From the NCBI GenBank assembly GCA_016872725.1, contig VGZC01000024.1:1-64000 (forward strand): a DNA stretch of 64,000 bases, written 5' to 3'. The position numbers and the translations under genes were made by a program. Below are positions 1 to 64,000 of this stretch, piece by piece. Source of the DNA: Planctomycetota bacterium. GTDB taxonomy: Bacteria > Planctomycetota > Planctomycetia > Pirellulales > Pirellulaceae. The notes under the pieces were generated by a model. That model made no database searches. It was not told the DNA's origin and saw only the letters and a program-made list of their open reading frames with translations. Position 1 is the stretch's first letter, and every line of letters begins with the position of its first letter.

Positions 1-1
1 T

Positions 2-217
2 CGGTTGAGCGACTTGTCCCTGGACGATTTCCGACGCATCGACCCGTCGATCGATGCGGACGTCTACAACGTACTCGGCCCGGAAAACGCCGTGGCGGCG
101 TTCGTGAGCGAGGGTTCGACGGCGCCCCGCGACGTGGACGAACAGATCGAGCGCTGGCGGAGCCGGCTTTCCCTTCCCGCCGTTCCGGCTCAACCATGCG
201 GTGCATCACGATGCTGA
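2..217 (+). CDS. argH: Argininosuccinate lyase, C-terminal end (partial)
   Basis: Only the last 71 residues are inside the window; the reading frame is open from base 2. The segment has the C-terminal pattern of argininosuccinate lyases: a short helix with LSLDDFRRIDPSIDADVYNV, then a Ser-Thr-Ala-Pro turn equivalent to the family's GGTAP, and a final V-DEQIERWRSRL helix. The enzyme splits argininosuccinate into arginine and fumarate in the cytoplasm, the last step of arginine synthesis. The catalytic residues lie upstream of the window and cannot be checked. The 3' end overlaps the start of the next gene by about 20 bases, which suggests co-transcription. It could be another member of the fumarase/lyase superfamily, but the tail fits ArgH best. 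Confidence 0.72.
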   Translation, partial: RLSDLSLDDFRRIDPSIDADVYNVLGPENAVAAFVSEGSTAPRDVDEQIERWRSRLSLPAVPAQPCGASRC

Positions 218-2391
218 AAAACGGTTCCTTTCCGCTCGCCTTGACGGTCACCTTGACAGTCGCCCCGTGCCTGCTCGGGCCGGCGGCCGTGTTGTCCCAG
301 GATTCGAAACGGCCCGATCCGATCGTGGAGGCGATCCGCGATTCGAATCCCCAGACGGCCCGCGAGCTCGCGCACGCCGCCCGCATCCTGCTCGACGCGC
401 GGCGCGACGCCGATTGCAAGGCGTACCTGAAACAGCTCGCCGAACTCGGCGCCGACGACGCGGGGCTCGCCGACCTGCATCGCGAGTTCGGTCCGGCGTT
501 CTTCCTGTCGCTCGCGCGCCGGGAGGAGCTGGCTCCCGAGGGGCCGGCGCTCGCCGAACAGGTCCTCGCGGCCGCGCGGCGCGTGGCGGAGGACCCCGCG
601 CGGCTGGACGCGCTGATCACCGATCTGGCGGACCCCGAACGCCGCGCCCGGGCGTTCGCCGGACTCCGCGAAGCCCGCCGCCCGGCGATCGGCCGGTTGA
701 TCGGCGTGCTGGCGGACGAGGGGCGTGCCGACTTGCACGTTCCGGCCGCCGACGCGCTCGCCGCGTTCCGATCCGACGCGCTCGAAGGCCTCCTCGCCGC
801 GCTCGAAGCCGACAACCCGCGTCTGCTCGCCCGGATCGCCGCGATCCTCGCGGCCGGAAGTGAGTCGTCGGCGGCGCCGGCGTTGGAACGGCTGATCCAC
901 CGGACCGATCTGGACCAACCGACGCGTGGCGCGATCGCGGGGTCCTTGCGCCGCGCCGGGATCGAGCCGCGGCCGCGCGAAGCGGTCGAGCGATCGGCGG
1001 CCGCCGCGTTTCTCGGCGCGTTCCGCGTGAAGGCGGACGCCTTGCCGCCGGACGGCACGGCGGAACCACGCTGGGTTTGGGACGCGGAAGGCGGGACCGT
1101 CGTCGAACGGCCGTTGACCGAGGCGGCCCGCGCGCAATGGGCGTGCGTGCGTCTGGCGCACGACCTGGCCCGCATCCGGCCCGAGGACGCGAGCGCCGCG
1201 GTCCGGGAACTGGCCGCTCGATTGGAATGGGAGCAGTCGCTCGCGGGAATCGACGCTCGATTGCCCGCCGATCGCGGGACGGTCGCCCGGCTCCCGACGC
1301 TCGGTGCCGATCGCCTTCTCGAAGTGCTCGATTTCTCGCTCGATATGGGTCGTTCGGCGGCCGCCGTCGCGGCGACCCGGGCGCTCGGCGATTCGGCGAC
1401 CGACGCGCAGCTCGCCGCGCGAGGCGAACGCGAATCGCCGCTGGTCCGCGCGCTCAACGACATGAACCAGGATGTGCGGTTCGCGGCGGCCGAGGCGATC
1501 ATGCGGATCCACCCGCTGCGTCCCTTCGCGGGAAGCGCGCGGTATTGCGAGACGCTTGCGTTTTTCCTGGGAAGCACCGACGCGCGGCGCGTGCTGATCG
1601 GCAACCCCAAACTCGACGAAGGCCAATCGTGGGCCGGTCGGCTTGGAGAAATGGGCTTCACCGCCGACCTCGCCGCGACGGGCAACGCATTGCTCGACCA
1701 ATTGCGGACTCGGCCCGACTACGAATTCATCCTGATCGTCGACGCGTTGGGGCAACCCGATCCGGCTGAACTGATTCCCTGGATCCGTTCGGTCCCTGGA
1801 TTCGCGCGCATGCGGTGCGTGGTGGCGACCCAGGCGGGGAACCAGCGCCGGACGGAGGTCCGTTTGTCGGAGGAATGGGGAGTCGCCGTCGTACCGCGTC
1901 CTCACTCGGCCGAGGCGATGCGGTTCGTGATCCGCGCGGTCGAGCGGCTTCCGGGGCAGCGGCCGTCGCCGCCCGAGACGCGAGCCGCGCGGGCCGTCGC
2001 CGTCCTCGATTGGCTCGCCGCCGCGTCCGATTCGCCCGATGCCGCGTTTTACGACCTGCTGCGTCTCGAGGATTCGGTCATCCCCCTCCTGTCCGATCCC
2101 CGGTTCGCGCCGCGCGCGGCCCGCGTCCTCGGCGGATTCGCCACGCCCGAGTCGCAGCGGAAGCTGGTGGACACGGCGAGCCTCGTGGCCTTTCCGATCG
2201 AGGCGCGGAACGCGGCGGTCGAGGCGTTCGTCGCGGCGGTCGGGAAACGGGGCGTCCTGTTGACGCGGGGCCAGATTCTGCAACAGTACGACCGTTACAA
2301 TGCCGCCGAAACGCTCGACGGCGAGACACAGCGCGTGCTGGGCGCGATCCTGGACGCCATCGAAGGGCCGAGCCGCGCGGCGCGACCTTGA
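196..2391 (+). CDS. Secreted or periplasmic HEAT-like repeat protein with a receiver-like segment
   Basis: 731 residues. The N-terminus (MLKNGSF, then a hydrophobic run ending in GPAAVLSQ) looks like a cleavable signal peptide; the ATG at 211 is an equally good start because it places the signal directly at the N-terminus. Most of the protein is Ala/Leu/Arg-rich helical-hairpin sequence of the HEAT/PBS-lyase type. At about residues 465-585 there is an alpha/beta stretch that resembles a response-regulator receiver: VLIGNP at strand 1, FILIVDALG at strand 3, then RCVVATQ. The usual phospho-acceptor pattern cannot be assigned with confidence. Large proteins of HEAT repeats are common in planctomycetes, where they act as scaffolds. 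No function is assigned. No clear Shine-Dalgarno precedes either start. Confidence 0.7.
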   Translation: MRCITMLKNGSFPLALTVTLTVAPCLLGPAAVLSQDSKRPDPIVEAIRDSNPQTARELAHAARILLDARRDADCKAYLKQLAELGADDAGLADLHREFGPAFFLSLARREELAPEGPALAEQVLAAARRVAEDPARLDALITDLADPERRARAFAGLREARRPAIGRLIGVLADEGRADLHVPAADALAAFRSDALEGLLAALEADNPRLLARIAAILAAGSESSAAPALERLIHRTDLDQPTRGAIAGSLRRAGIEPRPREAVERSAAAAFLGAFRVKADALPPDGTAEPRWVWDAEGGTVVERPLTEAARAQWACVRLAHDLARIRPEDASAAVRELAARLEWEQSLAGIDARLPADRGTVARLPTLGADRLLEVLDFSLDMGRSAAAVAATRALGDSATDAQLAARGERESPLVRALNDMNQDVRFAAAEAIMRIHPLRPFAGSARYCETLAFFLGSTDARRVLIGNPKLDEGQSWAGRLGEMGFTADLAATGNALLDQLRTRPDYEFILIVDALGQPDPAELIPWIRSVPGFARMRCVVATQAGNQRRTEVRLSEEWGVAVVPRPHSAEAMRFVIRAVERLPGQRPSPPETRAARAVAVLDWLAAASDSPDAAFYDLLRLEDSVIPLLSDPRFAPRAARVLGGFATPESQRKLVDTASLVAFPIEARNAAVEAFVAAVGKRGVLLTRGQILQQYDRYNAAETLDGETQRVLGAILDAIEGPSRAARP

Positions 2392-2452
2392 TCCGCCTTG
2401 GATGGCGTCCGTCGTCATGATCGGATCCTGACCGCGGAATGCCCGACGTCCC

Positions 2453-3502
2453 ATGCCCCGTCACGGTTCAGTTCCCGAATCCGGCCCGCCGATCCCCGGC
2501 ATCATCGGATCGTCGCCCGCCATGGGGGTGGTCTACCGACTGACGCGGCGCGTCGCCCGCACGAACGCCTCCGTCCTCCTGCTCGGCGAATCCGGCACCG
2601 GCAAGGAACTGATCGCGAACGCGATCCACCGCCTGAGCCCCCGAGCGACGGGTCCGTTCGTGAAGGTCAATTGCGGCGCGCTGAGCGAGGGCCTTTTGGA
2701 GAGCGAGTTGTTCGGCCACGTTCGAGGGTCGTTCACGGGCGCGATCGCGAACCGGACCGGCCGATTCGAGGCGGCGCATACCGGCACGATCTTCCTCGAT
2801 GAAATCAACTCGACCACCCCCCATCTCCAGGTCAAACTGCTCCGCGTGCTCCAGGAACGCGAGTTCGAGCGGGTCGGCGACACGACGACGATCCAGGTCG
2901 ACACGCGGGTGATCGCGGCGAGCAATCGCGATTTGCGGGACGAGGTGCATCGCGAACGGTTCCGCGAGGATCTCTATTGGCGACTCAACGTCGTCCCGAT
3001 CGAATTGCCGCCGCTGCGGGCCCGTCGCGAGGACATCGCCGAACTAGCCGCGCATTTCCTGAATGTTTACAACGAAAAGAACGACCGGTACGTGGTGCAT
3101 ATCGAACCGCGGGCGATCGACGTCCTGCAGTCGTACCATTGGCCGGGCAACGTGCGCGAGTTGCAGAATTGCGTCGAGCGGGCGGTTGTGATGGCGGAAG
3201 GGGACGAGCTGACGGCCGACCTCCTGCCCGCGTCGGTGGTCGGCGGCGAATCGGTGCGGCCCCGCGAGATCGGCCATGTGAGCCTGGACGCGCTGATCGG
3301 CGAGGTCGTCCATCGCGGGCTGGCCCAATCGGGCGCCGACGCCGCGAACCTGCACGCCGAAGTGGTCGATCGCGTCGAGAAGGAACTGATCGTGCAGGTC
3401 CTCGCCGCATGCAACGGCGTTCAGACGAAGGCCGCGTCGATGCTCGGCATCAACCGCAACACGCTCCATAAGAAACTCAAGGACTACGACCTCGAACGAT
3501 GA
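2453..3502 (+). CDS. Sigma-54-dependent transcriptional activator without receiver domain
   Basis: 349 residues with two parts: an AAA+ sigma-54 interaction domain (about residues 10-245) and a Fis-type helix-turn-helix (about 310-345, [19 protein letters not shown]). Visible motifs are Walker A GESGTGKE near residue 45, the sigma-54 contact loop GSFTGA near 93 (the family consensus is GAFTGA), Walker B GTIFLDEI near 112, and the [17 protein letters not shown] segment. There is no N-terminal receiver, GAF or PAS domain, so regulation must act through a partner, as for PspF, or through expression level. Its job is to remodel sigma-54 RNA polymerase at -24/-12 promoters; rpoN itself is at 35456-37054. 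The stop overlaps the ATG of the next gene (ATGA), so the two are probably translationally coupled. Confidence 0.9.
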
Positions 3503-4449
3503 ACCTCTCCGGCGTGACGATTACCTGTTTCGCGGCGAGCTACGCGCTGGCGCTGGTGCTCGAGGGGACGCGCCTGCTCGGCCGTCTTCCCGCCCGCCAT
3601 CCGCTCATGCTGCTCATCGGAGCGGCCGGACTCTTCGCCCATTCGGTCTATTTGGTCAACCTGGCGTACCGCGAGGCGAGCGCGCGGGAGGGCGTGTTCG
3701 CGAGCTGGTACGATTGGTCGCTTCTGACGGCGTGGATCCTTGCGGCCGCCTATCTCGCGCTGGCCGCGCGGAGACCGGCGAACTCGGTCGGCATCTTCCT
3801 GCTTCCGTTGGTGCTCGTGGCGATCGGGCTGGCGATGGCGACGCGCCGGCTTCCGCCTTTCGCGGCGTCCCGCGCGCTCGGGTCTTGGCGGATCGTCCAC
3901 GGCGGCGCGCTGCTCGTCGGAACGGTGGCCGTGATCCTCGGATTCGCGACCGGCCTGATGTACTTGCTCCACTCGTACCGGCTCAAACACAAACTGCCTC
4001 CGCGCCCCGGACTGCGTTTGCCCAGCCTGGAGTGGTTGCAGCGGTTCAATCGCGAAACGCTGTGGATCTCGACCGGTCTCCTCGCCGTCGGACTGACGGC
4101 GGGCATCGTCATGAACGTGTCGCCGACCGGCCCCGACGTCCTTTGGACCGATTCGGTCGTACTGAGCTCGGGCGCTCTCTTTCTCTGGTTGGTGGCGGTG
4201 ACGCTGTTCGAGGCGGTCTATCATCCGTCGCGCCAGGGCCGCAAGGTCGCCTACCTGACGCTCGCCCATTTCCTTTTCCTGGCGCTCGCCCTGGTGCTCG
4301 TCGTGCTCGGCGGCCACGCGAGCCGTCCGCGCGGGGGCACCGCCGCCGCGCCGCGCGCCGCGCGGGCCGATGTCGAGCCGCGGCTCGAAACCGCCCGCCC
4401 ATCGGACCGCGCCGCCCGGTCGGCGACGGGCCGGGGAGGCCGGTCATGA
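3499..4449 (+). CDS. HemX/CcsA-family integral membrane protein
   Basis: 316 residues with about eight predicted membrane segments followed by a roughly 45-residue Arg/Ala-rich cytoplasmic tail. The fold pattern and position directly in front of hemA match HemX-type proteins of the cytochrome c assembly (CcsA/CcmC) superfamily. The Trp-rich WWD heme-handling signature of true CcsA is not visible. In Bacillus, HemX lowers the amount of glutamyl-tRNA reductase; a similar link to HemA is inferred here only from position. The gene overlaps the upstream regulator by 4 bases and its TGA overlaps the hemA ATG (ATGA), so activator, hemX-like and hemA form one coupled unit. Confidence 0.75.
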
Positions 4450-5720
4450 AACTGCGGATGATCGGCTGCAGCCACCAAACGGCGTCGGTTCGAGCCCGCG
4501 AACGGGTCGCGTTCACGACGGCGCAGGTCCCCGAGGCGCTTGAACGGTTTCGGAACCGGTTCCCGCTTTCCGAGGCCGTCCTGCTCTCGACGTGCAACCG
4601 GATGGAAATCTACCTCGCGGCGCTTAACTCCGATGAATGCCCGTCGCACCGGGACATCGTCGAATTCGTCGCAGGATTCCATGGGTTGGACGCGGTCGAC
4701 ATTTTCGAGGATCTATTCGAGCGGACGGGCGAGGACGCCGTGCGACACCTGTTCACCGTCGCCGCGAGCCTCGATAGCATGGTGCTCGGCGAGGCGCAGA
4801 TCCTCGCGCAGGTCAAGCAGGCGTATGAGCTGGCGTGCGCCGGCGACCACGCGGGCGCGCTGCTCAACCTGGCCTTCCAGAGGGCGATCCGCGTCGCGCG
4901 CCGCATCGCGAACGAAACGGCCGTGAATCAGAAACGGGTGAGCATTCCGAGCGTGGCGGTCGCCGATTTCGCGTGCCAGATCTTCGAACGGTTCGACGAC
5001 AAGCGGGTTCTGGTCGCCGGCGCCGGTGAGATGGCCGAGGAAACGCTCAAGTACCTCGCCCAACAAGGCGCTCGACGGATCACGATCGTCAATCGAAGCT
5101 CCGAGCGCGCGAGGGCGCTGGCCGAATCGTTCAAAGCGAGGTCCGAACCGTGGGATCGGTTGCTCGACTTGATCGTCGAATCCGATCTGATGATCAGCGC
5201 GGTCGGCGCGGAACGACCGATCCTCACCGTCGATCAGTTCCGGACGATCGCGGAAAACCGAGCCCAGCGCGCGCTGTTCCTGCTCGACCTCGCCGTCCCG
5301 CGCAACATCGAGCCGGAGATCGGCGGATTCCAAGGGGTCTATCTCTATTCGATCGACGACTTGTCGGCGGCCTGTGAACGGAATCGGAAATCGCGGGAAA
5401 AAGAGCTTCCCAAGGCGTCGCGGATCGTCGATGAGGAATCGCGGCGATTCATGGCCGAACTGCGGCACCGGGCCACGGGACCCACCATCCAAAGGCTCAA
5501 GGAGCGCGCCGAGGAACTGAAATCGGACGAGCTGTCCCGGCTGCTCAAACGACTCGGACCGGTCGAGCCGCATGCGCGGGACGAGATCGACCGCGCGTTC
5601 GAACGGCTCGTCAATAAGCTCCTCCACCCGCCGCTCGAATCGCTCCGCGACCACGCCGAACGCGGCGCGGCGCATGGGCTGTTCGACGCGTTCGTCCAGT
5701 TGTTCAAACTCAAGGACTAG
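4446..5720 (+). CDS. hemA: Glutamyl-tRNA reductase
   Basis: 424 residues, the usual length. It reduces glutamyl-tRNA(Glu) to glutamate-1-semialdehyde with NADPH, the first committed step of C5-pathway tetrapyrrole synthesis. The start at 4446 gives the canonical N-terminus [15 protein letters not shown]. The catalytic Cys is residue 50 in LLSTCNRME, and the substrate-binding stretch SLDSMVLGEAQILAQVKQAY, the NADPH Rossmann motif VLVAGAGEMAE and the C-terminal dimerisation helices are all present. It is translated in overlap with the hemX-like gene, and scpB follows after 18 bases. No hemL or hemB is in the window. The start choice is secure because in-frame sequence further upstream lies antisense to nothing useful and inside the preceding gene. 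Confidence 0.97.
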   Translation: MKLRMIGCSHQTASVRARERVAFTTAQVPEALERFRNRFPLSEAVLLSTCNRMEIYLAALNSDECPSHRDIVEFVAGFHGLDAVDIFEDLFERTGEDAVRHLFTVAASLDSMVLGEAQILAQVKQAYELACAGDHAGALLNLAFQRAIRVARRIANETAVNQKRVSIPSVAVADFACQIFERFDDKRVLVAGAGEMAEETLKYLAQQGARRITIVNRSSERARALAESFKARSEPWDRLLDLIVESDLMISAVGAERPILTVDQFRTIAENRAQRALFLLDLAVPRNIEPEIGGFQGVYLYSIDDLSAACERNRKSREKELPKASRIVDEESRRFMAELRHRATGPTIQRLKERAEELKSDELSRLLKRLGPVEPHARDEIDRAFERLVNKLLHPPLESLRDHAERGAAHGLFDAFVQLFKLKD

Positions 5721-5738
5721 GAACCCGGGAGCCCGATC

Positions 5739-6956
5739 GTGCGTTCGACGAGGTCCACTCCACCGGCGAGCCAGCTCCACAGCGTCGCCGTCCGTTATGG
5801 GCCGGCGCTGCGGCCGCGCGGGGCGGCGCGACGTTGTTCGGCCGTGTTCACGCCGCGCGTCCCGGCCGCGGGACGCACCTCCCAGCGCCGCCCGGCACGC
5901 GAACGGGCGACCCTCGTCCGCGACGCCCGCGCGCAGCGGCTCGAAGCCGTCCTGATTCTGGCGCGCGAGCCGCTGTCGAGCCGCAAGCTCAGCGAATACG
6001 TCCATCTGGCCGACGGAACCGAGGCCCGGACACTCGTCCGCCGGCTCAATCAAATGTACGACGCGGCCGGCCGCGCGTTTCGGGTCGAGGAGGTCGCGGG
6101 CGGTTTCCAGTTGCTCAGCCGCCCGAAGTTCGCGCCCTGGCTGAGACGCCTGAAACATGTTCCTCCCGAGGTCCGCCTGTCCGGACCCGTCCTCGAAACG
6201 CTCGCCGTAATTGCCTATCGACAACCCGTATTGCGAGCCGATATTGAAGCCATTCGCGGCGTAAACTGCGGGGAAATCGTCCGCCAATTGATGGATCGCG
6301 ATCTGGTTCGGATCAGCGGGCGAAGCCGGGAACTCGGTCGACCCTACCTCTATTCCACGACAAGACGGTTCCTGCGGGTCTTCGGTCTGACACACATTGA
6401 CAAGCTACCCCTTGCGGAAACCCTCCGAAACTTGTCCCATGGTGGCGGCTCCGCGAATGACCGCGGCGATCCAGGCGACGGACCCCATCGCGAACCGGCC
6501 CCTGTGCCGGATTCCGCGGAAAGTCCTCGGGAACCCAACGATCCCAATCCGATGACGCGAGAAATGGAGGAAACTCAGGTGACCGTCACGATGCGGAAAG
6601 AATTTCCAGGGGACGACGTCCTGGAACTCGATCCCCCATTCCCCACGCCAAACGTGCGCGCCCACGACGATGACGAGGGTGCCGAGGATATCGACGAAGG
6701 CGACGAGGACGACGATTTCGACGACGAAGAAGATGACTTCGACGACGACGACTTCGACGATGAAGAGCTCGACGATGAAGAGCTCGACGACGAGGAAGAG
6801 GATCTCGACGAGGAGTGGGAGGAAGTCGAGGACGATGAGGCCGACGACGAAGACGAGGAATGGGACGAGGAGGACGACGAAGACCTCGACGATTGGGATG
6901 ATGACGACGAGGAGGAGGAGGAGTCCGAGGAGGAGGACGACGAGGACTGGGAATAG
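5739..6956 (+). CDS. scpB: Segregation and condensation protein B with a long acidic tail
   Basis: 405 residues starting at GTG 5739. The ScpB core, two winged helices that bind ScpA in the SMC-ScpAB condensin, spans about residues 65-225: LEAVLILAREPLSSRKLSEY, then PVLETLAVIAYRQPVLRADI, then RELGRPYLYSTTRRFLRVFG. It is preceded by about 60 Arg/Ala-rich residues that are not part of the family. The last 100 residues are almost pure Asp/Glu (D and E runs broken by F, L and W), extremely acidic and probably disordered. A good ribosome-binding site sits inside the gene just before the acidic part, so the tail could also be made as a separate protein. scpA and smc are not in the window. ScpB assignment is firm; the N-terminal start and the fusion are less so. 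Confidence 0.9.
   Translation: MRSTRSTPPASQLHSVAVRYGPALRPRGAARRCSAVFTPRVPAAGRTSQRRPARERATLVRDARAQRLEAVLILAREPLSSRKLSEYVHLADGTEARTLVRRLNQMYDAAGRAFRVEEVAGGFQLLSRPKFAPWLRRLKHVPPEVRLSGPVLETLAVIAYRQPVLRADIEAIRGVNCGEIVRQLMDRDLVRISGRSRELGRPYLYSTTRRFLRVFGLTHIDKLPLAETLRNLSHGGGSANDRGDPGDGPHREPAPVPDSAESPREPNDPNPMTREMEETQVTVTMRKEFPGDDVLELDPPFPTPNVRAHDDDEGAEDIDEGDEDDDFDDEEDDFDDDDFDDEELDDEELDDEEEDLDEEWEEVEDDEADDEDEEWDEEDDEDLDDWDDDDEEEEESEEEDDEDWE
6566..6581 (+). promoter_or_regulatory. Candidate internal ribosome-binding site and GTG start within scpB
   Basis: GGAGG at 6566-6570 is followed by an 8-base spacer and an in-frame GTG at 6579. Translation from here would give a 125-residue protein made of about 25 ordinary residues (VTVTMRKEFPGDDVLEL at the front) and the complete acidic tail. 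An in-frame ATG at 6591 is a second option. Whether it is used is not known; the alternative is that GGAGG is simply the Met-Glu-Glu codons ATG GAG GAA. Confidence 0.35.
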
Positions 6957-7070
6957 GACGAATCGGGAACAAAACAAGAGGCTCGGCGGCCCGGAAACGG
7001 CGGTGGATGGGGAATTCGGCGCGATCGTCAGGCCGCGGCGCGATGCGCATTCGGATCGGTGGCGGAACAC

Positions 7071-8429
7071 TCAGCGATTCGCGGCGACTTGAGAGATCGT
7101 CTCGCGCGCCTCGCCGCACATCCGGTTCGCCTCGACGGCCGTCCGCGCTTCCGCGATCACGCGCACGATCGGTTCCGTGTTGCTGCCTCGAATCAGAAGC
7201 CAACGATCGCTCCAATCCAGGCGCAGTCCATCCTGCCGGTCCGAGCGGGCATCGGAGAACGTCGATTCGAGTCGATCGAGGACGGCGGCGAGCCGGTCGG
7301 GCGGAAGGGTCGCCTTGGTCTTTTCGATCGCGTAGCGGGGAAGTTCGTCGGCCCAGGCGCTGAGCGGACGGCCGTGTTGGGCGAGCGCGTCGAGGATAAG
7401 GGCCATTCCGACGAAGCTGTCGCGGACGTATCCGACGCGCGGATCGATCGGTCCGCCGTTCCCTTCGCCTCCGAACACCGCGCCCGACCCGATCATCGCG
7501 TCGGCGACATGCGCCTCGCCCACTCGACTCCGGATCAGCGGCACGCCGAATTGGTTGGCCAGATCCTGGGCCATGCGGCTCGTCGCGCAGTTCACGACGA
7601 TCGGACCGGCGCTTTGCGAGAGCCGATGCCGCAGGCACATGGCAAGCGTCGATTCCTCGCCGACGTACCGGCCCGTTTCATCGAGGACGGCGAGCCGATC
7701 GGCGTCGGGATCCTGGCAGAATCCGACGTCGGCGCCGCGCGCGACGACCTCTCTTCCGACCGGTGCGACATGCTCGGCCGTAGGCTCGGGCGCATGCGCG
7801 AATTGTCCATCGGGCGTTCCGCCGAGCGTGCTGAGGGCGCAGCCAAGCGATTCGAGGAGGGCGGTTCCCAAGAGGCTTCCCGCGCCGTGGTTCGCGTCGA
7901 GCAGGACGCGGAATCGGCGGGCTCGGATCCGTTCGACGTCGACCGTCGCGAGGACGGCGTCGCGGTGCGCCGTGATCGTGTCCTCGACCGACTCGAATCC
8001 GCCGATGTCGCGGGAAGCGACCCACGCGACCGGATCGGCGTCGCGGTACCGGCGGGCCACTCGAGCGCCGATATCGGCGGGCAGGACGCGACCCTCGGAT
8101 CCGAACAGCTTGAATCCGTTGTACTCGATCGGGTTGTGGCTGGCCGAGATCTGGATCGCGCCGGCGGCGCCGAGCCGGCGGACGAGCAGGCCGACGGTCG
8201 GGGTCGCCATGACGCGGCCGTCGAGCACATGGCGGCCGAGTCCCCGCAGGGCCGCCGCGATCGCCTGCGCGAACATCGCGCCGCCCGCGCGCCCGTCCCG
8301 TCCGATGAGCACGGAACCGGGAGGCGACTCGGCCGAGAACGCGGCCGCGTAGTCGACGGCGACGCGGGCCGTCAACGTCTCGCCGACGATGCCCCTCAGT
8401 CCCGATACGCTGATGATCAACTCGCTCAC
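7071..8429 (-). CDS. glmM: Phosphoglucosamine mutase / phosphomannomutase family
   Basis: 452 residues from the GTG at 8429, typical length for the alpha-D-phosphohexomutase family. It interconverts hexose-1- and hexose-6-phosphates; GlmM makes glucosamine-1-phosphate for peptidoglycan and LPS precursors. All four active-site loops are present: phospho-serine loop ISASHNP (Ser 97), metal loop DPDADR, sugar loop GEGNGG and phosphate-binding RGSNTEP near the C-terminus. An in-frame extension upstream of 8429 to 8537 exists but is Arg-rich and unlike the family, so it was left out. GEGNGG occurs both in GlmM and in archaeal-type phosphomannomutases, so substrate choice is uncertain. The gene converges with scpB across a 114-base gap in which no hairpin terminator is apparent. 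Confidence 0.85.
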   Translation of the reverse strand: MSELIISVSGLRGIVGETLTARVAVDYAAAFSAESPPGSVLIGRDGRAGGAMFAQAIAAALRGLGRHVLDGRVMATPTVGLLVRRLGAAGAIQISASHNPIEYNGFKLFGSEGRVLPADIGARVARRYRDADPVAWVASRDIGGFESVEDTITAHRDAVLATVDVERIRARRFRVLLDANHGAGSLLGTALLESLGCALSTLGGTPDGQFAHAPEPTAEHVAPVGREVVARGADVGFCQDPDADRLAVLDETGRYVGEESTLAMCLRHRLSQSAGPIVVNCATSRMAQDLANQFGVPLIRSRVGEAHVADAMIGSGAVFGGEGNGGPIDPRVGYVRDSFVGMALILDALAQHGRPLSAWADELPRYAIEKTKATLPPDRLAAVLDRLESTFSDARSDRQDGLRLDWSDRWLLIRGSNTEPIVRVIAEARTAVEANRMCGEARETISQVAANR

Positions 8430-8704
8430 GCGTCTTCCGTTCGTTCCGTCCGTTCCCTTGGAACGACACCTGCTGTCCGCCGCTCGATCCGCCCCATTGT
8501 GACGCGGTCCGCGGCGCTCGACCACCACCCGGCTCACCGAAACCGCGGGGACCGGTCGGATCGGCGGGATCGCGGCGGCGCGACGCTTTCGACCCGGATT
8601 TCCCCGTGGACGGGCGCGCGCGGGTCGGATAGAGTCTTGTTCGGCGCTCGCGATTCCGGACCGTTCGCGGCATTCGCCCGGCTTCCGATGGGAGACCTTG
8701 ACTG

Positions 8705-10717
8705 ATGAACTCCACCGCGCTACCGCACCGCACGCTGTTCGGCCATCCGACCGGACTGTTCACGCTGTTCTTCGCCGAAATGTGGGAACGATTCTCCTAC
8801 TACGGCATGCGGGCGCTACTCGTCCTGTACATGATCAAGGGCTTCCTCAAATACAGCGACGGCGACGCCTATACGGTCTACGGCGCGTACACAGCCCTTG
8901 TGTACATGACGCCGTTCTTCGGCGGCATGCTGGCCGACCGATTGCTCGGCGCGCGCCGCGCCGTCGTTTTCGGCGGAATCCTGATGGCGATGGGCCATCT
9001 GCTCATGACCAGTGAACAACCGGCCGCATTCTATGTCGCGCTGGCGCTGATCATCTGCGGTAACGGCTTCTTCAAACCGAACATCTCGGCCATCGTCGGA
9101 ACGCTCTACGAGGACGAACGGCTGCGCGCGAAGCGCGACGGCGGTTTCACGATCTTCTACATGGGCATCAATCTCGGCGCGGCCATGTCGCCGTTGCTCT
9201 GCGGCTACATCGGCGAGACCTACGGTTGGCACTATGGTTTCGGGCTTGCCACGATCGGCATGCTTACCGGGCTCGCCGTCTTCGTCGCGCCCACGTTCGT
9301 GACCCAAGTCATGATCGCGGGCTGCGCGGCGCTCGCGGCGGTCGGCCTGGTCTGGTTCCGGCCGAGCAACTGGTTCTCGCTGGGAATCAACGGCTTCACC
9401 GCCGCGTCGCTGGTGGCGGCCGCCGCCGTCGCCTGGCGCGCGCTCGATCGGGGCGGATTGCCCGCCGAGTCGGGCCAGCCTCCGGACATGGCGAAACTCA
9501 AGAGGCCGATCGCCGGACCGCTCACCGCCGAATGGGCCGTCTTCGTCGGAACCATCGTGCTCATCCCCGTATTCGCCCTCCTGGTCTCCGGTTTCAGCAT
9601 CCTGCGATCCGACGGCAAATCGGTCACCGTGGTTCCCGAATCGGTCATCGAGAAACTCGAATCGAACCCGAGCAAGATGGCCAAGATCGGCGCGGTCGTG
9701 CTCAAGGAAAGCAGCAAACCGGCCGGGTTGATCCTCGTGCTCTCCGGGATCGTCGCGTTCGGTTACCTGGCCGTCGAGACCGCGAGGCTCGATAAGGTGC
9801 CTCGCGAACGGATGTACGTCGTGCTGATCCTCATCTTCTTTTCGATGCTCTTCTGGTCGTTCTTCGAACAGGCGGGCAGTTCGGTCAACAATTTCACCGA
9901 CCGCAACGTCGATCGGGTTCGCGAAACACGTCGCATCGAGGAAAAAGAGGTCGGCTCGCGCATCCGCATCCAACCCACGCAAGAGCAACTCGGCTATCGC
10001 AACGGCAACACGCTCTTCACCATATCGAAGCTCGATGAACTCCGCGCCGCGAATGACGAGAACCCGAACTTCGAAGTCGATTGGACGGTGAATTCCGACA
10101 ACGTGGGGATGGGGATCGCGCAGCGCGTGGACGAGATTCCGGCGAGCACGTACCAGGCGGTCAATCCGATCTATATCCTCGTCTTCGGCCTCGTTTTCAC
10201 GCTGTTATGGGCGTATCTCGGCAAACGGGGGCTTGAGCCGAGCACGCCGTTCAAGTTCGCGCTCGGCCTCCTGCAATTGGGGCTCGGCTTCACCTGTTTC
10301 TATTACGGAGCCGTTTCGTCCGACGAACGGGGTATGGTGGCCGCGCGGTGGCTATTCATCGGCTACCTCTTCCAGACCACGGGTGAACTCTGCCTGTCGC
10401 CGGTCGGCCTGTCGATGATCACGAAGTTGTCGCCGAAGATTCTGGTGAGCACGGCGATGGGCGCCTGGTTTCTGGCGACGGCGTTCTCGCAGTTCCTCGC
10501 GGCCATTATCGCCCAGTTCACGGGTGTTTCCGAGGGCGACGGCGGCCAAGTATCAATCCCCGTCCCGAGCGAGACGGTCGATGTCTACGGAGGCGTATTC
10601 GGCAAGATCGCGATCGCGGCGATCGTGTCGGCGGGTATTTGCTTCCTGCTCGTTCCCGTCCTCAAACGGTGGATGCACGAGGAACCGGGCGCGGCGGCGG
10701 CGCGGTCCGGCCACTAG
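8705..10717 (+). CDS. POT-family proton-dependent oligopeptide transporter
   Basis: 670 residues, longer than the roughly 500 of E. coli DtpA. POT transporters import di- and tripeptides with protons across the inner membrane. Signature sequences are present: the ExxERFxYYG motif as EMWERFSYYG at residues 21-30, IFYMGINLGA in helix 5, and FWSFFEQAGSSVNNFTDRNV in helix 7. The extra length is a large loop after helix 7 (about residues 405-480, EKEVGSRIRIQPTQEQLGYR onward) that should lie outside the membrane core. The start ATG at 8705 has GGGAG about 10 bases upstream. No neighbouring peptidase was found, so it looks monocistronic. Confidence 0.93.
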   Translation: MNSTALPHRTLFGHPTGLFTLFFAEMWERFSYYGMRALLVLYMIKGFLKYSDGDAYTVYGAYTALVYMTPFFGGMLADRLLGARRAVVFGGILMAMGHLLMTSEQPAAFYVALALIICGNGFFKPNISAIVGTLYEDERLRAKRDGGFTIFYMGINLGAAMSPLLCGYIGETYGWHYGFGLATIGMLTGLAVFVAPTFVTQVMIAGCAALAAVGLVWFRPSNWFSLGINGFTAASLVAAAAVAWRALDRGGLPAESGQPPDMAKLKRPIAGPLTAEWAVFVGTIVLIPVFALLVSGFSILRSDGKSVTVVPESVIEKLESNPSKMAKIGAVVLKESSKPAGLILVLSGIVAFGYLAVETARLDKVPRERMYVVLILIFFSMLFWSFFEQAGSSVNNFTDRNVDRVRETRRIEEKEVGSRIRIQPTQEQLGYRNGNTLFTISKLDELRAANDENPNFEVDWTVNSDNVGMGIAQRVDEIPASTYQAVNPIYILVFGLVFTLLWAYLGKRGLEPSTPFKFALGLLQLGLGFTCFYYGAVSSDERGMVAARWLFIGYLFQTTGELCLSPVGLSMITKLSPKILVSTAMGAWFLATAFSQFLAAIIAQFTGVSEGDGGQVSIPVPSETVDVYGGVFGKIAIAAIVSAGICFLLVPVLKRWMHEEPGAAAARSGH

Positions 10718-10846
10718 GGGCTTGTATGGAGTCGTCGCACGACGCTCCGCGTCGCCCCGGAACGAGGTCCGCGACGGGACGGCCAAATCGTCTCGCGTCG
10801 CGCGTCGCGGCACGGAGTGCCGCGCGACGATCGAGGAACTTGAAAC

Positions 10847-11629
10847 ATGAGCGACGAGATTGCACCGTGCGCGCGCGGACCAACCAAGGCGTTCGTCGTA
10901 ATCCCCGCGCGGCTCGGCTCGACGCGCTTGACCGAGAAAATGCTGCTCGCCGAGACCGGCAAGACGCTCGTCCAGCACACCTACGAGTCGGCCTCGCGCG
11001 CGACGCGTCCGTCCGGGGTCCTCGTCGCGACCGACCATGAGCGGATTGTCGCGGCCGTGCGGTCGTTCGGAGGGCGGGCGGCGCTCACGAGCGTCGACGC
11101 GCGGAGCGGCACCGACCGTATCGCCGAGGTCGTTGCGGAGCTGACCGACGTCGACGTCTTCGTCAACGTGCAGGGGGACGAACCCGATATGGAGGCGTCG
11201 GCCATCGATCGCGTCATCGGCCTGCTCGACACGCATCCCGAAGCGAACATCGCGACGCTCGCGACGCCGATCCGCGATCGCCGGCTGCTCGACGACCCCT
11301 CGTGCGTCAAGGTCGTGTTCGCGCACGACGGCCGGGCCCATTACTTCAGCCGAAGCCCGATTCCCCACGCGCGAAACTGGAGCGACGGGCTCTTGGCGGC
11401 CGAACCGGCCCTCTTCCATCAGCACCTCGGGGTCTACGCCTACCGGCGCCGATTCCTCTTGAACCTGCGCGACGTGCCCGACAGCCCGCTCGAACGGCTC
11501 GAATGCCTCGAACAACTCCGCTGGTTGCAGGCGGGCCACGCGATCGTGGTCGGCGTCGTCGGCGCGCACGCGAAGGGAATCGACACGTGGGACGATTACC
11601 GGGCCTTTGTCAGTCGGCGCGCCACTTGA
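10847..11629 (+). CDS. kdsB: 3-deoxy-manno-octulosonate cytidylyltransferase
   Basis: 260 residues, the usual KdsB length. It activates Kdo with CTP to CMP-Kdo for the inner core of lipopolysaccharide, in the cytoplasm. The CTP-binding start VVIPARLGSTRLTEKML, the SGTDRIAE motif and VFVNVQGDEPDM are all present; the Lys of the usual RLPGK loop is kept as EKM. The first residues before FVVIPAR are a short extension. The 130-base leader contains a small GC-rich stem-loop (CGCGGCAC/GTGCCGCG, 10806-10824). The near-consensus promoter for pyrG lies inside the last codons of kdsB. A Kdo gene supports a lipopolysaccharide-type outer membrane in this organism. Confidence 0.93.
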   Translation: MSDEIAPCARGPTKAFVVIPARLGSTRLTEKMLLAETGKTLVQHTYESASRATRPSGVLVATDHERIVAAVRSFGGRAALTSVDARSGTDRIAEVVAELTDVDVFVNVQGDEPDMEASAIDRVIGLLDTHPEANIATLATPIRDRRLLDDPSCVKVVFAHDGRAHYFSRSPIPHARNWSDGLLAAEPALFHQHLGVYAYRRRFLLNLRDVPDSPLERLECLEQLRWLQAGHAIVVGVVGAHAKGIDTWDDYRAFVSRRAT

Positions 11630-11635
11630 TATGAT
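11607..11635 (+). promoter_or_regulatory. Near-consensus sigma-70 promoter for pyrG
   Basis: TTGTCA at 11607-11612 and TATGAT at 11630-11635 are separated by exactly 17 bases. Each hexamer matches consensus at five of six positions. The predicted transcription start near 11642 gives a leader of about 39 bases before the pyrG ATG. The promoter overlaps the kdsB stop codon. Confidence 0.6.
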
Positions 11636-11680
11636 GCCCGCAGCGACGGATCCTTCGTTCCGCGAAATGCGCGCCCGCAC

Positions 11681-13342
11681 ATGACCAAACAGATCTTCGT
11701 GACCGGCGGCGTCGTCAGCTCCCTAGGAAAGGGACTCACCAGCGCTTCGATCGGCATGCTGCTCGAACAACGCGGACTCCGGGTCAAGATGCAGAAGCTC
11801 GACCCGTACATCAATGTCGACCCGGGGACGATGAGCCCCTACCAGCACGGCGAAGTCTACGTTCTCGACGACGGCAGCGAAACCGATCTGGACCTCGGCC
11901 ACTACGAACGGTTCACGCACAGCCCGCTCACCCGCGATTCGAACTACACCACCGGCCAGATCTACCTCGCCGTGATCGAGAAGGAGCGGCGCGGCGAGTT
12001 CCTGGGAAAGACGGTGCAGGTCATTCCCCATATCACGAACGAAATCAAGGCCGTCATCCGGAAGCTCGCCGATGACCGCACCGACGTCGTCATCACGGAG
12101 ATCGGAGGCACCGTCGGCGATATCGAGAGCCAACCGTTTCTCGAAGCGATCCGCCAATTCGCGCTCGACGCCGGACCCGAGAATTGCCTCTACATCCACC
12201 TGACGCTCGTCCCCTATCTCAAGGCGGCCGGCGAACTCAAGACCAAGCCGACCCAGCATTCGGTCGGCCAGCTCCGCCAGATCGGGATCCAACCCGATGT
12301 GCTCATCTGCCGCACCGAACGGCCGATCAGCCGCGAGGACCGCGAGAAGATCGCCCTGTTCTGCAACGTACCCCTCGAAGCGGTCATCGAGGAGCGCGAC
12401 AAGGATTTCTCGATCTACGAGGTTCCGTTGAGCCTCGTCGAGAATCGGCTCGACCACCTGATCGTCAAGCAGCTTGGCCTTTCCGCCGAGCCGCTCGACC
12501 TGACCGACTGGCATGAACTGATGCACCGGCTTCGGAACCCGAAGCACGAGATCAGCATCGCCGTCGTCGGGAAATACGCCGAACATTTTGATGCGTACAA
12601 GTCGATCTACGAGGCCCTCGATCATGCGGGCATCTCGCACGAAACGCAGGTTCGCATCGGCCGCGTCCAGAGCGAGCGCATCGAGGAAGAGGGTCCCGAG
12701 CGGCTGCTCGGAGGATTCGACGGCGTTTTGGTTCCGGGCGGGTTCGGCGAGCGGGGCATCGAGGGGAAGATCCAGGCGATCCACTTCGCCCGCACGCGGC
12801 AGATCCCGTTTTTCGGCATCTGCCTCGGCATGCAATGCGCCGCGATCGAATTCGGCCGAAACGTCGTCGGCCTCGAACGCGCGAACTCCACCGAATTCCA
12901 CAAGGACACGCCGCACCCGGTGATCTGCTTGCTCGACGAGCAGCGGAACATCACCGACAAGGGCGGCACCATGCGGCTCGGCTCCCAGCCCGCCGACCTG
13001 GACACAATGAGCCGATCGTTCGCGTGTTACGGGACCGAGCGGATTCACGAGCGGCACCGGCACCGGTACGAATTCAACAACCTGTATCGTGGACAATTCG
13101 CGGCGCACGGCATGCGCGTGGTGGGGTCGAGCCCCGACGGAAAGCTCGCCGAAATCCTTGAACTCCGGGATCATCCTTGGTTCGTGGCCGTCCAGTTCCA
13201 TCCCGAGTTCAAATCGAAACCCACCGCCCGGCAGCCCCTTTTCGCGGGTTTCGTCGGCGCGGCCCTCGTTCGCCACCTGTCGCGAGGGGATGCGCCGACC
13301 GGCGAATCGATCGCGCTGGAGGCGCATGCCGCCGAGCCGTAA
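11681..13342 (+). CDS. pyrG: CTP synthase
   Basis: 553 residues, full length. It makes CTP from UTP, ATP and glutamine. The N-terminal synthase domain begins with the hallmark [13 protein letters not shown] and contains [14 protein letters not shown] and [13 protein letters not shown]. The C-terminal class I glutamine amidotransferase domain has the nucleophile elbow FFGICLGMQ and the His-Glu pair in VQFHPEF. The ATG at 11681 gives the family N-terminus [10 protein letters not shown]. The gene lies 51 bases after kdsB, whose product consumes CTP; they may share some readthrough, but pyrG has its own strong promoter. The DUF1844 gene follows 22 bases later, an arrangement suggesting one transcript. 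Confidence 0.98.
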
Positions 13343-13364
13343 CCTTCGCGGAGGCTTGAACGCG

Positions 13365-13868
13365 ATGTCGAGCGGATCCGATGCCAATCCGGGACCACGA
13401 CCCAAGATCATCGTCGACGAGGATTGGAAGGCGCGCGTCGAGTCGGAACGGGAGTCGGAACGTGCGCGGCGCGAATCGGGCGGTCACGCGGCCGAGGACC
13501 GTCCACCGGCCGCTCGACGTCTCCCGCCAGCCACGTTTTTGACACTGTGCCAGTCGCTCGCCGCGCAGGCCTCGGCCGCATTGGCGGAATCCGCGCGGCT
13601 CGCCCACGCTCGGTCCCGCTCGAATATCGAAACGTCCGGGATTTCCGGTGATGCGACCTCGCCGCAACCCGGTGACGAATCGGGCGGCGATCCGCGCCTT
13701 CACCTCGAGATCGCGCGGCACGTGATCGATACCCTGGCGATCCTCGAAGAGAAAACCGCCGGGAACCGAACGGAGGCCGAATCCATGTTCCTCGGCTCCG
13801 TCCTCCACGAACTGCGGCTTGCGTTCGTCGCATTTGCAGGGCCGGGCGTCGAAGCCTCCTCCCCGTAG
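13365..13868 (+). CDS. DUF1844 domain protein
   Basis: 167 residues from ATG 13365, with GGAGG about 10 bases upstream. The family pattern is complete: KIIVDEDWKARVE at the front, a charged spacer, LPPATFLTLCQSLAAQASAAL in the middle, and the C-terminal helices HLEIARHVIDTLAILEEKT and LHELRLAFVAF. DUF1844 proteins are small, conserved in planctomycetes and several other phyla, and have no established function. An insert of about 30 low-complexity residues between the middle helix and the C-terminal pair is longer than I would expect. The gene follows pyrG directly, so co-expression is likely. Confidence 0.85.
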   Translation: MSSGSDANPGPRPKIIVDEDWKARVESERESERARRESGGHAAEDRPPAARRLPPATFLTLCQSLAAQASAALAESARLAHARSRSNIETSGISGDATSPQPGDESGGDPRLHLEIARHVIDTLAILEEKTAGNRTEAESMFLGSVLHELRLAFVAFAGPGVEASSP

Positions 13869-14109
13869 CCCGTAGCCACCATCGACCGTAGCCACCGTCG
13901 ACCGGCGGGATCGGCCGCGCGCAAGCGTCGGCCAACTACGGTGCGAGCGCGGACATCGACCGGAAGAACGATCGGGGACGATCGCTCTACGTAGGACGAC
14001 CGTCCCGGTCGTTCCAGAAACCGCGACAGAATCAAGACAGGACACCCAGGTTCGGAACCCAAAGCGAATCCGGGTGTCCTGTCTCGGACCGGAGACGCCC
14101 ACGTCCGAG
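13869..14109. other. Repeat-bearing intergenic spacer
   Basis: About 240 bases with no gene seen. It starts with two or three direct repeats around CGTAGCCACC (13867-13905), then a copy of the GGACGACCGTCCCGGTCGTTCC-type short imperfect palindrome at about 13989-14014 that recurs in related form at 59204-59286, and then palindromic repeat family A at 14036-14083. It marks the left edge of the accessory island. Confidence 0.6.
14036..14083. repeat. Palindromic repeat family A, copy 1
   Basis: A 48-base inverted repeat. The left arm begins GACAGGACACCC and continues AGGTTCG; the right arm is CGAATCC then GGGTGTCCTGTC. Near-identical copies lie at 16769-16817 and 17008-17055, so the three copies bracket and follow the toxin island. 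The arms could fold into a long hairpin in RNA or DNA. Confidence 0.85.
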
Positions 14110-15813
14110 ATGCTGGCGATGCTCGGCGCGAAGGCCTATCATGGGCTGGCTTGCGGCGCGGCGGCCGCAACGCTCGTCGTGCTCATCCCCGGCGCGCGGT
14201 TCCGCCGCCGCGAGGATGAGGAATCGCGAACGTCTTGCCCGCGCGTTGCGGCGCGCTCGGACGTTCGCCGAGAAGGACGTCGCGAACGGTCGATCGACGC
14301 GGTGCTGACCTCGATGACTTCGGACCATCCACTCACGCAGCCCCTGGACGACGCCGCGACGACGCTCGCCGAGCGGCGCGGCGCACCTCTCGTCGACCCG
14401 CACGACTTGGCGATGGAAGCGGACTGGGGTGACATGGTGTTGTCACCGGAGGCGTCCGCCGCGCCGTTCGGTTCGAGCGGAGTAGAGAGGTTGGACGTAA
14501 CGCCGATCGGTCCCCCGATCGCGACCCGCGCCGATGAGCCATGCGTCGGGGCGGCATTAGCTCGGCGGCGGGCCGTGAGGGCCGCGCGGAGAATGGTACC
14601 ACCTCGGCCGTCCGCGCGTTCATCGGCTTGGCCGTCCGACCGATCGTTTTGGCGTTGGCGTCTTCCGTTGGCCGCCGTATTGATGACGGTCAGCGCCTGG
14701 TTCGGTCTGTTGGCTTGGAAAACGGATTCCGGGCCGAACGCGCGTACCGGGACCAATCCGGCAAGCGAGTCCACCGCGTCGCCGTCGGACTGGGCGCTGA
14801 CGACGTACACGAAGTCCATCGAGCGGGTGGCGCCGGGTGAACTGGTTCCTGAGGACCGTTTGCATGGCGACAACGACCTGACGCTGGGCATCGTCGTCGA
14901 TCCTCCGATCTGGCGTCGGATCGTCCTGCGCTGTCCGAAGACCGATGGAAGCCACGCCGACGGCAATTTGCTCCGGCCTCTCTGGTGGCTCCGGGAACAG
15001 CTCGACGCCACCCGCGCGGAGGATCGCGGCGCATCGCGCGATCCGGCGCCGCTGACGCCCGACGAGATACTGCGGCTCGAACGCGACCTGGTGGGGGCCA
15101 AGTTCCACATCGCCGTGCCGGAATGCGGCGTCGATGGTTTGGCGGAGGTATTGGAGGTCCATCCCTGCCCCGCCATCCCGCGCGTACCGGGCACGCGGGT
15201 GGTGACCGGCACATGGCGGCACCACTCGGCGCGGGTGATCGATCTTTGGATCGAGGGTCTCGACGGGCCGATCGGGACGACGGTCAACCATCCGTTTTGG
15301 AGCGAGGACCGGCTCGCGTTCGTGCGGGCGGATGAACTTCAGGACGGTGAGCGGCTGCATTTGCTTTCCGGCGGCGCGACCCCGCTCGCGCGTCACGCGG
15401 CTCGTCCGGGCCTTCACGAGGTGTTTAACCTTGAGGTCCAGTGCGACCACGTCTACCACGTCACGTCCCACGGCGTCCTCGTGCACAACGGCGTCCTCGC
15501 GGGTAGCGACTTGTGCCGGATGCTGGCGGGAGGAGGGAAGGCTCCAAAGAAGGGAACGTTTGGGCCGCGATCCGTTGGCGCCGCGCAGGTTCCCGAACCG
15601 AAGGTTCTTCAAACCGGTGAGCGTACGATTACGAACCGCACTCGTAAGGCGCTTGGTCTAACTCAGGACGAGGCAAAACGTGCAATGGAAGGTCTGAAGG
15701 ACGAACTGCTGCAACGACCTAGCCACCATCAGCACAAAATCCTGGACAATGGCGACGTTCTCGACTCGAACACGGGCGACCTACTTGGGAACCTCTTCGA
15801 CTATCTCTCTTGA
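14110..15813 (+). CDS. Planctomycete-type HINT-domain polymorphic toxin precursor
   Basis: About 567 residues from ATG 14110; the start is uncertain and in-frame ATGs near 14313 or 14404 are possible. The protein has an Arg-rich N-terminal part, one membrane segment (about residues 190-212, LPLAAVLMTVSAWFGLLAW), a periplasmic linker, then the C-terminal half of a HINT fold: GTTVNHPFWSEDRLAFV, GERLHLLSGG and the terminal HVYHVTSHGVLVHN. HINT modules release toxin tails by self-cleavage after the HN. The N-terminal Cys motif of a canonical HINT is not visible. The roughly 100 residues after HN form the variable effector (ITNRTRKALGLTQDEAKRAM, SHHQHKILDNGDVLDSNTGD), which I do not recognise. GC content drops at about 15530, where the effector begins. 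The immunity candidate follows 16 bases later. Confidence 0.72.
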   Translation: MLAMLGAKAYHGLACGAAAATLVVLIPGARFRRREDEESRTSCPRVAARSDVRREGRRERSIDAVLTSMTSDHPLTQPLDDAATTLAERRGAPLVDPHDLAMEADWGDMVLSPEASAAPFGSSGVERLDVTPIGPPIATRADEPCVGAALARRRAVRAARRMVPPRPSARSSAWPSDRSFWRWRLPLAAVLMTVSAWFGLLAWKTDSGPNARTGTNPASESTASPSDWALTTYTKSIERVAPGELVPEDRLHGDNDLTLGIVVDPPIWRRIVLRCPKTDGSHADGNLLRPLWWLREQLDATRAEDRGASRDPAPLTPDEILRLERDLVGAKFHIAVPECGVDGLAEVLEVHPCPAIPRVPGTRVVTGTWRHHSARVIDLWIEGLDGPIGTTVNHPFWSEDRLAFVRADELQDGERLHLLSGGATPLARHAARPGLHEVFNLEVQCDHVYHVTSHGVLVHNGVLAGSDLCRMLAGGGKAPKKGTFGPRSVGAAQVPEPKVLQTGERTITNRTRKALGLTQDEAKRAMEGLKDELLQRPSHHQHKILDNGDVLDSNTGDLLGNLFDYLS

Positions 15814-15829
15814 AACTCGAATTGCGAAT

Positions 15830-16288
15830 ATGACTACGAACGCCAATCGAACACGACGCATTGCCACGGGAATCGACTTTGGAATCCGTGGTGATTCGCT
15901 AATCCCGGCAGATATCTCTCGGGCACTTGGTATCAGCCCAACATCGGGGTTTGAGAAGGGCCAACCATACGTAGGGCGACACAAAAAGGGATCGGAAATA
16001 GCCACTGTTGATCGTATTCGACCGTTCGGTGTTTGGCACTTCTGTACGGCAGAATACTTGGATTCCAACGAAGTCGAAGCCCATGCAGAGTACCTAATCG
16101 AGACTCTGACCCCTGCGAAAACCCCGATCAGCCACTTGATTGTGGACCCTGCCTACTACTTGAAGATTACGATTTGGGTTCTGGGATACACATTTGATGT
16201 GTCGTCAACGCGACTTGCGGGGCTTTTGCCGTTTGCTGAGGACTTCACAATAACTTGCTGGGAGGAAAAAGACGACGATACCCAATAG
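15830..16288 (+). CDS. DUF4279 protein, candidate immunity protein
   Basis: 152 residues from ATG 15830. The sequence follows the DUF4279 pattern: GDSLIPADISRALGISPTSG, a Gly-rich turn with RPFGVWHFCT, a helix with EVEAHAEYLIETLTP, and a C-terminal strand-rich part. DUF4279 proteins often lie directly downstream of polymorphic toxins and are thought to be their immunity proteins; that role is inferred here from the 16-base gap after the HINT gene and the family habit. Codon use is clearly less GC-rich than in the flanking genes, which fits recent transfer together with the toxin tail. An in-frame extension upstream to 15749 overlaps the toxin gene and does not resemble the family. Confidence 0.7.
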   Translation: MTTNANRTRRIATGIDFGIRGDSLIPADISRALGISPTSGFEKGQPYVGRHKKGSEIATVDRIRPFGVWHFCTAEYLDSNEVEAHAEYLIETLTPAKTPISHLIVDPAYYLKITIWVLGYTFDVSSTRLAGLLPFAEDFTITCWEEKDDDTQ

Positions 16289-16528
16289 GTTGTAGCCCCA
16301 AAGGGAGCAGGTGTCGTTGACGATGCACTCACAAACCGTATGCCGATCGAGAATGCCGCACAGCAACTGAGAAACACAGAATTACCGCGCGGACTGGGTG
16401 GACGTACGATTAGCGCTGCCGAACGCGCCGAGATCAACGCTTTTGGCGACCGAGCGCGGGCACTCGGACTCGTTGAGAATCCGCACCGCACTGGAAGTTG
16501 GGGCCGATTCAACCGATTCAAAAGATAC
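16289..16528 (+). pseudogene. Orphan toxin C-terminal module (remnant)
   Basis: The frame is open directly behind the immunity stop with no good start codon (first ATG at 16340). It reads as an isolated domain: VAPKGAGVVDDALTNRMPIE, then LPRGLGGRTISAAERAEINA and LVENPHRTGSWGRF. This looks like the front of another polymorphic-toxin tail, because a displaced toxin tail is the usual content immediately behind a toxin-immunity pair. It ends abruptly at about 16528, where IS21 sequence begins in a different frame. I cannot name the toxin family. It is probably not expressed by itself. Confidence 0.45.
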
Positions 16529-16529
16529 C

Positions 16530-16760
16530 AAAGCGCCCACCGGGTGTGGCGTCCCGGATTCCCCGGTCGGCGCCGCCGCGTCGCGGAGCCTTTGCGACGC
16601 CTATCGGGAGACCATCCAAGAGAAGGTCGACCAGGGGCTGACGGCCCAGCGGATCCATCAGGACCTGTGCGCGGAGCACGGCTTCACGGGCAAGTACAGT
16701 TCGGTGCGGCGTTTCGTTCGGGGTCTGACCGAGCGTACGGAGCTGCCCTTCCGCCGGATG
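16530..16760 (+). mobile_element. IS21-family istA transposase remnant
   Basis: About 77 codons in the frame running through 16530 match the N-terminal DNA-binding part of IS21 IstA: SRSLCDAYRETIQEKVDQGL, TAQRIHQDLCAEHGFTGKYS, SVRRFVRGL and LPFRRM. Everything downstream (the DDE catalytic core) and the istB gene are missing. The fragment stops at the left arm of palindromic repeat A copy 2. It has no start codon of its own and must be a dead remnant, showing that an IS21-like element once inserted into the toxin island. Confidence 0.72.
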
Positions 16761-16768
16761 AGAATCAA

Positions 16769-16817
16769 GACAGGACACCCAGGTTCGGGCCCCAAAACGA
16801 ATCCGGGTGTCACGGTC
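16769..16817. repeat. Palindromic repeat family A, copy 2
   Basis: The left arm GACAGGACACCC is intact; the right arm is degenerate (GGGTGTC then ACGGTC instead of CTGTC). It abuts the end of the IS21 remnant. Confidence 0.8.
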
Positions 16818-17007
16818 TTGGACCCAAGGACCTGATAGGGCCGCCGCAGTGCGGCTGCCGCGCCCTTCGTCGACGCCCACCCCGGGGCGGCGCCAACGCT
16901 CGGCAAGCTCGCGTTGGCTTGCCCCGGGCTTTGATAGGTACGTCGCTTCGCGACTTGGACCCGGCGCGATGGAAGGTCGGATTCGTGGTTCCGTAGACGC
17001 GATAGGA

Positions 17008-17055
17008 ACAGGACACCCAGGTTCGAAACCCGAAGGCGAATCCGGGTGTCCTGTC
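17008..17055. repeat. Palindromic repeat family A, copy 3
   Basis: ACAGGACACCC plus AGGTTCG form the left arm, and GCGAATCC plus GGGTGTCCTGTC the right arm. The loop differs slightly from copy 1. Confidence 0.85.
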
Positions 17056-17128
17056 TTGGACGGCTACGACCGATCTAAGGGATGGCGAATAGCCCCAAAG
17101 TGTCTCGTCCGGTTCCCCGCTCGCCTCC

Positions 17129-17156
17129 GCGATTCGAGCCCGCGGGCTCGAATCGC
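17129..17156. repeat. 28-base perfect palindrome
   Basis: GCGATTCGAGCCCG followed immediately by its exact reverse complement CGGGCTCGAATCGC, with no loop. A loopless palindrome is a better dimeric protein-binding site or recombination relic than an RNA hairpin. It is about 200 bases before the ketoacyl synthase start. Confidence 0.8.
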
Positions 17157-17223
17157 TCGGCGTCGGGTTTCACGAGAAGCCGACCACCGTAAGCGTTCTG
17201 TGAACACAATGGACGGCTACCCG

Positions 17224-17247
17224 CCACGCTCTGGCGAGCGTGGCTAC
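17224..17247. repeat. Short hairpin repeat family B, copy 1
   Basis: CCACGCT, a short loop, then AGCGTGG followed by CTAC. A 24-base copy differing at one position lies at 26461-26484. Related CGTAGCCACC fragments occur at 13867-13905. Confidence 0.75.
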
Positions 17248-17352
17248 GGGGCGACTGATCTGGACAAGGACCGGAAAGCCGGGTATTTGGTACGCTCGGC
17301 ACGGAACCGTCCCCGGGGGGAGCCGCCCTAGACCGAGGGCAAAGACGCAAGG

Positions 17353-18630
17353 ATGCGCATCATGGACGACCGGATCGTCGTGACGGGACTTGGTTTGGTC
17401 ACCTCGCTCGGGCTCGACCGCGAGACATCGTGGCGGGCGATCCAGCGCGGCGAGACCCGCTCGCAACGTGTCGTCGGCATGCCGTATTTTCCCGACGGGG
17501 AGTTGCTCGCGGCGCGTGTCGACCTCGAGCCGCCCGAGCCCGGCATGCTCAAGGTGATTCCGATGACGGAGCGAGCGGCCGCCGAGGCGCTCGACGACGC
17601 GCGGGTGCGGTGGACCGATATCGACGCGACGCGGTTCGGATGCTCGATCAGCGCCCATATGGGCGACACCCGGGCGTTATGGCACGCGCTGGGCGATGCG
17701 GCCGCGCTTCCCGCGGGTTCGGTACGCTGGACGGACCAGTGGTTTCCGAACACGGCCTGCGCGCATGTCGCGAACCGGTTCGGGTTGACGGGTCCCCGGA
17801 TGGCCCACTCGACCGCCTGCGCAAGCAGCCTGGTCAGCGTATTGGTCGGAGCCCGCATGATCCGTGACGGGCAATGCGATGCCGTGCTCGCCGGAGGCGG
17901 CGACTCGCTCAATCCCCTTTTCTGCGCCGGATTCCGGCAACTCGGCGTACTCGCCCAATCGGACGATCCGGCGACGGCGTGCCGTCCGTTCGACCGGAAC
18001 CGATGCGGTTTCATTCTGGGCGAAGGCGCCGCCCTGCTCGTGCTCGAACGCGAACGGCACGCGCTGGCGCGGGGAGCCCGGATTTACGCCGAGTTCCTTG
18101 GCGGCCACATGCTGGCCGAGGCGCACCATGTCACGGGCCTCGATGCCGAAAGCGACGCGCTCTGCGAGCTCATCCGAATCACGCTCCGCAAAGCGGGGCT
18201 CGATCCGACCGATGTCGGATATATCAACGCGCACGGCACGGCGACCGAGCAGAACGACCGGGTGGAAATGCGGGCGATCCGAAGCGCGTTCGGTTCCCAC
18301 TGCCAGGACCTCTGCGTCAGCTCGACCAAGTCGATGCTCGGACACCTGGTCAACGGGTCCGGCGCCGTCGAACTCGCGGTGACCCTGCTCGCCATGCGCG
18401 ACGGGTTCGCTCCGCCGACAATCAACGTACGGTCCCCTGATCCCGAGTGTTCGTTCGATTGCCTGCCGATCCACGGGCGCAAGAACCGGTTCCAACAGGC
18501 GTTGAAACTGTCGGTCGCGTTCGGAGGCCATCTTGTCGCGGCGGCCATGCGCCGGTGGAACCGGTCCGATTCCGGATTCGCCTATCCTGGCGACGGTGGA
18601 ACCGTCGAGCGCGCGGCTCGGGCCGCGTAG
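17353..18630 (+). CDS. Beta-ketoacyl-[acyl-carrier-protein] synthase (KAS I/II type)
   Basis: 425 residues, the usual FabF/FabB length. It condenses malonyl-ACP with an acyl-ACP in fatty acid or polyketide chain extension. The Cys-His-His triad is complete: Cys near residue 156 in STACASS, His in INAHGTATEQND, and His in TKSMLGHLVNGSG. The second ATG at 17362 (MDDRIVVTGLG) is an equally good start. No acyl carrier protein, ketoreductase or dehydratase is adjacent, so this is a solitary synthase outside a fab operon and its substrate cannot be told. Two tryptophan-containing segments near residues 95-140 (RALWHALG, VRWTDQWFP) differ from housekeeping FabF. Confidence 0.88.
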   Translation: MRIMDDRIVVTGLGLVTSLGLDRETSWRAIQRGETRSQRVVGMPYFPDGELLAARVDLEPPEPGMLKVIPMTERAAAEALDDARVRWTDIDATRFGCSISAHMGDTRALWHALGDAAALPAGSVRWTDQWFPNTACAHVANRFGLTGPRMAHSTACASSLVSVLVGARMIRDGQCDAVLAGGGDSLNPLFCAGFRQLGVLAQSDDPATACRPFDRNRCGFILGEGAALLVLERERHALARGARIYAEFLGGHMLAEAHHVTGLDAESDALCELIRITLRKAGLDPTDVGYINAHGTATEQNDRVEMRAIRSAFGSHCQDLCVSSTKSMLGHLVNGSGAVELAVTLLAMRDGFAPPTINVRSPDPECSFDCLPIHGRKNRFQQALKLSVAFGGHLVAAAMRRWNRSDSGFAYPGDGGTVERAARAA

Positions 18631-18652
18631 TTCCTCGTTCTCCCATCAAATG

Positions 18653-18688
18653 AAAAAAAGCCGGCGTTGTTCCCAACGCCGGCTTTCG
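18653..18688 (-). terminator. Intrinsic terminator
   Basis: An 11-base-pair stem (AGCCGGCGTTG / CAACGCCGGCT) with loop TTCC. Read on the minus strand it is followed by a run of seven T, a strong terminator for the beta-barrel gene at 18760-19620. On the plus strand only TTT follows, so it may weakly stop the ketoacyl synthase transcript as well. Confidence 0.85.
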
Positions 18689-18759
18689 TGTTGTGTCGGC
18701 CTAATCGCGCGACGTCGATGCGATCACCCGCAGACGTCCGGCACGACGTTGGGCGTTGG

Positions 18760-19620
18760 CTATCGGACGATGCCGCCCGAGAGCACGCCACCCATCAGGG
18801 TCAGGGATTCCGTGTCGCCGTCGTCCATGCTCGTGTAGGACTGCGCTTCCCAGCCGATCCGGCCGAAGACCAACCCGATGCCGAGTTCGCGAGCCCACTG
18901 GGCACCGAGCTGGAGCTCGAACACGTTGCCCAGGCAATCCGCTTCGACCGTCCCATAGTCGTTACCGTTCCCCGCGAGAAGCGCTTCGCGGCCGAACGCG
19001 TAGAGCGAAAGGCGGTCGTTCACATGCCGCATCAACTCGGCCGACACGACCGGACCGAGTCCGTACCGAGCATACCCGTCGTCCGGGTCCGGGCCGCTTC
19101 CGACGAAGTAATCGAGGTACCGAATGCCGCCGCCCACCGTCAGGTCCCACTGGCCGTTCGCGACGAGCAGATCGAACACTTCGAGGTCGATCGAGTTGAT
19201 GTCGACGCGCGCGTCGTTGATGTCCCGTTGGAAGTAGTCGAACGTGCGGAGCCGAACGCCGAGGCCGTCACCACGCTGATAGCCGAACCAGCCGCGGTAA
19301 CCGGTTCGATAGTTGAAGTCGTCCCAGTTGCCTTCCGATTGGAACGGTTTGAGGAACAGCAGCTCGCCGCCGCCGGTGATCGTCGGGCAGCCGCAACCCG
19401 AGTCGCAACCCGAATCACAATCGGTAACCGAACCGTCGCACGACTCGTGACCGATGAGCTGGACGGGGAAGGATGTGTTCGATTCCTGGCTCGCCAACCG
19501 AACGATATCGTTCTCGGAAGCGTACCGGATTTCCTCGGCGCTGATCGACGCGTTGGCGAACGCGAAACCATACACCATCGCGAGTGCCGCGGCCATCGCG
19601 CGCACCAAGTTCGTCTTCAT
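18760..19620 (-). CDS. Outer-membrane beta-barrel (porin-like) protein
   Basis: 286 residues from ATG 19620, preceded by GAGGT. The first 28 residues (MKTNLVRAMAAALAMVYGFA, then FANASISA) are a clear signal peptide. A Cys-rich patch (CDSGCDSGCGCP) comes before an alternating polar/hydrophobic region of beta-strands: GGGELLFLKPF, YRGWFGYQRGDGLGVRLRTF, WDLTVGGGIRYLDYF, ELQLGAQWARELG. The protein ends in a strand, as barrels do. Planctomycetes have several families of this kind (BBP7-like, Legionella-OMP-like); I cannot say which one. Two strands carry the typical arrangement of an Asp/Tyr-rich turn. It stands alone and has its own terminator. Confidence 0.72.
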   Translation of the reverse strand: MKTNLVRAMAAALAMVYGFAFANASISAEEIRYASENDIVRLASQESNTSFPVQLIGHESCDGSVTDCDSGCDSGCGCPTITGGGELLFLKPFQSEGNWDDFNYRTGYRGWFGYQRGDGLGVRLRTFDYFQRDINDARVDINSIDLEVFDLLVANGQWDLTVGGGIRYLDYFVGSGPDPDDGYARYGLGPVVSAELMRHVNDRLSLYAFGREALLAGNGNDYGTVEADCLGNVFELQLGAQWARELGIGLVFGRIGWEAQSYTSMDDGDTESLTLMGGVLSGGIVR

Positions 19621-19869
19621 GATCGACCTCGAATTTGTGGATTGTTGGGGACTGATCGTTCGCGTACGGCGCGTTGAAACTGGTCCACCCGTCACACGTC
19701 TTATCGGATGACTCGGCGGGCGATTTTTTCCTTTTCCGAATCCCCGTTTCGGTCCGCGCAGAACGCCCAGTTTCGCGCCCGGGCTGGTGGAGACGCGCGG
19801 AGCCCGAAAACGGTCTGAATGCCGCGCGTATTCGCCTCGATGATCGAACCGAAGTCGCTTGCGACGCCG

Positions 19870-20646
19870 TCAATCGATGAGCGGCACGACCCAGGGGGTC
19901 CCGAAGACCGGGTGCGGGAGCACGCGTGCCCGGATGCCGTAGACGTCGGCGATCCGTTCGGCCGTCAAGACCGACTCGGGCGGCCCGTCCGCGACCACGC
20001 GCCGTCCATGGACGAGGACCATCCGATCGGCGCAGGCGACCGCCTGATTGAGGTCGTGGAGCGTCACGATGACGGCGAGTCCGTCGCTCGCGAGTTTGCG
20101 AACGTGGGAGAGAACGTCCAATTGGTGTTTGATGTCGAGTTGGGACGTCGGTTCGTCGAGCAGGAGAACGCGAGGTTGTTGGGCGATCGCTCGAGCCAGG
20201 ACGACGCGTCGCCATTCGCCGCCGGAGAGCTGCGTCACCGGGCGGTCGACCAAGTCGCCCAGATCGAGCCGCCGGATCGATTCGTCGACGATCGCTTGGT
20301 CCTCGCCGTTGAACGGACTAAGCCAGCCGCGGTGGGGTACTCGGCCGAGCCGTACGGCCTCGCGCACGGTGAGCGGCCAGTCGCGGCTTTCGTTCTGGGG
20401 CCCGAGCGCGGCGAGTCGGGCGACGGCGCGCGGCGCCATCGACCAGATGTCGCGGTCGTCGAGCAGCACGTGGCCGGAACGCGGGGGGAGGAGTCGCGCG
20501 AGGGCCCGCAGCAAGGTCGTCTTTCCCGCTCCATTGGGCCCGAGGAGGGTCACGACTTCCCCGGATCGCGCGCGGAACGCGACATGATCCACGACGACTT
20601 GCCGGTCGTACGCGCACGTGAGATCGCGGGTTTCGAGGATCGTCAT
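19870..20646 (-). CDS. btuD: ABC transporter ATPase, cobalamin/siderophore type
   Basis: 258 residues. The ATPase of a type II importer of the BtuD/FhuC/HmuV group. Walker A is LGPNGAGKTTLLRAL, the Q-loop region LGPQNES, the signature TQLSGGEWRRV and Walker B RVLLLDEPTSQLD, followed by the switch His in VTLHDLNQAV. It starts at 20646 and overlaps the permease stop by 4 bases, so the set is one translationally coupled operon read binding protein, permease, ATPase. The longer in-frame reading upstream runs through the permease gene in another frame and is not used. Substrate is inferred from the binding protein. Confidence 0.92.
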   Translation of the reverse strand: MTILETRDLTCAYDRQVVVDHVAFRARSGEVVTLLGPNGAGKTTLLRALARLLPPRSGHVLLDDRDIWSMAPRAVARLAALGPQNESRDWPLTVREAVRLGRVPHRGWLSPFNGEDQAIVDESIRRLDLGDLVDRPVTQLSGGEWRRVVLARAIAQQPRVLLLDEPTSQLDIKHQLDVLSHVRKLASDGLAVIVTLHDLNQAVACADRMVLVHGRRVVADGPPESVLTAERIADVYGIRARVLPHPVFGTPWVVPLID

Positions 20647-21662
20647 GCGCGGCGCTCCAATTGCCTGGGCCGCATGCGCATCAGGTAGAGAAAAAAGGGG
20701 CCTCCCAGGAGGGCCGTTACGACGCCCACGGGAAGTTCGCCTTGGGGGAGGAACGACCGGACCACGTCGTCGGCGAGGACCAGCAAGAGTCCGCCCGTCA
20801 GACCGCTCGCCGGAATCACGACGGCGTGCCGCGATGTGCCCATGAGAAACCGCGCGGCGTGGGGGGCGATGAGTCCGACAAACCCGATGATGCCTCCCGC
20901 CGCGACCGCGGCCGCGGTGGCGAGCGATGCGCCGAGCACCACGGCGCCGCGCACGTGGTTCAAATGGAAGCCGAGCGACGCCGCCGTCTCCTCGCCGAAT
21001 GCGAGACAATCGAGCGGGCGTGCGAGCAGCCAAAGGGCCGCGCACGACACGACGATCCACGGACTCGTTCCCCAAAACGCATGCCATCCCCGCGCCGAAA
21101 GGCTTCCCATGAGCCAGCCGAAGATGGCGGCGAGCTGTTGATTCTGGACGAACATGATGAGCGACACGACGGCGCCGACGAAGCTGCTGACCGCGATGCC
21201 GGCCAACAACAGGGCGATGGTCGGCGTCTCCCGGCCGACGCTCGCGATCGCATAGACGACGGCGACGACGCCGAGCGCGCCGGCGAGCGCGGCGGCGGCG
21301 GTCGCGTCGAGATACCCCCAGGTCATGGACCAGCCGAACGCAATGGCGATCGTCGCGCCGAGCGCCGCGCCGCTCGACGCTCCGATGACGAACGGATCGG
21401 CGAGCGGATTCCGAAAGAGACCCTGGAACGCGGCCCCCGCGCATCCCAACCCGGCTCCGACGACGACGGCGAGCGCCGCGCGCGGCGCTCGGATCTCCCA
21501 TAGGACTTTTTGGATGGAGGTCGGCAGGTCCGATCCTCCTCCGAACGCCGACGCCATGACCTGGCCCGGCGCCACCCGCACGGCGCCGACCATCAAGCTG
21601 GCCGCCCAGGCGACGATCAGCGCGAGGACGAGTGCGGCAAGACGTATCGTCGCGCGCGTCAC
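20643..21662 (-). CDS. btuC: FecCD-family ABC permease
   Basis: 339 residues from GTG 21662, preceded by a strong GGGGAGG with a 5-base spacer that decides the start. About ten membrane segments typical of BtuC/FhuB permeases, with the family signatures PRAALAVVVGAGLGCAGAAF, RNPLADPFVIGASSGA and GGIIGFVGLIAPHAARFLMG. It forms the homodimeric channel for cobalamin, heme or ferric siderophores. The gene overlaps the binding-protein stop by 4 bases and its own stop overlaps the ATPase start. Confidence 0.93.
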   Translation of the reverse strand: MTRATIRLAALVLALIVAWAASLMVGAVRVAPGQVMASAFGGGSDLPTSIQKVLWEIRAPRAALAVVVGAGLGCAGAAFQGLFRNPLADPFVIGASSGAALGATIAIAFGWSMTWGYLDATAAAALAGALGVVAVVYAIASVGRETPTIALLLAGIAVSSFVGAVVSLIMFVQNQQLAAIFGWLMGSLSARGWHAFWGTSPWIVVSCAALWLLARPLDCLAFGEETAASLGFHLNHVRGAVVLGASLATAAAVAAGGIIGFVGLIAPHAARFLMGTSRHAVVIPASGLTGGLLLVLADDVVRSFLPQGELPVGVVTALLGGPFFLYLMRMRPRQLERRA

Positions 21663-22648
21663 GGCAACCTCCCCGTTCCCCGACCTTCGGAGACACCGCC
21701 CTCGTGCAGTCGCGCCGCCATGGCTTCCACGGCCTCCGCGATTCGCGGGCCCGGTCGCGAAACAAGATCCTCGTCGATCGCGTGGATCCGGCGCGAACGG
21801 ATCGCCTCGATCCGCTCGAAACCGGGCCTCGCGAACAGTTGGTCGAGGTCCTGGCCCTCGCGGCGCGGCAGAAAGATGACCTGTGGGTCGGCCTCGATCA
21901 GCGATTCCTCGCTCACCAGCGGGTATGCTTCCTGAATCGTCCCGAATAGGTTGCGGCCTCCCGCGGCCTCGATCAAATGGCCGATGAACGACGCGGCGCC
22001 CGCCGTTCGCAGCGGTCGGTCCCAAACCTGATAGAACACGCGGGGCCGTTCCGCCGGTCCCTTCGACGCGAACCGCGACCGGATCCGTTCGAGGTCGTCG
22101 GCGATCCGCGACGCCACCCGTTCGGCTCGACTCGCTTCACCCGTGATCCGTCCGACCAATCGGATATGCCGCAGGACGTCGTCGAGCGATTGGGGCTCGA
22201 TCGCGACCGTCACGATATCGAGTCGCGCGAGTTCGTCGATCAGATCGCGTTGGAGGGAGCCCGATGAGAGCACGAAGTCGGGTTCGAGAGCGACGAGCTG
22301 TTCGACGTTGATCGTCTCTCTCGAGAAACCGCCGACCTTGGTGATCGACGCGACTTCCGGGGGGTAGTTGTCGAACGTCGTGACGCCGACGACGCGATCG
22401 CCCGCTCCGACCGCGAAGAGGATCTCCGTGCATGCGGGCGCGAGTGACACGATTCGGTCCGCCGGCGACGGAATCACGATCGTCCGTCCCAGATCGTCGA
22501 CGATCGCGATGCCCGACTCGGCCCGACCGCCTTCAACGGACGACGACCCGCCTCCGCATCCTCCGATCCCCAACACGAGACACACGATCACTCCAAGTCG
22601 CGGTCGTCCGCGTGGTCGGCTTGCGTGCGTGGCCGGCGGACAGTCCAT
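21659..22648 (-). CDS. btuF: Periplasmic binding lipoprotein of B12/iron-type ABC importer
   Basis: 329 residues. A lipobox (VLGIGGC, Cys about residue 31) follows an Arg-rich N-terminus, so it is a lipoprotein. The mature part is a cluster A-III helical-backbone binding protein: DDLGRTIVIPSPADRIVSLA, PACTEILFAVGAGDRVVGV, YPPEVASITKVGGFSRETIN. The last motif group is characteristic of BtuF-like cobalamin binders, though iron-complex binders look similar. No cobalamin riboswitch was found in the 150 bases upstream, which weakens B12 as the certain substrate. It is the first gene of the btuFCD-type operon. Confidence 0.85.
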   Translation of the reverse strand: MDCPPATHASRPRGRPRLGVIVCLVLGIGGCGGGSSSVEGGRAESGIAIVDDLGRTIVIPSPADRIVSLAPACTEILFAVGAGDRVVGVTTFDNYPPEVASITKVGGFSRETINVEQLVALEPDFVLSSGSLQRDLIDELARLDIVTVAIEPQSLDDVLRHIRLVGRITGEASRAERVASRIADDLERIRSRFASKGPAERPRVFYQVWDRPLRTAGAASFIGHLIEAAGGRNLFGTIQEAYPLVSEESLIEADPQVIFLPRREGQDLDQLFARPGFERIEAIRSRRIHAIDEDLVSRPGPRIAEAVEAMAARLHEGGVSEGRGTGRLP

Positions 22649-22795
22649 CGACGAGCGTTCCCCCCGATTCGAGCGTGTGCGATCGCACCCGAACGAGCCG
22701 CGTCGCGCGGAAATCGTGGAGTTCGCTCGGGTACCCGGCCATGGTATCAGGTTTCGAGCGGTTCGGGCGAGTCTCGTGCCGGGCGATCGAGCCGG

Positions 22796-24679
22796 TTAGC
22801 GGGACTCGGCGCCGCTCGTCCCCGACGACACGGCGGCGCCTTCCCCGCGCGACGCGGGAAAGGGGAGCCTGGCCGACCGGATGCGGTCCTCGAGGCGCTG
22901 TTGGATGCCCGAGGCTTCGAGTTTCTCGTAAATGTCCGACGACTCGATCTTCCTACGAATCCCCGAGGATTCGATGACCTTCCTGAGCGGGTCGATCGCT
23001 CCCGTCGCGGCCGCGACCTGTTGCAGTTCGCGCAGGACTTCCTCGCCGACGTTGAGCTGCGCGAGGACCTTGTCTTGTTCGTGTCGGATCTTCTCGTCCA
23101 ACTTCGCGATTTCACGGGCGACCTCGACATGCAGCCGTCGAACGAGCGCGTCGCGACGTTCGGCGAGCTCCCGTCGGGCCGCATCCTCGATTCCCTCGAC
23201 CAATTCGGGGCCGAGATTCGCGCGGACCGTCCAAAGCGGTTTTTCGATCGGGCCGCGAAGATCGACCTGCGCGTGCAAATGCGTCGCGCGCGCAAGCGCC
23301 GTCGAGAGGAATCGGGCCGTTCGCGGACCACCCAGTTCCTCCGCGACCGATGCCCCGAATCGGATCTCGTCCTGCTTCCAGACGATCCGGCCGTTCACCT
23401 GGCGGTCGGCGAGCTCCACCCGCATCCACAACCGCGCGTTGCCTTCATCCAGCGTGACGAGCACTCCGTCCGCCTTCCCCATCGCGCGGCGCCCCAAAGC
23501 GAGCGACGGGCAGTCGAACGTGACCGTGTGCTTCAACGATCCGTCGCGGTTGTCCGCCACCGCGTCGAATCGAGCCGGATGGAGGCCCTCGATCCGCGCC
23601 GAGAACCGGGTCGGTTCACCCGTGATCGACTGGCGATTGGTGAGTCCGGTCAGCACGCCTTCAAACGCGGTGGGCCGATTGCCGAGCGACAGTTCGCCGG
23701 CGACCGCGATCCGCTGGATCCACCAGTCGGGCGCGGGCGGAACACAGGGAAACTCGATATCGCGGCCCCGCAGCCGAGCGGGCCGCGGCGGATCCCCCGC
23801 GACGTCCAACCATTCCTTGCTCCAACGAACCCATTCCACGAGATCGGACGCGTAGGGCGCCAATTCGGGGCCGAGCAGGTATTCCGTGACGCGCTCCGCG
23901 TCCAGGCTCGCGATCTTCAACGCCTGTTCAATCCGGTCGATATCGGTTCGGCGCGCGAGTTCGACTCGCTTCCGATCCTCGTTGGCCCGGACAACCAAAT
24001 CGTTCGCCTTGAGCCTCAGCCGCTCCAAGTCCCCGCGGATCGTCGCGACATCCGTGACCACGCGCCGCACGGCGTCGAGATGATCGAGCGGCTTGTGCCG
24101 CGCCTCCTCGAAGTTGGTCCGAAGCGTCCGAACACGTTGTTGCACGTCCTTCACCTCGGCGGCCGCGGCCTCGTATTCCCTTGGCCACCGTTCCATCAAC
24201 TCGCGAGCGACAACCACCGACCGCATTTCATTGACGACCGGATCCCGCAGAAGTCGCTTGAGATCGGCGAGCCATTCGACGAGCGGCTTTCCGCTTAGCG
24301 CATCGGTGGTTCGTTCGTGTTGGGGCAGCGCGCCCGATGTCGCCCGTTCCCCATCGATCCGCAGACCGCGAACCTGCCCGTCGCGAACGACGAACCGGCC
24401 CATGAGGAGCGACCGCGTGTCGAACGACAGGTCGGCCTCCTCGATTTCGAACCAGTTTCGATCCGGATGATTCGGATTCGCCACCGCGATGCCCCGTACG
24501 CGGACGTCGCCCGTCCGGAAGGTCGACCGCCACGAATCGATATCGACCTTCGCGCCGGTCATTGCCTGCCCCGCTCGGATCACCGACCATTTCACGAACG
24601 GATCCAAGCCGATCGAAACGGCGACCACCAGCGCGGCGGCGACAAGGAGTCGAGGGACCAGGTAGGACCACCGAATCAT
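22796..24679 (-). CDS. TIGR03545-family protein
   Basis: 627 residues from ATG 24679. An N-terminal membrane anchor (MIRWSYLVPRLLVAAALVVA) is followed by an AsmA-like beta-rich part (KVDIDSWRSTFRTGDVRVRG), a long charged coiled coil (about residues 140-290 with RRVVTDVATIRGDLERLRLK), a second beta-rich domain and a C-terminal coiled coil (KLDEKIRHEQDKVLAQLNVG). This is the layout of TIGR03545, a family of unknown function restricted to bacteria with outer membranes and usually paired with TIGR03546. Its ATG overlaps the stop of that partner here by 4 bases. AsmA-like architecture suggests a periplasm-spanning role at the envelope, possibly lipid transport, but that is inference. Confidence 0.78.
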   Translation of the reverse strand: MIRWSYLVPRLLVAAALVVAVSIGLDPFVKWSVIRAGQAMTGAKVDIDSWRSTFRTGDVRVRGIAVANPNHPDRNWFEIEEADLSFDTRSLLMGRFVVRDGQVRGLRIDGERATSGALPQHERTTDALSGKPLVEWLADLKRLLRDPVVNEMRSVVVARELMERWPREYEAAAAEVKDVQQRVRTLRTNFEEARHKPLDHLDAVRRVVTDVATIRGDLERLRLKANDLVVRANEDRKRVELARRTDIDRIEQALKIASLDAERVTEYLLGPELAPYASDLVEWVRWSKEWLDVAGDPPRPARLRGRDIEFPCVPPAPDWWIQRIAVAGELSLGNRPTAFEGVLTGLTNRQSITGEPTRFSARIEGLHPARFDAVADNRDGSLKHTVTFDCPSLALGRRAMGKADGVLVTLDEGNARLWMRVELADRQVNGRIVWKQDEIRFGASVAEELGGPRTARFLSTALARATHLHAQVDLRGPIEKPLWTVRANLGPELVEGIEDAARRELAERRDALVRRLHVEVAREIAKLDEKIRHEQDKVLAQLNVGEEVLRELQQVAAATGAIDPLRKVIESSGIRRKIESSDIYEKLEASGIQQRLEDRIRSARLPFPASRGEGAAVSSGTSGAESR

Positions 24680-25338
24680 GCGGCTCGCTCCGTTCGGGAG
24701 AGACGGTCGATTTCCGCGACGAACTCGCGAAATCGTCGCCCGTTCACGACGCGAAGGCCCTCGTCGCACGCACGGGAAACGGCCGAGTCGTCTCGAGGCC
24801 GGCTCATGACCGAACCGACCGTCGATTCCGTCTCGGGCGCGACGGCGGCTTCTTCCACCCCACCCGGCCGACGGCGAGCCGACCTCGCTTCCGCTCGGGC
24901 CGTCAGCTTGCGCCGAAGATCGCGGAAGACGGGAAGCGAAAGCCAATAGGCCGGATAGGCGACGGCGAGTCCGAGAACCAGGCTGCCGAGCACAATCGTG
25001 TTGTTGAACCCCGTCCATGGGACGATCGGCGTATTGGAAAGGCGAACCCACGTCGTTCGGAGCCCCGGATGTTCCAGAAGGCGCAAGCCGATTTCATGGG
25101 AAATCGGATCCAACCAACCGCTCGCGAATCCGGCGCATGCCGCCGTCAAGACGGCCACCGGCAGATTCAATCGCAACGAGAACAGGATGGTTGCGACGAG
25201 CGGAGCCAGAAGATTGCCCTTGGGAATGAGCCCGATCAGAAGGCCCGCCGAGAAACCGGCGGCAAGCCGGCGCGGCGAGTCCTGCGTGCGCAACAGCAGG
25301 AAGTAATTGCTGAATTGATAGGAAAGCCAAGTCAGCAT
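24676..25338 (-). CDS. TIGR03546/DUF2062-type membrane protein
   Basis: 220 residues from ATG 25338 (MLTWLSYQFSNYFLLLR). Four hydrophobic segments occur in the first 150 residues, including the DUF2062-like TPRRLAAGFS-type start (QDSPRRLAAGFSAGLLIGLI) and NNTIVLGSLVLGLAVAYPAY. The last 70 residues are hydrophilic and Arg/Glu-rich. The protein is the companion of TIGR03545; the two are read as one coupled unit with this gene first. Function unknown. An in-frame extension to 25389 is Arg-rich and lacks family features. Confidence 0.78.
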   Translation of the reverse strand: MLTWLSYQFSNYFLLLRTQDSPRRLAAGFSAGLLIGLIPKGNLLAPLVATILFSLRLNLPVAVLTAACAGFASGWLDPISHEIGLRLLEHPGLRTTWVRLSNTPIVPWTGFNNTIVLGSLVLGLAVAYPAYWLSLPVFRDLRRKLTARAEARSARRRPGGVEEAAVAPETESTVGSVMSRPRDDSAVSRACDEGLRVVNGRRFREFVAEIDRLSRTERAA

Positions 25339-25512
25339 GCTCGTTCCGCGCTTTCGAATCCCGGGAACGCGGCCCGATCGCGCGGCCATTCGATGCGCAC
25401 CGCGCGGACGTGCTCGCTTTCGTGAACGGACATCAAGCTCTATCGGCGCGACATCACCGGAAGATTCGGCACAGTTGTCTCATTCGGAAGAGTCCGCCTA
25501 GATTCCGCGGCT

Positions 25513-25950
25513 TCACTCACCCGCCGATCCACGATGGGGCGCCGGTCCGCGAGGGTCCATATAGAGGTCGAAGCCGAGCCACAGGCTGCGCGCGTACCGG
25601 AAGAACCAAAGCGGGAATGCAAGGCAAAACGCAAGGCATCCGGCGAGCAGCGCGTTAGGCGATCCCCATCCGGAAAAGAGCAGGATTGGGTAGAACACGG
25701 CGACGAGCAGCGCGGTGAGACCGTAGTTGAAATAGATGGAGCCGAGGAAGAACCCGGGATCCCGCTCGAAGTTCGCACGACAAGCCTCGCAGAACGGTTC
25801 CATGCGGACCCAATGCCGGAACAGGCGCCCGATTCCGCAATACGGACATCGGAGCCGGATCGCGCGGTAAACGAGAAGTGCGAACCGCCGATGCGGACTT
25901 GGATCCCCGCTTGGATTCGAACTTGGATTCGGGTGTGGTGAGGCGGCCAT
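25513..25950 (-). CDS. DUF983 protein
   Basis: 145 residues. A Pro/Ser/Asn-rich N-terminus precedes two zinc-type pairs, Cys35/Cys38 (RCPYCGIGRLF) and Cys54/Cys57 (CEACRANF), then DPGFFLGSIYFNYGLTALLV and two membrane segments. This is the complete DUF983 pattern. The family is often near cytochrome oxidase genes in proteobacteria, but no such gene is nearby and the function is unknown. A start further inside is possible because the first 20 residues are low complexity. Confidence 0.82.
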   Translation of the reverse strand: MAASPHPNPSSNPSGDPSPHRRFALLVYRAIRLRCPYCGIGRLFRHWVRMEPFCEACRANFERDPGFFLGSIYFNYGLTALLVAVFYPILLFSGWGSPNALLAGCLAFCLAFPLWFFRYARSLWLGFDLYMDPRGPAPHRGSAGE

Positions 25951-25968
25951 GCGGGATGGTTCGCCCGA

Positions 25969-26295
25969 TCAAGGACGGCACGACGGCGTCAGGCCACATC
26001 CGGTCGCCAACCCACATCCGAAGTCCGGCGTTCGAGGGGCCAGCGACGGTGCCGGGATCGACAAGGGCCAGGGCCGGAGCATCCCCGGTGGAAGGACATT
26101 GTAGTGCAGGACGCTGCGTACGGGCTGCCAGGGCATTTGGCAATCGGGACATGGTCGCCTCGGGTGGCAGCCGTAGGTCGGAGGCGGTTCGAAGTGTCGA
26201 GTGATTACCGACCAATTGCCTGCGAACGCGGTCACCGTCGCCGAGGCGACAAGAAATCCCGTGATCAGAAAAGCGAATCGGCGCCGCACGCGCAT
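25969..26295 (-). CDS. Small secreted Cys/Pro-rich protein
   Basis: 108 residues. The ATG at 26295 has a very strong ribosome-binding site (AGGAGGT with a 6-base spacer), which argues that this short gene is real. Residues 1-26 (MRVRRRFAFLITGFLVASAT, then VTAFAG) form a signal peptide. The mature 82 residues contain six Cys (43, 49, 52, 94, 100, 106) and 19 Pro, with CHPRRPCPDC in the middle and a C-terminal CGLATGCGLTPSC. Cys spacing suggests disulfides or metal binding outside the cytoplasm. No family is recognised. It sits 18 bases before the DUF983 gene on the same strand and may be co-transcribed with it. Confidence 0.7.
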   Translation of the reverse strand: MRVRRRFAFLITGFLVASATVTAFAGNWSVITRHFEPPPTYGCHPRRPCPDCQMPWQPVRSVLHYNVLPPGMLRPWPLSIPAPSLAPRTPDFGCGLATGCGLTPSCRP

Positions 26296-26460
26296 CCTTG
26301 CACCTCCTGGCCGCGTTCCGTCGCGATCATGCCGAATGTTCCCCATCCGGCCAACGCGCCGCCCAATCGTCATCGTCCATTGGATCGGCATCCGGTGAGT
26401 CAAACCCGTCTTCCCGAAGCCGCCGTCGCCGGACGGCCGCCGAACGGCGCGGCGCGGATA

Positions 26461-26484
26461 CCACGCTTTGGCGAGCGTGGCTAC
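26461..26484. repeat. Short hairpin repeat family B, copy 2
   Basis: CCACGCT, loop, AGCGTGG, CTAC; same as 17224-17247 except one base. It overlaps the stop codon of the GT2 gene and may end its transcript, although no T-run follows. Confidence 0.7.
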
Positions 26485-27341
26485 GTGTGAACGGCGTAGC
26501 GGACGATGCAGTAGAGCGCATTGCCCAAGTCGCGCAGTCCGATTTTTTTGCCGTCCCGATAAGAACGCGGCGCGTATCGCACGGGCACCTCGCTGAAACG
26601 GCATCCGCTCCGGGCGAGTTTGGCCGTGACTTCGGGTTCGAACCCAAACCGATCCTGGCGCAGGTCGATTCCCTCAACAGCGTCCTTGCGAAACGCCTTG
26701 TAACACGTTTCCATGTCGGTGAGACGAAGTCCCGTCAACAGGTTGGAGGCGGTGGTGAGGGCACGGTTTCCGAGCCGATGGACGAGGGATCGGTCGTGGG
26801 GCGCTCCGTCGAGGAACCGCGATCCGTAGACGACATCCGCGCGGCCCTGGACGATCGGTCGGATCAGGTTGGGAATGTCGCGGGGATCGTATTCGAGGTC
26901 GGCGTCCTGGACCACGAGGATGTTCCCTCGCGCGGCTTGGAATCCTGTCCGCAGCGCGGCCCCTTTTCCCTCGTTCCTCGTTCTCAACAGAAGCCGCAGC
27001 CCCAATTCGGCTTCGAGCCGCCGCAAGATGGCCGCCGTTCCGTCGCGGCTGCAATCGTCCACGACGACCATTTCCTTGCGCATCGGCAGCGCCGCCACGC
27101 GCCGGACGACCTTCTCGATCCAACGCTCCTCGTTGTAGACAGGAATCACAATCGAGGTGAGCCAAGTCCCGGGGATTTCAAAGTCGATCGGCTCGACAGC
27201 CCAGTCGTCGTCCGCCAGCGCCGATTCAACCAGCCGTTCGGCTCGCCGCAGTTCACTGTCGATCACGGAAACGGAATCGCATTCCAACTGGGGGAACGCG
27301 GACGTGGTGGAGGTCGATTGCTGGGCGGGCTGGGACAACAT
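26481..27341 (-). CDS. Family 2 glycosyltransferase (dolichyl-phosphate mannose synthase-like)
   Basis: 286 residues from ATG 27341. After a 60-residue variable lead the GT-A domain starts with LTSIVIPVYNEERWIEKVV, followed by VVDDCSRDGTAAIL, the nucleotide-sugar DxD site VVQDADLEYDP, and VYGSRFLDG. It lacks C-terminal membrane helices. Enzymes of this shape move a sugar from a nucleotide onto a polyprenyl phosphate at the inner face of the membrane. It is followed upstream on the same strand by two polytopic proteins that could use such a lipid-linked sugar. That pathway link is inference from gene order. Confidence 0.85.
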   Translation of the reverse strand: MLSQPAQQSTSTTSAFPQLECDSVSVIDSELRRAERLVESALADDDWAVEPIDFEIPGTWLTSIVIPVYNEERWIEKVVRRVAALPMRKEMVVVDDCSRDGTAAILRRLEAELGLRLLLRTRNEGKGAALRTGFQAARGNILVVQDADLEYDPRDIPNLIRPIVQGRADVVYGSRFLDGAPHDRSLVHRLGNRALTTASNLLTGLRLTDMETCYKAFRKDAVEGIDLRQDRFGFEPEVTAKLARSGCRFSEVPVRYAPRSYRDGKKIGLRDLGNALYCIVRYAVHT

Positions 27342-27357
27342 GGATGGGCTCGTCGAA

Positions 27358-29112
27358 TCAAGTGTTGGATGGATCGGCGGGAGAGTCCGCGGAACGCGGC
27401 GCCGCGAGCCGGTTGCCTGTTTCGGAACGCGTGCGATCGGGCAGCGCCGGCCAGGGAACGGTCCCGACTTGGAGTCCGTCCCCCACGCGCCGCGCGGCGG
27501 GATCCATGTAGTGAGGTGACCGAGGGTCGTCATAGATGGATCTGCGGCCCCACAGCTCGGCGATCGAATCCGCATACAGGAGTACCCAATCGTCCGCGTT
27601 GCCGCGCAGGACCCTTGCGGGGCGGGTTTGCGATCGGTCGATCAACACGAGGTCGGGACGGCCTTCGACCAAGATCCGGTTCGGATCGACGGGCGGCGCG
27701 CCGAGGTCGCGGTACCGCATACCCGGCTCGTCATCTCCGATGGCGAAATCAAAATACATGTCGACGACCTTCTGCGGGTAACAGGTGCGGAATCGACCGT
27801 CGAACGCGAGTCGCATGGCGCGGTCGTCGTCGAGCGGTCCGAAGGCCATCAGCGCGTACTGGGCCCACTTGAACCGAGCGACGAGTCGCCCATGCAGACC
27901 GTGCTCGGCGATGAACGCGAACGCGCTGACGGGATAGCCGTCTCGCGGAACGGGAATCGCTCGATTCTGCGCGACCAGCCCGGCGGAGATCGCCATGCCG
28001 AACAAGAGCGCGACACCCGTCGCGGCGAACCGGGCTCGTCGCGTCCAACCCGCGCCGAGCGGCGGATCGCCGTCGGTCGCGGCGAACCGGCGCCAGGCCG
28101 AATCGACATGGGGCAGGCCCCAAAGCGCGAACAGGATCGCGAAGAACGGAATGTGCCGTTGATGGGCGATCGACTGCCATAGCACGGCGGCCAACAAGAG
28201 GCCGTGCACCGGATCGCGACGCACGCGGCTCGACGCGAACGCCGCGACGCTCGCGGCGACCAGCAGCCACCACTGCCACCATACGATGCTGAACAGCTCG
28301 GGCGGTCGCCATTCGAGAATCTCCGGGCGGGGCGAGCCGAGCGCGCGGGTCAGCCAGGCGTGCAGGCCCCATCCATAGGGATTGACCACGGACGCGGCCA
28401 GCGCCAGGCCGGCGACGGCCGCGAGCATGGGGACGCGGCGGCAACCGGCCGACCCCCATCGGGCGATCGACTCGATCCCGCGCAGTCCGAGATAGGCGAA
28501 GAGAAAGAACAGGCCGAGCACGAAGCCGCCGTGGGTATTCGCCCAGAGACCGATCAGCAACGGAACGCCCCACCAGAGAACCCGATCGTGGTACGCCGCA
28601 CTCGAACCGTCCGCGCGCCGCCAATCCGCGAACGCGCGATCGAGCGTCATGACGAGCAGCGCGAAGTAGATATAGGAGAAGAGCTGCGGCCGGAGGCTCC
28701 AGAAGAACATCAGATTCAACGCCGTCAGCAGGACCCACGCGACCAGCACCATCCCGCGGACGCGCCGGCGCATCCCGCGGACAAGGATGCCCGCCATCAA
28801 CAGGCCCCCCGCGATCGATTTCATCCAAAGCAGGACCGAAGGGCCCCCATGATCGACCGTCCATGCGAAAACGAGTTCGGCCAGGTTCTCATGGTTGATC
28901 CATGGGAACGCGAGCCCGGTGTACGTGTAGGTCGCCGTCAACGGAAGGCCGTCGCGCAGCGCGTCGCGCCCGTATTGCACGTGGCCCCAGAAATCGGGAT
29001 CGGCGTGGTTCCTGGATAGGACGAGCGCGCATGCGACGAGCAGCACGCCGATCAGCGCGGCGTGCGCGCTGGTCGTTCCGCCCGTTCGTTCGGCCGTGCC
29101 CGTCGACGCCAT
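27358..29112 (-). CDS. Polytopic membrane protein, GT-C-like (paralogue 1)
   Basis: 584 residues with about 11 membrane segments in the first 400. Between the first two lies an acidic motif DPDFWGHVQYG and, a little later, [10 protein letters not shown]; both recur in the next gene. An acidic pair in the first outer loop is the catalytic arrangement of GT-C glycosyltransferases that use lipid-linked sugars, so this may be such an enzyme. The last 170 residues are soluble and include FRTCYPQKVVDMYFDFAIGD and DDWVLLYADSIAELWGRR. It begins 17 bases after the GT2 gene on the transcript order reversed, so GT2 is the last gene of the operon. No named family was recognised. Confidence 0.65.
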   Translation of the reverse strand: MASTGTAERTGGTTSAHAALIGVLLVACALVLSRNHADPDFWGHVQYGRDALRDGLPLTATYTYTGLAFPWINHENLAELVFAWTVDHGGPSVLLWMKSIAGGLLMAGILVRGMRRRVRGMVLVAWVLLTALNLMFFWSLRPQLFSYIYFALLVMTLDRAFADWRRADGSSAAYHDRVLWWGVPLLIGLWANTHGGFVLGLFFLFAYLGLRGIESIARWGSAGCRRVPMLAAVAGLALAASVVNPYGWGLHAWLTRALGSPRPEILEWRPPELFSIVWWQWWLLVAASVAAFASSRVRRDPVHGLLLAAVLWQSIAHQRHIPFFAILFALWGLPHVDSAWRRFAATDGDPPLGAGWTRRARFAATGVALLFGMAISAGLVAQNRAIPVPRDGYPVSAFAFIAEHGLHGRLVARFKWAQYALMAFGPLDDDRAMRLAFDGRFRTCYPQKVVDMYFDFAIGDDEPGMRYRDLGAPPVDPNRILVEGRPDLVLIDRSQTRPARVLRGNADDWVLLYADSIAELWGRRSIYDDPRSPHYMDPAARRVGDGLQVGTVPWPALPDRTRSETGNRLAAPRSADSPADPSNT

Positions 29113-29145
29113 GCGAATTCCTCCGGATCGGTCAAGTGGATCGGC

Positions 29146-30906
29146 TCATCGCGCGGCCGCCAACGTCCCGCTCGCCGCCGAATCCGGTTTCGCCGGCCAC
29201 GTCACGGTGCCCGCCTGCGCGGCGCCGGCGAGCCTCCGCGCCGACGGCGGGATGTACTCGGGACGGTTCGGATCGTCGAACCGATCCGCGCGGCCCCACA
29301 ACTCCGATACGTCGTCCTGGTACAACAAGACCCATTCGCCGCCGCGCTCGCGCATCACGCCGCGGGCCAGGGGAAGCCATTTCGCGATCAGGACAAGCTC
29401 GGCGGGCCCGTGCGGAGCGGAACAGAGTGACAGGATCTTGTCATCATCGTAGCGCCCGGAGCCCGCGTCGCGATATCGGACGTCCGGGCCGAAATTGCCG
29501 AGCGCGAAGTCGAAATAGGCGTCGATCACCGACTGGGGATAGCACGTGCGGAACCGGCCGTCGAAGGCGAGCCGAACGCCGAGCTGGCCGACGTCCCTTG
29601 CGCCGAGCGCGTCGAGCACGTATTGGGCCCAATCGAAGTGCGCCACGCAGTTGCCCTCGATACGCCGCTCCGCCATGTACTCCACCGCGCCCACCGGAAA
29701 CTCGGCGCGGTCGACCGTCAAATCCGAAAGCCGGCCGGCCGTCGACCAGCCGATGGCGAGGGCGGCCGTCGATGCGGCGGCGAGCCCGAGCGAGCGGGCC
29801 CAGGGCCGCGCGTCCCATGCCCGCAGCCGCGTCCACTCGTGCGCGTTGAATCGGCGCAGGAACGAGTCGACGTGCGGCAGGTGCCAGAAAGCGAACCCGA
29901 GCGTCACGAAGCAGGCGTGCCGCTGGTGCGAGCAGGCCTGCGCGATCAGAAGCGCGGTGACCGACAGATGCGTGAAGTCCCGCGAACGTCGCGTCATCGC
30001 GATCGCGATCAGCGTCGCGCCGAGCAGCAACCAGAACGGGGCCGATGCCGGATCATCCAAGTGCGGCGGGTGCCACTCCGCGATCTCCGGGCGGGGACGG
30101 CCGACCGCCGAACGGAGCCAGAAATGCAGGCCCGGCCCATAGGGATTCACGAACGTCGCAAGCCACGCCGCCGCGATCGCGAGGCCGAGCCTGCACGCGA
30201 CTTCGCGGCGCGCCGCGCCCGCGAACGTCAGACTCTCGAATATCCGGCAGCCCAGATAGGCCGACCAGACGCAAAGCCCGGCCACGAACCCTCCGTGCGC
30301 ATTCGTCCAGACGACGAACAAGGGCACGCACCACCACAGGTGCCTGAGCCGCGCCGCGGAATAGGATGGAGCCGATTCGGCGCCCCACCGCTTCCACACG
30401 ATCGCCCAGCGGCCCTCCCAGCCTTCAAAACACCATGCCAACAGGGCGAGCATCCCGGCGAAAAGGAAGTAGGTCATCAGTTGAGGCCGGATGTTCACAT
30501 GCGGCGTCAGGTTCACCGCGATCACCAGCAGGCATAGCGAAAGCGAACCAAGACCGACTCCCCGCCGAAACGCATGGCCGATCACGAGCGCGAGGATCAC
30601 GTAAACCAGGAGCGACTTCCCGACGACCAGGCCCACCGGTCCAAGAGTCCTCGCCACGACCGCCATCGCGACTTCCGCGAGATTTTCGTGGTTGATCCAT
30701 GGGTAACCCTCCGCCGTGTACGTGTACGACGCGGTGGATGCGATGACGCCCTGTTCGAGCAGATCGCTGCCGTACCGGACATGGCCCCAAAGATCGGCGT
30801 CCGCGCGATTGGTCGTCACGGCATGGACGGCGACAAGGAGGACGACGAGGAACGCGGCCGTTTCGAGTGGTCCGCGCCGCGCGCCCGGTTCGGCGGAAAG
30901 GGACAT
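29146..30906 (-). CDS. Polytopic membrane protein, GT-C-like (paralogue 2)
   Basis: 586 residues from ATG 30906 ([12 protein letters not shown]). It is a clear paralogue of the 27358-29112 protein along its entire length: [56 protein letters not shown] and [19 protein letters not shown]. About 11 membrane segments. The two proteins share the acidic first-loop motif but differ in the membrane core, so tandem duplication is old. It is the first gene of the three-gene minus-strand operon, 33 bases before its paralogue. Function probably envelope glycosylation; unproven. Confidence 0.65.
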
Positions 30907-31306
30907 GGACGTTCGCGCCCTTGCGATCGAGGAACGGACGGCATGCGGCGGCCGACCAAGACGGCCGCGTCGCACAAGTCTAGATCACGGTCCGATTCCA
31001 AGGCGCGGCGCGGCGCGTTCCGGTTGTGCGGATTCGATCGGCATTTCCGCGCCTCGCGATTCCGCGATGCGGGTTTCCGTTCGGCCGACCTCCCTCGTGA
31101 AACCCGAAGCCGAGCGTCGCGAGCCGCCAGGCTCGCAACGCGTGGGCGAGGGGGCGTCGCCGTCGAACAACCCATGCCTCGGCCGACGCAAGCGCCGAGA
31201 CGGCAAGCCGGGAGCTTGCCCCACGTCGGCGTATTGCGGAGCTTTGGAGCTCGTCATACGCTTGGTGGCACGGCGTTCCCATCGCGTCACCTCGTTCCAC
31301 GACGGC
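30907..31306. other. Non-coding spacer between divergent genes
   Basis: 400 bases between the GT-C-like operon start and the MoxR-like gene. It should contain promoters for both, but no convincing -35/-10 pair stands out. It contains degenerate dispersed palindromes of the kind seen near 16900: GCGAGCCGCCAGGCTCGC around 31118-31135 and GGCAAGCCGGGAGCTTGCC around 31199-31220. Confidence 0.5.
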
Positions 31307-32260
31307 ATGTTCATGCAGAGGCGGATCACGATCGACGGCGTTCATCTCCAGCTGGGCGCGCCGCACGAGGCGCACGTCGAGTGGATCGGTCAGCGGGAGA
31401 CGCTCTCTCAACTGCTCGCCTGTTGGCTGGTGGTCGACGAGCGGGACCTGCCGCTCGCGCCGCGCATCGTGGGCGTTCCGGGAATCGGCAAGACGGCGCT
31501 CGCGATGGCCGGCGCGCGGGTCCGCCGCCAACCGTTGTTCCTCTATCAGTGCACGGCCGATACGCGCCCGGAGGATCTCCTCGTCACGCCCGTGCTCGCG
31601 CGGAACGGGCAGATCGCCTACCATGCCTCGCCGCTCGTTTCGGCGATGCTCGAAGGCGGCATCTGCATCCTCGACGAGGGCAACCGGATGAACGAAAAGT
31701 CGTGGGCCAGCCTCGCCCCGCTCTTCGATCAGCGCCGATACGTCGAGTCGATCGTCGCGGGGATCACGATCCCCGCGCACGGCGAGTTCCGGTGCGCGGT
31801 GACGATGAACGAGGACGAATCGACGTACGAGATTCCCGACTACATCCTGAGCCGCCTGCAGCCGACCTTGCCGCTCGGGTTTCCCAACCGCCAGGACGAG
31901 CTCGCCATCCTCAAATACCATCTTCCGTTCGCCGAACCGGAGATGCTGGCGATGACGGTCGAGTTCCTCCAGAACGCGCACGGATTGCGTCTCGATTTCT
32001 CGCCGCGGGACGGCATCAACGTGCTTCGGTTCGCGATGAAGCGGCTGAGGCAGTCGGGCGACCATCCGGCCGCTCGGGACCAAGTTTGGGGCGAGGCGCT
32101 CGAACGGTGCCTCGGCCCCGACGCGCTCGATCTCCGCGCGCTGGCCGAACGCGAGCGCCGCACGATCGGCGGCGACACGATGCCGCTCGGGCTGGGCGAC
32201 TTCTTCCATTCGCCCGACGACCCGTTGCACCCGGACCGCGACGACGACGACGAATCGTGA
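31307..32260 (+). CDS. MoxR-like AAA+ ATPase
   Basis: 317 residues from ATG 31307 (a second ATG is at 31313). An AAA_5/MoxR-type module: Walker [16 protein letters not shown], Walker [14 protein letters not shown] (Asp-Glu present), sensor 1 [11 protein letters not shown] and the arginine-rich [20 protein letters not shown]. MoxR ATPases are chaperone-like and usually work with a VWA-domain protein; no VWA gene is adjacent. The C-terminal tail ([10 protein letters not shown]) is acidic. No Shine-Dalgarno is evident, so the start could be slightly different. Confidence 0.83.
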
Positions 32261-32281
32261 TCGCGCCGGCATCGCCGCCGA

Positions 32282-33148
32282 TCAGCGATCCCGGACGATG
32301 CGGATCTCGTAGACCTTCGCCCAGTTCTTGCCGGTGACGAAGATCCGTTTGTGTTCTGCGTCGTACGCGATCCCGTTCAGGACTTCCTCTCCGGTCCAGG
32401 TCGTGCCCGAGCGCAGTCCGCGCAGCGAGACGGTTCCGGTCACCGCGCCGCTCCTCGGATTGATTCGGACGATGTGGCTTTCGCGCCAGACGTTCGCGAA
32501 GATCTGTCCGTCGATGAATTCGAGTTCGTTGAGATTCGTGACTCGCTCGCGCCCGTCGCGAACGGTGACCTGGCGCCGGACCTGGAAGGTCTCGGGGTCG
32601 AGGAACCGCAGTACGGAAGTCCCGTCGCTCAGGATGAGCGAGTGGCCGTCCGCGGTGAGCCCCCATCCTTCGCCGGCGTACCGAAACGTCTTGCCGGTGG
32701 GCTTCAGCGTGTTCTTGTCGTACTCGAACGCCGTGTTCTCGCGCCACGTGATCTGGTAGATCTTATCGCCGAGCAGGGCGATTCCCTCGCCGAAGTACTT
32801 CGTGTCCAGATCGACCTGCTCGACGACCTCACCCGTTTCAAGGCGAACGCGGCGCAGCGACGATTGCCCGTAGCGGCCGGTGCCTTCGAGGAGCATACCG
32901 TCGGCGAAGACGAGACCCTGGCAATAGGCGTTCGTGTCGTGCGGGAACTCCTTGACGATTTCATAACGGAAGCCGGTGCCTTGGGCCGCATGCCAGGACC
33001 AGGCGGCGAGCAGCGGAGCGGCGACCAGAACGGCCGCTCCGAAGATCCATAGCCGGCGCCCCGATCGGACGGGGATCGATGTCCGAACCCGGCCGCCCGT
33101 CGCGCCGCGGCGTTCGTGTTCCGCGCCGGCATCCCCCGTTTCCGTCAT
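32282..33148 (-). CDS. Glutaminyl-peptide cyclotransferase (plant/bacterial beta-propeller type)
   Basis: 288 residues from ATG 33148. The N-terminal 40 residues include one membrane segment (LWIFGAAVLVAAPLLAAWSW), so the protein is anchored with the catalytic part in the periplasm. The five-bladed propeller signatures are complete: NAYCQGLVFADGMLLEGTGR, YFGEGIALLGDKIYQITW, EGWGLTADGHSLILSDG, NLNELEFIDGQIFANVW and LNGIAYDAEHKRIFVTGKNW. The family converts N-terminal glutamine to pyroglutamate, protecting secreted proteins from aminopeptidases. It follows thrS after 22 bases on the same strand and may be read through from it. Confidence 0.9.
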   Translation of the reverse strand: MTETGDAGAEHERRGATGGRVRTSIPVRSGRRLWIFGAAVLVAAPLLAAWSWHAAQGTGFRYEIVKEFPHDTNAYCQGLVFADGMLLEGTGRYGQSSLRRVRLETGEVVEQVDLDTKYFGEGIALLGDKIYQITWRENTAFEYDKNTLKPTGKTFRYAGEGWGLTADGHSLILSDGTSVLRFLDPETFQVRRQVTVRDGRERVTNLNELEFIDGQIFANVWRESHIVRINPRSGAVTGTVSLRGLRSGTTWTGEEVLNGIAYDAEHKRIFVTGKNWAKVYEIRIVRDR

Positions 33149-33170
33149 GACCGCCGGACTCGGCGGCCGC

Positions 33171-35354
<2,184 letters not shown>

Positions 35355-35455
35355 CGGCGTTCCTTCCGTTCGAGCCTCCGTCATGATTCCGCGCGGGTCC
35401 TCCCCTTGCGACAAGACGCGCCGCGCGATCCCCTGTCATTCCCCGCCCCGAGGAT

Positions 35456-37054
35456 TCACGGCGATTCCCGCTCGGCCCCACCGTTCGCGTCCCCCTGCCG
35501 TTCGAAATCGCCCTGCGATCCGGTCGCCGCGATCGGGGAAACGGGTGACGCCGAGCTCGCCGGATCGTCGATCCACTGCTTGCGCTGGCGCGAGCTGGGG
35601 ATATTCATCTTCTGGCGGTATTTCGTGATCGTGCGTCGGGCGACATTGAGCCCGGCCTCCTTGAGCTTCCTGACCAGGTCGTCGTCGCTCAGCGGATTCC
35701 TCTTGTCCTCGTGATCGACCAATTCCCGCAGCTTGATCCGGATGCGGTCCCACGCCACATCCTCGCCTTCGTCGGAACGCGTGCCGCCCACGAAAAACCG
35801 TTTGAGCGGATAGATGCCGCGCGGCGTCTGGATCCATTTGTCGTCCACCGCGCGGCTCACCGTCGTCACGTGCACACCGACCTTCTCCGCGATCTGCTGC
35901 ATCTTGAGCGGCTCGATGAACTCGGGGCCGTCTTCCAAGAACTTCGATTGGTAGTCGACGATCGACTGGGCCACCTTCATCAGCGTGTTGCGCCGCTGCT
36001 CGATCGACTCGATCAGCCATTGGGCCGAGTTGATCTTGCGTTTCAAGAACTCCTTCTCCTCGGCGGTCGCCGTACCGTCGGCGAGCCGTTTCCGATAGAA
36101 GTCGCTGATGAAGAGCGTCGGCAACCGGTGATCGGGCATGCGGATCCGATACACGCCGTCCTCGCCCCGCTCGACAAACAAATCGGGCGTGATCGTCGGC
36201 ACGAACGTGTCGACGAATTCCGACGCGGGTTTCGGATTGAGTTTGCGGATCCGGGTCCACGTTTCATAGATCCGCGGAATCGAGATCCCGGTCGCCCGTT
36301 CGATGACGTGCAGCCGATTGTCGCGCAGGTCCTCGAGATGGCCGCGGATGATCGCCTCCATCTCGTCGCGAAACGGCATGTCGGGGCGGAGCTGGAGCAG
36401 AAGGCACTCGCGCAGGTCCCGCGCGCCGACCCCCTTCGGCTCCATGCGGTGAACACACCGCAGGGCGCACTGCGCCAGGGCGAGCGTCTCGGGACCGGCC
36501 GTCGGCGGAAGCAGGTCCTGGAGACTCGATCGGAAATAGCCCCCGTCGGCCGCGTCGAGCGTCGAGATGATCCGCTCGGCGATGCGGGCGACCTCGGCGT
36601 CCGTTTCCATTTCGCGGAGCTGGTCGAGCAGATGATCCTGGAGCGACGGAGGACGCGCGGTCAGATTGGCCATCGCGTCGTGCTGCCGGTCCCCCTCCTC
36701 GTCGATCCGATTCGCGGACCGCCGAGGCGACTCGTCGAAATAGTCCGGCACCTCGCGATCGAGATTCAAGAGCCGCTCGAAGTCGTCCTTGTTGTCCCCC
36801 TGCTCGGTGACGACCAGCGGCTTCTCGTCCTCGGTCGGCGAATCGGGATTCGCCCGGTCCTCCGGCTCGTCCGGCAGGTTCGGATCCTCCTCCGTCATTT
36901 CGAGCACCGGGTTCTCGTTCAATTCCTGCTCGATCCGCTCCTGCAACGCCAAGATCGGCAACTGGAGGATCTCCATCGACTGGATCATCCTCGGAGCCAG
37001 TGTCTGCACTTGCTTCTGAACTTGTCGTTGGTCGAAGCCAAGGCTCAGTCGCAT
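35456..37054 (-). CDS. rpoN: RNA polymerase sigma-54 factor
   Basis: 532 residues from ATG 37054 (MRLSLGFDQRQVQKQVQTLA), full length. Region I is Gln/Leu-rich (APRMIQSMEILQLPILALQE) and contacts activator loops such as the GSFTGA loop of the activator at 2453. An acidic linker (about residues 60-130) is followed by the core-binding domain, then the HTH and the C-terminal RpoN box ARRTITKYR near residue 490, which reads the -24 element. A further 45 residues after the box (up to GGAERESP) are unusual low-complexity sequence. It lies 16 bases after ybaB and continues the dnaX-ybaB-rpoN-thrS chain. Confidence 0.96.
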   Translation of the reverse strand: MRLSLGFDQRQVQKQVQTLAPRMIQSMEILQLPILALQERIEQELNENPVLEMTEEDPNLPDEPEDRANPDSPTEDEKPLVVTEQGDNKDDFERLLNLDREVPDYFDESPRRSANRIDEEGDRQHDAMANLTARPPSLQDHLLDQLREMETDAEVARIAERIISTLDAADGGYFRSSLQDLLPPTAGPETLALAQCALRCVHRMEPKGVGARDLRECLLLQLRPDMPFRDEMEAIIRGHLEDLRDNRLHVIERATGISIPRIYETWTRIRKLNPKPASEFVDTFVPTITPDLFVERGEDGVYRIRMPDHRLPTLFISDFYRKRLADGTATAEEKEFLKRKINSAQWLIESIEQRRNTLMKVAQSIVDYQSKFLEDGPEFIEPLKMQQIAEKVGVHVTTVSRAVDDKWIQTPRGIYPLKRFFVGGTRSDEGEDVAWDRIRIKLRELVDHEDKRNPLSDDDLVRKLKEAGLNVARRTITKYRQKMNIPSSRQRKQWIDDPASSASPVSPIAATGSQGDFERQGDANGGAERESP

Positions 37055-37070
37055 GGCGCGTATGCCGCAT

Positions 37071-37430
37071 CTACTTCTTGGTGGAGAGCATGTCTTGGAA
37101 TTGTTGGAGCGAATCGCCGAGCCCGGCGAGGTCGAGCCCGCCGGCCGCCGATTGGAACGCGTCGGCCTGCGCCCGTTTCGATTTTTCCAGCGCGTCATTG
37201 ATCGCCGCCGGAGCCAGCGATTCGATCAGATCGCGGTCACCGACGAGCTTCTCGTCGATGCGCACTCGGACGACTTCGCCGAGCCCGTTGACATCGACGC
37301 AAACCAGGCCGCCACCCGCCGAACCGGTCAGACGGTCCGCCTTGAGTTTCTCCGCCACCGCACCCATCTTGCCCTGCAGTTCCCGAGCGCCCTTCAAGAG
37401 CGAGGCGAAGTTGGCAATCCCTCGAAACAT
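37071..37430 (-). CDS. ybaB: YbaB/EbfC nucleoid-associated protein
   Basis: 119 residues from ATG 37430 (MFRGIANFASLLKGARELQG). The family features are a helical N-terminus, the GGGLVCVDVNGLGEVVRVRI beta-hairpin, and a C-terminal helix with APAAINDALEKSKRAQA. YbaB dimers bind DNA and the gene typically lies directly after dnaX, as here (87 bases). A recR gene, the other common partner, is absent from this position; rpoN follows instead. Confidence 0.9.
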   Translation of the reverse strand: MFRGIANFASLLKGARELQGKMGAVAEKLKADRLTGSAGGGLVCVDVNGLGEVVRVRIDEKLVGDRDLIESLAPAAINDALEKSKRAQADAFQSAAGGLDLAGLGDSLQQFQDMLSTKK

Positions 37431-37517
37431 GGTTGATCCCGTTTTCCGGCCCCAAGAACTCTTGCCCCATCCCCTCACGGAACACCGACCACCAAGAAAC
37501 TGAAAACTGAAAACCCC

Positions 37518-39314
37518 TCACCGCCCGTCCTCAGGGCGAACCGGCCCATCGACCCGCACGATTTCCGCGGCGAACAGGTCGCGAGCCCGAGCCACCAGCG
37601 CGTGGCGCTCGGTCTGCTGGAGCCGCTGGCGGGCCGTCGGTTTGGGCACTACCACCTCGCCTCCGTCGGCCATCGTCCGGAACTCAATACCGACCGGAAC
37701 GCCCACGAGCTGCCGTAAAGTGGTTTCCATTTCCGACTTACATGCGGCCCGCTCGCATCGTTCCTTTGCCAGATTATACTTCGCGGAAAAATAGGCGACC
37801 AGACGATTTGGCGCGATAATTGCTACATGATCGACGCGCGACGCGGCGTCCGACAGCAAATCGCTCAACCGATCGACGGTCGCCGTCCAAAAATAGTTCG
37901 CGTTCTCCGCCGTCAGGATGCCCGCGGCGGGCTCCCCGCTCCCGTCATGGATCGGCTCCCGGGCCTCAGCCGATTCGGTCGCGGTCAGGTCGGAGCCCGC
38001 TCGGTCGGAGCCGGTCGAAGGTTCAGGCTTTTTTTTTTCGGACGTCGGAGCCGATGGGGGCGGCGTCGAAGGGGCCGACGAGCGTGCCGACGCGATCGGG
38101 GCCGCACTCTCCGACCGCGAAGGAAGTGCGGGCACGGCACCTTGGCGGAGGGTGTCGACGAGTCGCGCCAGGTCGTCGAGCCGGTCGAGGGCCGTGATCC
38201 GGATGAGGGCCAATTCGAGCAGGATGCGGCCGTGTGTGCTTTGCCGCATGCGGATCAGCGTATGGTCGAGGATCTGGCTGATCGCCAGGAGGGTCTCCAT
38301 TCCGAGCGCGCGGCCTTGGGCGGCGAGCTCGGGCCAGGACTGCGCTTCGCATTGCAGGGCGAGCGACGGATCGCCCCCGACCGACGCGACCAGCATGTCG
38401 CGGAACGCCGTCAGCAATTGTTCGGCGAGGTGTCCCGCGTCGATGCCCAGCCGACTGGCCCGTTCCAAAGCCTCCATCGCGCCGGCCGCATCCCGGGCGA
38501 TCAAGCGATCGACGAGCCCGGTGAGCGTCGAGGGATCGGCCGAACCGAGCATCGCGTAGACGTCCTCGGCGGTGATCGTCGGGCCACTGAACGCGAGCAA
38601 TTGTTCGAGGAGCGATTGGCTGTCCCGCATCGAGCCGGCCGCGCGCCGGGCGAGGATGGCGAGCGCCGAATCGTCGGCGTGCCGGCCTTCGCACCGAAGC
38701 ACGTAGCGCAGCCGTTCCACGATCTCGGTCGCGTCGATCGGAGCGAAATCATAGCGCTGGCATCGCGACAGGACGGTGATCGGGATCTTCTCCGGATCGG
38801 TCGTACAGAAGATGAACTTCACATGCTCGGGCGGCTCTTCGAGCGTCTTCAGCAGGGCGTTGAACGCCTGCGTCGTGAGCATGTGGACTTCATCGATGAT
38901 GTAGATCTTGTAGGGCGATCGGCTCGGGCGGATATGGATGTTCGAGCGGAGCTGCCGGATCTCCTCGATCCCCCGATTGCTGGCTCCGTCGATTTCGATC
39001 ACGTCGATATCCTCGCCCGCATCGACGCTCAGGCAAACATCGCACGTATTGTCCGGCTCGGGACTCGGCCCCTTCTGGCAATTGAGCGCCTTGGCGAAGA
39101 TGCGGGCCGCCGACGTCTTGCCGACGCCGCGCGCTCCCGTGAACAAATACGCATGCCCGACTCGATGACCCGTGATGGCGTTCGCGAGCGCGTGCGCGAC
39201 GGGACCTTGGCCGACCAGTTCCTCGAACGAGCGCGGGCGGTACCGCCTCGCGACGACCAGATATTGGCCGGAATCCGGTTCCCGCTCATGCCGATCGTCC
39301 GGCGGACTGTTCAT
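37518..39314 (-). CDS. dnaX: DNA polymerase III subunit tau/gamma
   Basis: 598 residues from ATG 39314. The clamp-loader AAA+ motor: Walker A FTGARGVGKTSAARIFAKAL, the four-Cys zinc module (CQKG, then CDVC), DEVHMLTTQAFNALLKTLEE, and the arginine finger stretch LSRCQRYDF. Domain III ends near residue 370. Next comes a Ser/Pro/Ala linker, then a tau-specific C-terminal domain (YFWTATVDRLSDLLSDAA, FSAKYNLAKERCERAACKSE). At codons 426-429 in the linker the mRNA has ten consecutive A, a slippage site discussed separately. The gene is downstream of the SRP RNA gene and upstream of ybaB, a gene order known from many bacteria. Confidence 0.96.
   Translation of the reverse strand: MNSPPDDRHEREPDSGQYLVVARRYRPRSFEELVGQGPVAHALANAITGHRVGHAYLFTGARGVGKTSAARIFAKALNCQKGPSPEPDNTCDVCLSVDAGEDIDVIEIDGASNRGIEEIRQLRSNIHIRPSRSPYKIYIIDEVHMLTTQAFNALLKTLEEPPEHVKFIFCTTDPEKIPITVLSRCQRYDFAPIDATEIVERLRYVLRCEGRHADDSALAILARRAAGSMRDSQSLLEQLLAFSGPTITAEDVYAMLGSADPSTLTGLVDRLIARDAAGAMEALERASRLGIDAGHLAEQLLTAFRDMLVASVGGDPSLALQCEAQSWPELAAQGRALGMETLLAISQILDHTLIRMRQSTHGRILLELALIRITALDRLDDLARLVDTLRQGAVPALPSRSESAAPIASARSSAPSTPPPSAPTSEKKKPEPSTGSDRAGSDLTATESAEAREPIHDGSGEPAAGILTAENANYFWTATVDRLSDLLSDAASRVDHVAIIAPNRLVAYFSAKYNLAKERCERAACKSEMETTLRQLVGVPVGIEFRTMADGGEVVVPKPTARQRLQQTERHALVARARDLFAAEIVRVDGPVRPEDGR
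38029..38038 (-). promoter_or_regulatory. A10 slippery run in dnaX (programmed frameshift or transcriptional slippage)
   Basis: On the coding strand codons 426-429 read GAA AAA AAA AAG and contain ten A in a row. Adding one A, or a -1 ribosomal slip, gives Glu-Lys-Lys-Lys-Ala followed at once by TGA, a 430-residue product. Losing one A, or +1, gives a stop 14 codons after the run. E. coli gamma (431 residues) and Thermus gamma arise at A-rich sites in the same linker. Confidence 0.65.
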
Positions 39315-39350
39315 GATGGGAACACCCCTGTCGCCGCGGAATCGTCGTCC

Positions 39351-39452
39351 GGACGGAAAGAGACCCTCGCACAGAGGTACACCGCTTAGGGCTGCTCCGG
39401 TTAAGGCCTGACCCGGTTCACAGCTTCCCCTCGCAAGGGTCTCTTTCCGTCC
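39351..39452 (-). ncRNA. ffs: Bacterial small SRP RNA (4.5S RNA)
   Basis: About 100 bases closed by a perfect 16-base-pair stem (GGACGGAAAGAGACCC with GGGTCTCTTTCCGTCC). On the minus strand the conserved SRP core reads CCGGGTCAGG, then CCTTAACCGG, then AGCAGCCCTAAGCGG, which supplies the symmetric loop bound by Ffh (TCAGG opposite AGCAGC). The apical loop is TTAACC in place of the common CGGAAG, so the GNRA-type tetraloop is missing. It has its own promoter and lies 36 bases before dnaX, the classic ffs-dnaX neighbourhood. The RNA delivers membrane proteins to the translocon with Ffh and FtsY. Confidence 0.9.
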
Positions 39453-39487
39453 GCGCGGTTCCGTTCGGACCCGCACGCTCCATCCCT

Positions 39488-39516
39488 GTTGTACGGTCTG
39501 GCGTTCCGGTCGTCAA
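39488..39516 (-). promoter_or_regulatory. Sigma-70-type promoter for ffs
   Basis: On the minus strand TTGACG (39516-39511), a 17-base spacer and TACAAC (39493-39488). Transcription would start about 30 bases before the long stem, leaving a 5' leader to be trimmed, as RNase P does for 4.5S RNA. It overlaps the last codon of the radical SAM gene. Confidence 0.55.
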
Positions 39517-40502
39517 AGGTGGTCCGGCCTCCGGATCCGATCGGCGGCGAGCTTCTGGGAACGGCCGTCGCAGACGCACACGACGTTCGGTCCGATTTCC
39601 TGGGTCTCGTTCATCGCGCGCAGCCGGGCGACGCGGTCGGCTCGGCAGGCCGAGCACGCGCGGAGCCGCTCGATGGCCCACAGATCGGCGAACGCGCGGC
39701 CGCGGCCCAGTCGGAGTGACCGTTCGAGGGCCGTCTCGAGCGACGTGAGGCGGGGCGGTTCAAAAAGGCCCCGTTCGGCGAGCCGATCCATGATGCCGTT
39801 CCCCGCCCGCGTCGGAATCAGGACGACCGTATCGGCGGCCGATTCGAACGCGAACTCGGCCGAGCGCACGGCCCATTCGATCCCGGCGGCCTCGTCCAGG
39901 CCGGGCGGCCGCACCAGGATAAACGCGCGCACCGACGCGCCGTCGCTCCGCAGCCATTCGGCCGATCGCCGGAAATCACCGGCCGTCATCCCCTTCCGAA
40001 GCGCCCGGAGCGAGGGAGCGTGGACCGTTTCGAGCCCCATGGCGACTTCGAGCCGAGCGGGTTCGATCCGTCGCCGGAACGCGCGGAACTCGGGGATGCG
40101 GCATTTCGGGTGGTTTTCCACGACGACCGTGCGGAACGCCCGCACTCGGTCCGCGATCGGCCCGTGGTCCTCGATCGGTATCGACGCCCTATCGAGAAAA
40201 CTGCCGCTGTTGTAGAGCTTGATCGACTCGGCCGGCTCGAGCCGTTCGAGCGCGTAGTCGATCTGCGCGGGGATCGCGCCGCGGGGCGTTGGACCGGGTA
40301 GCGTGTGCCGCCACAGATCGCACATGAGGCACCGCCGAGCGCACTCGCGGGCGGCGAGCAACAGGGTCGCGACGCGTTCGAGCTTCCCTTCGCGCGCGTA
40401 CTCCCCTTCCACAAACATGCCGACGGGCCGTCCCGGATCGACATCGATCCGAGGCGGCCGATGCGCCAGAATGTCGCCGGCACGGATCGACGCCAGATCC
40501 AT
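39513..40502 (-). CDS. Radical SAM protein related to archaeosine-type RaSEA (TIGR01210-like)
   Basis: 329 residues from ATG 40502. The 4Fe-4S cluster Cys are in CARRCLMC (Cx3Cx2C). Behind it the sequence follows the RaSEA/COG1244 pattern: ESIKLYNSGSFLDRASIP, RTVVVENHPKCR, RLEVAMGLETVHAPSLRALR and FILVRPPGLDEAAG. RaSEA works in archaea on lysine-bearing preQ0 in tRNA, with ArcS, to form archaeosine; bacterial relatives have no settled role. Four extra Cys near the C-terminus (ACSACRAD, VCVCDG) may hold another metal site. It lies 8 bases after the asparagine-synthase-like gene, so both are probably one operon. Exact substrate unknown. Confidence 0.72.
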   Translation of the reverse strand: MDLASIRAGDILAHRPPRIDVDPGRPVGMFVEGEYAREGKLERVATLLLAARECARRCLMCDLWRHTLPGPTPRGAIPAQIDYALERLEPAESIKLYNSGSFLDRASIPIEDHGPIADRVRAFRTVVVENHPKCRIPEFRAFRRRIEPARLEVAMGLETVHAPSLRALRKGMTAGDFRRSAEWLRSDGASVRAFILVRPPGLDEAAGIEWAVRSAEFAFESAADTVVLIPTRAGNGIMDRLAERGLFEPPRLTSLETALERSLRLGRGRAFADLWAIERLRACSACRADRVARLRAMNETQEIGPNVVCVCDGRSQKLAADRIRRPDHL

Positions 40503-40510
40503 CGAAACGG

Positions 40511-41848
40511 TCACCTCGCGAACAGGTCCTCGTACGCGCGCCGGTACGCCGATTCGCGCGCGGGAAAGACCTGCTCCCAGCGGTTGGGCCCGAGCGCCCC
40601 GTGTTGGAACCGGCGCTTGGGATAGACGGGCATCGTCAGCCCCGTCACCCGCTCGACCCCGCGCCGCACGATTTCGCCCTTGAGCGCATAGAGGCGCCGC
40701 GTGTCCCATTCGGTCAGCGCGACGAACGGGATGCCCTCGGCGACTTCAATCACATTCGGGAGCGCGAACGGACTGAACCCATGGAATCCCTCGAGCCGGG
40801 CCGGAGCGTACGACCGCACATGCCCCCGGCTCAGCCCGCCGCTGTGGACAAGCGAGTGCTTGATCGCGTCGACGCCCCAACCCTCGTGGTAGAGCATCCG
40901 GTTGTTCAGCACGCTGCGGATCGTCAGCTCCGCGTTCTCCTCGATCGGATAGTCCTTCAGATTCTCGTCGCCGCCGTCGCCGTCGACGAGGAACTTCCAG
41001 TCGGCGTATCGGGCGCGGATGCCGCGGCACAGAGCGCGGGCCATCGCGGCCGCCTGGACGTCGAGCGGTTTGTAGTCCTCGATCGTCCGGATCGCGTCCT
41101 CGATCCGAATCGACTCGGCGTTCGTTTCGATGACTTCGAGCAGGTACGACAGATCGAGGGCGTCGAGGAACGCGGCGGCTTGTCCCGCGTCCTCGCCGCC
41201 GTCGACCGACAGCGTGAAGGCCTTCAATCGAGTCGGCGCGGCGCCGCGCGCGAGCAGCAGATGATGGAGGACGAGGAGCACGCATCCGCTGTCGACGCCT
41301 CCCGAGAACAGTACGCCGATCGGCTCGCGGTCGTCGATCGCGTCGAGCCACCGGTCGCATTCGCGGGCGAGCGAGCCGACGTAGGCCGCTCCGATCGCGT
41401 CCAAGTCGGGCGGCAATCGATCGCGGAGCGGACTGAAGAAGCGGGTCTGCGCGGGATTCGGATCGGGACACCCGACCAGCGCGATCTCGACCAGATAATG
41501 CGCGGGCGCCATGCGCGTGTACGAAGGATGGAATTGGTCGAGCAGTCCGTCGCGTTCGAGTTGTTCGCGGATGGCATCGATCCGTTCGGCGACGATGAGG
41601 CACGGGCCGTCGACCTGTTTGGCAAGGAAATACCGGAGGGGGCGACCGAGCGACCGGGCCATCCGCACGATGTGACCGACGCGGGCCGCGATCGCGAAAT
41701 GGCCGTCGAGCGCCCGTACGCGGCCCGGGTCGCCCGACGCGACGGCGGCGACCGCGTCCTCGTACGTCGCCCCGGTGAGCGCGTTGGCGGTCGGATCGAG
41801 CAGGTTGACAACGCGTTCGACCGTTCGATGCGCCACCATGGTCGTCAT
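40511..41848 (-). CDS. Asparagine-synthase-like PP-loop ATPase without glutaminase cysteine
   Basis: 445 residues from ATG 41848; the ATG at 41839, 9 bases behind a GGAGG, is the better-supported start. The C-terminal half is an asparagine-synthase-type PP-loop ATPase (GVLFSGGVDSG near residue 180, later LVDGDGGDENLKDY). The first 140 residues have the shape of a class II glutamine amidotransferase (ALDGHFAIAARVG), but the mandatory Cys at position 2 is missing, so it would need ammonia or another amine. Adenylating enzymes of this type make amides in small-molecule or nucleoside biosynthesis. Its start overlaps the stop of the kinase stub by 4 bases, and the radical SAM gene follows by 8. 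Confidence 0.75.
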   Translation of the reverse strand: MTTMVAHRTVERVVNLLDPTANALTGATYEDAVAAVASGDPGRVRALDGHFAIAARVGHIVRMARSLGRPLRYFLAKQVDGPCLIVAERIDAIREQLERDGLLDQFHPSYTRMAPAHYLVEIALVGCPDPNPAQTRFFSPLRDRLPPDLDAIGAAYVGSLARECDRWLDAIDDREPIGVLFSGGVDSGCVLLVLHHLLLARGAAPTRLKAFTLSVDGGEDAGQAAAFLDALDLSYLLEVIETNAESIRIEDAIRTIEDYKPLDVQAAAMARALCRGIRARYADWKFLVDGDGGDENLKDYPIEENAELTIRSVLNNRMLYHEGWGVDAIKHSLVHSGGLSRGHVRSYAPARLEGFHGFSPFALPNVIEVAEGIPFVALTEWDTRRLYALKGEIVRRGVERVTGLTMPVYPKRRFQHGALGPNRWEQVFPARESAYRRAYEDLFAR

Positions 41849-42213
41849 CCTCCCTCGCTCTTGAGTTCGCGGCCCGTGTTCAGTTTCGCATGCAGGCGCC
41901 TTTCCGCCAATTCCATGTCCATCCGATCGAGCTGGACTTGCGCCCGCTCGGCCTCACCGACCGCCAACCGAACGGCCGCCATCGAATGGGGCCGGAGCAC
42001 GGGGTCTTTTCGAAGGAGTTGGTCGACGAGCGCGTCGAGCCAGATCGGGCAATCGAGGGCCCGCGCGGTGGCGCGTTCCGGACGCTCGGTCGTGTGCGCG
42101 TGTTCGAGCGCCTCGACCGTGTCCCCGCGGAACGGCGGCGATCCGGTCAGCATGGCATGCAGGAGGCAACCGAGCGCGTACATGTCGACCTTGGGACCGA
42201 TGCGCGAAGTCAT
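41845..42213 (-). pseudogene. C-terminal lobe of a Hanks-type Ser/Thr kinase (truncated)
   Basis: 122 residues from ATG 42213. It covers only subdomains IX-XI: KVDMYALGCLLHAMLTGSPP, then RPERATARALD and LVDQLLRKDPVLRPHSMAAV. The ATP-binding lobe, HRD and DFG motifs are absent, and the DNA in front belongs to the SLOG/AbiGi-like gene, so no active kinase can be made. The ATG has no good ribosome-binding site. Its TGA overlaps the ATG of the asparagine-synthase-like gene (ATGA), so translation of the stub could still matter for that gene. Most likely a decayed kinase; a small functional fragment cannot be excluded. Confidence 0.65.
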
Positions 42214-42263
42214 GCGGTCCGTTATACCATACGACCCGCGCCGGTCGGGCCCCGCGATCGGAT

Positions 42264-43733
42264 TCACGCGCCGCGCCACTTTTCGCCGACGACGACGACC
42301 GGCCATCGGCTGACATACCGCGCGAAGGCCGCCGATTCGTCGTCGGCCGTGAAGACGAACGCCGCATCATCGGGCACGCGCGTCAGGTCGATCGACTGGG
42401 CGACCCGCCATTCCCGTTCCTCGCTCCACGCGCATCGCCCCCGCGTCGTCGCCGCGCGCTGGAAGAGGAACCGCTCGCCCGGATCGAGCCGATTCCAACT
42501 CGCGTCGTCGCCGTAGATCACCGGTCGCGCGCCGATCGCGCGAAGCCAATCGCGATCGAAGCCCATGCCGAAGGGCGCGAAATCCCACCGTCGCCGGTGC
42601 GCGCGGTAGCGATGAAGGCCACCGAGCCGCGAAAGGGGAACGTCGGTGAGGCACACGACGGGGACCCCGCCGCGGATTCCGTCGGCGGACGCCGTAATCC
42701 CGCGCGACGCGAGGATGCGGAGCAGCGCGGCGAGCGCGCCATGGTCGGCGCTCGGCCGGTCCCAGATCAGGTCGTCGCGGTAATCGTCGATCGACTGGCC
42801 CGGCCAAGGTCCGCGTCGTTCCCGCGTGCAATGGATCAGCGCGCGGTCGTGCGAGCGGCGCGCGACGGACCGAACGCGCGGCACGCGCGCCGCGCGAAGA
42901 ACCCTCCGGACCGGTGAGGCCGGGAACGAGCGCCAGACGGCGGCTCCTTGCGCGACGAGCTCGTTCGCGACGTCCGGAGGCACCAGTTCGGGGCCGATCG
43001 CGAGCCGCAATTCGGGTGGCGAGCCCGAAGCGAGGTGTTCGCGCACGAGCGGCGCGAGGCGTCCGCGCGGCCGCAGCTTGAGCACGAAGCAGACGCCCGC
43101 GATCGCGAGCACGCACGCGTCGGCCTCGCTCACCAAGCCGCGTCCGCTCCCCGCGATCGGCGGCGAAACATGGGCTCGGTCGACCCGCCGGTCCACGCTC
43201 CAGCGCGATACGGTATCGACGAGCCAGCGCAGACCGCGCGGCCCCGGATCGCCTCGCCCGACGTCGACTTGGAAACACGGCCGGCCGGTTCGATCGGCCC
43301 AGTGCGACGCCCACGGCGCACACGTGGCGGAACGCGCGACGACAAGCGGGCCGGACGCCTCCATCGCAGCGCGCATGCCTTCGAACCAGCGCATGGTCCG
43401 ATCGGGCGCCGAGCCGAGATGCGAACTGAGGAGCCCCACGCATCGGGTTCGCAGGAGACTCGCGGGGGCGAGCAGGATTCGCCTTCCGATCCGTTCGGCG
43501 TGCACCGGACACTCGGGCCAATCGGCCACGCACAGTCCCGCGTCGATCGCCCGGTCGATCGCGTCGATCCGCCTCGATCGGAGGCACGACGATTCGCGAA
43601 TCCGTTCCGCGAGGGCATTCCAAAACGTCTGGCGCCGCTCGACGGCGCCCGACGCCGGCGGCACGGCGATCTCGAAGTCGATCTCGAAGTCGATCCTCGG
43701 CGCGGGTCCGCCTCGCGGTCCTTGTTTGGCCAT
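42264..43733 (-). CDS. Uncharacterised protein with SLOG-like and AbiGi-like halves
   Basis: 489 residues from ATG 43733 with GGGAG 6 bases upstream. The N-terminal half looks like a Rossmann-type SLOG/DprA-like nucleotide-binding fold: RCVGLLSSHLGSAPDRTMRW, GPLVVARSATCAPWASHWAD, FVLKLRPRGRLAPLVREHLA and LVPPDVANELVAQGAAVW. The C-terminal half (from about residue 320) has IHCTRERRGPWPGQS, GGVPVVCLTDVPLSRL, WDFAPFGMGFDRDWLRAIGA, RPVIYGD and WSEEREWRV; a ligand-limited CLTD-PL plus gPViYGd and ReWRv pattern is found in AbiGi/DUF2971 phage-defence proteins. Both matches are by eye. SLOG domains sense nucleotide signals in several defence systems. It lies 50 bases upstream of the kinase stub. Confidence 0.6.
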   Translation of the reverse strand: MAKQGPRGGPAPRIDFEIDFEIAVPPASGAVERRQTFWNALAERIRESSCLRSRRIDAIDRAIDAGLCVADWPECPVHAERIGRRILLAPASLLRTRCVGLLSSHLGSAPDRTMRWFEGMRAAMEASGPLVVARSATCAPWASHWADRTGRPCFQVDVGRGDPGPRGLRWLVDTVSRWSVDRRVDRAHVSPPIAGSGRGLVSEADACVLAIAGVCFVLKLRPRGRLAPLVREHLASGSPPELRLAIGPELVPPDVANELVAQGAAVWRSFPASPVRRVLRAARVPRVRSVARRSHDRALIHCTRERRGPWPGQSIDDYRDDLIWDRPSADHGALAALLRILASRGITASADGIRGGVPVVCLTDVPLSRLGGLHRYRAHRRRWDFAPFGMGFDRDWLRAIGARPVIYGDDASWNRLDPGERFLFQRAATTRGRCAWSEEREWRVAQSIDLTRVPDDAAFVFTADDESAAFARYVSRWPVVVVGEKWRGA

Positions 43734-44049
43734 GTCCGCTCCCGACCGCGCGGCGCATCGCGCTCTTTCTTCCCTCCATTCATTGTCGCTCGACCCGCGC
43801 CCGTCAATGGCCGACGGGGGCCTCGCGGCGTTCGCGTGTCCTATCCCTGTCACCCGAGCCCGCCGCCCGCGCGGCTTGCGACACGTGGCGGCAAGATCGA
43901 ACAACCGCTCGTCGCCGATTGGCGCTCGAAAGGCGACACGTCCAACATCCGATCCGGCCACTGGATTCCAGGCCGCTTCTTTCGTACCCTGACCGAGGGC
44001 GCGTCCTCCGCCGCCGCCGTGGGGCGGCTTGAGGAAGTGGAGACGTGGC
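43734..44049. other. Divergent intergenic region
   Basis: 316 bases between a minus-strand gene and the plus-strand TctC-like gene. Promoters for both must be here, but I see no near-consensus pair, palindrome or structured RNA. Confidence 0.5.
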
Positions 44050-45075
44050 ATGCGAAGGTCAACCGGGCCGAGGCGACGCCCGAATCGGGCGGTCGAAGCG
44101 AATCGTGCGGGGACGGTCGTTGGAGCGGGCCTGCTGTTGGCCGCCGTCGCGGCGATCGCCGGCTGCGGCGGCGCGGCGCCGCCTTATCCCGCTCGACCCA
44201 TCACCATCATCTGCCCTTGGGCGGAGGGCGGAGGGACCGACCGCGTGGCCCGGTTCTGGGCCGAATCGCTCGCGCGCGAATTGCGGGTTCCCGTGATCGT
44301 CGAAAACAAGACGGGCGGGGCCGGAGAAACGGGCCATCGCGCCGGCGCGGAGGCGCCGCCCGACGGGTACACGCTCACGATGATCACGTTCGAGTTGTCC
44401 ACGATGCGCGCGATGGGCGTATCGGAGCTGACGTATGGCGACTTCGAGTGCCTGCTTCAGGTCAACGCCGATCCGGCGGCGATTATCGTCCGCAAGGACG
44501 CGCCGTGGGGGACGCTGCGCGCCTTGCTGGACGCGGCGCGCGCCGCGCCCGGCACGATCAAGATGTCGGGCACCGCGCGGGGCGGAGCCTGGGATCTCGC
44601 GCGGGCGGGCCTCTTGCTGGCCGACGGGCAGACGGCCAACGCCGTCGCGTGGATTCCCGCGCAAGGCGCCGCTCCGTCACTCGGCGAACTCGTTCAGGGG
44701 AACATCGACGCCGTCTGTTGCAGCCTTCCCGAGGCCGCGCCCGCCGCGGCCGACACGCGCGTGCTCGCCGTCATGTCCGATGAACGCGTCCCTCAATTCC
44801 CCGACGTGCCGACGGCTCGCGAATCGGGGATCGACTGGACGGCGACCGGATGGCGCGGACTCGCCGCACCCAGGAATATGCCGCCCGAAATCGTCGACCG
44901 GCTGCGGGCCGCCTGCGGCGCCGTGGCCGCGTCCCCCGTTCATCAAGCGTTCATGGAGGACAGCGGATTCACCGTCATGGTGCGCGAGGGACCGGAATTC
45001 ACCGAGTTCCTGGGCCGACAGGACGTCCAATGGGATCGAGTGATTCAAGCCGCCGGGTTCGCGGCGAAACCGTGA
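44050..45075 (+). CDS. TctC/Bug-family solute-binding lipoprotein
   Basis: 341 residues from ATG 44050 (GGAG about 8 bases upstream). An Arg-rich start is followed by GAGLLLAAVAAIAGC, a lipobox, so this is an anchored lipoprotein. The Bug fold signatures are PARPITIICPWAEGGGTDRV, VIVENKTGGAGETGHRAGA, GTLRALLDAARAAPGTIKMS and WRGLAAPRNMPPEIVDRLRA. Such proteins bind carboxylates or aromatics for tripartite tricarboxylate transporters, but no TctA/TctB genes are near. The stop overlaps a GTG of the following frame by 2 bases; the aldolase-like gene begins 20 bases later. It probably captures the substrate metabolised by the next two genes. Confidence 0.82.
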   Translation: MRRSTGPRRRPNRAVEANRAGTVVGAGLLLAAVAAIAGCGGAAPPYPARPITIICPWAEGGGTDRVARFWAESLARELRVPVIVENKTGGAGETGHRAGAEAPPDGYTLTMITFELSTMRAMGVSELTYGDFECLLQVNADPAAIIVRKDAPWGTLRALLDAARAAPGTIKMSGTARGGAWDLARAGLLLADGQTANAVAWIPAQGAAPSLGELVQGNIDAVCCSLPEAAPAAADTRVLAVMSDERVPQFPDVPTARESGIDWTATGWRGLAAPRNMPPEIVDRLRAACGAVAASPVHQAFMEDSGFTVMVREGPEFTEFLGRQDVQWDRVIQAAGFAAKP

Positions 45076-45095
45076 CGCGCGAAAGGCCTGAAGCG

Positions 45096-46217
45096 ATGGA
45101 AGGTCCATCGAAGTATCGGATCGACCGAGTGGATTCCATTCCGTCACCGGCCTTGATCGTCTTCCGCGATCTGGTGCGGCGGAACATCGAACGGATGATC
45201 GGCGTCGCGCGCGGCGCCGGCCGGCTGAGACCGCATTGCAAGACGCATAAGATGGCGGCCGTCGCGCACATGGAACTCGAACAGGGCGTGACGCGGCATA
45301 AGTGCGCGACGATCGCCGAAGCCGAGATGCTCGCCGAGGCCGGCGCCCGGGACATCCTCATCGCCTACAACATGGTCGGGCCCAATATCGAGCGGATCGT
45401 CCGATACCGGAGGCGCTATCCCGGCGTCGAGCTCGCCGTGACCGCCGACGATCCGGGAGCGGCCCTCGCGCTGTCCGCCGCGACGGAAGCCGCCGAATGC
45501 GCCGTCGGCGTGATGCTCGATGTGGACACGGGCATGCATCGCACGGGTCGCGAGCCGGGCCCCGCCGCCGAGGACCTTTACGCCGCGCTGTGCCGCGCGC
45601 CGGGCATCCGACCGGCCGGATTGCACGCGTACGACGGACAAAACCACCAGACCGATCTTACGGAACGTCGAGCTGCCGTCGATCGAACGTGGAATGCGAC
45701 GCGGGCGCTGCGCGATCGGCTCGTCGCTCGGGGATTCCCCGTGCCCCGCATCGTCGCGGGTGGAACCGGCTCGTTCCCGATCCTCGCCGAAAAAGAGGAC
45801 CCGGCGCTCGAACTGAGCCCCGGAACGGTCGTGTTCCATGACGCCGGATATTCGGCCATGTTTCCGGACCTCCCTTTCGAGCCGGCGGCCCTGCTGCTCA
45901 CGCGGGTCGTCAGCCGGCCTTCGAGCGGACGGCTGACGGTGGACTTGGGCTACAAGGCCGTCGCCGGCGACCCGCCGATGGGGCGCCGCGTGTCGTTCCC
46001 CGAATTGCCCGACGCGCGGGAAGTGTTGCACAATGAGGAACACCTCGTGCTCGAAAGTTCGCTCGGCGACCGGTTCCGGCCCGGCGATCCGTTGCTGGCG
46101 ATCCCGAGGCACGTTTGTCCGACGACCGCGCTGCACCAATCGGCGATCGTCGTCGCCGACGGCGCCGTCGTGGACGAATGGCCCGTGACGGCCCGCGATC
46201 GGTTCCTGCACCTATGA
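45096..46217 (+). CDS. D-threonine aldolase / D-serine dehydratase-type PLP enzyme
   Basis: 373 residues from ATG 45096. The fold III (alanine-racemase-like) PLP domain has its Schiff-base Lys in LRPHCKTHKMAAV, then HKCATIAEAEMLAEAGARDI, VMLDVDTGMHRTGREPG and the phosphate-binding GGTGSFP. The C-terminal domain holds the metal pair of the D-threonine aldolase group as the His-Cys of IPRHVCPT. Members cleave D-threonine or D-3-hydroxyaspartate or deaminate D-serine; the exact substrate is not predictable. It lies between a TctC lipoprotein and an isomerase-like TIM barrel, which suggests a small catabolic operon. Confidence 0.85.
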   Translation: MEGPSKYRIDRVDSIPSPALIVFRDLVRRNIERMIGVARGAGRLRPHCKTHKMAAVAHMELEQGVTRHKCATIAEAEMLAEAGARDILIAYNMVGPNIERIVRYRRRYPGVELAVTADDPGAALALSAATEAAECAVGVMLDVDTGMHRTGREPGPAAEDLYAALCRAPGIRPAGLHAYDGQNHQTDLTERRAAVDRTWNATRALRDRLVARGFPVPRIVAGGTGSFPILAEKEDPALELSPGTVVFHDAGYSAMFPDLPFEPAALLLTRVVSRPSSGRLTVDLGYKAVAGDPPMGRRVSFPELPDAREVLHNEEHLVLESSLGDRFRPGDPLLAIPRHVCPTTALHQSAIVVADGAVVDEWPVTARDRFLHL

Positions 46218-46272
46218 CGCGGGGCGGCGGGTCTCTCGGTGATCCGATGGGGACTTTGAGGAGTATCACGCC

Positions 46273-47199
46273 ATGAACGATTCGGATTTGGACTTGGGTT
46301 TGGGTTTGGATCGACGCGCGTTCCTCCGAGCGGGCGCCGCGGGCTCGACGGCCCTGTTGGCCGCGACCGCCGCGCGCGAAGGCCGCGCGGAACCGGTTTC
46401 CGACGACGTCGCATCGATCGGCAAGACGCCGCACACCCGATTCGCCGTGAATGTCGAGATGTGGTGGACGAAGGTGCCGTTTCTCGACCGCATCCGCCGC
46501 GCCGCGGAGCTCGGCTTTCCCGCCGTCGAAATATGGCCGTATCAGAACAGGGACGTCGACCGGATCGCCGCCCTCTGCAAGGAACTCAAGATCGCGATCG
46601 CCCAGTTCACCGCGTGGGGATTCACGCCCGGGATGAACCACCCGGACAATGAGGACACGTTCATCGCCGCGATCGAGGAAGCGTGCGGGATCGCTCACCG
46701 GTGGAACTGCGACAAGATGTGCGTCGTGGCGGGAAACAACCAGCCCGGCATGACCCAGGAACAGATGCTCGCGCAGGTCGTCAAGGCGCTCAAGCGGGCG
46801 GCGCCGATCGCCGAACGGGAAAAGGTCATGCTGATCCTCGAACCGATGAACGGACGCGTCGATCATCCGGGGCATTGCCTCTACGGGAGCACCGACGCCG
46901 TTCGGATCTGCCGCGAAGTCAACTCGCCGTTCGTCAAGATCAACTGGGACCTCTACCACATGCACATCAGCGAAGGGGACCTGTGCGGCCATTTGCGCGA
47001 GGGCTTCGATCAGGTCGGCTACCTGCAGTTGGCCGATCATCCGGGGAGAAACGAACCGGGAACGGGCGAGATCCACTACAACCGCGTGCTGCGCGAGGCG
47101 CACGCGCTGGGTTATCGCGGGTTCGTGGGGCTGGAGTGCAGGCCGAGCGGCGACGAGGTCGACGCGGCGCGGCGCGTGGCGGCGGCCGACGTCTGGTGA
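46273..47199 (+). CDS. TAT-exported hydroxypyruvate isomerase-like TIM-barrel protein
   Basis: 308 residues from ATG 46273. The twin-arginine leader is LDRRAFLRAGAAGSTALLAA. The AP-endonuclease-2-type TIM barrel follows: ELGFPAVEIWPYQNRDVDRI, KVMLILEPMNGRVDHPGHCL, INWDLYHMHISEGD, VGYLQLADHPGRNEPGTGEI and YRGFVGLECR. These glutamate, aspartate and histidine positions are the metal site of hydroxypyruvate isomerases (Hyi/YcjR-like). Export is unusual for an isomerase but common in planctomycete relatives. It is 55 bases after the aldolase-like gene on the same strand. Confidence 0.85.
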   Translation: MNDSDLDLGLGLDRRAFLRAGAAGSTALLAATAAREGRAEPVSDDVASIGKTPHTRFAVNVEMWWTKVPFLDRIRRAAELGFPAVEIWPYQNRDVDRIAALCKELKIAIAQFTAWGFTPGMNHPDNEDTFIAAIEEACGIAHRWNCDKMCVVAGNNQPGMTQEQMLAQVVKALKRAAPIAEREKVMLILEPMNGRVDHPGHCLYGSTDAVRICREVNSPFVKINWDLYHMHISEGDLCGHLREGFDQVGYLQLADHPGRNEPGTGEIHYNRVLREAHALGYRGFVGLECRPSGDEVDAARRVAAADVW

Positions 47200-47215
47200 C
47201 CGGGCGGTCCGCCCG

Positions 47216-47959
47216 TCACGCCTGCGGGACCGCTTCCTTCTTGCCGACGAACACGTAGTAGGGCGATCGCAGGAACGGCAGGTAGGGCACCTTGCTCCTG
47301 CGCTCCTCGAACCGCAGCGGCGCGAAGTGCCGATGCAGGTAGGGGATGTGGTCCGGCGATAGGAAGACGTTGTCCGTGCCGAACCAAATCGGCCAGAACG
47401 ATCGCGTGAAAAGACCGTGGCGCCGCAAACCGTCGGAGGGATACTTGCGCGCGACGTAGAAGTCGACGGCGCCGAGCAGTCCGCCGGGTTTCAGCATCCG
47501 CCGAGCGTTCTCGAGCGCCGCGAACCAGTCGGGGATCATCGAGAGCGAATAGGAGAACGTGACGATGTCGGCCGGACCGTCGGGAGGCTGGAACACGGTC
47601 GCGTCCGCCTCGACCGGCACGACGTTTCCCCACCCCCGCGTCTCGGCGCGTTTCCGAAGGACGGCGAGCAGCGACGGCGAGAGATCGACGGCGTAGACGC
47701 GCGACAGATCACCGATGCGGTCGCCGAGGAACTCGAGGTTGGCGCCGGTCCCCGCTCCCATGTCGACCCAGACCGCTCCGGAAGGCGCATCGAGGGCCGC
47801 GACCAGATCGCCGCGCCCCTGAAGCAATCGGCGGCGGAAATCGTCGTACGCGTCGGCCTGTCCGGAATAAAAGCTCTCGAGCCGCGCGGCGTGGTCCTTG
47901 CCGCGGATCGGCTTGACCGTCATGTGGTACAGGATTTTGAGATCCGACAGCAAGCCCAT
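47216..47959 (-). CDS. btaB: Diacylglyceryl-homoserine N-methyltransferase (betaine lipid)
   Basis: 247 residues. A class I SAM methyltransferase: VWVDMGAGTGANLEFLGDRI at the SAM site, YAVDLSPSLL, and FSYSLSMIPDWFAALENARR where the family tests acidic/aromatic positions. The early YDDFRRRLLQGRGDLV segment is typical of BtaB. It trimethylates diacylglyceryl homoserine to the betaine lipid DGTS. The identification rests mainly on its position, 40 bases after btaA on the same strand, which is the arrangement in Rhodobacter sphaeroides. Confidence 0.82.
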   Translation of the reverse strand: MGLLSDLKILYHMTVKPIRGKDHAARLESFYSGQADAYDDFRRRLLQGRGDLVAALDAPSGAVWVDMGAGTGANLEFLGDRIGDLSRVYAVDLSPSLLAVLRKRAETRGWGNVVPVEADATVFQPPDGPADIVTFSYSLSMIPDWFAALENARRMLKPGGLLGAVDFYVARKYPSDGLRRHGLFTRSFWPIWFGTDNVFLSPDHIPYLHRHFAPLRFEERRSKVPYLPFLRSPYYVFVGKKEAVPQA

Positions 47960-47999
47960 GCGCGACCCGAGGTGATGGAACGGAGTCGAAAAAGGACGT

Positions 48000-49190
48000 T
48001 CAAGTGGCCAGATCGGCGATATAGAAACTGCCGTAGGTGTGCACGCGGTCCCGGCGATGCAGGTCGTTCGCCAGATCCGAATGGTAGGTCAACATCGACG
48101 AAACCGGACGCATCCCGCCGATGACGCGGACTTGGACCCGATCGATGAAATCGGTCCGAAGGCCGCCCGACCGCCAGATGAGCCGGGCGTTGGGGGTCGC
48201 CCGTTCCACGATCGCCTGCCATTCGGCCTCGAGCAGCGGGAAGAACCGGTCGGAGAGCCAGTCCATATGATCGAGCAGCACGAAGCGGGATACGGGGCCC
48301 TCGTGCTTTTTCAGGAATCCCTGCACCGAATCGGTGTGCACGCTCAGCCGGTCGGGCACGTCGCTTCGAAGGGCCTCGAAATTCGATTCCTTCAGATACT
48401 CGGGACAGCACGTCCGCGTATACCGGCCCGTGATATAGACCCGCCAGAAGTAGTTGTCGGAGAGCGGCAGTTCGCCGAAGACCGTGTCGACGCAGTCCTG
48501 CACGTACTGCACGATCCCTCCGTCGTATTGGTTCTCGATCTGCCGCCGCTGGGCGGGAGGGACGCCGAGGAGTGACAGTGTTGTGTCACGGTTCAGCGCG
48601 AAGCGGAGCTTGCGGGACCAGAGCTTGTCCCGGACCTCGCGCCGGTAGATCGCTCGCTGTTCCTCGAGCGATTCCGTCTTGAGGATCGCGTCGACCTGCG
48701 GCCGGATCTTGGCGATGCGGTCGATGTACAGGCGGATCAGTCTCGCGAACGCGCCCGACGTGCCCCGGTAGTAGAACGATTTGCGGGGGTTGTCGAAGAA
48801 TTTGATCCACCGGTCCCAATAGTCGCGTGGCCAGTCCGAAAGGCCGGGCCTCAGCTTCTGTTCGTAGATCGATCGGATTCCGGGCAGTCGGCCCTCGCCG
48901 AACATCCGGAAAAAATCGCCGTACTCGAGGTTCCGCGCGGCGGCCAGTTTCAATTCCAACAAGGCGTTTTGCCGCGGGTTCATGTCGACGGCGTAGACGT
49001 GGTTGACGCCGGTGAGCGTGTAGTCGATCGCGTTGCAGCCCGCCGACGTGATCACGACCACATTGTCCGACGGACCGAAGGCGAGCGCCTCGCGATCGAG
49101 CCGCGGATCTTCCCAGCAGGTGTTGTAGACGAGATTATTGCCGTGCACGAACGTGAAAACACGCCCGCTGATCCAGTCGAGTATGGCCAT
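48000..49190 (-). CDS. btaA: SAM:diacylglycerol 3-amino-3-carboxypropyltransferase
   Basis: 396 residues, the DUF3419 family. The start MAILDWISGRVFTFVHGNNL is followed by the hallmark VYNTCWEDPRLDREAL, VVVITSAGCNAIDYTLTGV and VYAVDMNPRQNALLELKLAA (SAM-binding Rossmann part). Later signatures are FFDNPRKSFYYRGTSGAFA and VSRFVLLDHMDWLSD. BtaA moves the homoserine group from SAM to diacylglycerol, the first step of betaine lipid synthesis, used by some bacteria to replace phospholipids when phosphate is scarce. It is the first gene of the btaAB unit and has a candidate promoter about 70 bases upstream. Confidence 0.92.
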   Translation of the reverse strand: MAILDWISGRVFTFVHGNNLVYNTCWEDPRLDREALAFGPSDNVVVITSAGCNAIDYTLTGVNHVYAVDMNPRQNALLELKLAAARNLEYGDFFRMFGEGRLPGIRSIYEQKLRPGLSDWPRDYWDRWIKFFDNPRKSFYYRGTSGAFARLIRLYIDRIAKIRPQVDAILKTESLEEQRAIYRREVRDKLWSRKLRFALNRDTTLSLLGVPPAQRRQIENQYDGGIVQYVQDCVDTVFGELPLSDNYFWRVYITGRYTRTCCPEYLKESNFEALRSDVPDRLSVHTDSVQGFLKKHEGPVSRFVLLDHMDWLSDRFFPLLEAEWQAIVERATPNARLIWRSGGLRTDFIDRVQVRVIGGMRPVSSMLTYHSDLANDLHRRDRVHTYGSFYIADLAT

Positions 49191-49259
49191 GCCGCCCTTT
49201 CTCCGAGCCGCGTCGGCCGCCCGAGGGTCGAGTTCGCGCCGTCGCCCTTAAAGACACCG

Positions 49260-49287
49260 ATTGTACCCCCCGACCCGCCGCGCACAA
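49260..49287 (-). promoter_or_regulatory. Candidate promoter for btaAB
   Basis: On the minus strand TTGTGC (49287-49282), a 16-base spacer and TACAAT (49265-49260), 70 bases before the btaA ATG. The -10 is good (5 of 6) and the -35 weak (TTG only). No Pho-box-like direct repeat was recognised nearby. Confidence 0.35.
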
Positions 49288-49385
49288 GCGTTCCCGCTCG
49301 GCCGCCCCGCGCCCGTCCGAAACGGTCCCGACCGGCGACCCGCGCCGCGTTTTCCGGCCGGGCCGCGTCGCCTCCGGCCATCGAC

Positions 49386-50537
49386 CTATCGGCCGTCCGG
49401 GGGCGCGTCGAGCTGTTCCGGGTCGAGTTCGACATGCGCGACCCGGCTCCGCTTCCACGTATAGGTGACATGGATGCGTCCGTCCGAGGCCTGGATGACC
49501 GCGGGATACGAAAACTCGCCGGGCTCCGATTCGAGCGTGACGGCCGTCCGCCATGCCTTGCCGTCGGTTGACAGGGCCACGTTGAGCGGCGAGCGGCCGC
49601 GGGGCGTGTGGTTGTAGACCAGAAGGTGGCGTCCGTCGCGGAGCGTGACGCCGTCGATACCCGAGTTCGGGTTCGGAAGGCTCGTCGGACCAAGGGGCGA
49701 CCACGTCGCGCCGGCGTCGCGCGACCACGATTCGAGCACGAACCCGGCCGATCGCGCCCGGAAGAGGGCCTGCAGCGCGCCGTCGGCGTGGCGCAGGATC
49801 GTCGGCTGGATCGCTTGCGGCGCGTCGCCCGGGTTCAGGTCGTTCGACCTCGTCCAGGTCCGACCCTCGTCGGATGTCCATTCCATGTGGACGCGCCAAC
49901 CGGCATGTTCGGTGCTCGATCCGGCGAGCAGCCTGCCGTCGTCGAGCATGACGGGCTTGTTCTTGATCGGGCCGAGGATCGACTCGGGCAAGGCGCGCGC
50001 CGCGCTCCAGGTTCCTCCCTGGTCGGTCGATTCGACGACCATACCCCACCACGCGCGCGGGCTCGGGCCGACCTTGTAGAAAAGGGTTAGTCGGCCCGAC
50101 GGCATGGCGACCAGAACGGGATTCCAGCAGGGATAGCGGCGGCCATCGGAATGCGCGCCCGTCGCGATCTCGCGCGGCGGGCTCCAGCCGTCCGGGCCTC
50201 GACGCGCGAACCAGACGCCGACATCGGCATGTCCCTCCTCCGTGCCTCCAAACCAGGCCGCGACCAAGCCGCCCTTCGTTTCACAAATCGTCGACGCATG
50301 GCATTCCGGAAACGGCGCCTGTTCGTAAAGGTACTCGCGGCGCACGACGGCCCGCCCGTCCTCCGCGCGCGCGGAGCCGGACTCGACGATCCCCGCCCCC
50401 GTGCAAAAAGACTGGAAAAACAGAGGCACGAACCAGATCGGAGCGCCGCTCGGACGGCGCGCGCGACGCGTGGGCGTCCCGCCGATCGAACCCGACCGAA
50501 CCATCAGGATCTTCCGTCGCGTTTCCCGCATTTCCAT
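49386..50537 (-). CDS. Exported sialidase-like (BNR repeat) protein
   Basis: 383 residues. A hydrophobic stretch near residues 32-55 (APIWFVPLFFQSFCTGAGIV) is a signal peptide after a long Arg-rich lead; ATGs at 50531 and 50504 are alternative starts. The rest is the BNR_2 six-bladed propeller of COG4692: ECHASTICETKGGLVAAWFG, GGTEEGHADVGVWFARRGPD, NPVLVAMPSGRLTLFYKVGP, SGIDGVTLRDGRHLLVYNHT, and PGEFSYPAVIQASDGRIHVT. Three SxDxGxxW-type Asp boxes are visible. Family members act on sialylated or other acidic glycans, although many planctomycete copies have untested specificity. Confidence 0.82.
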   Translation of the reverse strand: MEMRETRRKILMVRSGSIGGTPTRRARRPSGAPIWFVPLFFQSFCTGAGIVESGSARAEDGRAVVRREYLYEQAPFPECHASTICETKGGLVAAWFGGTEEGHADVGVWFARRGPDGWSPPREIATGAHSDGRRYPCWNPVLVAMPSGRLTLFYKVGPSPRAWWGMVVESTDQGGTWSAARALPESILGPIKNKPVMLDDGRLLAGSSTEHAGWRVHMEWTSDEGRTWTRSNDLNPGDAPQAIQPTILRHADGALQALFRARSAGFVLESWSRDAGATWSPLGPTSLPNPNSGIDGVTLRDGRHLLVYNHTPRGRSPLNVALSTDGKAWRTAVTLESEPGEFSYPAVIQASDGRIHVTYTWKRSRVAHVELDPEQLDAPPDGR

Positions 50538-50724
50538 CCCCTTGTTCCGAGTGGCCGGTCCGCGCGATTCTTCTCGGACACGGCCGTTTCCCGCGGAAGT
50601 CGTATTGCCCCAAAGGGCGATTTGCTTACAAATCTATCCATTGGCCCATCGTACGCAACCTGCGCGCGTATGCCGTGAGCATCGGCATGCATGGAAGCAG
50701 ACCACTCAGCCCCAGGAGACGCCG

Positions 50725-53700
50725 ATGCGACGCGCCTTGATCGCGACTCTCGAACAGTTCTTCTCCGAGGCCGACCGCGAGGAAGGTGATCGACTCGAAT
50801 GGGATGACGGTGTCGTGACCGTCCATAGGCTCCCAACGTCGATTACGGCATCGATCCGTGACGGCGGCGCGGAGCATCAGGTGTTCATCGACACCGGGCT
50901 GATGGAGTCGGCGGGCAAGGTCCGCGTGCATTGCACGTGCGGGCGCGGGAAGCGGCCGTGCCCGCACGTCTGGGCCGCCTTGCTCGCCGCCGAACGACAC
51001 GACACCGGGGCCCTTCTTGGATCGAGCGGCGAGGCCGAGGCGCCTCCGGATCCACCCTGGCGGTCGATTCTCGCGAAAGTCGAGCAGCGGGTCGCGACCG
51101 AGCCCGCCGCGCCGCGCCCCGCGGAAACGGCCCCGTCCGTCATTCGACGGATCGACTGGATCATCGATTTGGGCCGTTCGGTGGCCGACAAACAACTGTC
51201 GCTGGTGATCCGCCAACGCCAACTGCGCCGCGACGGAACCTGGGGTAAGCCCGCCGCCGTCGATCTGGATCTGCTCGCCCGCTCGCGCGACGCGCAACCG
51301 GACGACGCGCGGATCGCGGAAATCCTCAATCGGTGGTTCCGCGGGAATCCGTACGAGGGCGGCTACGGGTATTACGGTTGGTCGGGTTCCCGCAATCCGC
51401 GATGGACGGCGATCGTTCCCGAACAGCTCCTCGACGTCGTCCTTCCCCTTCTCGGACGGACCGGCCGATGCGCTTTGTCGGTCACCCAGGACCACCATCC
51501 GGACGATGCGAAACCGGTTCGCGTGGATGAGCGGGCCCATCGGCTCCACGTGCGCGCCGAGGCGGACGAGGCGGCGCGGAAGTGGCGGATCGAGGCGTCC
51601 CTTCGGGCGGACGAGGACCGGGCGGGCGAGGACGGCGCGCCCGGTTCGCTCGAAACGGCCCTGATGTGGCTCGGCCCGGCGTGGGTTCTGCTCGAGGACC
51701 GATTCGCTCGGATCGCTCCCTCGGACGCGCCTTGGGTCCAAAGCCTGTTCCGCCAACCGCCGATGCACGTGCCGTTTTCCGATCGCGACGAGTTGATCGG
51801 GCGTCTCGCGGGAATGCCCGAGCTGCCTCGACTCGAACTGCCCGACACGCTGCGATGGGACCGACAAACGGGCACGCCGTCGCCGCGCCTCGAAGTCGAA
51901 TCGCGGCCGTCGCGGAACAACCTGCTCGCTCGGATCTGGTTCGACTACGGCGAGCGGCGGAGACGCGCCGACTCCCCATTGAACGGCTGGTACGACGCGA
52001 CGCTCGGCGCGCGGATCGAGGCCGACATCGCGGCCGAGAACAGCCTGCTCGAACAGGTTCGGGAATCGGTCGGAACCGAATTCCTCAGCGACTTCCCCCC
52101 ACCCGACGCCGATTTCGAGATCAAACCCACGCGGTTGGCGCACGTCGTTTCCGAACTCCGGAAGAAAGGATGGTCGATCGAGGCGAACGGAAAGCCGCTC
52201 CGGCGCTCTGGAAATCTCACGATCTCCGTCCGCTCGAGCGTCGATTGGTTCGATCTGGACGCGATGGTCGACTACGAGGGGAAAGCGGTCCGCCTCCCCA
52301 CCCTGCTCGAGGCGCTCCAACGAGGCCGCAATACGATCGTGCTCGACGACGGAACGCTCGGCGTCGTGCCCGAGGAATGGCTCAGGAAATACGCCGACTG
52401 GGGACGCGTCGCCGAAAACAAGGACGGCGTGCTCCGATTCAAGGCGTCCCAAGCCCTCCTGCTCGACGCGCTCCTCGCTTCGGAGGCGTCGGTCGACGTC
52501 GACGCGAAGTACGACGAGATCCGGCGCCGGATGTCCGAATTCCGCGGCATTGAGGCGGCCACTCCCGGCAAGGCGTTCCGCGGCGCCTTGCGGCCCTACC
52601 AGGGCGATGGACTCGGCTGGCTGAAATTCCTCGAGGAATTCCGGCTCGGCGGATGCCTCGCCGACGACATGGGACTTGGCAAGACCGTCCAGGTGCTCGC
52701 GCACCTCGCCTCGCGATCGAAATCGACCGAGGAACACAAGCCGTCGCTGATCGTCGTGCCCAAGACCATCGTTTTCAATTGGATCGAGGAGGCCGAACGG
52801 TTCGCGCCGAAATTGCGGTTCGCGAACTACACGGGCCTCGAACGGGCCGCCCTGCGCGATCGGCTCGGGGAATTCGACGTCGTCGTGACGACCTACGGCA
52901 CGATGCGCCGCGACATCGTCGAGCTCCAGAAAACGCCGTTCGACTACGTGATCCTTGATGAATCGCAGGCGATCAAGAACGCCAACGCGCTCGCGTCGAA
53001 AGCGACGCGCCTCCTGCGGGCCGACCACCGGCTCGCCATGACCGGCACCCCCATCGAAAACCATCTCGGCGAACTCTGGTCGCTCTTCGAGTTCCTCAAT
53101 CCGGGCCTGCTCGGCCGCAGCGGCGCGTTCGAGACGGCCGTTCGGAATCCCCAACCGGACGACGAGACGGTCCGCTTCCTTTCGAAGGCGCTCGGCCCGT
53201 ACATCCTGAGGCGCACCAAACATCAGGTGCTGAAGGAACTGCCGGAAAAGACCGAGCAGACGATCTACTGCGACCTCCTGCCCAAGGATCGGAAGTACTA
53301 CAACGAACTGCGGGACTACTTCCGCGCGGGCCTCGAATCGGCCATCGAGGACCAAGGCCTCAACCGATCCAAGATCCAGGTGCTCGAAGCCCTGCTCCGT
53401 CTGCGGCAGGCCGCATGCCACTCGGGCCTCATCGACGCGAAGCGTATCAACGAACCGAGCGCCAAGATCGAGGCGCTGCTCGAACAGGTCGCGGCGACGA
53501 TCGAACAAGGCAGCAAGGCGCTCGTCTTTTCCCAATTCACGTCGCTGCTCTCCATCGTCAAGACCCACCTCGATCGACTCGGCATCCCCTACGAATACCT
53601 CGACGGACGCACGCGCGACCGGAAGGCGAAAGTGCATCGGTTCCAGACGGAAGCGGACTGCCGCCTCTTCCTGATCAGCCTGAAGGCGGGGGGAGTCGGC

Positions 53701-53964
53701 CTGAATCTGACGGCGGCCGATTACGTATTCATCCTCGATCCGTGGTGGAATCCGGCGGCCGAAGCGCAAGCGATCGACCGCGCCCACCGAATCGGCCAGA
53801 CGCAGCGCGTCTTCGCGTACCGGTTGATCGCCCGCGACACGGTCGAGGAAAAGGTCGTGCAATTGCAGGAGTCCAAACGGGGGTTGGCGGAAGCCATCAT
53901 CCGGGCCGACAACGGCATGATGCGGGACCTGACCGCCGACGACCTCCGACTGCTGCTCGGCTGA
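50725..53964 (+). CDS. SWIM zinc-finger SNF2-family helicase
   Basis: 1079 residues from ATG 50725 (AGGAG about 8 bases upstream). A SWIM finger uses Cys70, Cys72, Cys79 and His81 (VHCTCGRGKRPCPHVW). A long middle region (about residues 100-600) is typical of bacterial SNF2 proteins with an associated N-terminal domain. The SNF2 motor follows: motif I DDMGLGKTVQVLAHL near 650, motif II DESQAIKN (usually DEAQ), motif III LAMTGTPIENHLGELWSLFE and motifs V-VI GGVGLNLTAADYVFILDPWW and AIDRAHRIGQT. Family members are ATP-driven DNA translocases with unclear roles in bacteria. It is not accompanied by defence genes. A longer in-frame start at 50401 would overlap the sialidase promoter region and lacks support. 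Confidence 0.93.
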   Translation: MRRALIATLEQFFSEADREEGDRLEWDDGVVTVHRLPTSITASIRDGGAEHQVFIDTGLMESAGKVRVHCTCGRGKRPCPHVWAALLAAERHDTGALLGSSGEAEAPPDPPWRSILAKVEQRVATEPAAPRPAETAPSVIRRIDWIIDLGRSVADKQLSLVIRQRQLRRDGTWGKPAAVDLDLLARSRDAQPDDARIAEILNRWFRGNPYEGGYGYYGWSGSRNPRWTAIVPEQLLDVVLPLLGRTGRCALSVTQDHHPDDAKPVRVDERAHRLHVRAEADEAARKWRIEASLRADEDRAGEDGAPGSLETALMWLGPAWVLLEDRFARIAPSDAPWVQSLFRQPPMHVPFSDRDELIGRLAGMPELPRLELPDTLRWDRQTGTPSPRLEVESRPSRNNLLARIWFDYGERRRRADSPLNGWYDATLGARIEADIAAENSLLEQVRESVGTEFLSDFPPPDADFEIKPTRLAHVVSELRKKGWSIEANGKPLRRSGNLTISVRSSVDWFDLDAMVDYEGKAVRLPTLLEALQRGRNTIVLDDGTLGVVPEEWLRKYADWGRVAENKDGVLRFKASQALLLDALLASEASVDVDAKYDEIRRRMSEFRGIEAATPGKAFRGALRPYQGDGLGWLKFLEEFRLGGCLADDMGLGKTVQVLAHLASRSKSTEEHKPSLIVVPKTIVFNWIEEAERFAPKLRFANYTGLERAALRDRLGEFDVVVTTYGTMRRDIVELQKTPFDYVILDESQAIKNANALASKATRLLRADHRLAMTGTPIENHLGELWSLFEFLNPGLLGRSGAFETAVRNPQPDDETVRFLSKALGPYILRRTKHQVLKELPEKTEQTIYCDLLPKDRKYYNELRDYFRAGLESAIEDQGLNRSKIQVLEALLRLRQAACHSGLIDAKRINEPSAKIEALLEQVAATIEQGSKALVFSQFTSLLSIVKTHLDRLGIPYEYLDGRTRDRKAKVHRFQTEADCRLFLISLKAGGVGLNLTAADYVFILDPWWNPAAEAQAIDRAHRIGQTQRVFAYRLIARDTVEEKVVQLQESKRGLAEAIIRADNGMMRDLTADDLRLLLG

Positions 53965-54078
53965 ACGCCGAGCTGGCGGCGGACGGCCTCCGACCGTCCG
54001 GGCCGATGAGGGTCCTGGGCAAGGCTCCGCGCGCCCTGGGGCCGATGCGCCGACCGCCCTCCATCGCCGCGAATCCGG

Positions 54079-54108
54079 TTGACGCAAACCCCGCCGGTCG
54101 CCGATACT
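54079..54108 (+). promoter_or_regulatory. Sigma-70-type promoter for infC
   Basis: TTGACG at 54079-54084, an 18-base spacer and GATACT at 54103-54108, leaving a leader of about 80 bases before the proposed start. Confidence 0.5.
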
Positions 54109-54195
54109 CTCAACACCGTGCCATGTGCCGGGGAGGCGCCGGAATGTCCGGCGTCGCCGGCCGCGCCGTTGTTTTTGTGAACGAGGGCCCAAGCA

Positions 54196-54696
54196 ATCGA
54201 ACGCATTCAAGTCCGGATCAATGAGCAGATCCGCATGTCGCCGATCCGTGTCATCGGCGCCGACGGTCAACAATTGGGGATTATTCCGAGGAACGAGGCG
54301 CTGACGCGGGCGCGCGATGTGGACCTGGACCTGGTCGAGGTGGCTCCGAACGAGCGTCCGCCGGTCTGCCGGATCATGGATTTCGGCAAGTACAAATACG
54401 AGAAGAAGAAAAAGGCCCATCAGCATACGCACCACACCAAGACCAAGGAAATCCGATTGCGTCCGAAGACGGGCGATCATGACATCGGGTTCAAGGTCAA
54501 GCAGGCGGTCACCTTCCTGCAACAGAAGGATAAGGTCCAAGTCTCCGTGATGTTCAAGGGGCGCGAGCTGGCGCATGTCGAGGAAGGGCGGCGCATCATG
54601 GAAACGGTCGTCAAGGAACTCGCCGAAATCGGCAAGCTCGAAACGCCCATCCAGCAGCAAGGCCGCCGCATGGTCTGCACGATCGCTCCGAAGTGA
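54196..54696 (+). CDS. infC: Translation initiation factor IF-3 with a non-AUG start
   Basis: About 166 residues. The two-domain IF-3 sequence is complete: [80 protein letters not shown] and [17 protein letters not shown]. The only ATG (54235) falls inside the conserved RINEQIR start of the N-terminal domain and would delete it. In the same frame, between the preceding TGA and that ATG, there is no ATG, GTG or TTG, but there is ATC at 54196 with GAGGG 8 bases upstream and ATT at 54205. Rare AUU or AUC starts are known for infC, where IF-3 itself represses initiation. thrS, rpmI and rplT are not adjacent. Confidence 0.93.
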
Positions 54697-54743
54697 TAGG
54701 CCGCCGAGCCCCGGTCCGGGACCGCGCGGCGCGGGCCGCCCAG

Positions 54744-54782
54744 AGAACCGATGCGGGGAACCGATGCGGGGAACCGATGCGG
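54744..54782 (+). repeat. Three 13-base tandem repeats
   Basis: Three units of GGAACCGATGCGG (first unit starts AG). They lie between infC and the next gene and do not code. Possibly copy-number variable; no other copies were seen. Confidence 0.85.
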
Positions 54783-54843
54783 GGACGGCCGAGCGACGCC
54801 GTGACGCTCCGCGGATCCGCGGCGCGGTATGAGGGACGACATC

Positions 54844-55737
54844 ATGTTGAACACGGTCTTGCATCGGCGCGCCGCCGAACGCGCGCGTCGGCTCATCGCC
54901 ACCCTCCTGTTGGTGTGGCTCGCCGGAATCTCGCGCGCGGAAGACGGCGCGCCGCTCGATATCGCCTGGAAAAACAACTACCTCACGATCGAGGGCCCGT
55001 CGGTGCCCGGCGGGATTTCGATCCATTACCTCGAAGCGTATTGCCGCGCGGGTTCAACCGATCGCGACTGGCACGAGACGGTGATTCCGCACCGGGCGGA
55101 GCTCGTTGACAAAGGCGGGCATGCCGGAGATGGGCGCGGTCCCGAAATCCGCCTGCGGGATACGCTCGCCGACGGAGTCGTCGTGGACCATGTGATCCGC
55201 GCCGAGTCCGACAACGTCCGATTCGAATTGACAGCCCGCAATCCGACCAACCGGGCCTCGCAGGCCCATTGGGCTCAGCCGTGCATCCGCGTCGACAAGT
55301 TCACGGGCCACGGAGTCGACGACGCGCGCGACGTGGTTCCGGCGTATGCCCGAAAGTGCTTCCTGTTCGTCGACGGCCGCCTGACGCGCATGCCGACGGA
55401 GCCATGGGCGACCAAGGCGCGTTATGTGCCCGGCCAGGTCTACTGCCCGCGCGGCGTGGACCGCAACGATGTGAACCCCAGGCCGTTGAGCGCACTGGTT
55501 CCGTCGAACGGGTTGACCGGCTGTTATTCGGCGGACGAGCGAACGATCATGGCGGTCGCGTTCGAACCGTACCAGGAGATTTTTCAGGGCGTGATCGCGT
55601 GCATCCACAACGATTTCCGGATCGGCGGGTTGCAACCGGGCGAGACCAAGACGATCCGCGGACGGATCTACATAGTGCCGGCGGACGTGGACCGGCTGAT
55701 CGAACGTTACACGCGTGATTTGGGCCCGGCGCGGTAG
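54844..55737 (+). CDS. Conserved planctomycete-type secreted protein
   Basis: 297 residues from ATG 54844, chosen because GAGGG stands 8 bases upstream; ATG 54829 adds five residues. Residues 1-31 (RARRLIATLLLVWLAGISRA) form a signal peptide. The mature protein is beta-rich, with NNYLTIEGPSVPGGISIHYL, EAYCRAGSTDRDWHETVIPH, FELTARNPTNRASQAHWAQP, CIRVDKFTG and VPSNGLTGCYSADERTIMAV. I recognise the pattern as a conserved uncharacterised family of planctomycetes rather than any enzyme. It probably resides in the periplasm and is followed 134 bases later by a ceramidase-like gene. Confidence 0.72.
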   Translation: MLNTVLHRRAAERARRLIATLLLVWLAGISRAEDGAPLDIAWKNNYLTIEGPSVPGGISIHYLEAYCRAGSTDRDWHETVIPHRAELVDKGGHAGDGRGPEIRLRDTLADGVVVDHVIRAESDNVRFELTARNPTNRASQAHWAQPCIRVDKFTGHGVDDARDVVPAYARKCFLFVDGRLTRMPTEPWATKARYVPGQVYCPRGVDRNDVNPRPLSALVPSNGLTGCYSADERTIMAVAFEPYQEIFQGVIACIHNDFRIGGLQPGETKTIRGRIYIVPADVDRLIERYTRDLGPAR

Positions 55738-55871
55738 GCGGACCGTCTCGGCCTGGATCGCCTCCCGATGGATATGCGGAGCGCGGAATGCGGACGCGGC
55801 GCGTGCCGCGGGGAGGCGAGGTCCGGGCGGATGGCGTCGCGCGACCAATCGCCTTCAAGGGGAGTGGCCGG

Positions 55872-57329
55872 ATGGGAATGTTCCGATGGGTCGCGGCCCT
55901 CGCGATTCTGTGCTCCTGTTTTCCGCAAGCGCGCGGAGCGGGCCAGGATGGACCGTTCCGCGCGGGCGCCGCGACCGTCAACATCACGCCCCCGCTCGGA
56001 CAACCGATCGTCGGCGGATTCAGTCCGGTACCGGCGACCTATGTCCGCGATGAACTGCACACGCGGTGCCTCGTGCTCGACGACGGTCGGCGGAAGCTGG
56101 CGATCCTGTTGAGCGACAATGTGGGGATCCCTCGCGAAGTGCACGACGCGGCGAAGGCCTGGATCGATGCGGAGACGGGCATTCCGCCCGGCGACGTGCT
56201 GAGCGCGTCGACGCATACGCACTCGGCAACCTCGGCGCGGGGCGAAAACAAGGTGGTCGCCGCGAAAGAGTTGACGGAGTACCAACGGTTCGTCGCGCGC
56301 CGCATGGCGGACTGCGCGCGGATCGCCCTGGGGAATCTCGAACCCGCCAAGATCGCGTGGGGTCGCGCCGAGGAGCCCGAGGAGGTTTTCAATCGACGAT
56401 GGTATGTCCGCGACGAAAGCCTCCTTCAGAACCCGTTCGGAGGAATCGATCGGGTGCGGATGAACCCGCCGAGAGGGAGCGAGGCGTTGATCGAGCCGGC
56501 TGGACCCGTCGACCCGGAGATCGCATTCGTGAGCGTTCGGTCGCGCGACGGGCGCCCCATCTGCCTGCTCGCCAATTACTCGCTCCACTATGTCGGCGGG
56601 GTCCCCTCGGGTCATATCTCGGCGGACTATTTTGGAGCGTTCGCCCGGCGCATCGGGCCCGCGATCGGAGCCGAACCGCACGAGCCGGAGTTCGTGGGAA
56701 TCCTGTCGAACGGGACGAGCGGCAACATCAACAACATCGATTTTCGTTCGGCGGGCGAACGGACGGCTCCGTACGAGAAGATCGAGCGTGTCGCGTCGCG
56801 CCTCGCGTCGCTCGTCGCGGAATCGGAACGCGGCGCCGCGTTTCACGACCGCGCGACGCTCGACGCGCGCCTTGTCGAAGTGACGCTCGGAGTCCGCAAA
56901 CCGTCTCCCGAGCAGATCGAATGGGCGAAGGGCATCCGAGCCAAACTCGCGGAAGGCCAACCCAAGGTCTCCGATCGCGATCGCGTGTATTGCGCGCGGA
57001 TCGAGCAATTGGCGTCCGAGTCGCCGGACGAGATCCGCGTTCCGGTCCAGGCGATCCGGATCGGCCCGTTGGGGATCGCGGCGTTGCCGTTCGAGGTCTT
57101 TGTCGAGACGGGCCTTTCCCTCAAGAAGGAACGGCCGATGGACTCGGCGTTCACGATCGAGCTGGCCAACGGTTCGTTCGGCTACCTTCCCACGGCCGAT
57201 CATCATGCGCTTGGCGGATACGAGACGTGGATCGGGACATGCAACGTCGAGGTCGGCGCGGCGGCGCGGCTGGAACAGAGGGTTCTGGAACTGTGGCGCG
57301 GCATGCGGGAAGCCGACGGGAACCGGTGA
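55872..57329 (+). CDS. Exported neutral/alkaline ceramidase-like hydrolase
   Basis: 485 residues from ATG 55872, with GGGGAG 9 bases upstream. MGMFRWVAALAILCSCFPQA is a signal peptide (a lipobox is not evident). The neutral/alkaline non-lysosomal ceramidase fold is shown by AAATVNITPPLGQPIVGGFS, LSDNVGIPREVHDAAKAWI, SASTHTHSATSARGENKVVA (metal His pair THTHS), NYSLHYVGGVPSGHISADYF (His, Asp) and GILSNGTSGNINNIDFRS (Ser nucleophile region). Planctomycetes have many relatives without tested activity; amide bonds of lipids or small molecules are the likely target. It is followed by a Na+/solute symporter, suggesting uptake of a released product. Confidence 0.82.
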   Translation: MGMFRWVAALAILCSCFPQARGAGQDGPFRAGAATVNITPPLGQPIVGGFSPVPATYVRDELHTRCLVLDDGRRKLAILLSDNVGIPREVHDAAKAWIDAETGIPPGDVLSASTHTHSATSARGENKVVAAKELTEYQRFVARRMADCARIALGNLEPAKIAWGRAEEPEEVFNRRWYVRDESLLQNPFGGIDRVRMNPPRGSEALIEPAGPVDPEIAFVSVRSRDGRPICLLANYSLHYVGGVPSGHISADYFGAFARRIGPAIGAEPHEPEFVGILSNGTSGNINNIDFRSAGERTAPYEKIERVASRLASLVAESERGAAFHDRATLDARLVEVTLGVRKPSPEQIEWAKGIRAKLAEGQPKVSDRDRVYCARIEQLASESPDEIRVPVQAIRIGPLGIAALPFEVFVETGLSLKKERPMDSAFTIELANGSFGYLPTADHHALGGYETWIGTCNVEVGAAARLEQRVLELWRGMREADGNR

Positions 57330-57404
57330 ACGGGCGCGAGGCGTCCAAAACGGCCTTCCGCGCGCGGTGAGGCGCGCCGTATCGTCCGACGCACGGAGCA
57401 CAGC

Positions 57405-59051
57405 ATGGGTTCGCTCAGTCCGCTCGACGGGTTGGTGATCGGCGCCTACTTCGCGGCCGTCCTGGGAGTCGCGGGGTACGCGACGTGGGTCGAGCGTCGC
57501 GGCAAGGAGACGTCGTCGGACTACTTTCTCGCGGGACGCAACGCGGGCTGGCTCATGATCGGCGCGTCGCTCTTCGCGTCGAACATCGGAGCCGAACACC
57601 TGGTGGGCCTCGCCGGGACGGGCGCGGCGAGCGGAGTGGCGGTGGGCCACTTCGAGGTCGAGGCGACGTTGATGCTCCTGATCCTCTGCTGGGTCTTCGT
57701 GCCGTTCTATTTGCGGAGCGGCGTCTTCACGATGCCCGAGTTCCTCGAACGCCGCTACGCCTCCGCCGCGCGGTGGTATCTCGCCGTCGTCTCGATCATC
57801 GGCTACGTGCTCACCAAGATCTCGGTGAACATCGCGGCCGGGGGAATCGTCCTGCAAAGCCTCGGCATCGACTTCTGGACCGGCGCGCTCGTCATCGTGA
57901 CGGTGACCGGGATCTACACGATCCTCGGCGGACTCCGCGCCGTGCTCTACACCGATTTCCTGCAGATGATCGTCTTCGTCGTGGGTTCCGCGTCGCTCAT
58001 TGTGCTCGGCCTGCGCGAGACGGGCGGATGGAACGGCATGGTCGAGCTGGCCGGTTCCGACCATCTCTCGATGTGGAAGCCCTGGACCGATGCGACGTTT
58101 CCCTGGACGGGCATTCTGTTCGGCGGACCGATTCTGGGGATCTGGTACTGGTGCACCGACCAGTACATCGTGCAGCGCGTGTTGTCCGCGCGGAACATCG
58201 ACCAGGCGCAGCGCGGCTCGATCTTCGCCGCGTTCCTGAAACTGCTCCCGCTCTTCCTCTTCGTCATACCGGGGGTGATCGCCTATTGCCTCGCGAAGAC
58301 GGGTCGCTTCGCGCTGGAGGCTCCGGACGACGCGCTGCCGACGCTGATCCGCGAGCTGCTGCCGGCGGGCCTCCGCGGACTCGTCGTCGCCGGATTGCTC
58401 GCTGCGATCATGAGTTCCCTGTCGAGCGTATTCAATTCGTGTTCGACGTTGGTGACGTTCGACGTCTACCGCAAGCTGCATCCGTCGGCGACCGACCGGC
58501 AACTGGTCGTCGCCGGACAGTTTTTTACGGTGGTCATGGTCGTCGCGGGCCTCGCGTGGATCCCGTTCATGAAAGACGTGAGCCGCGAGTTGTACCAATA
58601 CCTGCAGAGTGTGCAGGCGTACATCGCGCCGCCGATTTCGGCGGTGTTCGTGTTGGGGATCACCTGGAAGCGGGCCAACGCGCACGGCGCCATGGCCGCG
58701 CTCGTCGGCGGCTTCCTGCTCGGCGCCGCGAGGCTCGTCATGGAACTCAACAAGGACCACCTTCCGGACGGGCTGGCGATGCGGTACGTCGAGATCAACT
58801 TCCTTCATTTCGCCTGCCTGCTGTTCCTTGTCTGCGTCGCGGTCCAGGCGGCCGTGAGTCTCGCGACACGGCCGCCAAGTGACAAGACTCTGTCAGGTCT
58901 CACGTTCGCGACAGCCCCAAATGCGACAGCCCCAAATGCGACAGCGCCGAACGCGAAGGCCGCCGAACGCACCGAACGGACGGTCAACATCGGCCTCTCG
59001 TGGCTCGCCGCCGCCGGCGTTGTCGCGTGCTGGCTGTATTTCCGGGGGTAG
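57405..59051 (+). CDS. SSS-family sodium/solute symporter
   Basis: 548 residues with about 14 membrane segments. The SGLT core is clear: SSDYFLAGRNAGWLMIGASL, FASNIGAEHLVGLAGTGAAS, GVFTMPEFLERRY, GGLRAVLYTDFLQMIVF, GIWYWCTDQYIVQRVLSARN and LLAAIMSSLSSVFNSCSTLV. These place it in the SGLT/sialic-acid-transporter side of the family, typically taking sugars, inositol or sialic acid with Na+. The linker before the last helix has three TAPNA repeats (15-base DNA repeats). It follows the ceramidase-like gene on the same strand. Confidence 0.93.
   Translation: MGSLSPLDGLVIGAYFAAVLGVAGYATWVERRGKETSSDYFLAGRNAGWLMIGASLFASNIGAEHLVGLAGTGAASGVAVGHFEVEATLMLLILCWVFVPFYLRSGVFTMPEFLERRYASAARWYLAVVSIIGYVLTKISVNIAAGGIVLQSLGIDFWTGALVIVTVTGIYTILGGLRAVLYTDFLQMIVFVVGSASLIVLGLRETGGWNGMVELAGSDHLSMWKPWTDATFPWTGILFGGPILGIWYWCTDQYIVQRVLSARNIDQAQRGSIFAAFLKLLPLFLFVIPGVIAYCLAKTGRFALEAPDDALPTLIRELLPAGLRGLVVAGLLAAIMSSLSSVFNSCSTLVTFDVYRKLHPSATDRQLVVAGQFFTVVMVVAGLAWIPFMKDVSRELYQYLQSVQAYIAPPISAVFVLGITWKRANAHGAMAALVGGFLLGAARLVMELNKDHLPDGLAMRYVEINFLHFACLLFLVCVAVQAAVSLATRPPSDKTLSGLTFATAPNATAPNATAPNAKAAERTERTVNIGLSWLAAAGVVACWLYFRG
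58908..58952 (+). repeat. Three 15-base tandem repeats inside the symporter gene
   Basis: Two perfect units GCGACAGCCCCAAAT and one diverged unit, encoding Ala-Thr-Ala-Pro-Asn repeats in a cytoplasmic linker before the last membrane helix. In-frame units can change in number without loss of the gene. Confidence 0.8.
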
Positions 59052-59203
59052 TCGCGGCCGGTAAGCGCGGGGGGCGCCGCGCCCGCACGACCGAAGCAAC
59101 CGGGCCGTTCGACCCAGGCCCGTCCGACGGATCGACCGGTCCGCGCCGCGAAGCTTGACAGGGTCCGGCGGACGGTCCATACCTAGATAGGCCGTGGCCC
59201 CTG

Positions 59204-59286
59204 CGTGGAACGAACGTCCCGGTCGTTTCGCCCCCAAGAGGACCCTACGTGGAACGAGCGTCCCGGTCGTTTCGCCCCAAAAGGAC
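59204..59286 (+). repeat. 44-base tandem duplication of a short dispersed repeat
   Basis: Two copies, 44 bases apart, of CGTGGAACGARCGTCCCGG followed by TCGTTTCGCCCC. The central CGTCCCGGTCGTT also occurs at about 14000-14012. It lies in the 244-base spacer after the symporter, just before the exporter operon start. In the same spacer TTGACA at 59155 with CATACC 17 bases downstream is a weak promoter candidate. Confidence 0.75.
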
Positions 59287-59295
59287 AGCCGTATC

Positions 59296-60492
59296 GTGAA
59301 GCGTCTCCTGGGTGTCGGCCTGATCGCGGGTATGGCGGTCGCCGCCTACGTGTTCCGCGCGGAGCTGACGCGGTGGATCCGGCCTCAATCGGAACCGCCG
59401 GTCTCCGATCCCGCGCCCGCCGCGTCCGGCGCGGCGCCCGAACGCGAATCGGTCTGGGCGCTCGGCCGCGTCGCGCCCGCCGACGGACTTGTGGATCTCC
59501 ACGGCACGCCCGGCGACCGGCTCGTCGATCTCCTGGTCGTCAAAGGCCAATCGGTCGATGTCGGCTCGCCGCTCGGCCGATTCGAAAGCGAGTTGCTTCG
59601 CGCGGCCGAGCGGGACCTATTGAAGGAACAACGGCGGGAGGCCCGCGATCGGCTCGAGGCCGAGACCGAAACGGCCCGCGCCAAACTCGCGTCCGCGCGG
59701 CTCCTCGTCGAACAAGCGCGCGAAACGGCCGCGCTCGGCGAACGGGTCATCGAGCGTCGGATCGAGGCGCTTGAGGCGGTGGTCGAACAGTCGGAGCGTG
59801 ACGTCGAGCGTACGACGGTGCTGGTGCGCGACGCGCCGCAACTTGTCTCGATGCGGGAGCTCGAACAACAACAGCTCCTGCTGCGCAAGGCGCAGGCCGA
59901 ACTCGCCGCCGCCGAGGCCGAGCGGGAGTCCGAACGCGTGGCGGCCGACTACCGCCGACGCGTCGCCGAATCGCAGTACGGCGAGGCCGAACTGGCCGTC
60001 GCGCAGGTCATGAAATCCGATCCACTCGATTCACTCGAACTCCAGGAACGCGAGGCGGACGAGCGTTGGAAGCGATCGACGTTCCGGTCCCCCGTGGGCG
60101 GCCAGGTGGTCCGCGTGTTCGCGAAGGCGGGCGAACGGATCGGACAGCGCCCCCTTTTGCAGGTCGCCGATCTGTCGCGCATGGTGTGCGTCGCGGAAGT
60201 CGCCTTCGATCAGGTCGGGCGCATCGAAGTGGGGCACGAGGCGCGGGTGCACAGCCGGGCCTTCGGCGACGGCGGTAAGCCCGTACCGCTGCGCGGAAAG
60301 GTCGTCGAGGTCGGCGCGCTGGCCGCCACTCCCGAACTCCGGCAAATCGATCCGTTCGCGGCGACCGATCGGCACACGTTCGAGGTGCGTGTCGAGCTGG
60401 CGGCGGAGGACTGCGCGAAAGCCGCGCGGTTCGTCAATCTGCAGGTGGACGTTCAGTTCCTCGTGGGTAAGCCGGCCTCGATGGCGCCATGA
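59296..60492 (+). CDS. DevB/HlyD-type membrane fusion protein
   Basis: 398 residues from GTG 59296 (MKRLLGVGLIAGMAVAAYVF). One N-terminal membrane anchor, a lipoyl half-motif (RVAPADGLVDLHGTPGDRLV), a long coiled coil of about 190 residues (EARDRLEAETETARAKLASA, then ELEQQQLLLRKAQAELAAAE) and the second lipoyl half plus beta-barrel (FRSPVGGQVVRVFAKAGERI). Such adaptors link an inner-membrane ABC exporter to an outer-membrane TolC-like channel. It overlaps the first permease by 4 bases. No TolC gene is in view. Confidence 0.85.
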   Translation: MKRLLGVGLIAGMAVAAYVFRAELTRWIRPQSEPPVSDPAPAASGAAPERESVWALGRVAPADGLVDLHGTPGDRLVDLLVVKGQSVDVGSPLGRFESELLRAAERDLLKEQRREARDRLEAETETARAKLASARLLVEQARETAALGERVIERRIEALEAVVEQSERDVERTTVLVRDAPQLVSMRELEQQQLLLRKAQAELAAAEAERESERVAADYRRRVAESQYGEAELAVAQVMKSDPLDSLELQEREADERWKRSTFRSPVGGQVVRVFAKAGERIGQRPLLQVADLSRMVCVAEVAFDQVGRIEVGHEARVHSRAFGDGGKPVPLRGKVVEVGALAATPELRQIDPFAATDRHTFEVRVELAAEDCAKAARFVNLQVDVQFLVGKPASMAP

Positions 60493-61658
60493 GAATCAAC
60501 CTCGCCTGGCGGAATCTGGCGCACGAGACGGCCCGCACGGCCGTGGCCGCGGCGGGCGTCGCATTCGCCGTTGTCCTCATCTTCATGCAGCTCGGCTTCT
60601 TCCGCTCGCTCGAACGGAGCGCCACGCTGCTCTACGACGCGCTCGATTTCGACATCTGCATCCGGTCGCGGGACTATTTGCGTGTCGCCGAGGCGCGTCA
60701 GTTCCCCCGGGCGCGCCTCTATCAGGCGCTCTCCCATCGGGCGATCGCCGAGGCGAATCCGCTCCATGTCGGTATTTGCATGTGGCGAAACGACCGCACC
60801 GGCGAGAAGAACGGGATCCTGATGCTCGGTGTTCCGCCCGGAGCCGGAGTCTTCCGCCAGGGCGCGCTGCGCGGACTCGCCGCCGGGCAATTGACTTCAC
60901 CCGAGCGCATCCTGGTCGACCGGCTTACGAGGCCCGAGTACGGCCCGGTCGACGGCGTGATGTTCGGCGACGCCGATGTCCGCGCGGGAGCGAAGGCGAC
61001 GATCGCGGGACACGATGTCCGGATCGTCGGGCACTATGCGATGGGAGCCGGATTCGCGGCCAACGGATCGGTCATGGTTTCCGAGGACGGTTTCCAGGAA
61101 ATATACCCCGGCCGGACGGTCGACGACGTGACGCTCGGACTGCTTATGCTCGACCCGGCCGCCCGCGCATCGCCGGAGTCGACGGCCGGCGAACTGCGTC
61201 GATCGTTGCCGACCGACGTCGAGGTGCTCTCGCGGGATGAGATTCTGAGCCAAGAACGGGACCAGTGGGTGACCAAGACGTCGTATGGCCTGATCTTCCA
61301 GATCGGCATCGCCGTCGCGTTGCTCGTCGGCACGGCGATCGTCTATCAGGTCCTTTCGAGCGACGTGGCGAATCTGCTGCCGGAATACGCGACCTTGAAG
61401 GCGATGGGATACGGCAACGCATTCCTGGTTCGGGTCGTCGTCCAACAGGCCTTGACGCTCGCTCTGCTCGGATTCGTTCCCGGCTACGTCTGTTCGCACG
61501 TACTGTACGTGATCACCGCGGCCAACACGCGCATGCCGATCCACATGACATGGTTCGATGGGTCGCTCGTCTTCGCGCTGGCCGTGGTGATGTGCGGCCT
61601 ATCGGGGATCGGCGCCGTGTCGAGGCTCTTCCGCACCGATCCCGCGGCCCTGTTTTGA
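60489..61658 (+). CDS. DevC/FtsX-type ABC permease 1
   Basis: 389 residues. A MacB-like topology: membrane segment 1 (TAVAAAGVAFAVVLIFMQLG), a large periplasmic domain (about residues 50-270), then three segments (SYGLIFQIGIAVALLVGTAI, ALTLALLGFVPGYVCSHVLY, VFALAVVMCGLSGIGAVSRL). The second TM pair carries ATLKAMGYGNAF, the FtsX-type coupling helix with the ATPase. It has 4-base overlap with the adaptor gene and lies 19 bases before permease 2. Confidence 0.86.
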   Translation: MRINLAWRNLAHETARTAVAAAGVAFAVVLIFMQLGFFRSLERSATLLYDALDFDICIRSRDYLRVAEARQFPRARLYQALSHRAIAEANPLHVGICMWRNDRTGEKNGILMLGVPPGAGVFRQGALRGLAAGQLTSPERILVDRLTRPEYGPVDGVMFGDADVRAGAKATIAGHDVRIVGHYAMGAGFAANGSVMVSEDGFQEIYPGRTVDDVTLGLLMLDPAARASPESTAGELRRSLPTDVEVLSRDEILSQERDQWVTKTSYGLIFQIGIAVALLVGTAIVYQVLSSDVANLLPEYATLKAMGYGNAFLVRVVVQQALTLALLGFVPGYVCSHVLYVITAANTRMPIHMTWFDGSLVFALAVVMCGLSGIGAVSRLFRTDPAALF

Positions 61659-61677
61659 ACGAGGTGAACGGCGACCG

Positions 61678-62844
61678 ATGAATGAGCGAACTCCCCTCGC
61701 CCTGAAGAACCTCACGCACCGGCCTCGCCGGTTGCTGGTCGCCGTCGGCGGCGTGGGGTTCGCGGTGCTTCTGATCTTCATGGAGCTGGGGTTCCTCGCC
61801 GCCCTGCTCGACAGCACGACCGCGGTGATCCGCCGAATCCGCGCCGACCTGTTCATCCTGAACCGGTCGACATCCGCGCTCGTCGCGCGGGCGCGATTCC
61901 CCCGGCAGCGGATCGAGCAAGCCCGTGCGGGCGGCGACGTGCGGGTGATTCCGATCCATATCGAGAACGCCGTGGCCGTCCTTCGACCGGCTCGCGACAA
62001 GGGGTATCCGATCCGCGTCCTCGCGTTCGACCCGCGGCAACCCCTATTCGACCTGCCGGGCGTTGAATCGGCGGCATCCGAGTTGTTGGGGCCCGATACG
62101 GCCGCCTACGACACGACGTCGAAGGCGGAATACCGCTTTCCCGGACCGACCGAACCGCCTGGCGACTTCACGGGCGAATTGTCCGGGCGGCGAATCCGGC
62201 TCGTCGGGCGGTTCGCGCTGAGCACCGACTTCGCGACGACGGGAACGCTGATCATGTCCGACCAGAACTTCGCACGGTATTTTCCATGGGGCGCGGGCGG
62301 CGAGGATCCGCTGAGCGTTGTCGATATCGGCGCCGTGCAGGTCGGACCCGGGGCGTCGGTGCCCGAGGTCCGCGCCAGGCTCGAACGCTTGCTCCCGAAC
62401 GATGTGAAGGTTCTGGACAAGGCGGAATACGAGCGCAACGAGCGCGCGTTCTGGCTGCTGAATACGCCGATCGGCTATATCTTCGTCGCGGGGACGATCA
62501 TCGGATTCGTTGTCGGCGTCATCATCTGCTATCAGATCATCTACGCGAGCCTCGACGATCATATGGGTGAATTCGCGACGCTCAAGGCGATCGGTTACGG
62601 GCGGTCGTATTTCGTGGGTCTGGTCGCGTGCCAGTCGCTGTACCTGTCGCTGTTCGGTTTCGTGCCGGGCGCGCTTGCGAGCATGTTCCTGTACGCGGGC
62701 ATCGCGAAGGCGACCGGTTTGATGGTCGTTTTCCGTCCCTGGGTCGCGGCCGTCGTCCTCGGCTCGACGCTTCTCATGTGCACCGTCTCGGGCATCTTGG
62801 CCATGCGTCGCCTGCTGGCGGCCGATCCGGCGTCGCTTTTCTAG
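61678..62844 (+). CDS. DevC/FtsX-type ABC permease 2
   Basis: 388 residues, a paralogue of permease 1 with the same layout: LVAVGGVGFAVLLIFMELGF, a roughly 220-residue periplasmic domain, then GTIIGFVVGVIICYQIIYAS, LYLSLFGFVPGALASMFLYA and the final AAVVLGSTLLMCTVSGILAM. The coupling helix is FATLKAIGYGRSY. Having two different permeases means the exporter is probably a heterodimer, unlike DevBCA of cyanobacteria with one permease gene. Confidence 0.86.
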   Translation: MNERTPLALKNLTHRPRRLLVAVGGVGFAVLLIFMELGFLAALLDSTTAVIRRIRADLFILNRSTSALVARARFPRQRIEQARAGGDVRVIPIHIENAVAVLRPARDKGYPIRVLAFDPRQPLFDLPGVESAASELLGPDTAAYDTTSKAEYRFPGPTEPPGDFTGELSGRRIRLVGRFALSTDFATTGTLIMSDQNFARYFPWGAGGEDPLSVVDIGAVQVGPGASVPEVRARLERLLPNDVKVLDKAEYERNERAFWLLNTPIGYIFVAGTIIGFVVGVIICYQIIYASLDDHMGEFATLKAIGYGRSYFVGLVACQSLYLSLFGFVPGALASMFLYAGIAKATGLMVVFRPWVAAVVLGSTLLMCTVSGILAMRRLLAADPASLF

Positions 62845-62849
62845 GCGGG

Positions 62850-64000
62850 ATGGGAATCCAAGCGATGATGAGTTCCACCGAGGTCATCCGAGCCACGACG
62901 TCGAGGCGGTTCGTCGGCGGAACATCCGGCGACGACCGGGGTGTGGTGGTTCGCGCGCGGGGTGTGCAGCATTACTACGGCGAGGGCGACCTGAGGAAAC
63001 AGGTGCTGTTCGACAACAATGCCGACGTCTACGAGGGCGAGATCGTCATCATGACGGGGCCGTCGGGTTCGGGGAAGACGACGCTGCTCACGCTGTTCGG
63101 CGCGCTCCGGACCGTCCAGGAGGGGAGCCTGACTCTGCTGGGACGCGAATTGCGGGGCGTGACGGCGCGCGACGCGACGCGCGCGCGGCGCGAGATCGGC
63201 TTCATTTTCCAGGCCCACAACCTGTTCCAATCGCTGACCGCCTTCCAAAACGTCCGCATGGGCCTCGAACTGTTCGGGCACTCGCGCGCGGAGATGAAGC
63301 GGCTCGGCGAAACCATGCTCGCCCGGCTCGGCCTCGGCCATCGGATCCACTACAAGCCCGAAGCCCTGTCGGGCGGCCAGAAGCAGCGGGTCGCCATCGC
63401 CCGCGCGCTTGCCCATCGACCGAAACTCGTGCTTGCCGACGAACCGACCGCCGCGCTCGACGGCGCGTCGGGACGCGAGGTCGTCACCCTGTTCCAGGAA
63501 CTCGCCAAGGAACAAAGGACCACGGTCATCATGGTCACGCACGACAATCGGATCCTCGACGTGGCCGACCGGATCATCAGCATGGTCGACGGGCGAATCA
63601 AGTCGAATGTCATGCCGCAGGAATCGTCGGTGATTTGCGAATTCCTGCGACGCGGTTCGGCCTTCGCACAGCTCACGCCCGGAGCGTTGAGCGACGTCGC
63701 GGACAAGATGATCGTCGAGTCGTTCCCGGCCGGCGCCGCGGTCATTCAAAAAGGAGACGCGGGCGACAAGTTCTATCTCATTCGTGAAGGCGAAGTGGAT
63801 GTCCTGGTGGGCGGCATCGACGATCCCGGCACCAATGTCGCGCTGGGGACCGGCGACTATTTCGGTGAAGCCGCCTTGTTGACGGGAGCCCCGCGCAACG
63901 CGACGGTGCGCGCCCGCTCGCCCGTCGTTCTCTATTCGCTCGGAAAGGACGATTTCCAGGCGGCCATTGAAGCGAGCAAGCCGTTCAAGGAGGAACTGCT
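62850..64000 (+). CDS. DevA-type ABC ATPase fused to a cyclic-nucleotide-binding domain (3' end outside window)
   Basis: At least 383 residues, open to the window end. ATG 62850 is used here; ATG 62865 is in the same frame and may be better. Residues about 40-255 are a LolD/MacB-type ATPase: Walker A IMTGPSGSGKTTLLTLFGAL, signature EALSGGQKQRVAIARAL, Walker B LVLADEPTAALDGASG and switch His in MVTHDNRILD. From about 285 a cNMP-binding beta-roll begins: DKFYLIREGEVDVLVGG and the phosphate-binding cassette YFGEAALLTGAPRNATVRAR, with the Glu and Arg that bind cyclic nucleotide in CRP. It completes the exporter operon 6 bases after permease 2. The fusion suggests that a cyclic nucleotide or similar ligand gates export. 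Confidence 0.88.
   Translation, partial: MGIQAMMSSTEVIRATTSRRFVGGTSGDDRGVVVRARGVQHYYGEGDLRKQVLFDNNADVYEGEIVIMTGPSGSGKTTLLTLFGALRTVQEGSLTLLGRELRGVTARDATRARREIGFIFQAHNLFQSLTAFQNVRMGLELFGHSRAEMKRLGETMLARLGLGHRIHYKPEALSGGQKQRVAIARALAHRPKLVLADEPTAALDGASGREVVTLFQELAKEQRTTVIMVTHDNRILDVADRIISMVDGRIKSNVMPQESSVICEFLRRGSAFAQLTPGALSDVADKMIVESFPAGAAVIQKGDAGDKFYLIREGEVDVLVGGIDDPGTNVALGTGDYFGEAALLTGAPRNATVRARSPVVLYSLGKDDFQAAIEASKPFKEEL

Follow-up and report, generated by a model that had tools for sequence, protein, structure and literature searches.

Escherichia coli dnaX is subject to -1 ribosomal frameshifting on A_AAA_AAG, with a Shine-Dalgarno (SD) sequence and a stem-loop, and the E. coli gamma subunit has 431 residues. 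For systems of the Thermus type, the criteria include heterogeneous mRNA lengths at the run and the presence of both gamma and tau at a ratio of about 1:1. In Thermus thermophilus, dnaX carries an A9 at which transcriptional slippage occurs (Larsen et al. 2000, as cited in PMC1088944 and PMC5009743). This nine-A slippage makes Thermus gamma, and the hybrid held by the Thermus RNA polymerase is 9-10 bp long (PMC5009743; PMC1088944). In Chlorobi and other groups, poly-A dnaX genes are found that consist of two ORFs, for which transcriptional realignment has been proposed (Antonov et al. 2013, PMC3711429).

We analyzed a dnaX gene of a planctomycete, located in a stretch of 64,000 nucleotides (hereafter the window), whose sequence contains a run of ten A; its features are best explained by programmed slippage during transcription, as in Thermus, which we consider very likely. 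The identity of the gene is supported by TIGR02397 (422 bits, cutoff 250) and PRK05563 (457, cutoff 400), and tau is here the zero-frame product of one ORF. The features of the locus are the following.

37518..39314, minus strand: dnaX, tau-like zero-frame product of 598 aa (ATG 39314, stop codon 37518-37520)
38736..39203, minus strand: AAA+ clamp-loader core (PF13177, Pfam; the lid is also matched in dnaX)
38157..38576, minus strand: DnaX domain III (PF12169, Pfam), common to tau and the predicted gamma
38029..38038, minus strand: predicted A10 slippage run (from sequence; A9/A10 kept in 113/142 class-level ORFs)
38023..38025, minus strand: TGA of the -1 frame (one extra A or two fewer in the mRNA), predicted gamma of 430 aa, ...EKKKA
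37985..37987, minus strand: TGA of the +1 frame (one A fewer or two extra in the mRNA), second truncated product, predicted 442 aa
37521..38022, minus strand: tau-specific linker and C-terminal region (tau C-terminal profile), missing from both shifted products
37071..37430, minus strand: ebfC/ybaB, the usual neighbor, downstream of dnaX (TIGR00103, 59.8 bits, cutoff 49.45)

The run reads GAA AAA AAA AAG on the minus strand and T10 on the plus strand, and corresponds to codons 426-429 numbered from ATG 39314. It lies about 39 codons past the end of the Pfam domain III, within the linker, as had been described in the initial annotation, whose position, codon numbering and placement are correct. 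The -1 frame continues as AAA AAA AAA GCC TGA, stopping 3 nt after the run, and encodes a predicted product of 430 aa with the C-terminus KKKA, while in the +1 frame a stop is reached 41 nt past the run. Translation of the two frames bears out both a 430-residue product ending at GCC TGA and a +1 stop within 14 codons, which had been proposed before. An rpoN (sigma-54)-like gene was recognized by inspection directly downstream of dnaX and ebfC, at 35456-37050 on the minus strand.

An A10 had been considered unlikely in such GC-rich DNA. The run is the sole one of nine or more A in the window, where two nine-base A matches were observed versus a mean of 0.10 in 100 dinucleotide shuffles. The chance occurrence of the window run, taken alone, is only moderately improbable. 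The window's own genome (5.24 Mb) contains nine sites with nine or more A in total, mostly outside plausible coding frames; one A9 falls in the linker of a probable exonuclease. This site (L038, C32:50146-50154), which encodes QAEKKKKGPF in a probable RNase H-like exonuclease, is the clearest other A9 of the genome in a sense coding frame. The longest A-run of the genome is an A15 (L039, C47:6794-6808) just upstream of a gene whose product begins with a type IV pilin-like signal.

What excludes chance is the conservation of the run in relatives. We sampled dnaX from order-level relatives, from genomes drawn over the class and the phylum, and from named genomes, which gave 142 full-length class-level dnaX ORFs after removal of duplicates. 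As the run we scored the longest stretch of A within the 330 nt downstream of domain III, and relatedness was handled by the removal of duplicates together with fewest-change counts. In these 142 ORFs, the linker run is A9 in 66, A10 in 47, A8 in one, A7 in two, and A5 or less in 26, and no linker run of A11 or longer occurs among them. A9 or A10 is present in 113 of the 142, with variable flanking bases, and the remaining 208 kb of the 142 ORFs contain no run of nine or more A and seven runs of length 7-8. Apart from this run, there is no A9 in the genome of G043 and a single one in that of G042. It occurs in the named relatives Aporhodopirellula aestuarii (L258, A10) and Gemmata sp. IIL30 (L262, A9), as well as in an uncultured Schlesneria (L263, A10) and a Pirellulales MAG (L264, A9); since the named relatives carrying the run belong there, we take the class to be that of Pirellulales, Planctomycetales, and Gemmatales. 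One dnaX linker (L053) has two A9 runs with one C between them (AACAAAAAAAAACAAAAAAAAACG). The initial annotation had proposed that alignment of related genes would reveal whether the run is kept while its neighborhood varies, and had judged selection plausible; both expectations agree with this retention in 113 of 142 ORFs, and the lack of conservation that it had named as a refutation did not materialize.

These data also bear on the idea that the run is a mutable phase-variation (contingency) tract, a sequencing artefact, or the product of plain chance. Replication slippage does make homopolymers mutable, and some sequencing methods are prone to errors in them. Nevertheless, all run-bearing ORFs of the class keep an open zero frame across the run, with unrelated flanks and in different assemblies, and the length is confined to 9-10 across the class, which makes this explanation highly improbable.

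The run is not tied to one reading phase. Relative to codons, phases 0, 1, and 2 are found in 12, 50, and 51 of the 113 ORFs, respectively, and on a DnaX tree calculated with the linker removed (FastTree, with many weak branches) the fewest changes required are at least 25 for phase, at least 27 for A9/A10 length, and at least 20 for presence. Length rather than phase is conserved, and the occurrence of all three phases with at least 25 phase changes indicates selection on the nucleotides, not on the reading frame. The peptides encoded at the run differ accordingly in their sequence (QKKT, EKKK, VKKN, KKK, and others).

The codons touched by the run always give at least KK, as would be expected if the run were merely a Lys-rich linker peptide kept at the protein level. 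Outside the run, however, the linker contains few Lys codons (219 of 8595), and Lys in the other parts of these dnaX ORFs is encoded more often by AAG (1320 AAG and 935 AAA, i.e. 59% AAG), a codon that would interrupt the run, as the initial annotation had correctly remarked. Given the proteins and the codon usage of each gene, a run of nine or more A is expected in only about 10 of the 113 linkers, and a Lys patch at the protein level is rejected on the basis of this synonymous resampling. It would also leave the stops in both shifted frames unexplained, and we assign it practically no probability.

Those stops cluster behind the run in both frames. The median distance to the stop is 8 nt in the -1 frame and 13 nt in the +1 frame; at other places in these linkers it is 73 and 67 nt, respectively (Mann-Whitney, 2e-45 and 4e-30, P-values that ignore relatedness). 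Both stops lie within 30 nt in 81% of cases, versus 12.7% once the codons behind the run have been synonymously resampled. Since the run length and both stops are kept, selection acts on a run of 9-10 nt together with the closure of both other frames.

The 430-aa product could in principle be made by -1 programmed ribosomal frameshifting of the E. coli type, given that the window has A_AAA_AAG in frame, followed by GCC TGA, and that this heptamer ranks among the motifs most prone to shifting in E. coli (PMC4066793). A shift of this kind needs a fixed phase, a stimulator, and a -1 stop alone. In the run-bearing relatives, by contrast, no more than 23 of 113 ORFs have the heptamer in frame, the phase is not conserved, and the +1 frame is closed too, which counts against a -1 ribosomal shift because such a shift needs no +1 stop. 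Neither type of stimulator was detected: downstream RNA structure, scored by folding relative to shuffles, is not above controls (class mean z -0.27 versus control -0.52; window z +1.2), and an SD-like motif upstream of the run is found in 3 of 113 ORFs, versus 5.9% in the control, and is missing from the 20 nt upstream of the run in the window. The window's own genome encodes tRNA-Lys with anticodons UUU (L355) and CUU (L369); the latter also speaks against -1 frameshifting of the E. coli type, for which a lone tRNA-Lys (UUU) that decodes AAG poorly is expected, and the presence of both tRNA-Lys has been linked to slippage of the Thermus type (PMC5009743). Frameshifting of the E. coli type is thus very unlikely as the explanation of the run, even if some ribosomal shifting may occur in this species, where A_AAA_AAG is in frame.

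Truncation in both frames might alternatively arise from sliding of the ribosome on the poly(A)-encoded lysines, with no slippage of the polymerase. Sliding does not depend on the exact phase and terminates at stops outside the reading frame (PMC4363877). In E. coli in vitro, however, ribosomes slide little on A9 or A10, giving little product, and robustly on A11 (PMC4363877), a length that the conserved runs never reach. Because robust sliding starts only at A11 in that system, a run held at 9-10 fits the polymerase and not the ribosome, and ribosome sliding is a very unlikely explanation.

Altogether, slippage by RNA polymerase is favored by the variable phase, the closure of both frames, the missing stimulators, the in-frame heptamer in few ORFs, and the length of 9-10. 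The slippage proposed in the initial annotation is therefore supported, and the comparative data favor the polymerase in the choice between ribosome and polymerase that it had left open. Points against this main reading include the 29 of 142 class members in which the run is missing and the in-frame A_AAA_AAG of the window. In the mechanism that we propose, the T10 template would allow RNA polymerase to slip within an RNA-DNA hybrid of 9-10 bp, which would yield dnaX mRNAs with extra or missing A's. The mRNAs that keep the frame (0 or +/-3) would encode tau, of 598 aa, and those in either other frame would run into a stop directly and encode gamma-like clamp-loader subunits of 430 or 442 aa. 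These shifted products are predicted to retain domains I-III and to be devoid of the tau tail. The anatomy of the site, the conserved length with its variable phase, the clustered stops, and the lack of stimulators are shown by the sequences, whereas slipping of the polymerase at the A10, its frequency, and the entry of gamma into the clamp loader are inferred.

The run-less ORFs of the class belong to scattered lineages and include all four sampled ORFs of family f26, so that these lineages can do without gamma made in this way. A few of them have C7, A7 plus C7, or A8 with a close -1 stop (L007, L139, L153), and a scan of the 29 run-less ORFs for a shared substitute shift motif revealed none. 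Outside the class, a linker A9 or A10 is sporadic (L203, L206, L217, L234), with further cases in Phycisphaerae (L314), Verrucomicrobia (L274), and Bacteroidetes/Ignavibacteria (L287, L288, L330).

In two dnaX genes from other classes of the phylum, L232 and L242, the zero frame encodes gamma and closes 9-11 nt after an A10, and the tau tail follows in the -1 frame, which indicates that the shifted frame is coding. The tail is supported by a profile match for both and, for L232, by DnaX_C with an E-value of 4.6e-5, just under Pfam's cutoff. These genes are of the two-ORF type (Antonov et al. 2013, PMC3711429), the reverse of the window architecture.

In family f28, dnaX is split in L246 and L254, where an in-frame G_GGA_AAA is followed by GCC TGA and the -1 frame stays open for a further 230 nt, encoding a tau-like tail. 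This arrangement probably reflects -1 ribosomal frameshifting.

In order f35 (the order of G243; L336-L352 and L354), the gamma ORF stops shortly after domain III in 18 of 18 covered dnaX loci, and the tau tail, which matches the class tau tail by profile (hhalign 98.2%, E 3.7e-14), is in the -1 frame. The gamma ORF ends in NNC CCN (NNN) stop, the stop being TAG, TGA, or TAA (e.g. L346, L350). C_CCN occurs in the last two codons in 17 of the 18 and in the last five in all 18, the frequency per position across these ORFs being 2.4% and 6.1%, respectively. A hairpin begins in or just past the stop codon (mean z -2.15 versus control -0.53); its form GGGCCG...CGGCCC is strong and conserved in most of the 18 loci, and in 13 hand-selected sequences 93% of cells are paired with compensatory changes, a better value than in any other slid register. 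In E. coli, C_CCU and C_CCC count among the shift-prone tetramers (PMC4066793). The f35 genes thus probably produce tau by -1 programmed ribosomal frameshifting on C_CCN, a dnaX site of which a non-exhaustive literature search returned no prior description.

We consider it likely that recoded dnaX is the rule in the whole class, via frame-blind slippage at a run of hybrid length (9-10 bp), and that several mechanisms have served to rebuild the gamma/tau switch within the phylum: A9/A10 with tau in frame, A10 with tau shifted, -1 programmed frameshifting on G_GGA_AAA, and, in one order, C_CCN with a hairpin at the gamma stop. The initial annotation had held programmed dnaX slippage to be little described in this phylum, and the literature that we searched (planctomycetes, Gemmata) indeed contains nothing specific on it. 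One survey included two planctomycete genomes but did not name dnaX there. The kind of site is itself already known, from Thermus and Chlorobi, whereas its class-wide, frame-blind conservation in Planctomycetes is not described in the literature searched.

It has long been debated whether gamma is of use to the cell or just a by-product. A truncating slip site kept at 9-10, with both stops, through at least 25 phase changes constitutes evolutionary evidence for a selected gamma-like product. The class also offers a natural series, with A9 and A10, three phases, and about 20% of lineages devoid of the run, for testing gamma function and slippage by RNA polymerase. It follows as well that the tau/gamma annotation in Planctomycetes is incomplete.

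Compared with E. coli, the window shares a predicted gamma of near-equal length beside tau from one gene, and the heptamer is in frame; it differs in having no stimulators and two tRNA-Lys, and in the class the phase is not conserved and +1 stops are also enriched. The two-ORF dnaX genes of Antonov et al. share an A10 (or A9) run, but their subunits span two ORFs and tau needs a slip, whereas tau is the zero-frame product in the window and the class. Thermus belongs to another phylum and has an A9, while the window has an A10 and its class alternates between A9 and A10 in three phases, the slippage being predicted here from sequence. Nevertheless, the window resembles Thermus in that a single tau ORF contains an A9/A10 towards its end, both other frames stop nearby, there are two tRNA-Lys, and ribosomal stimulators are not needed.
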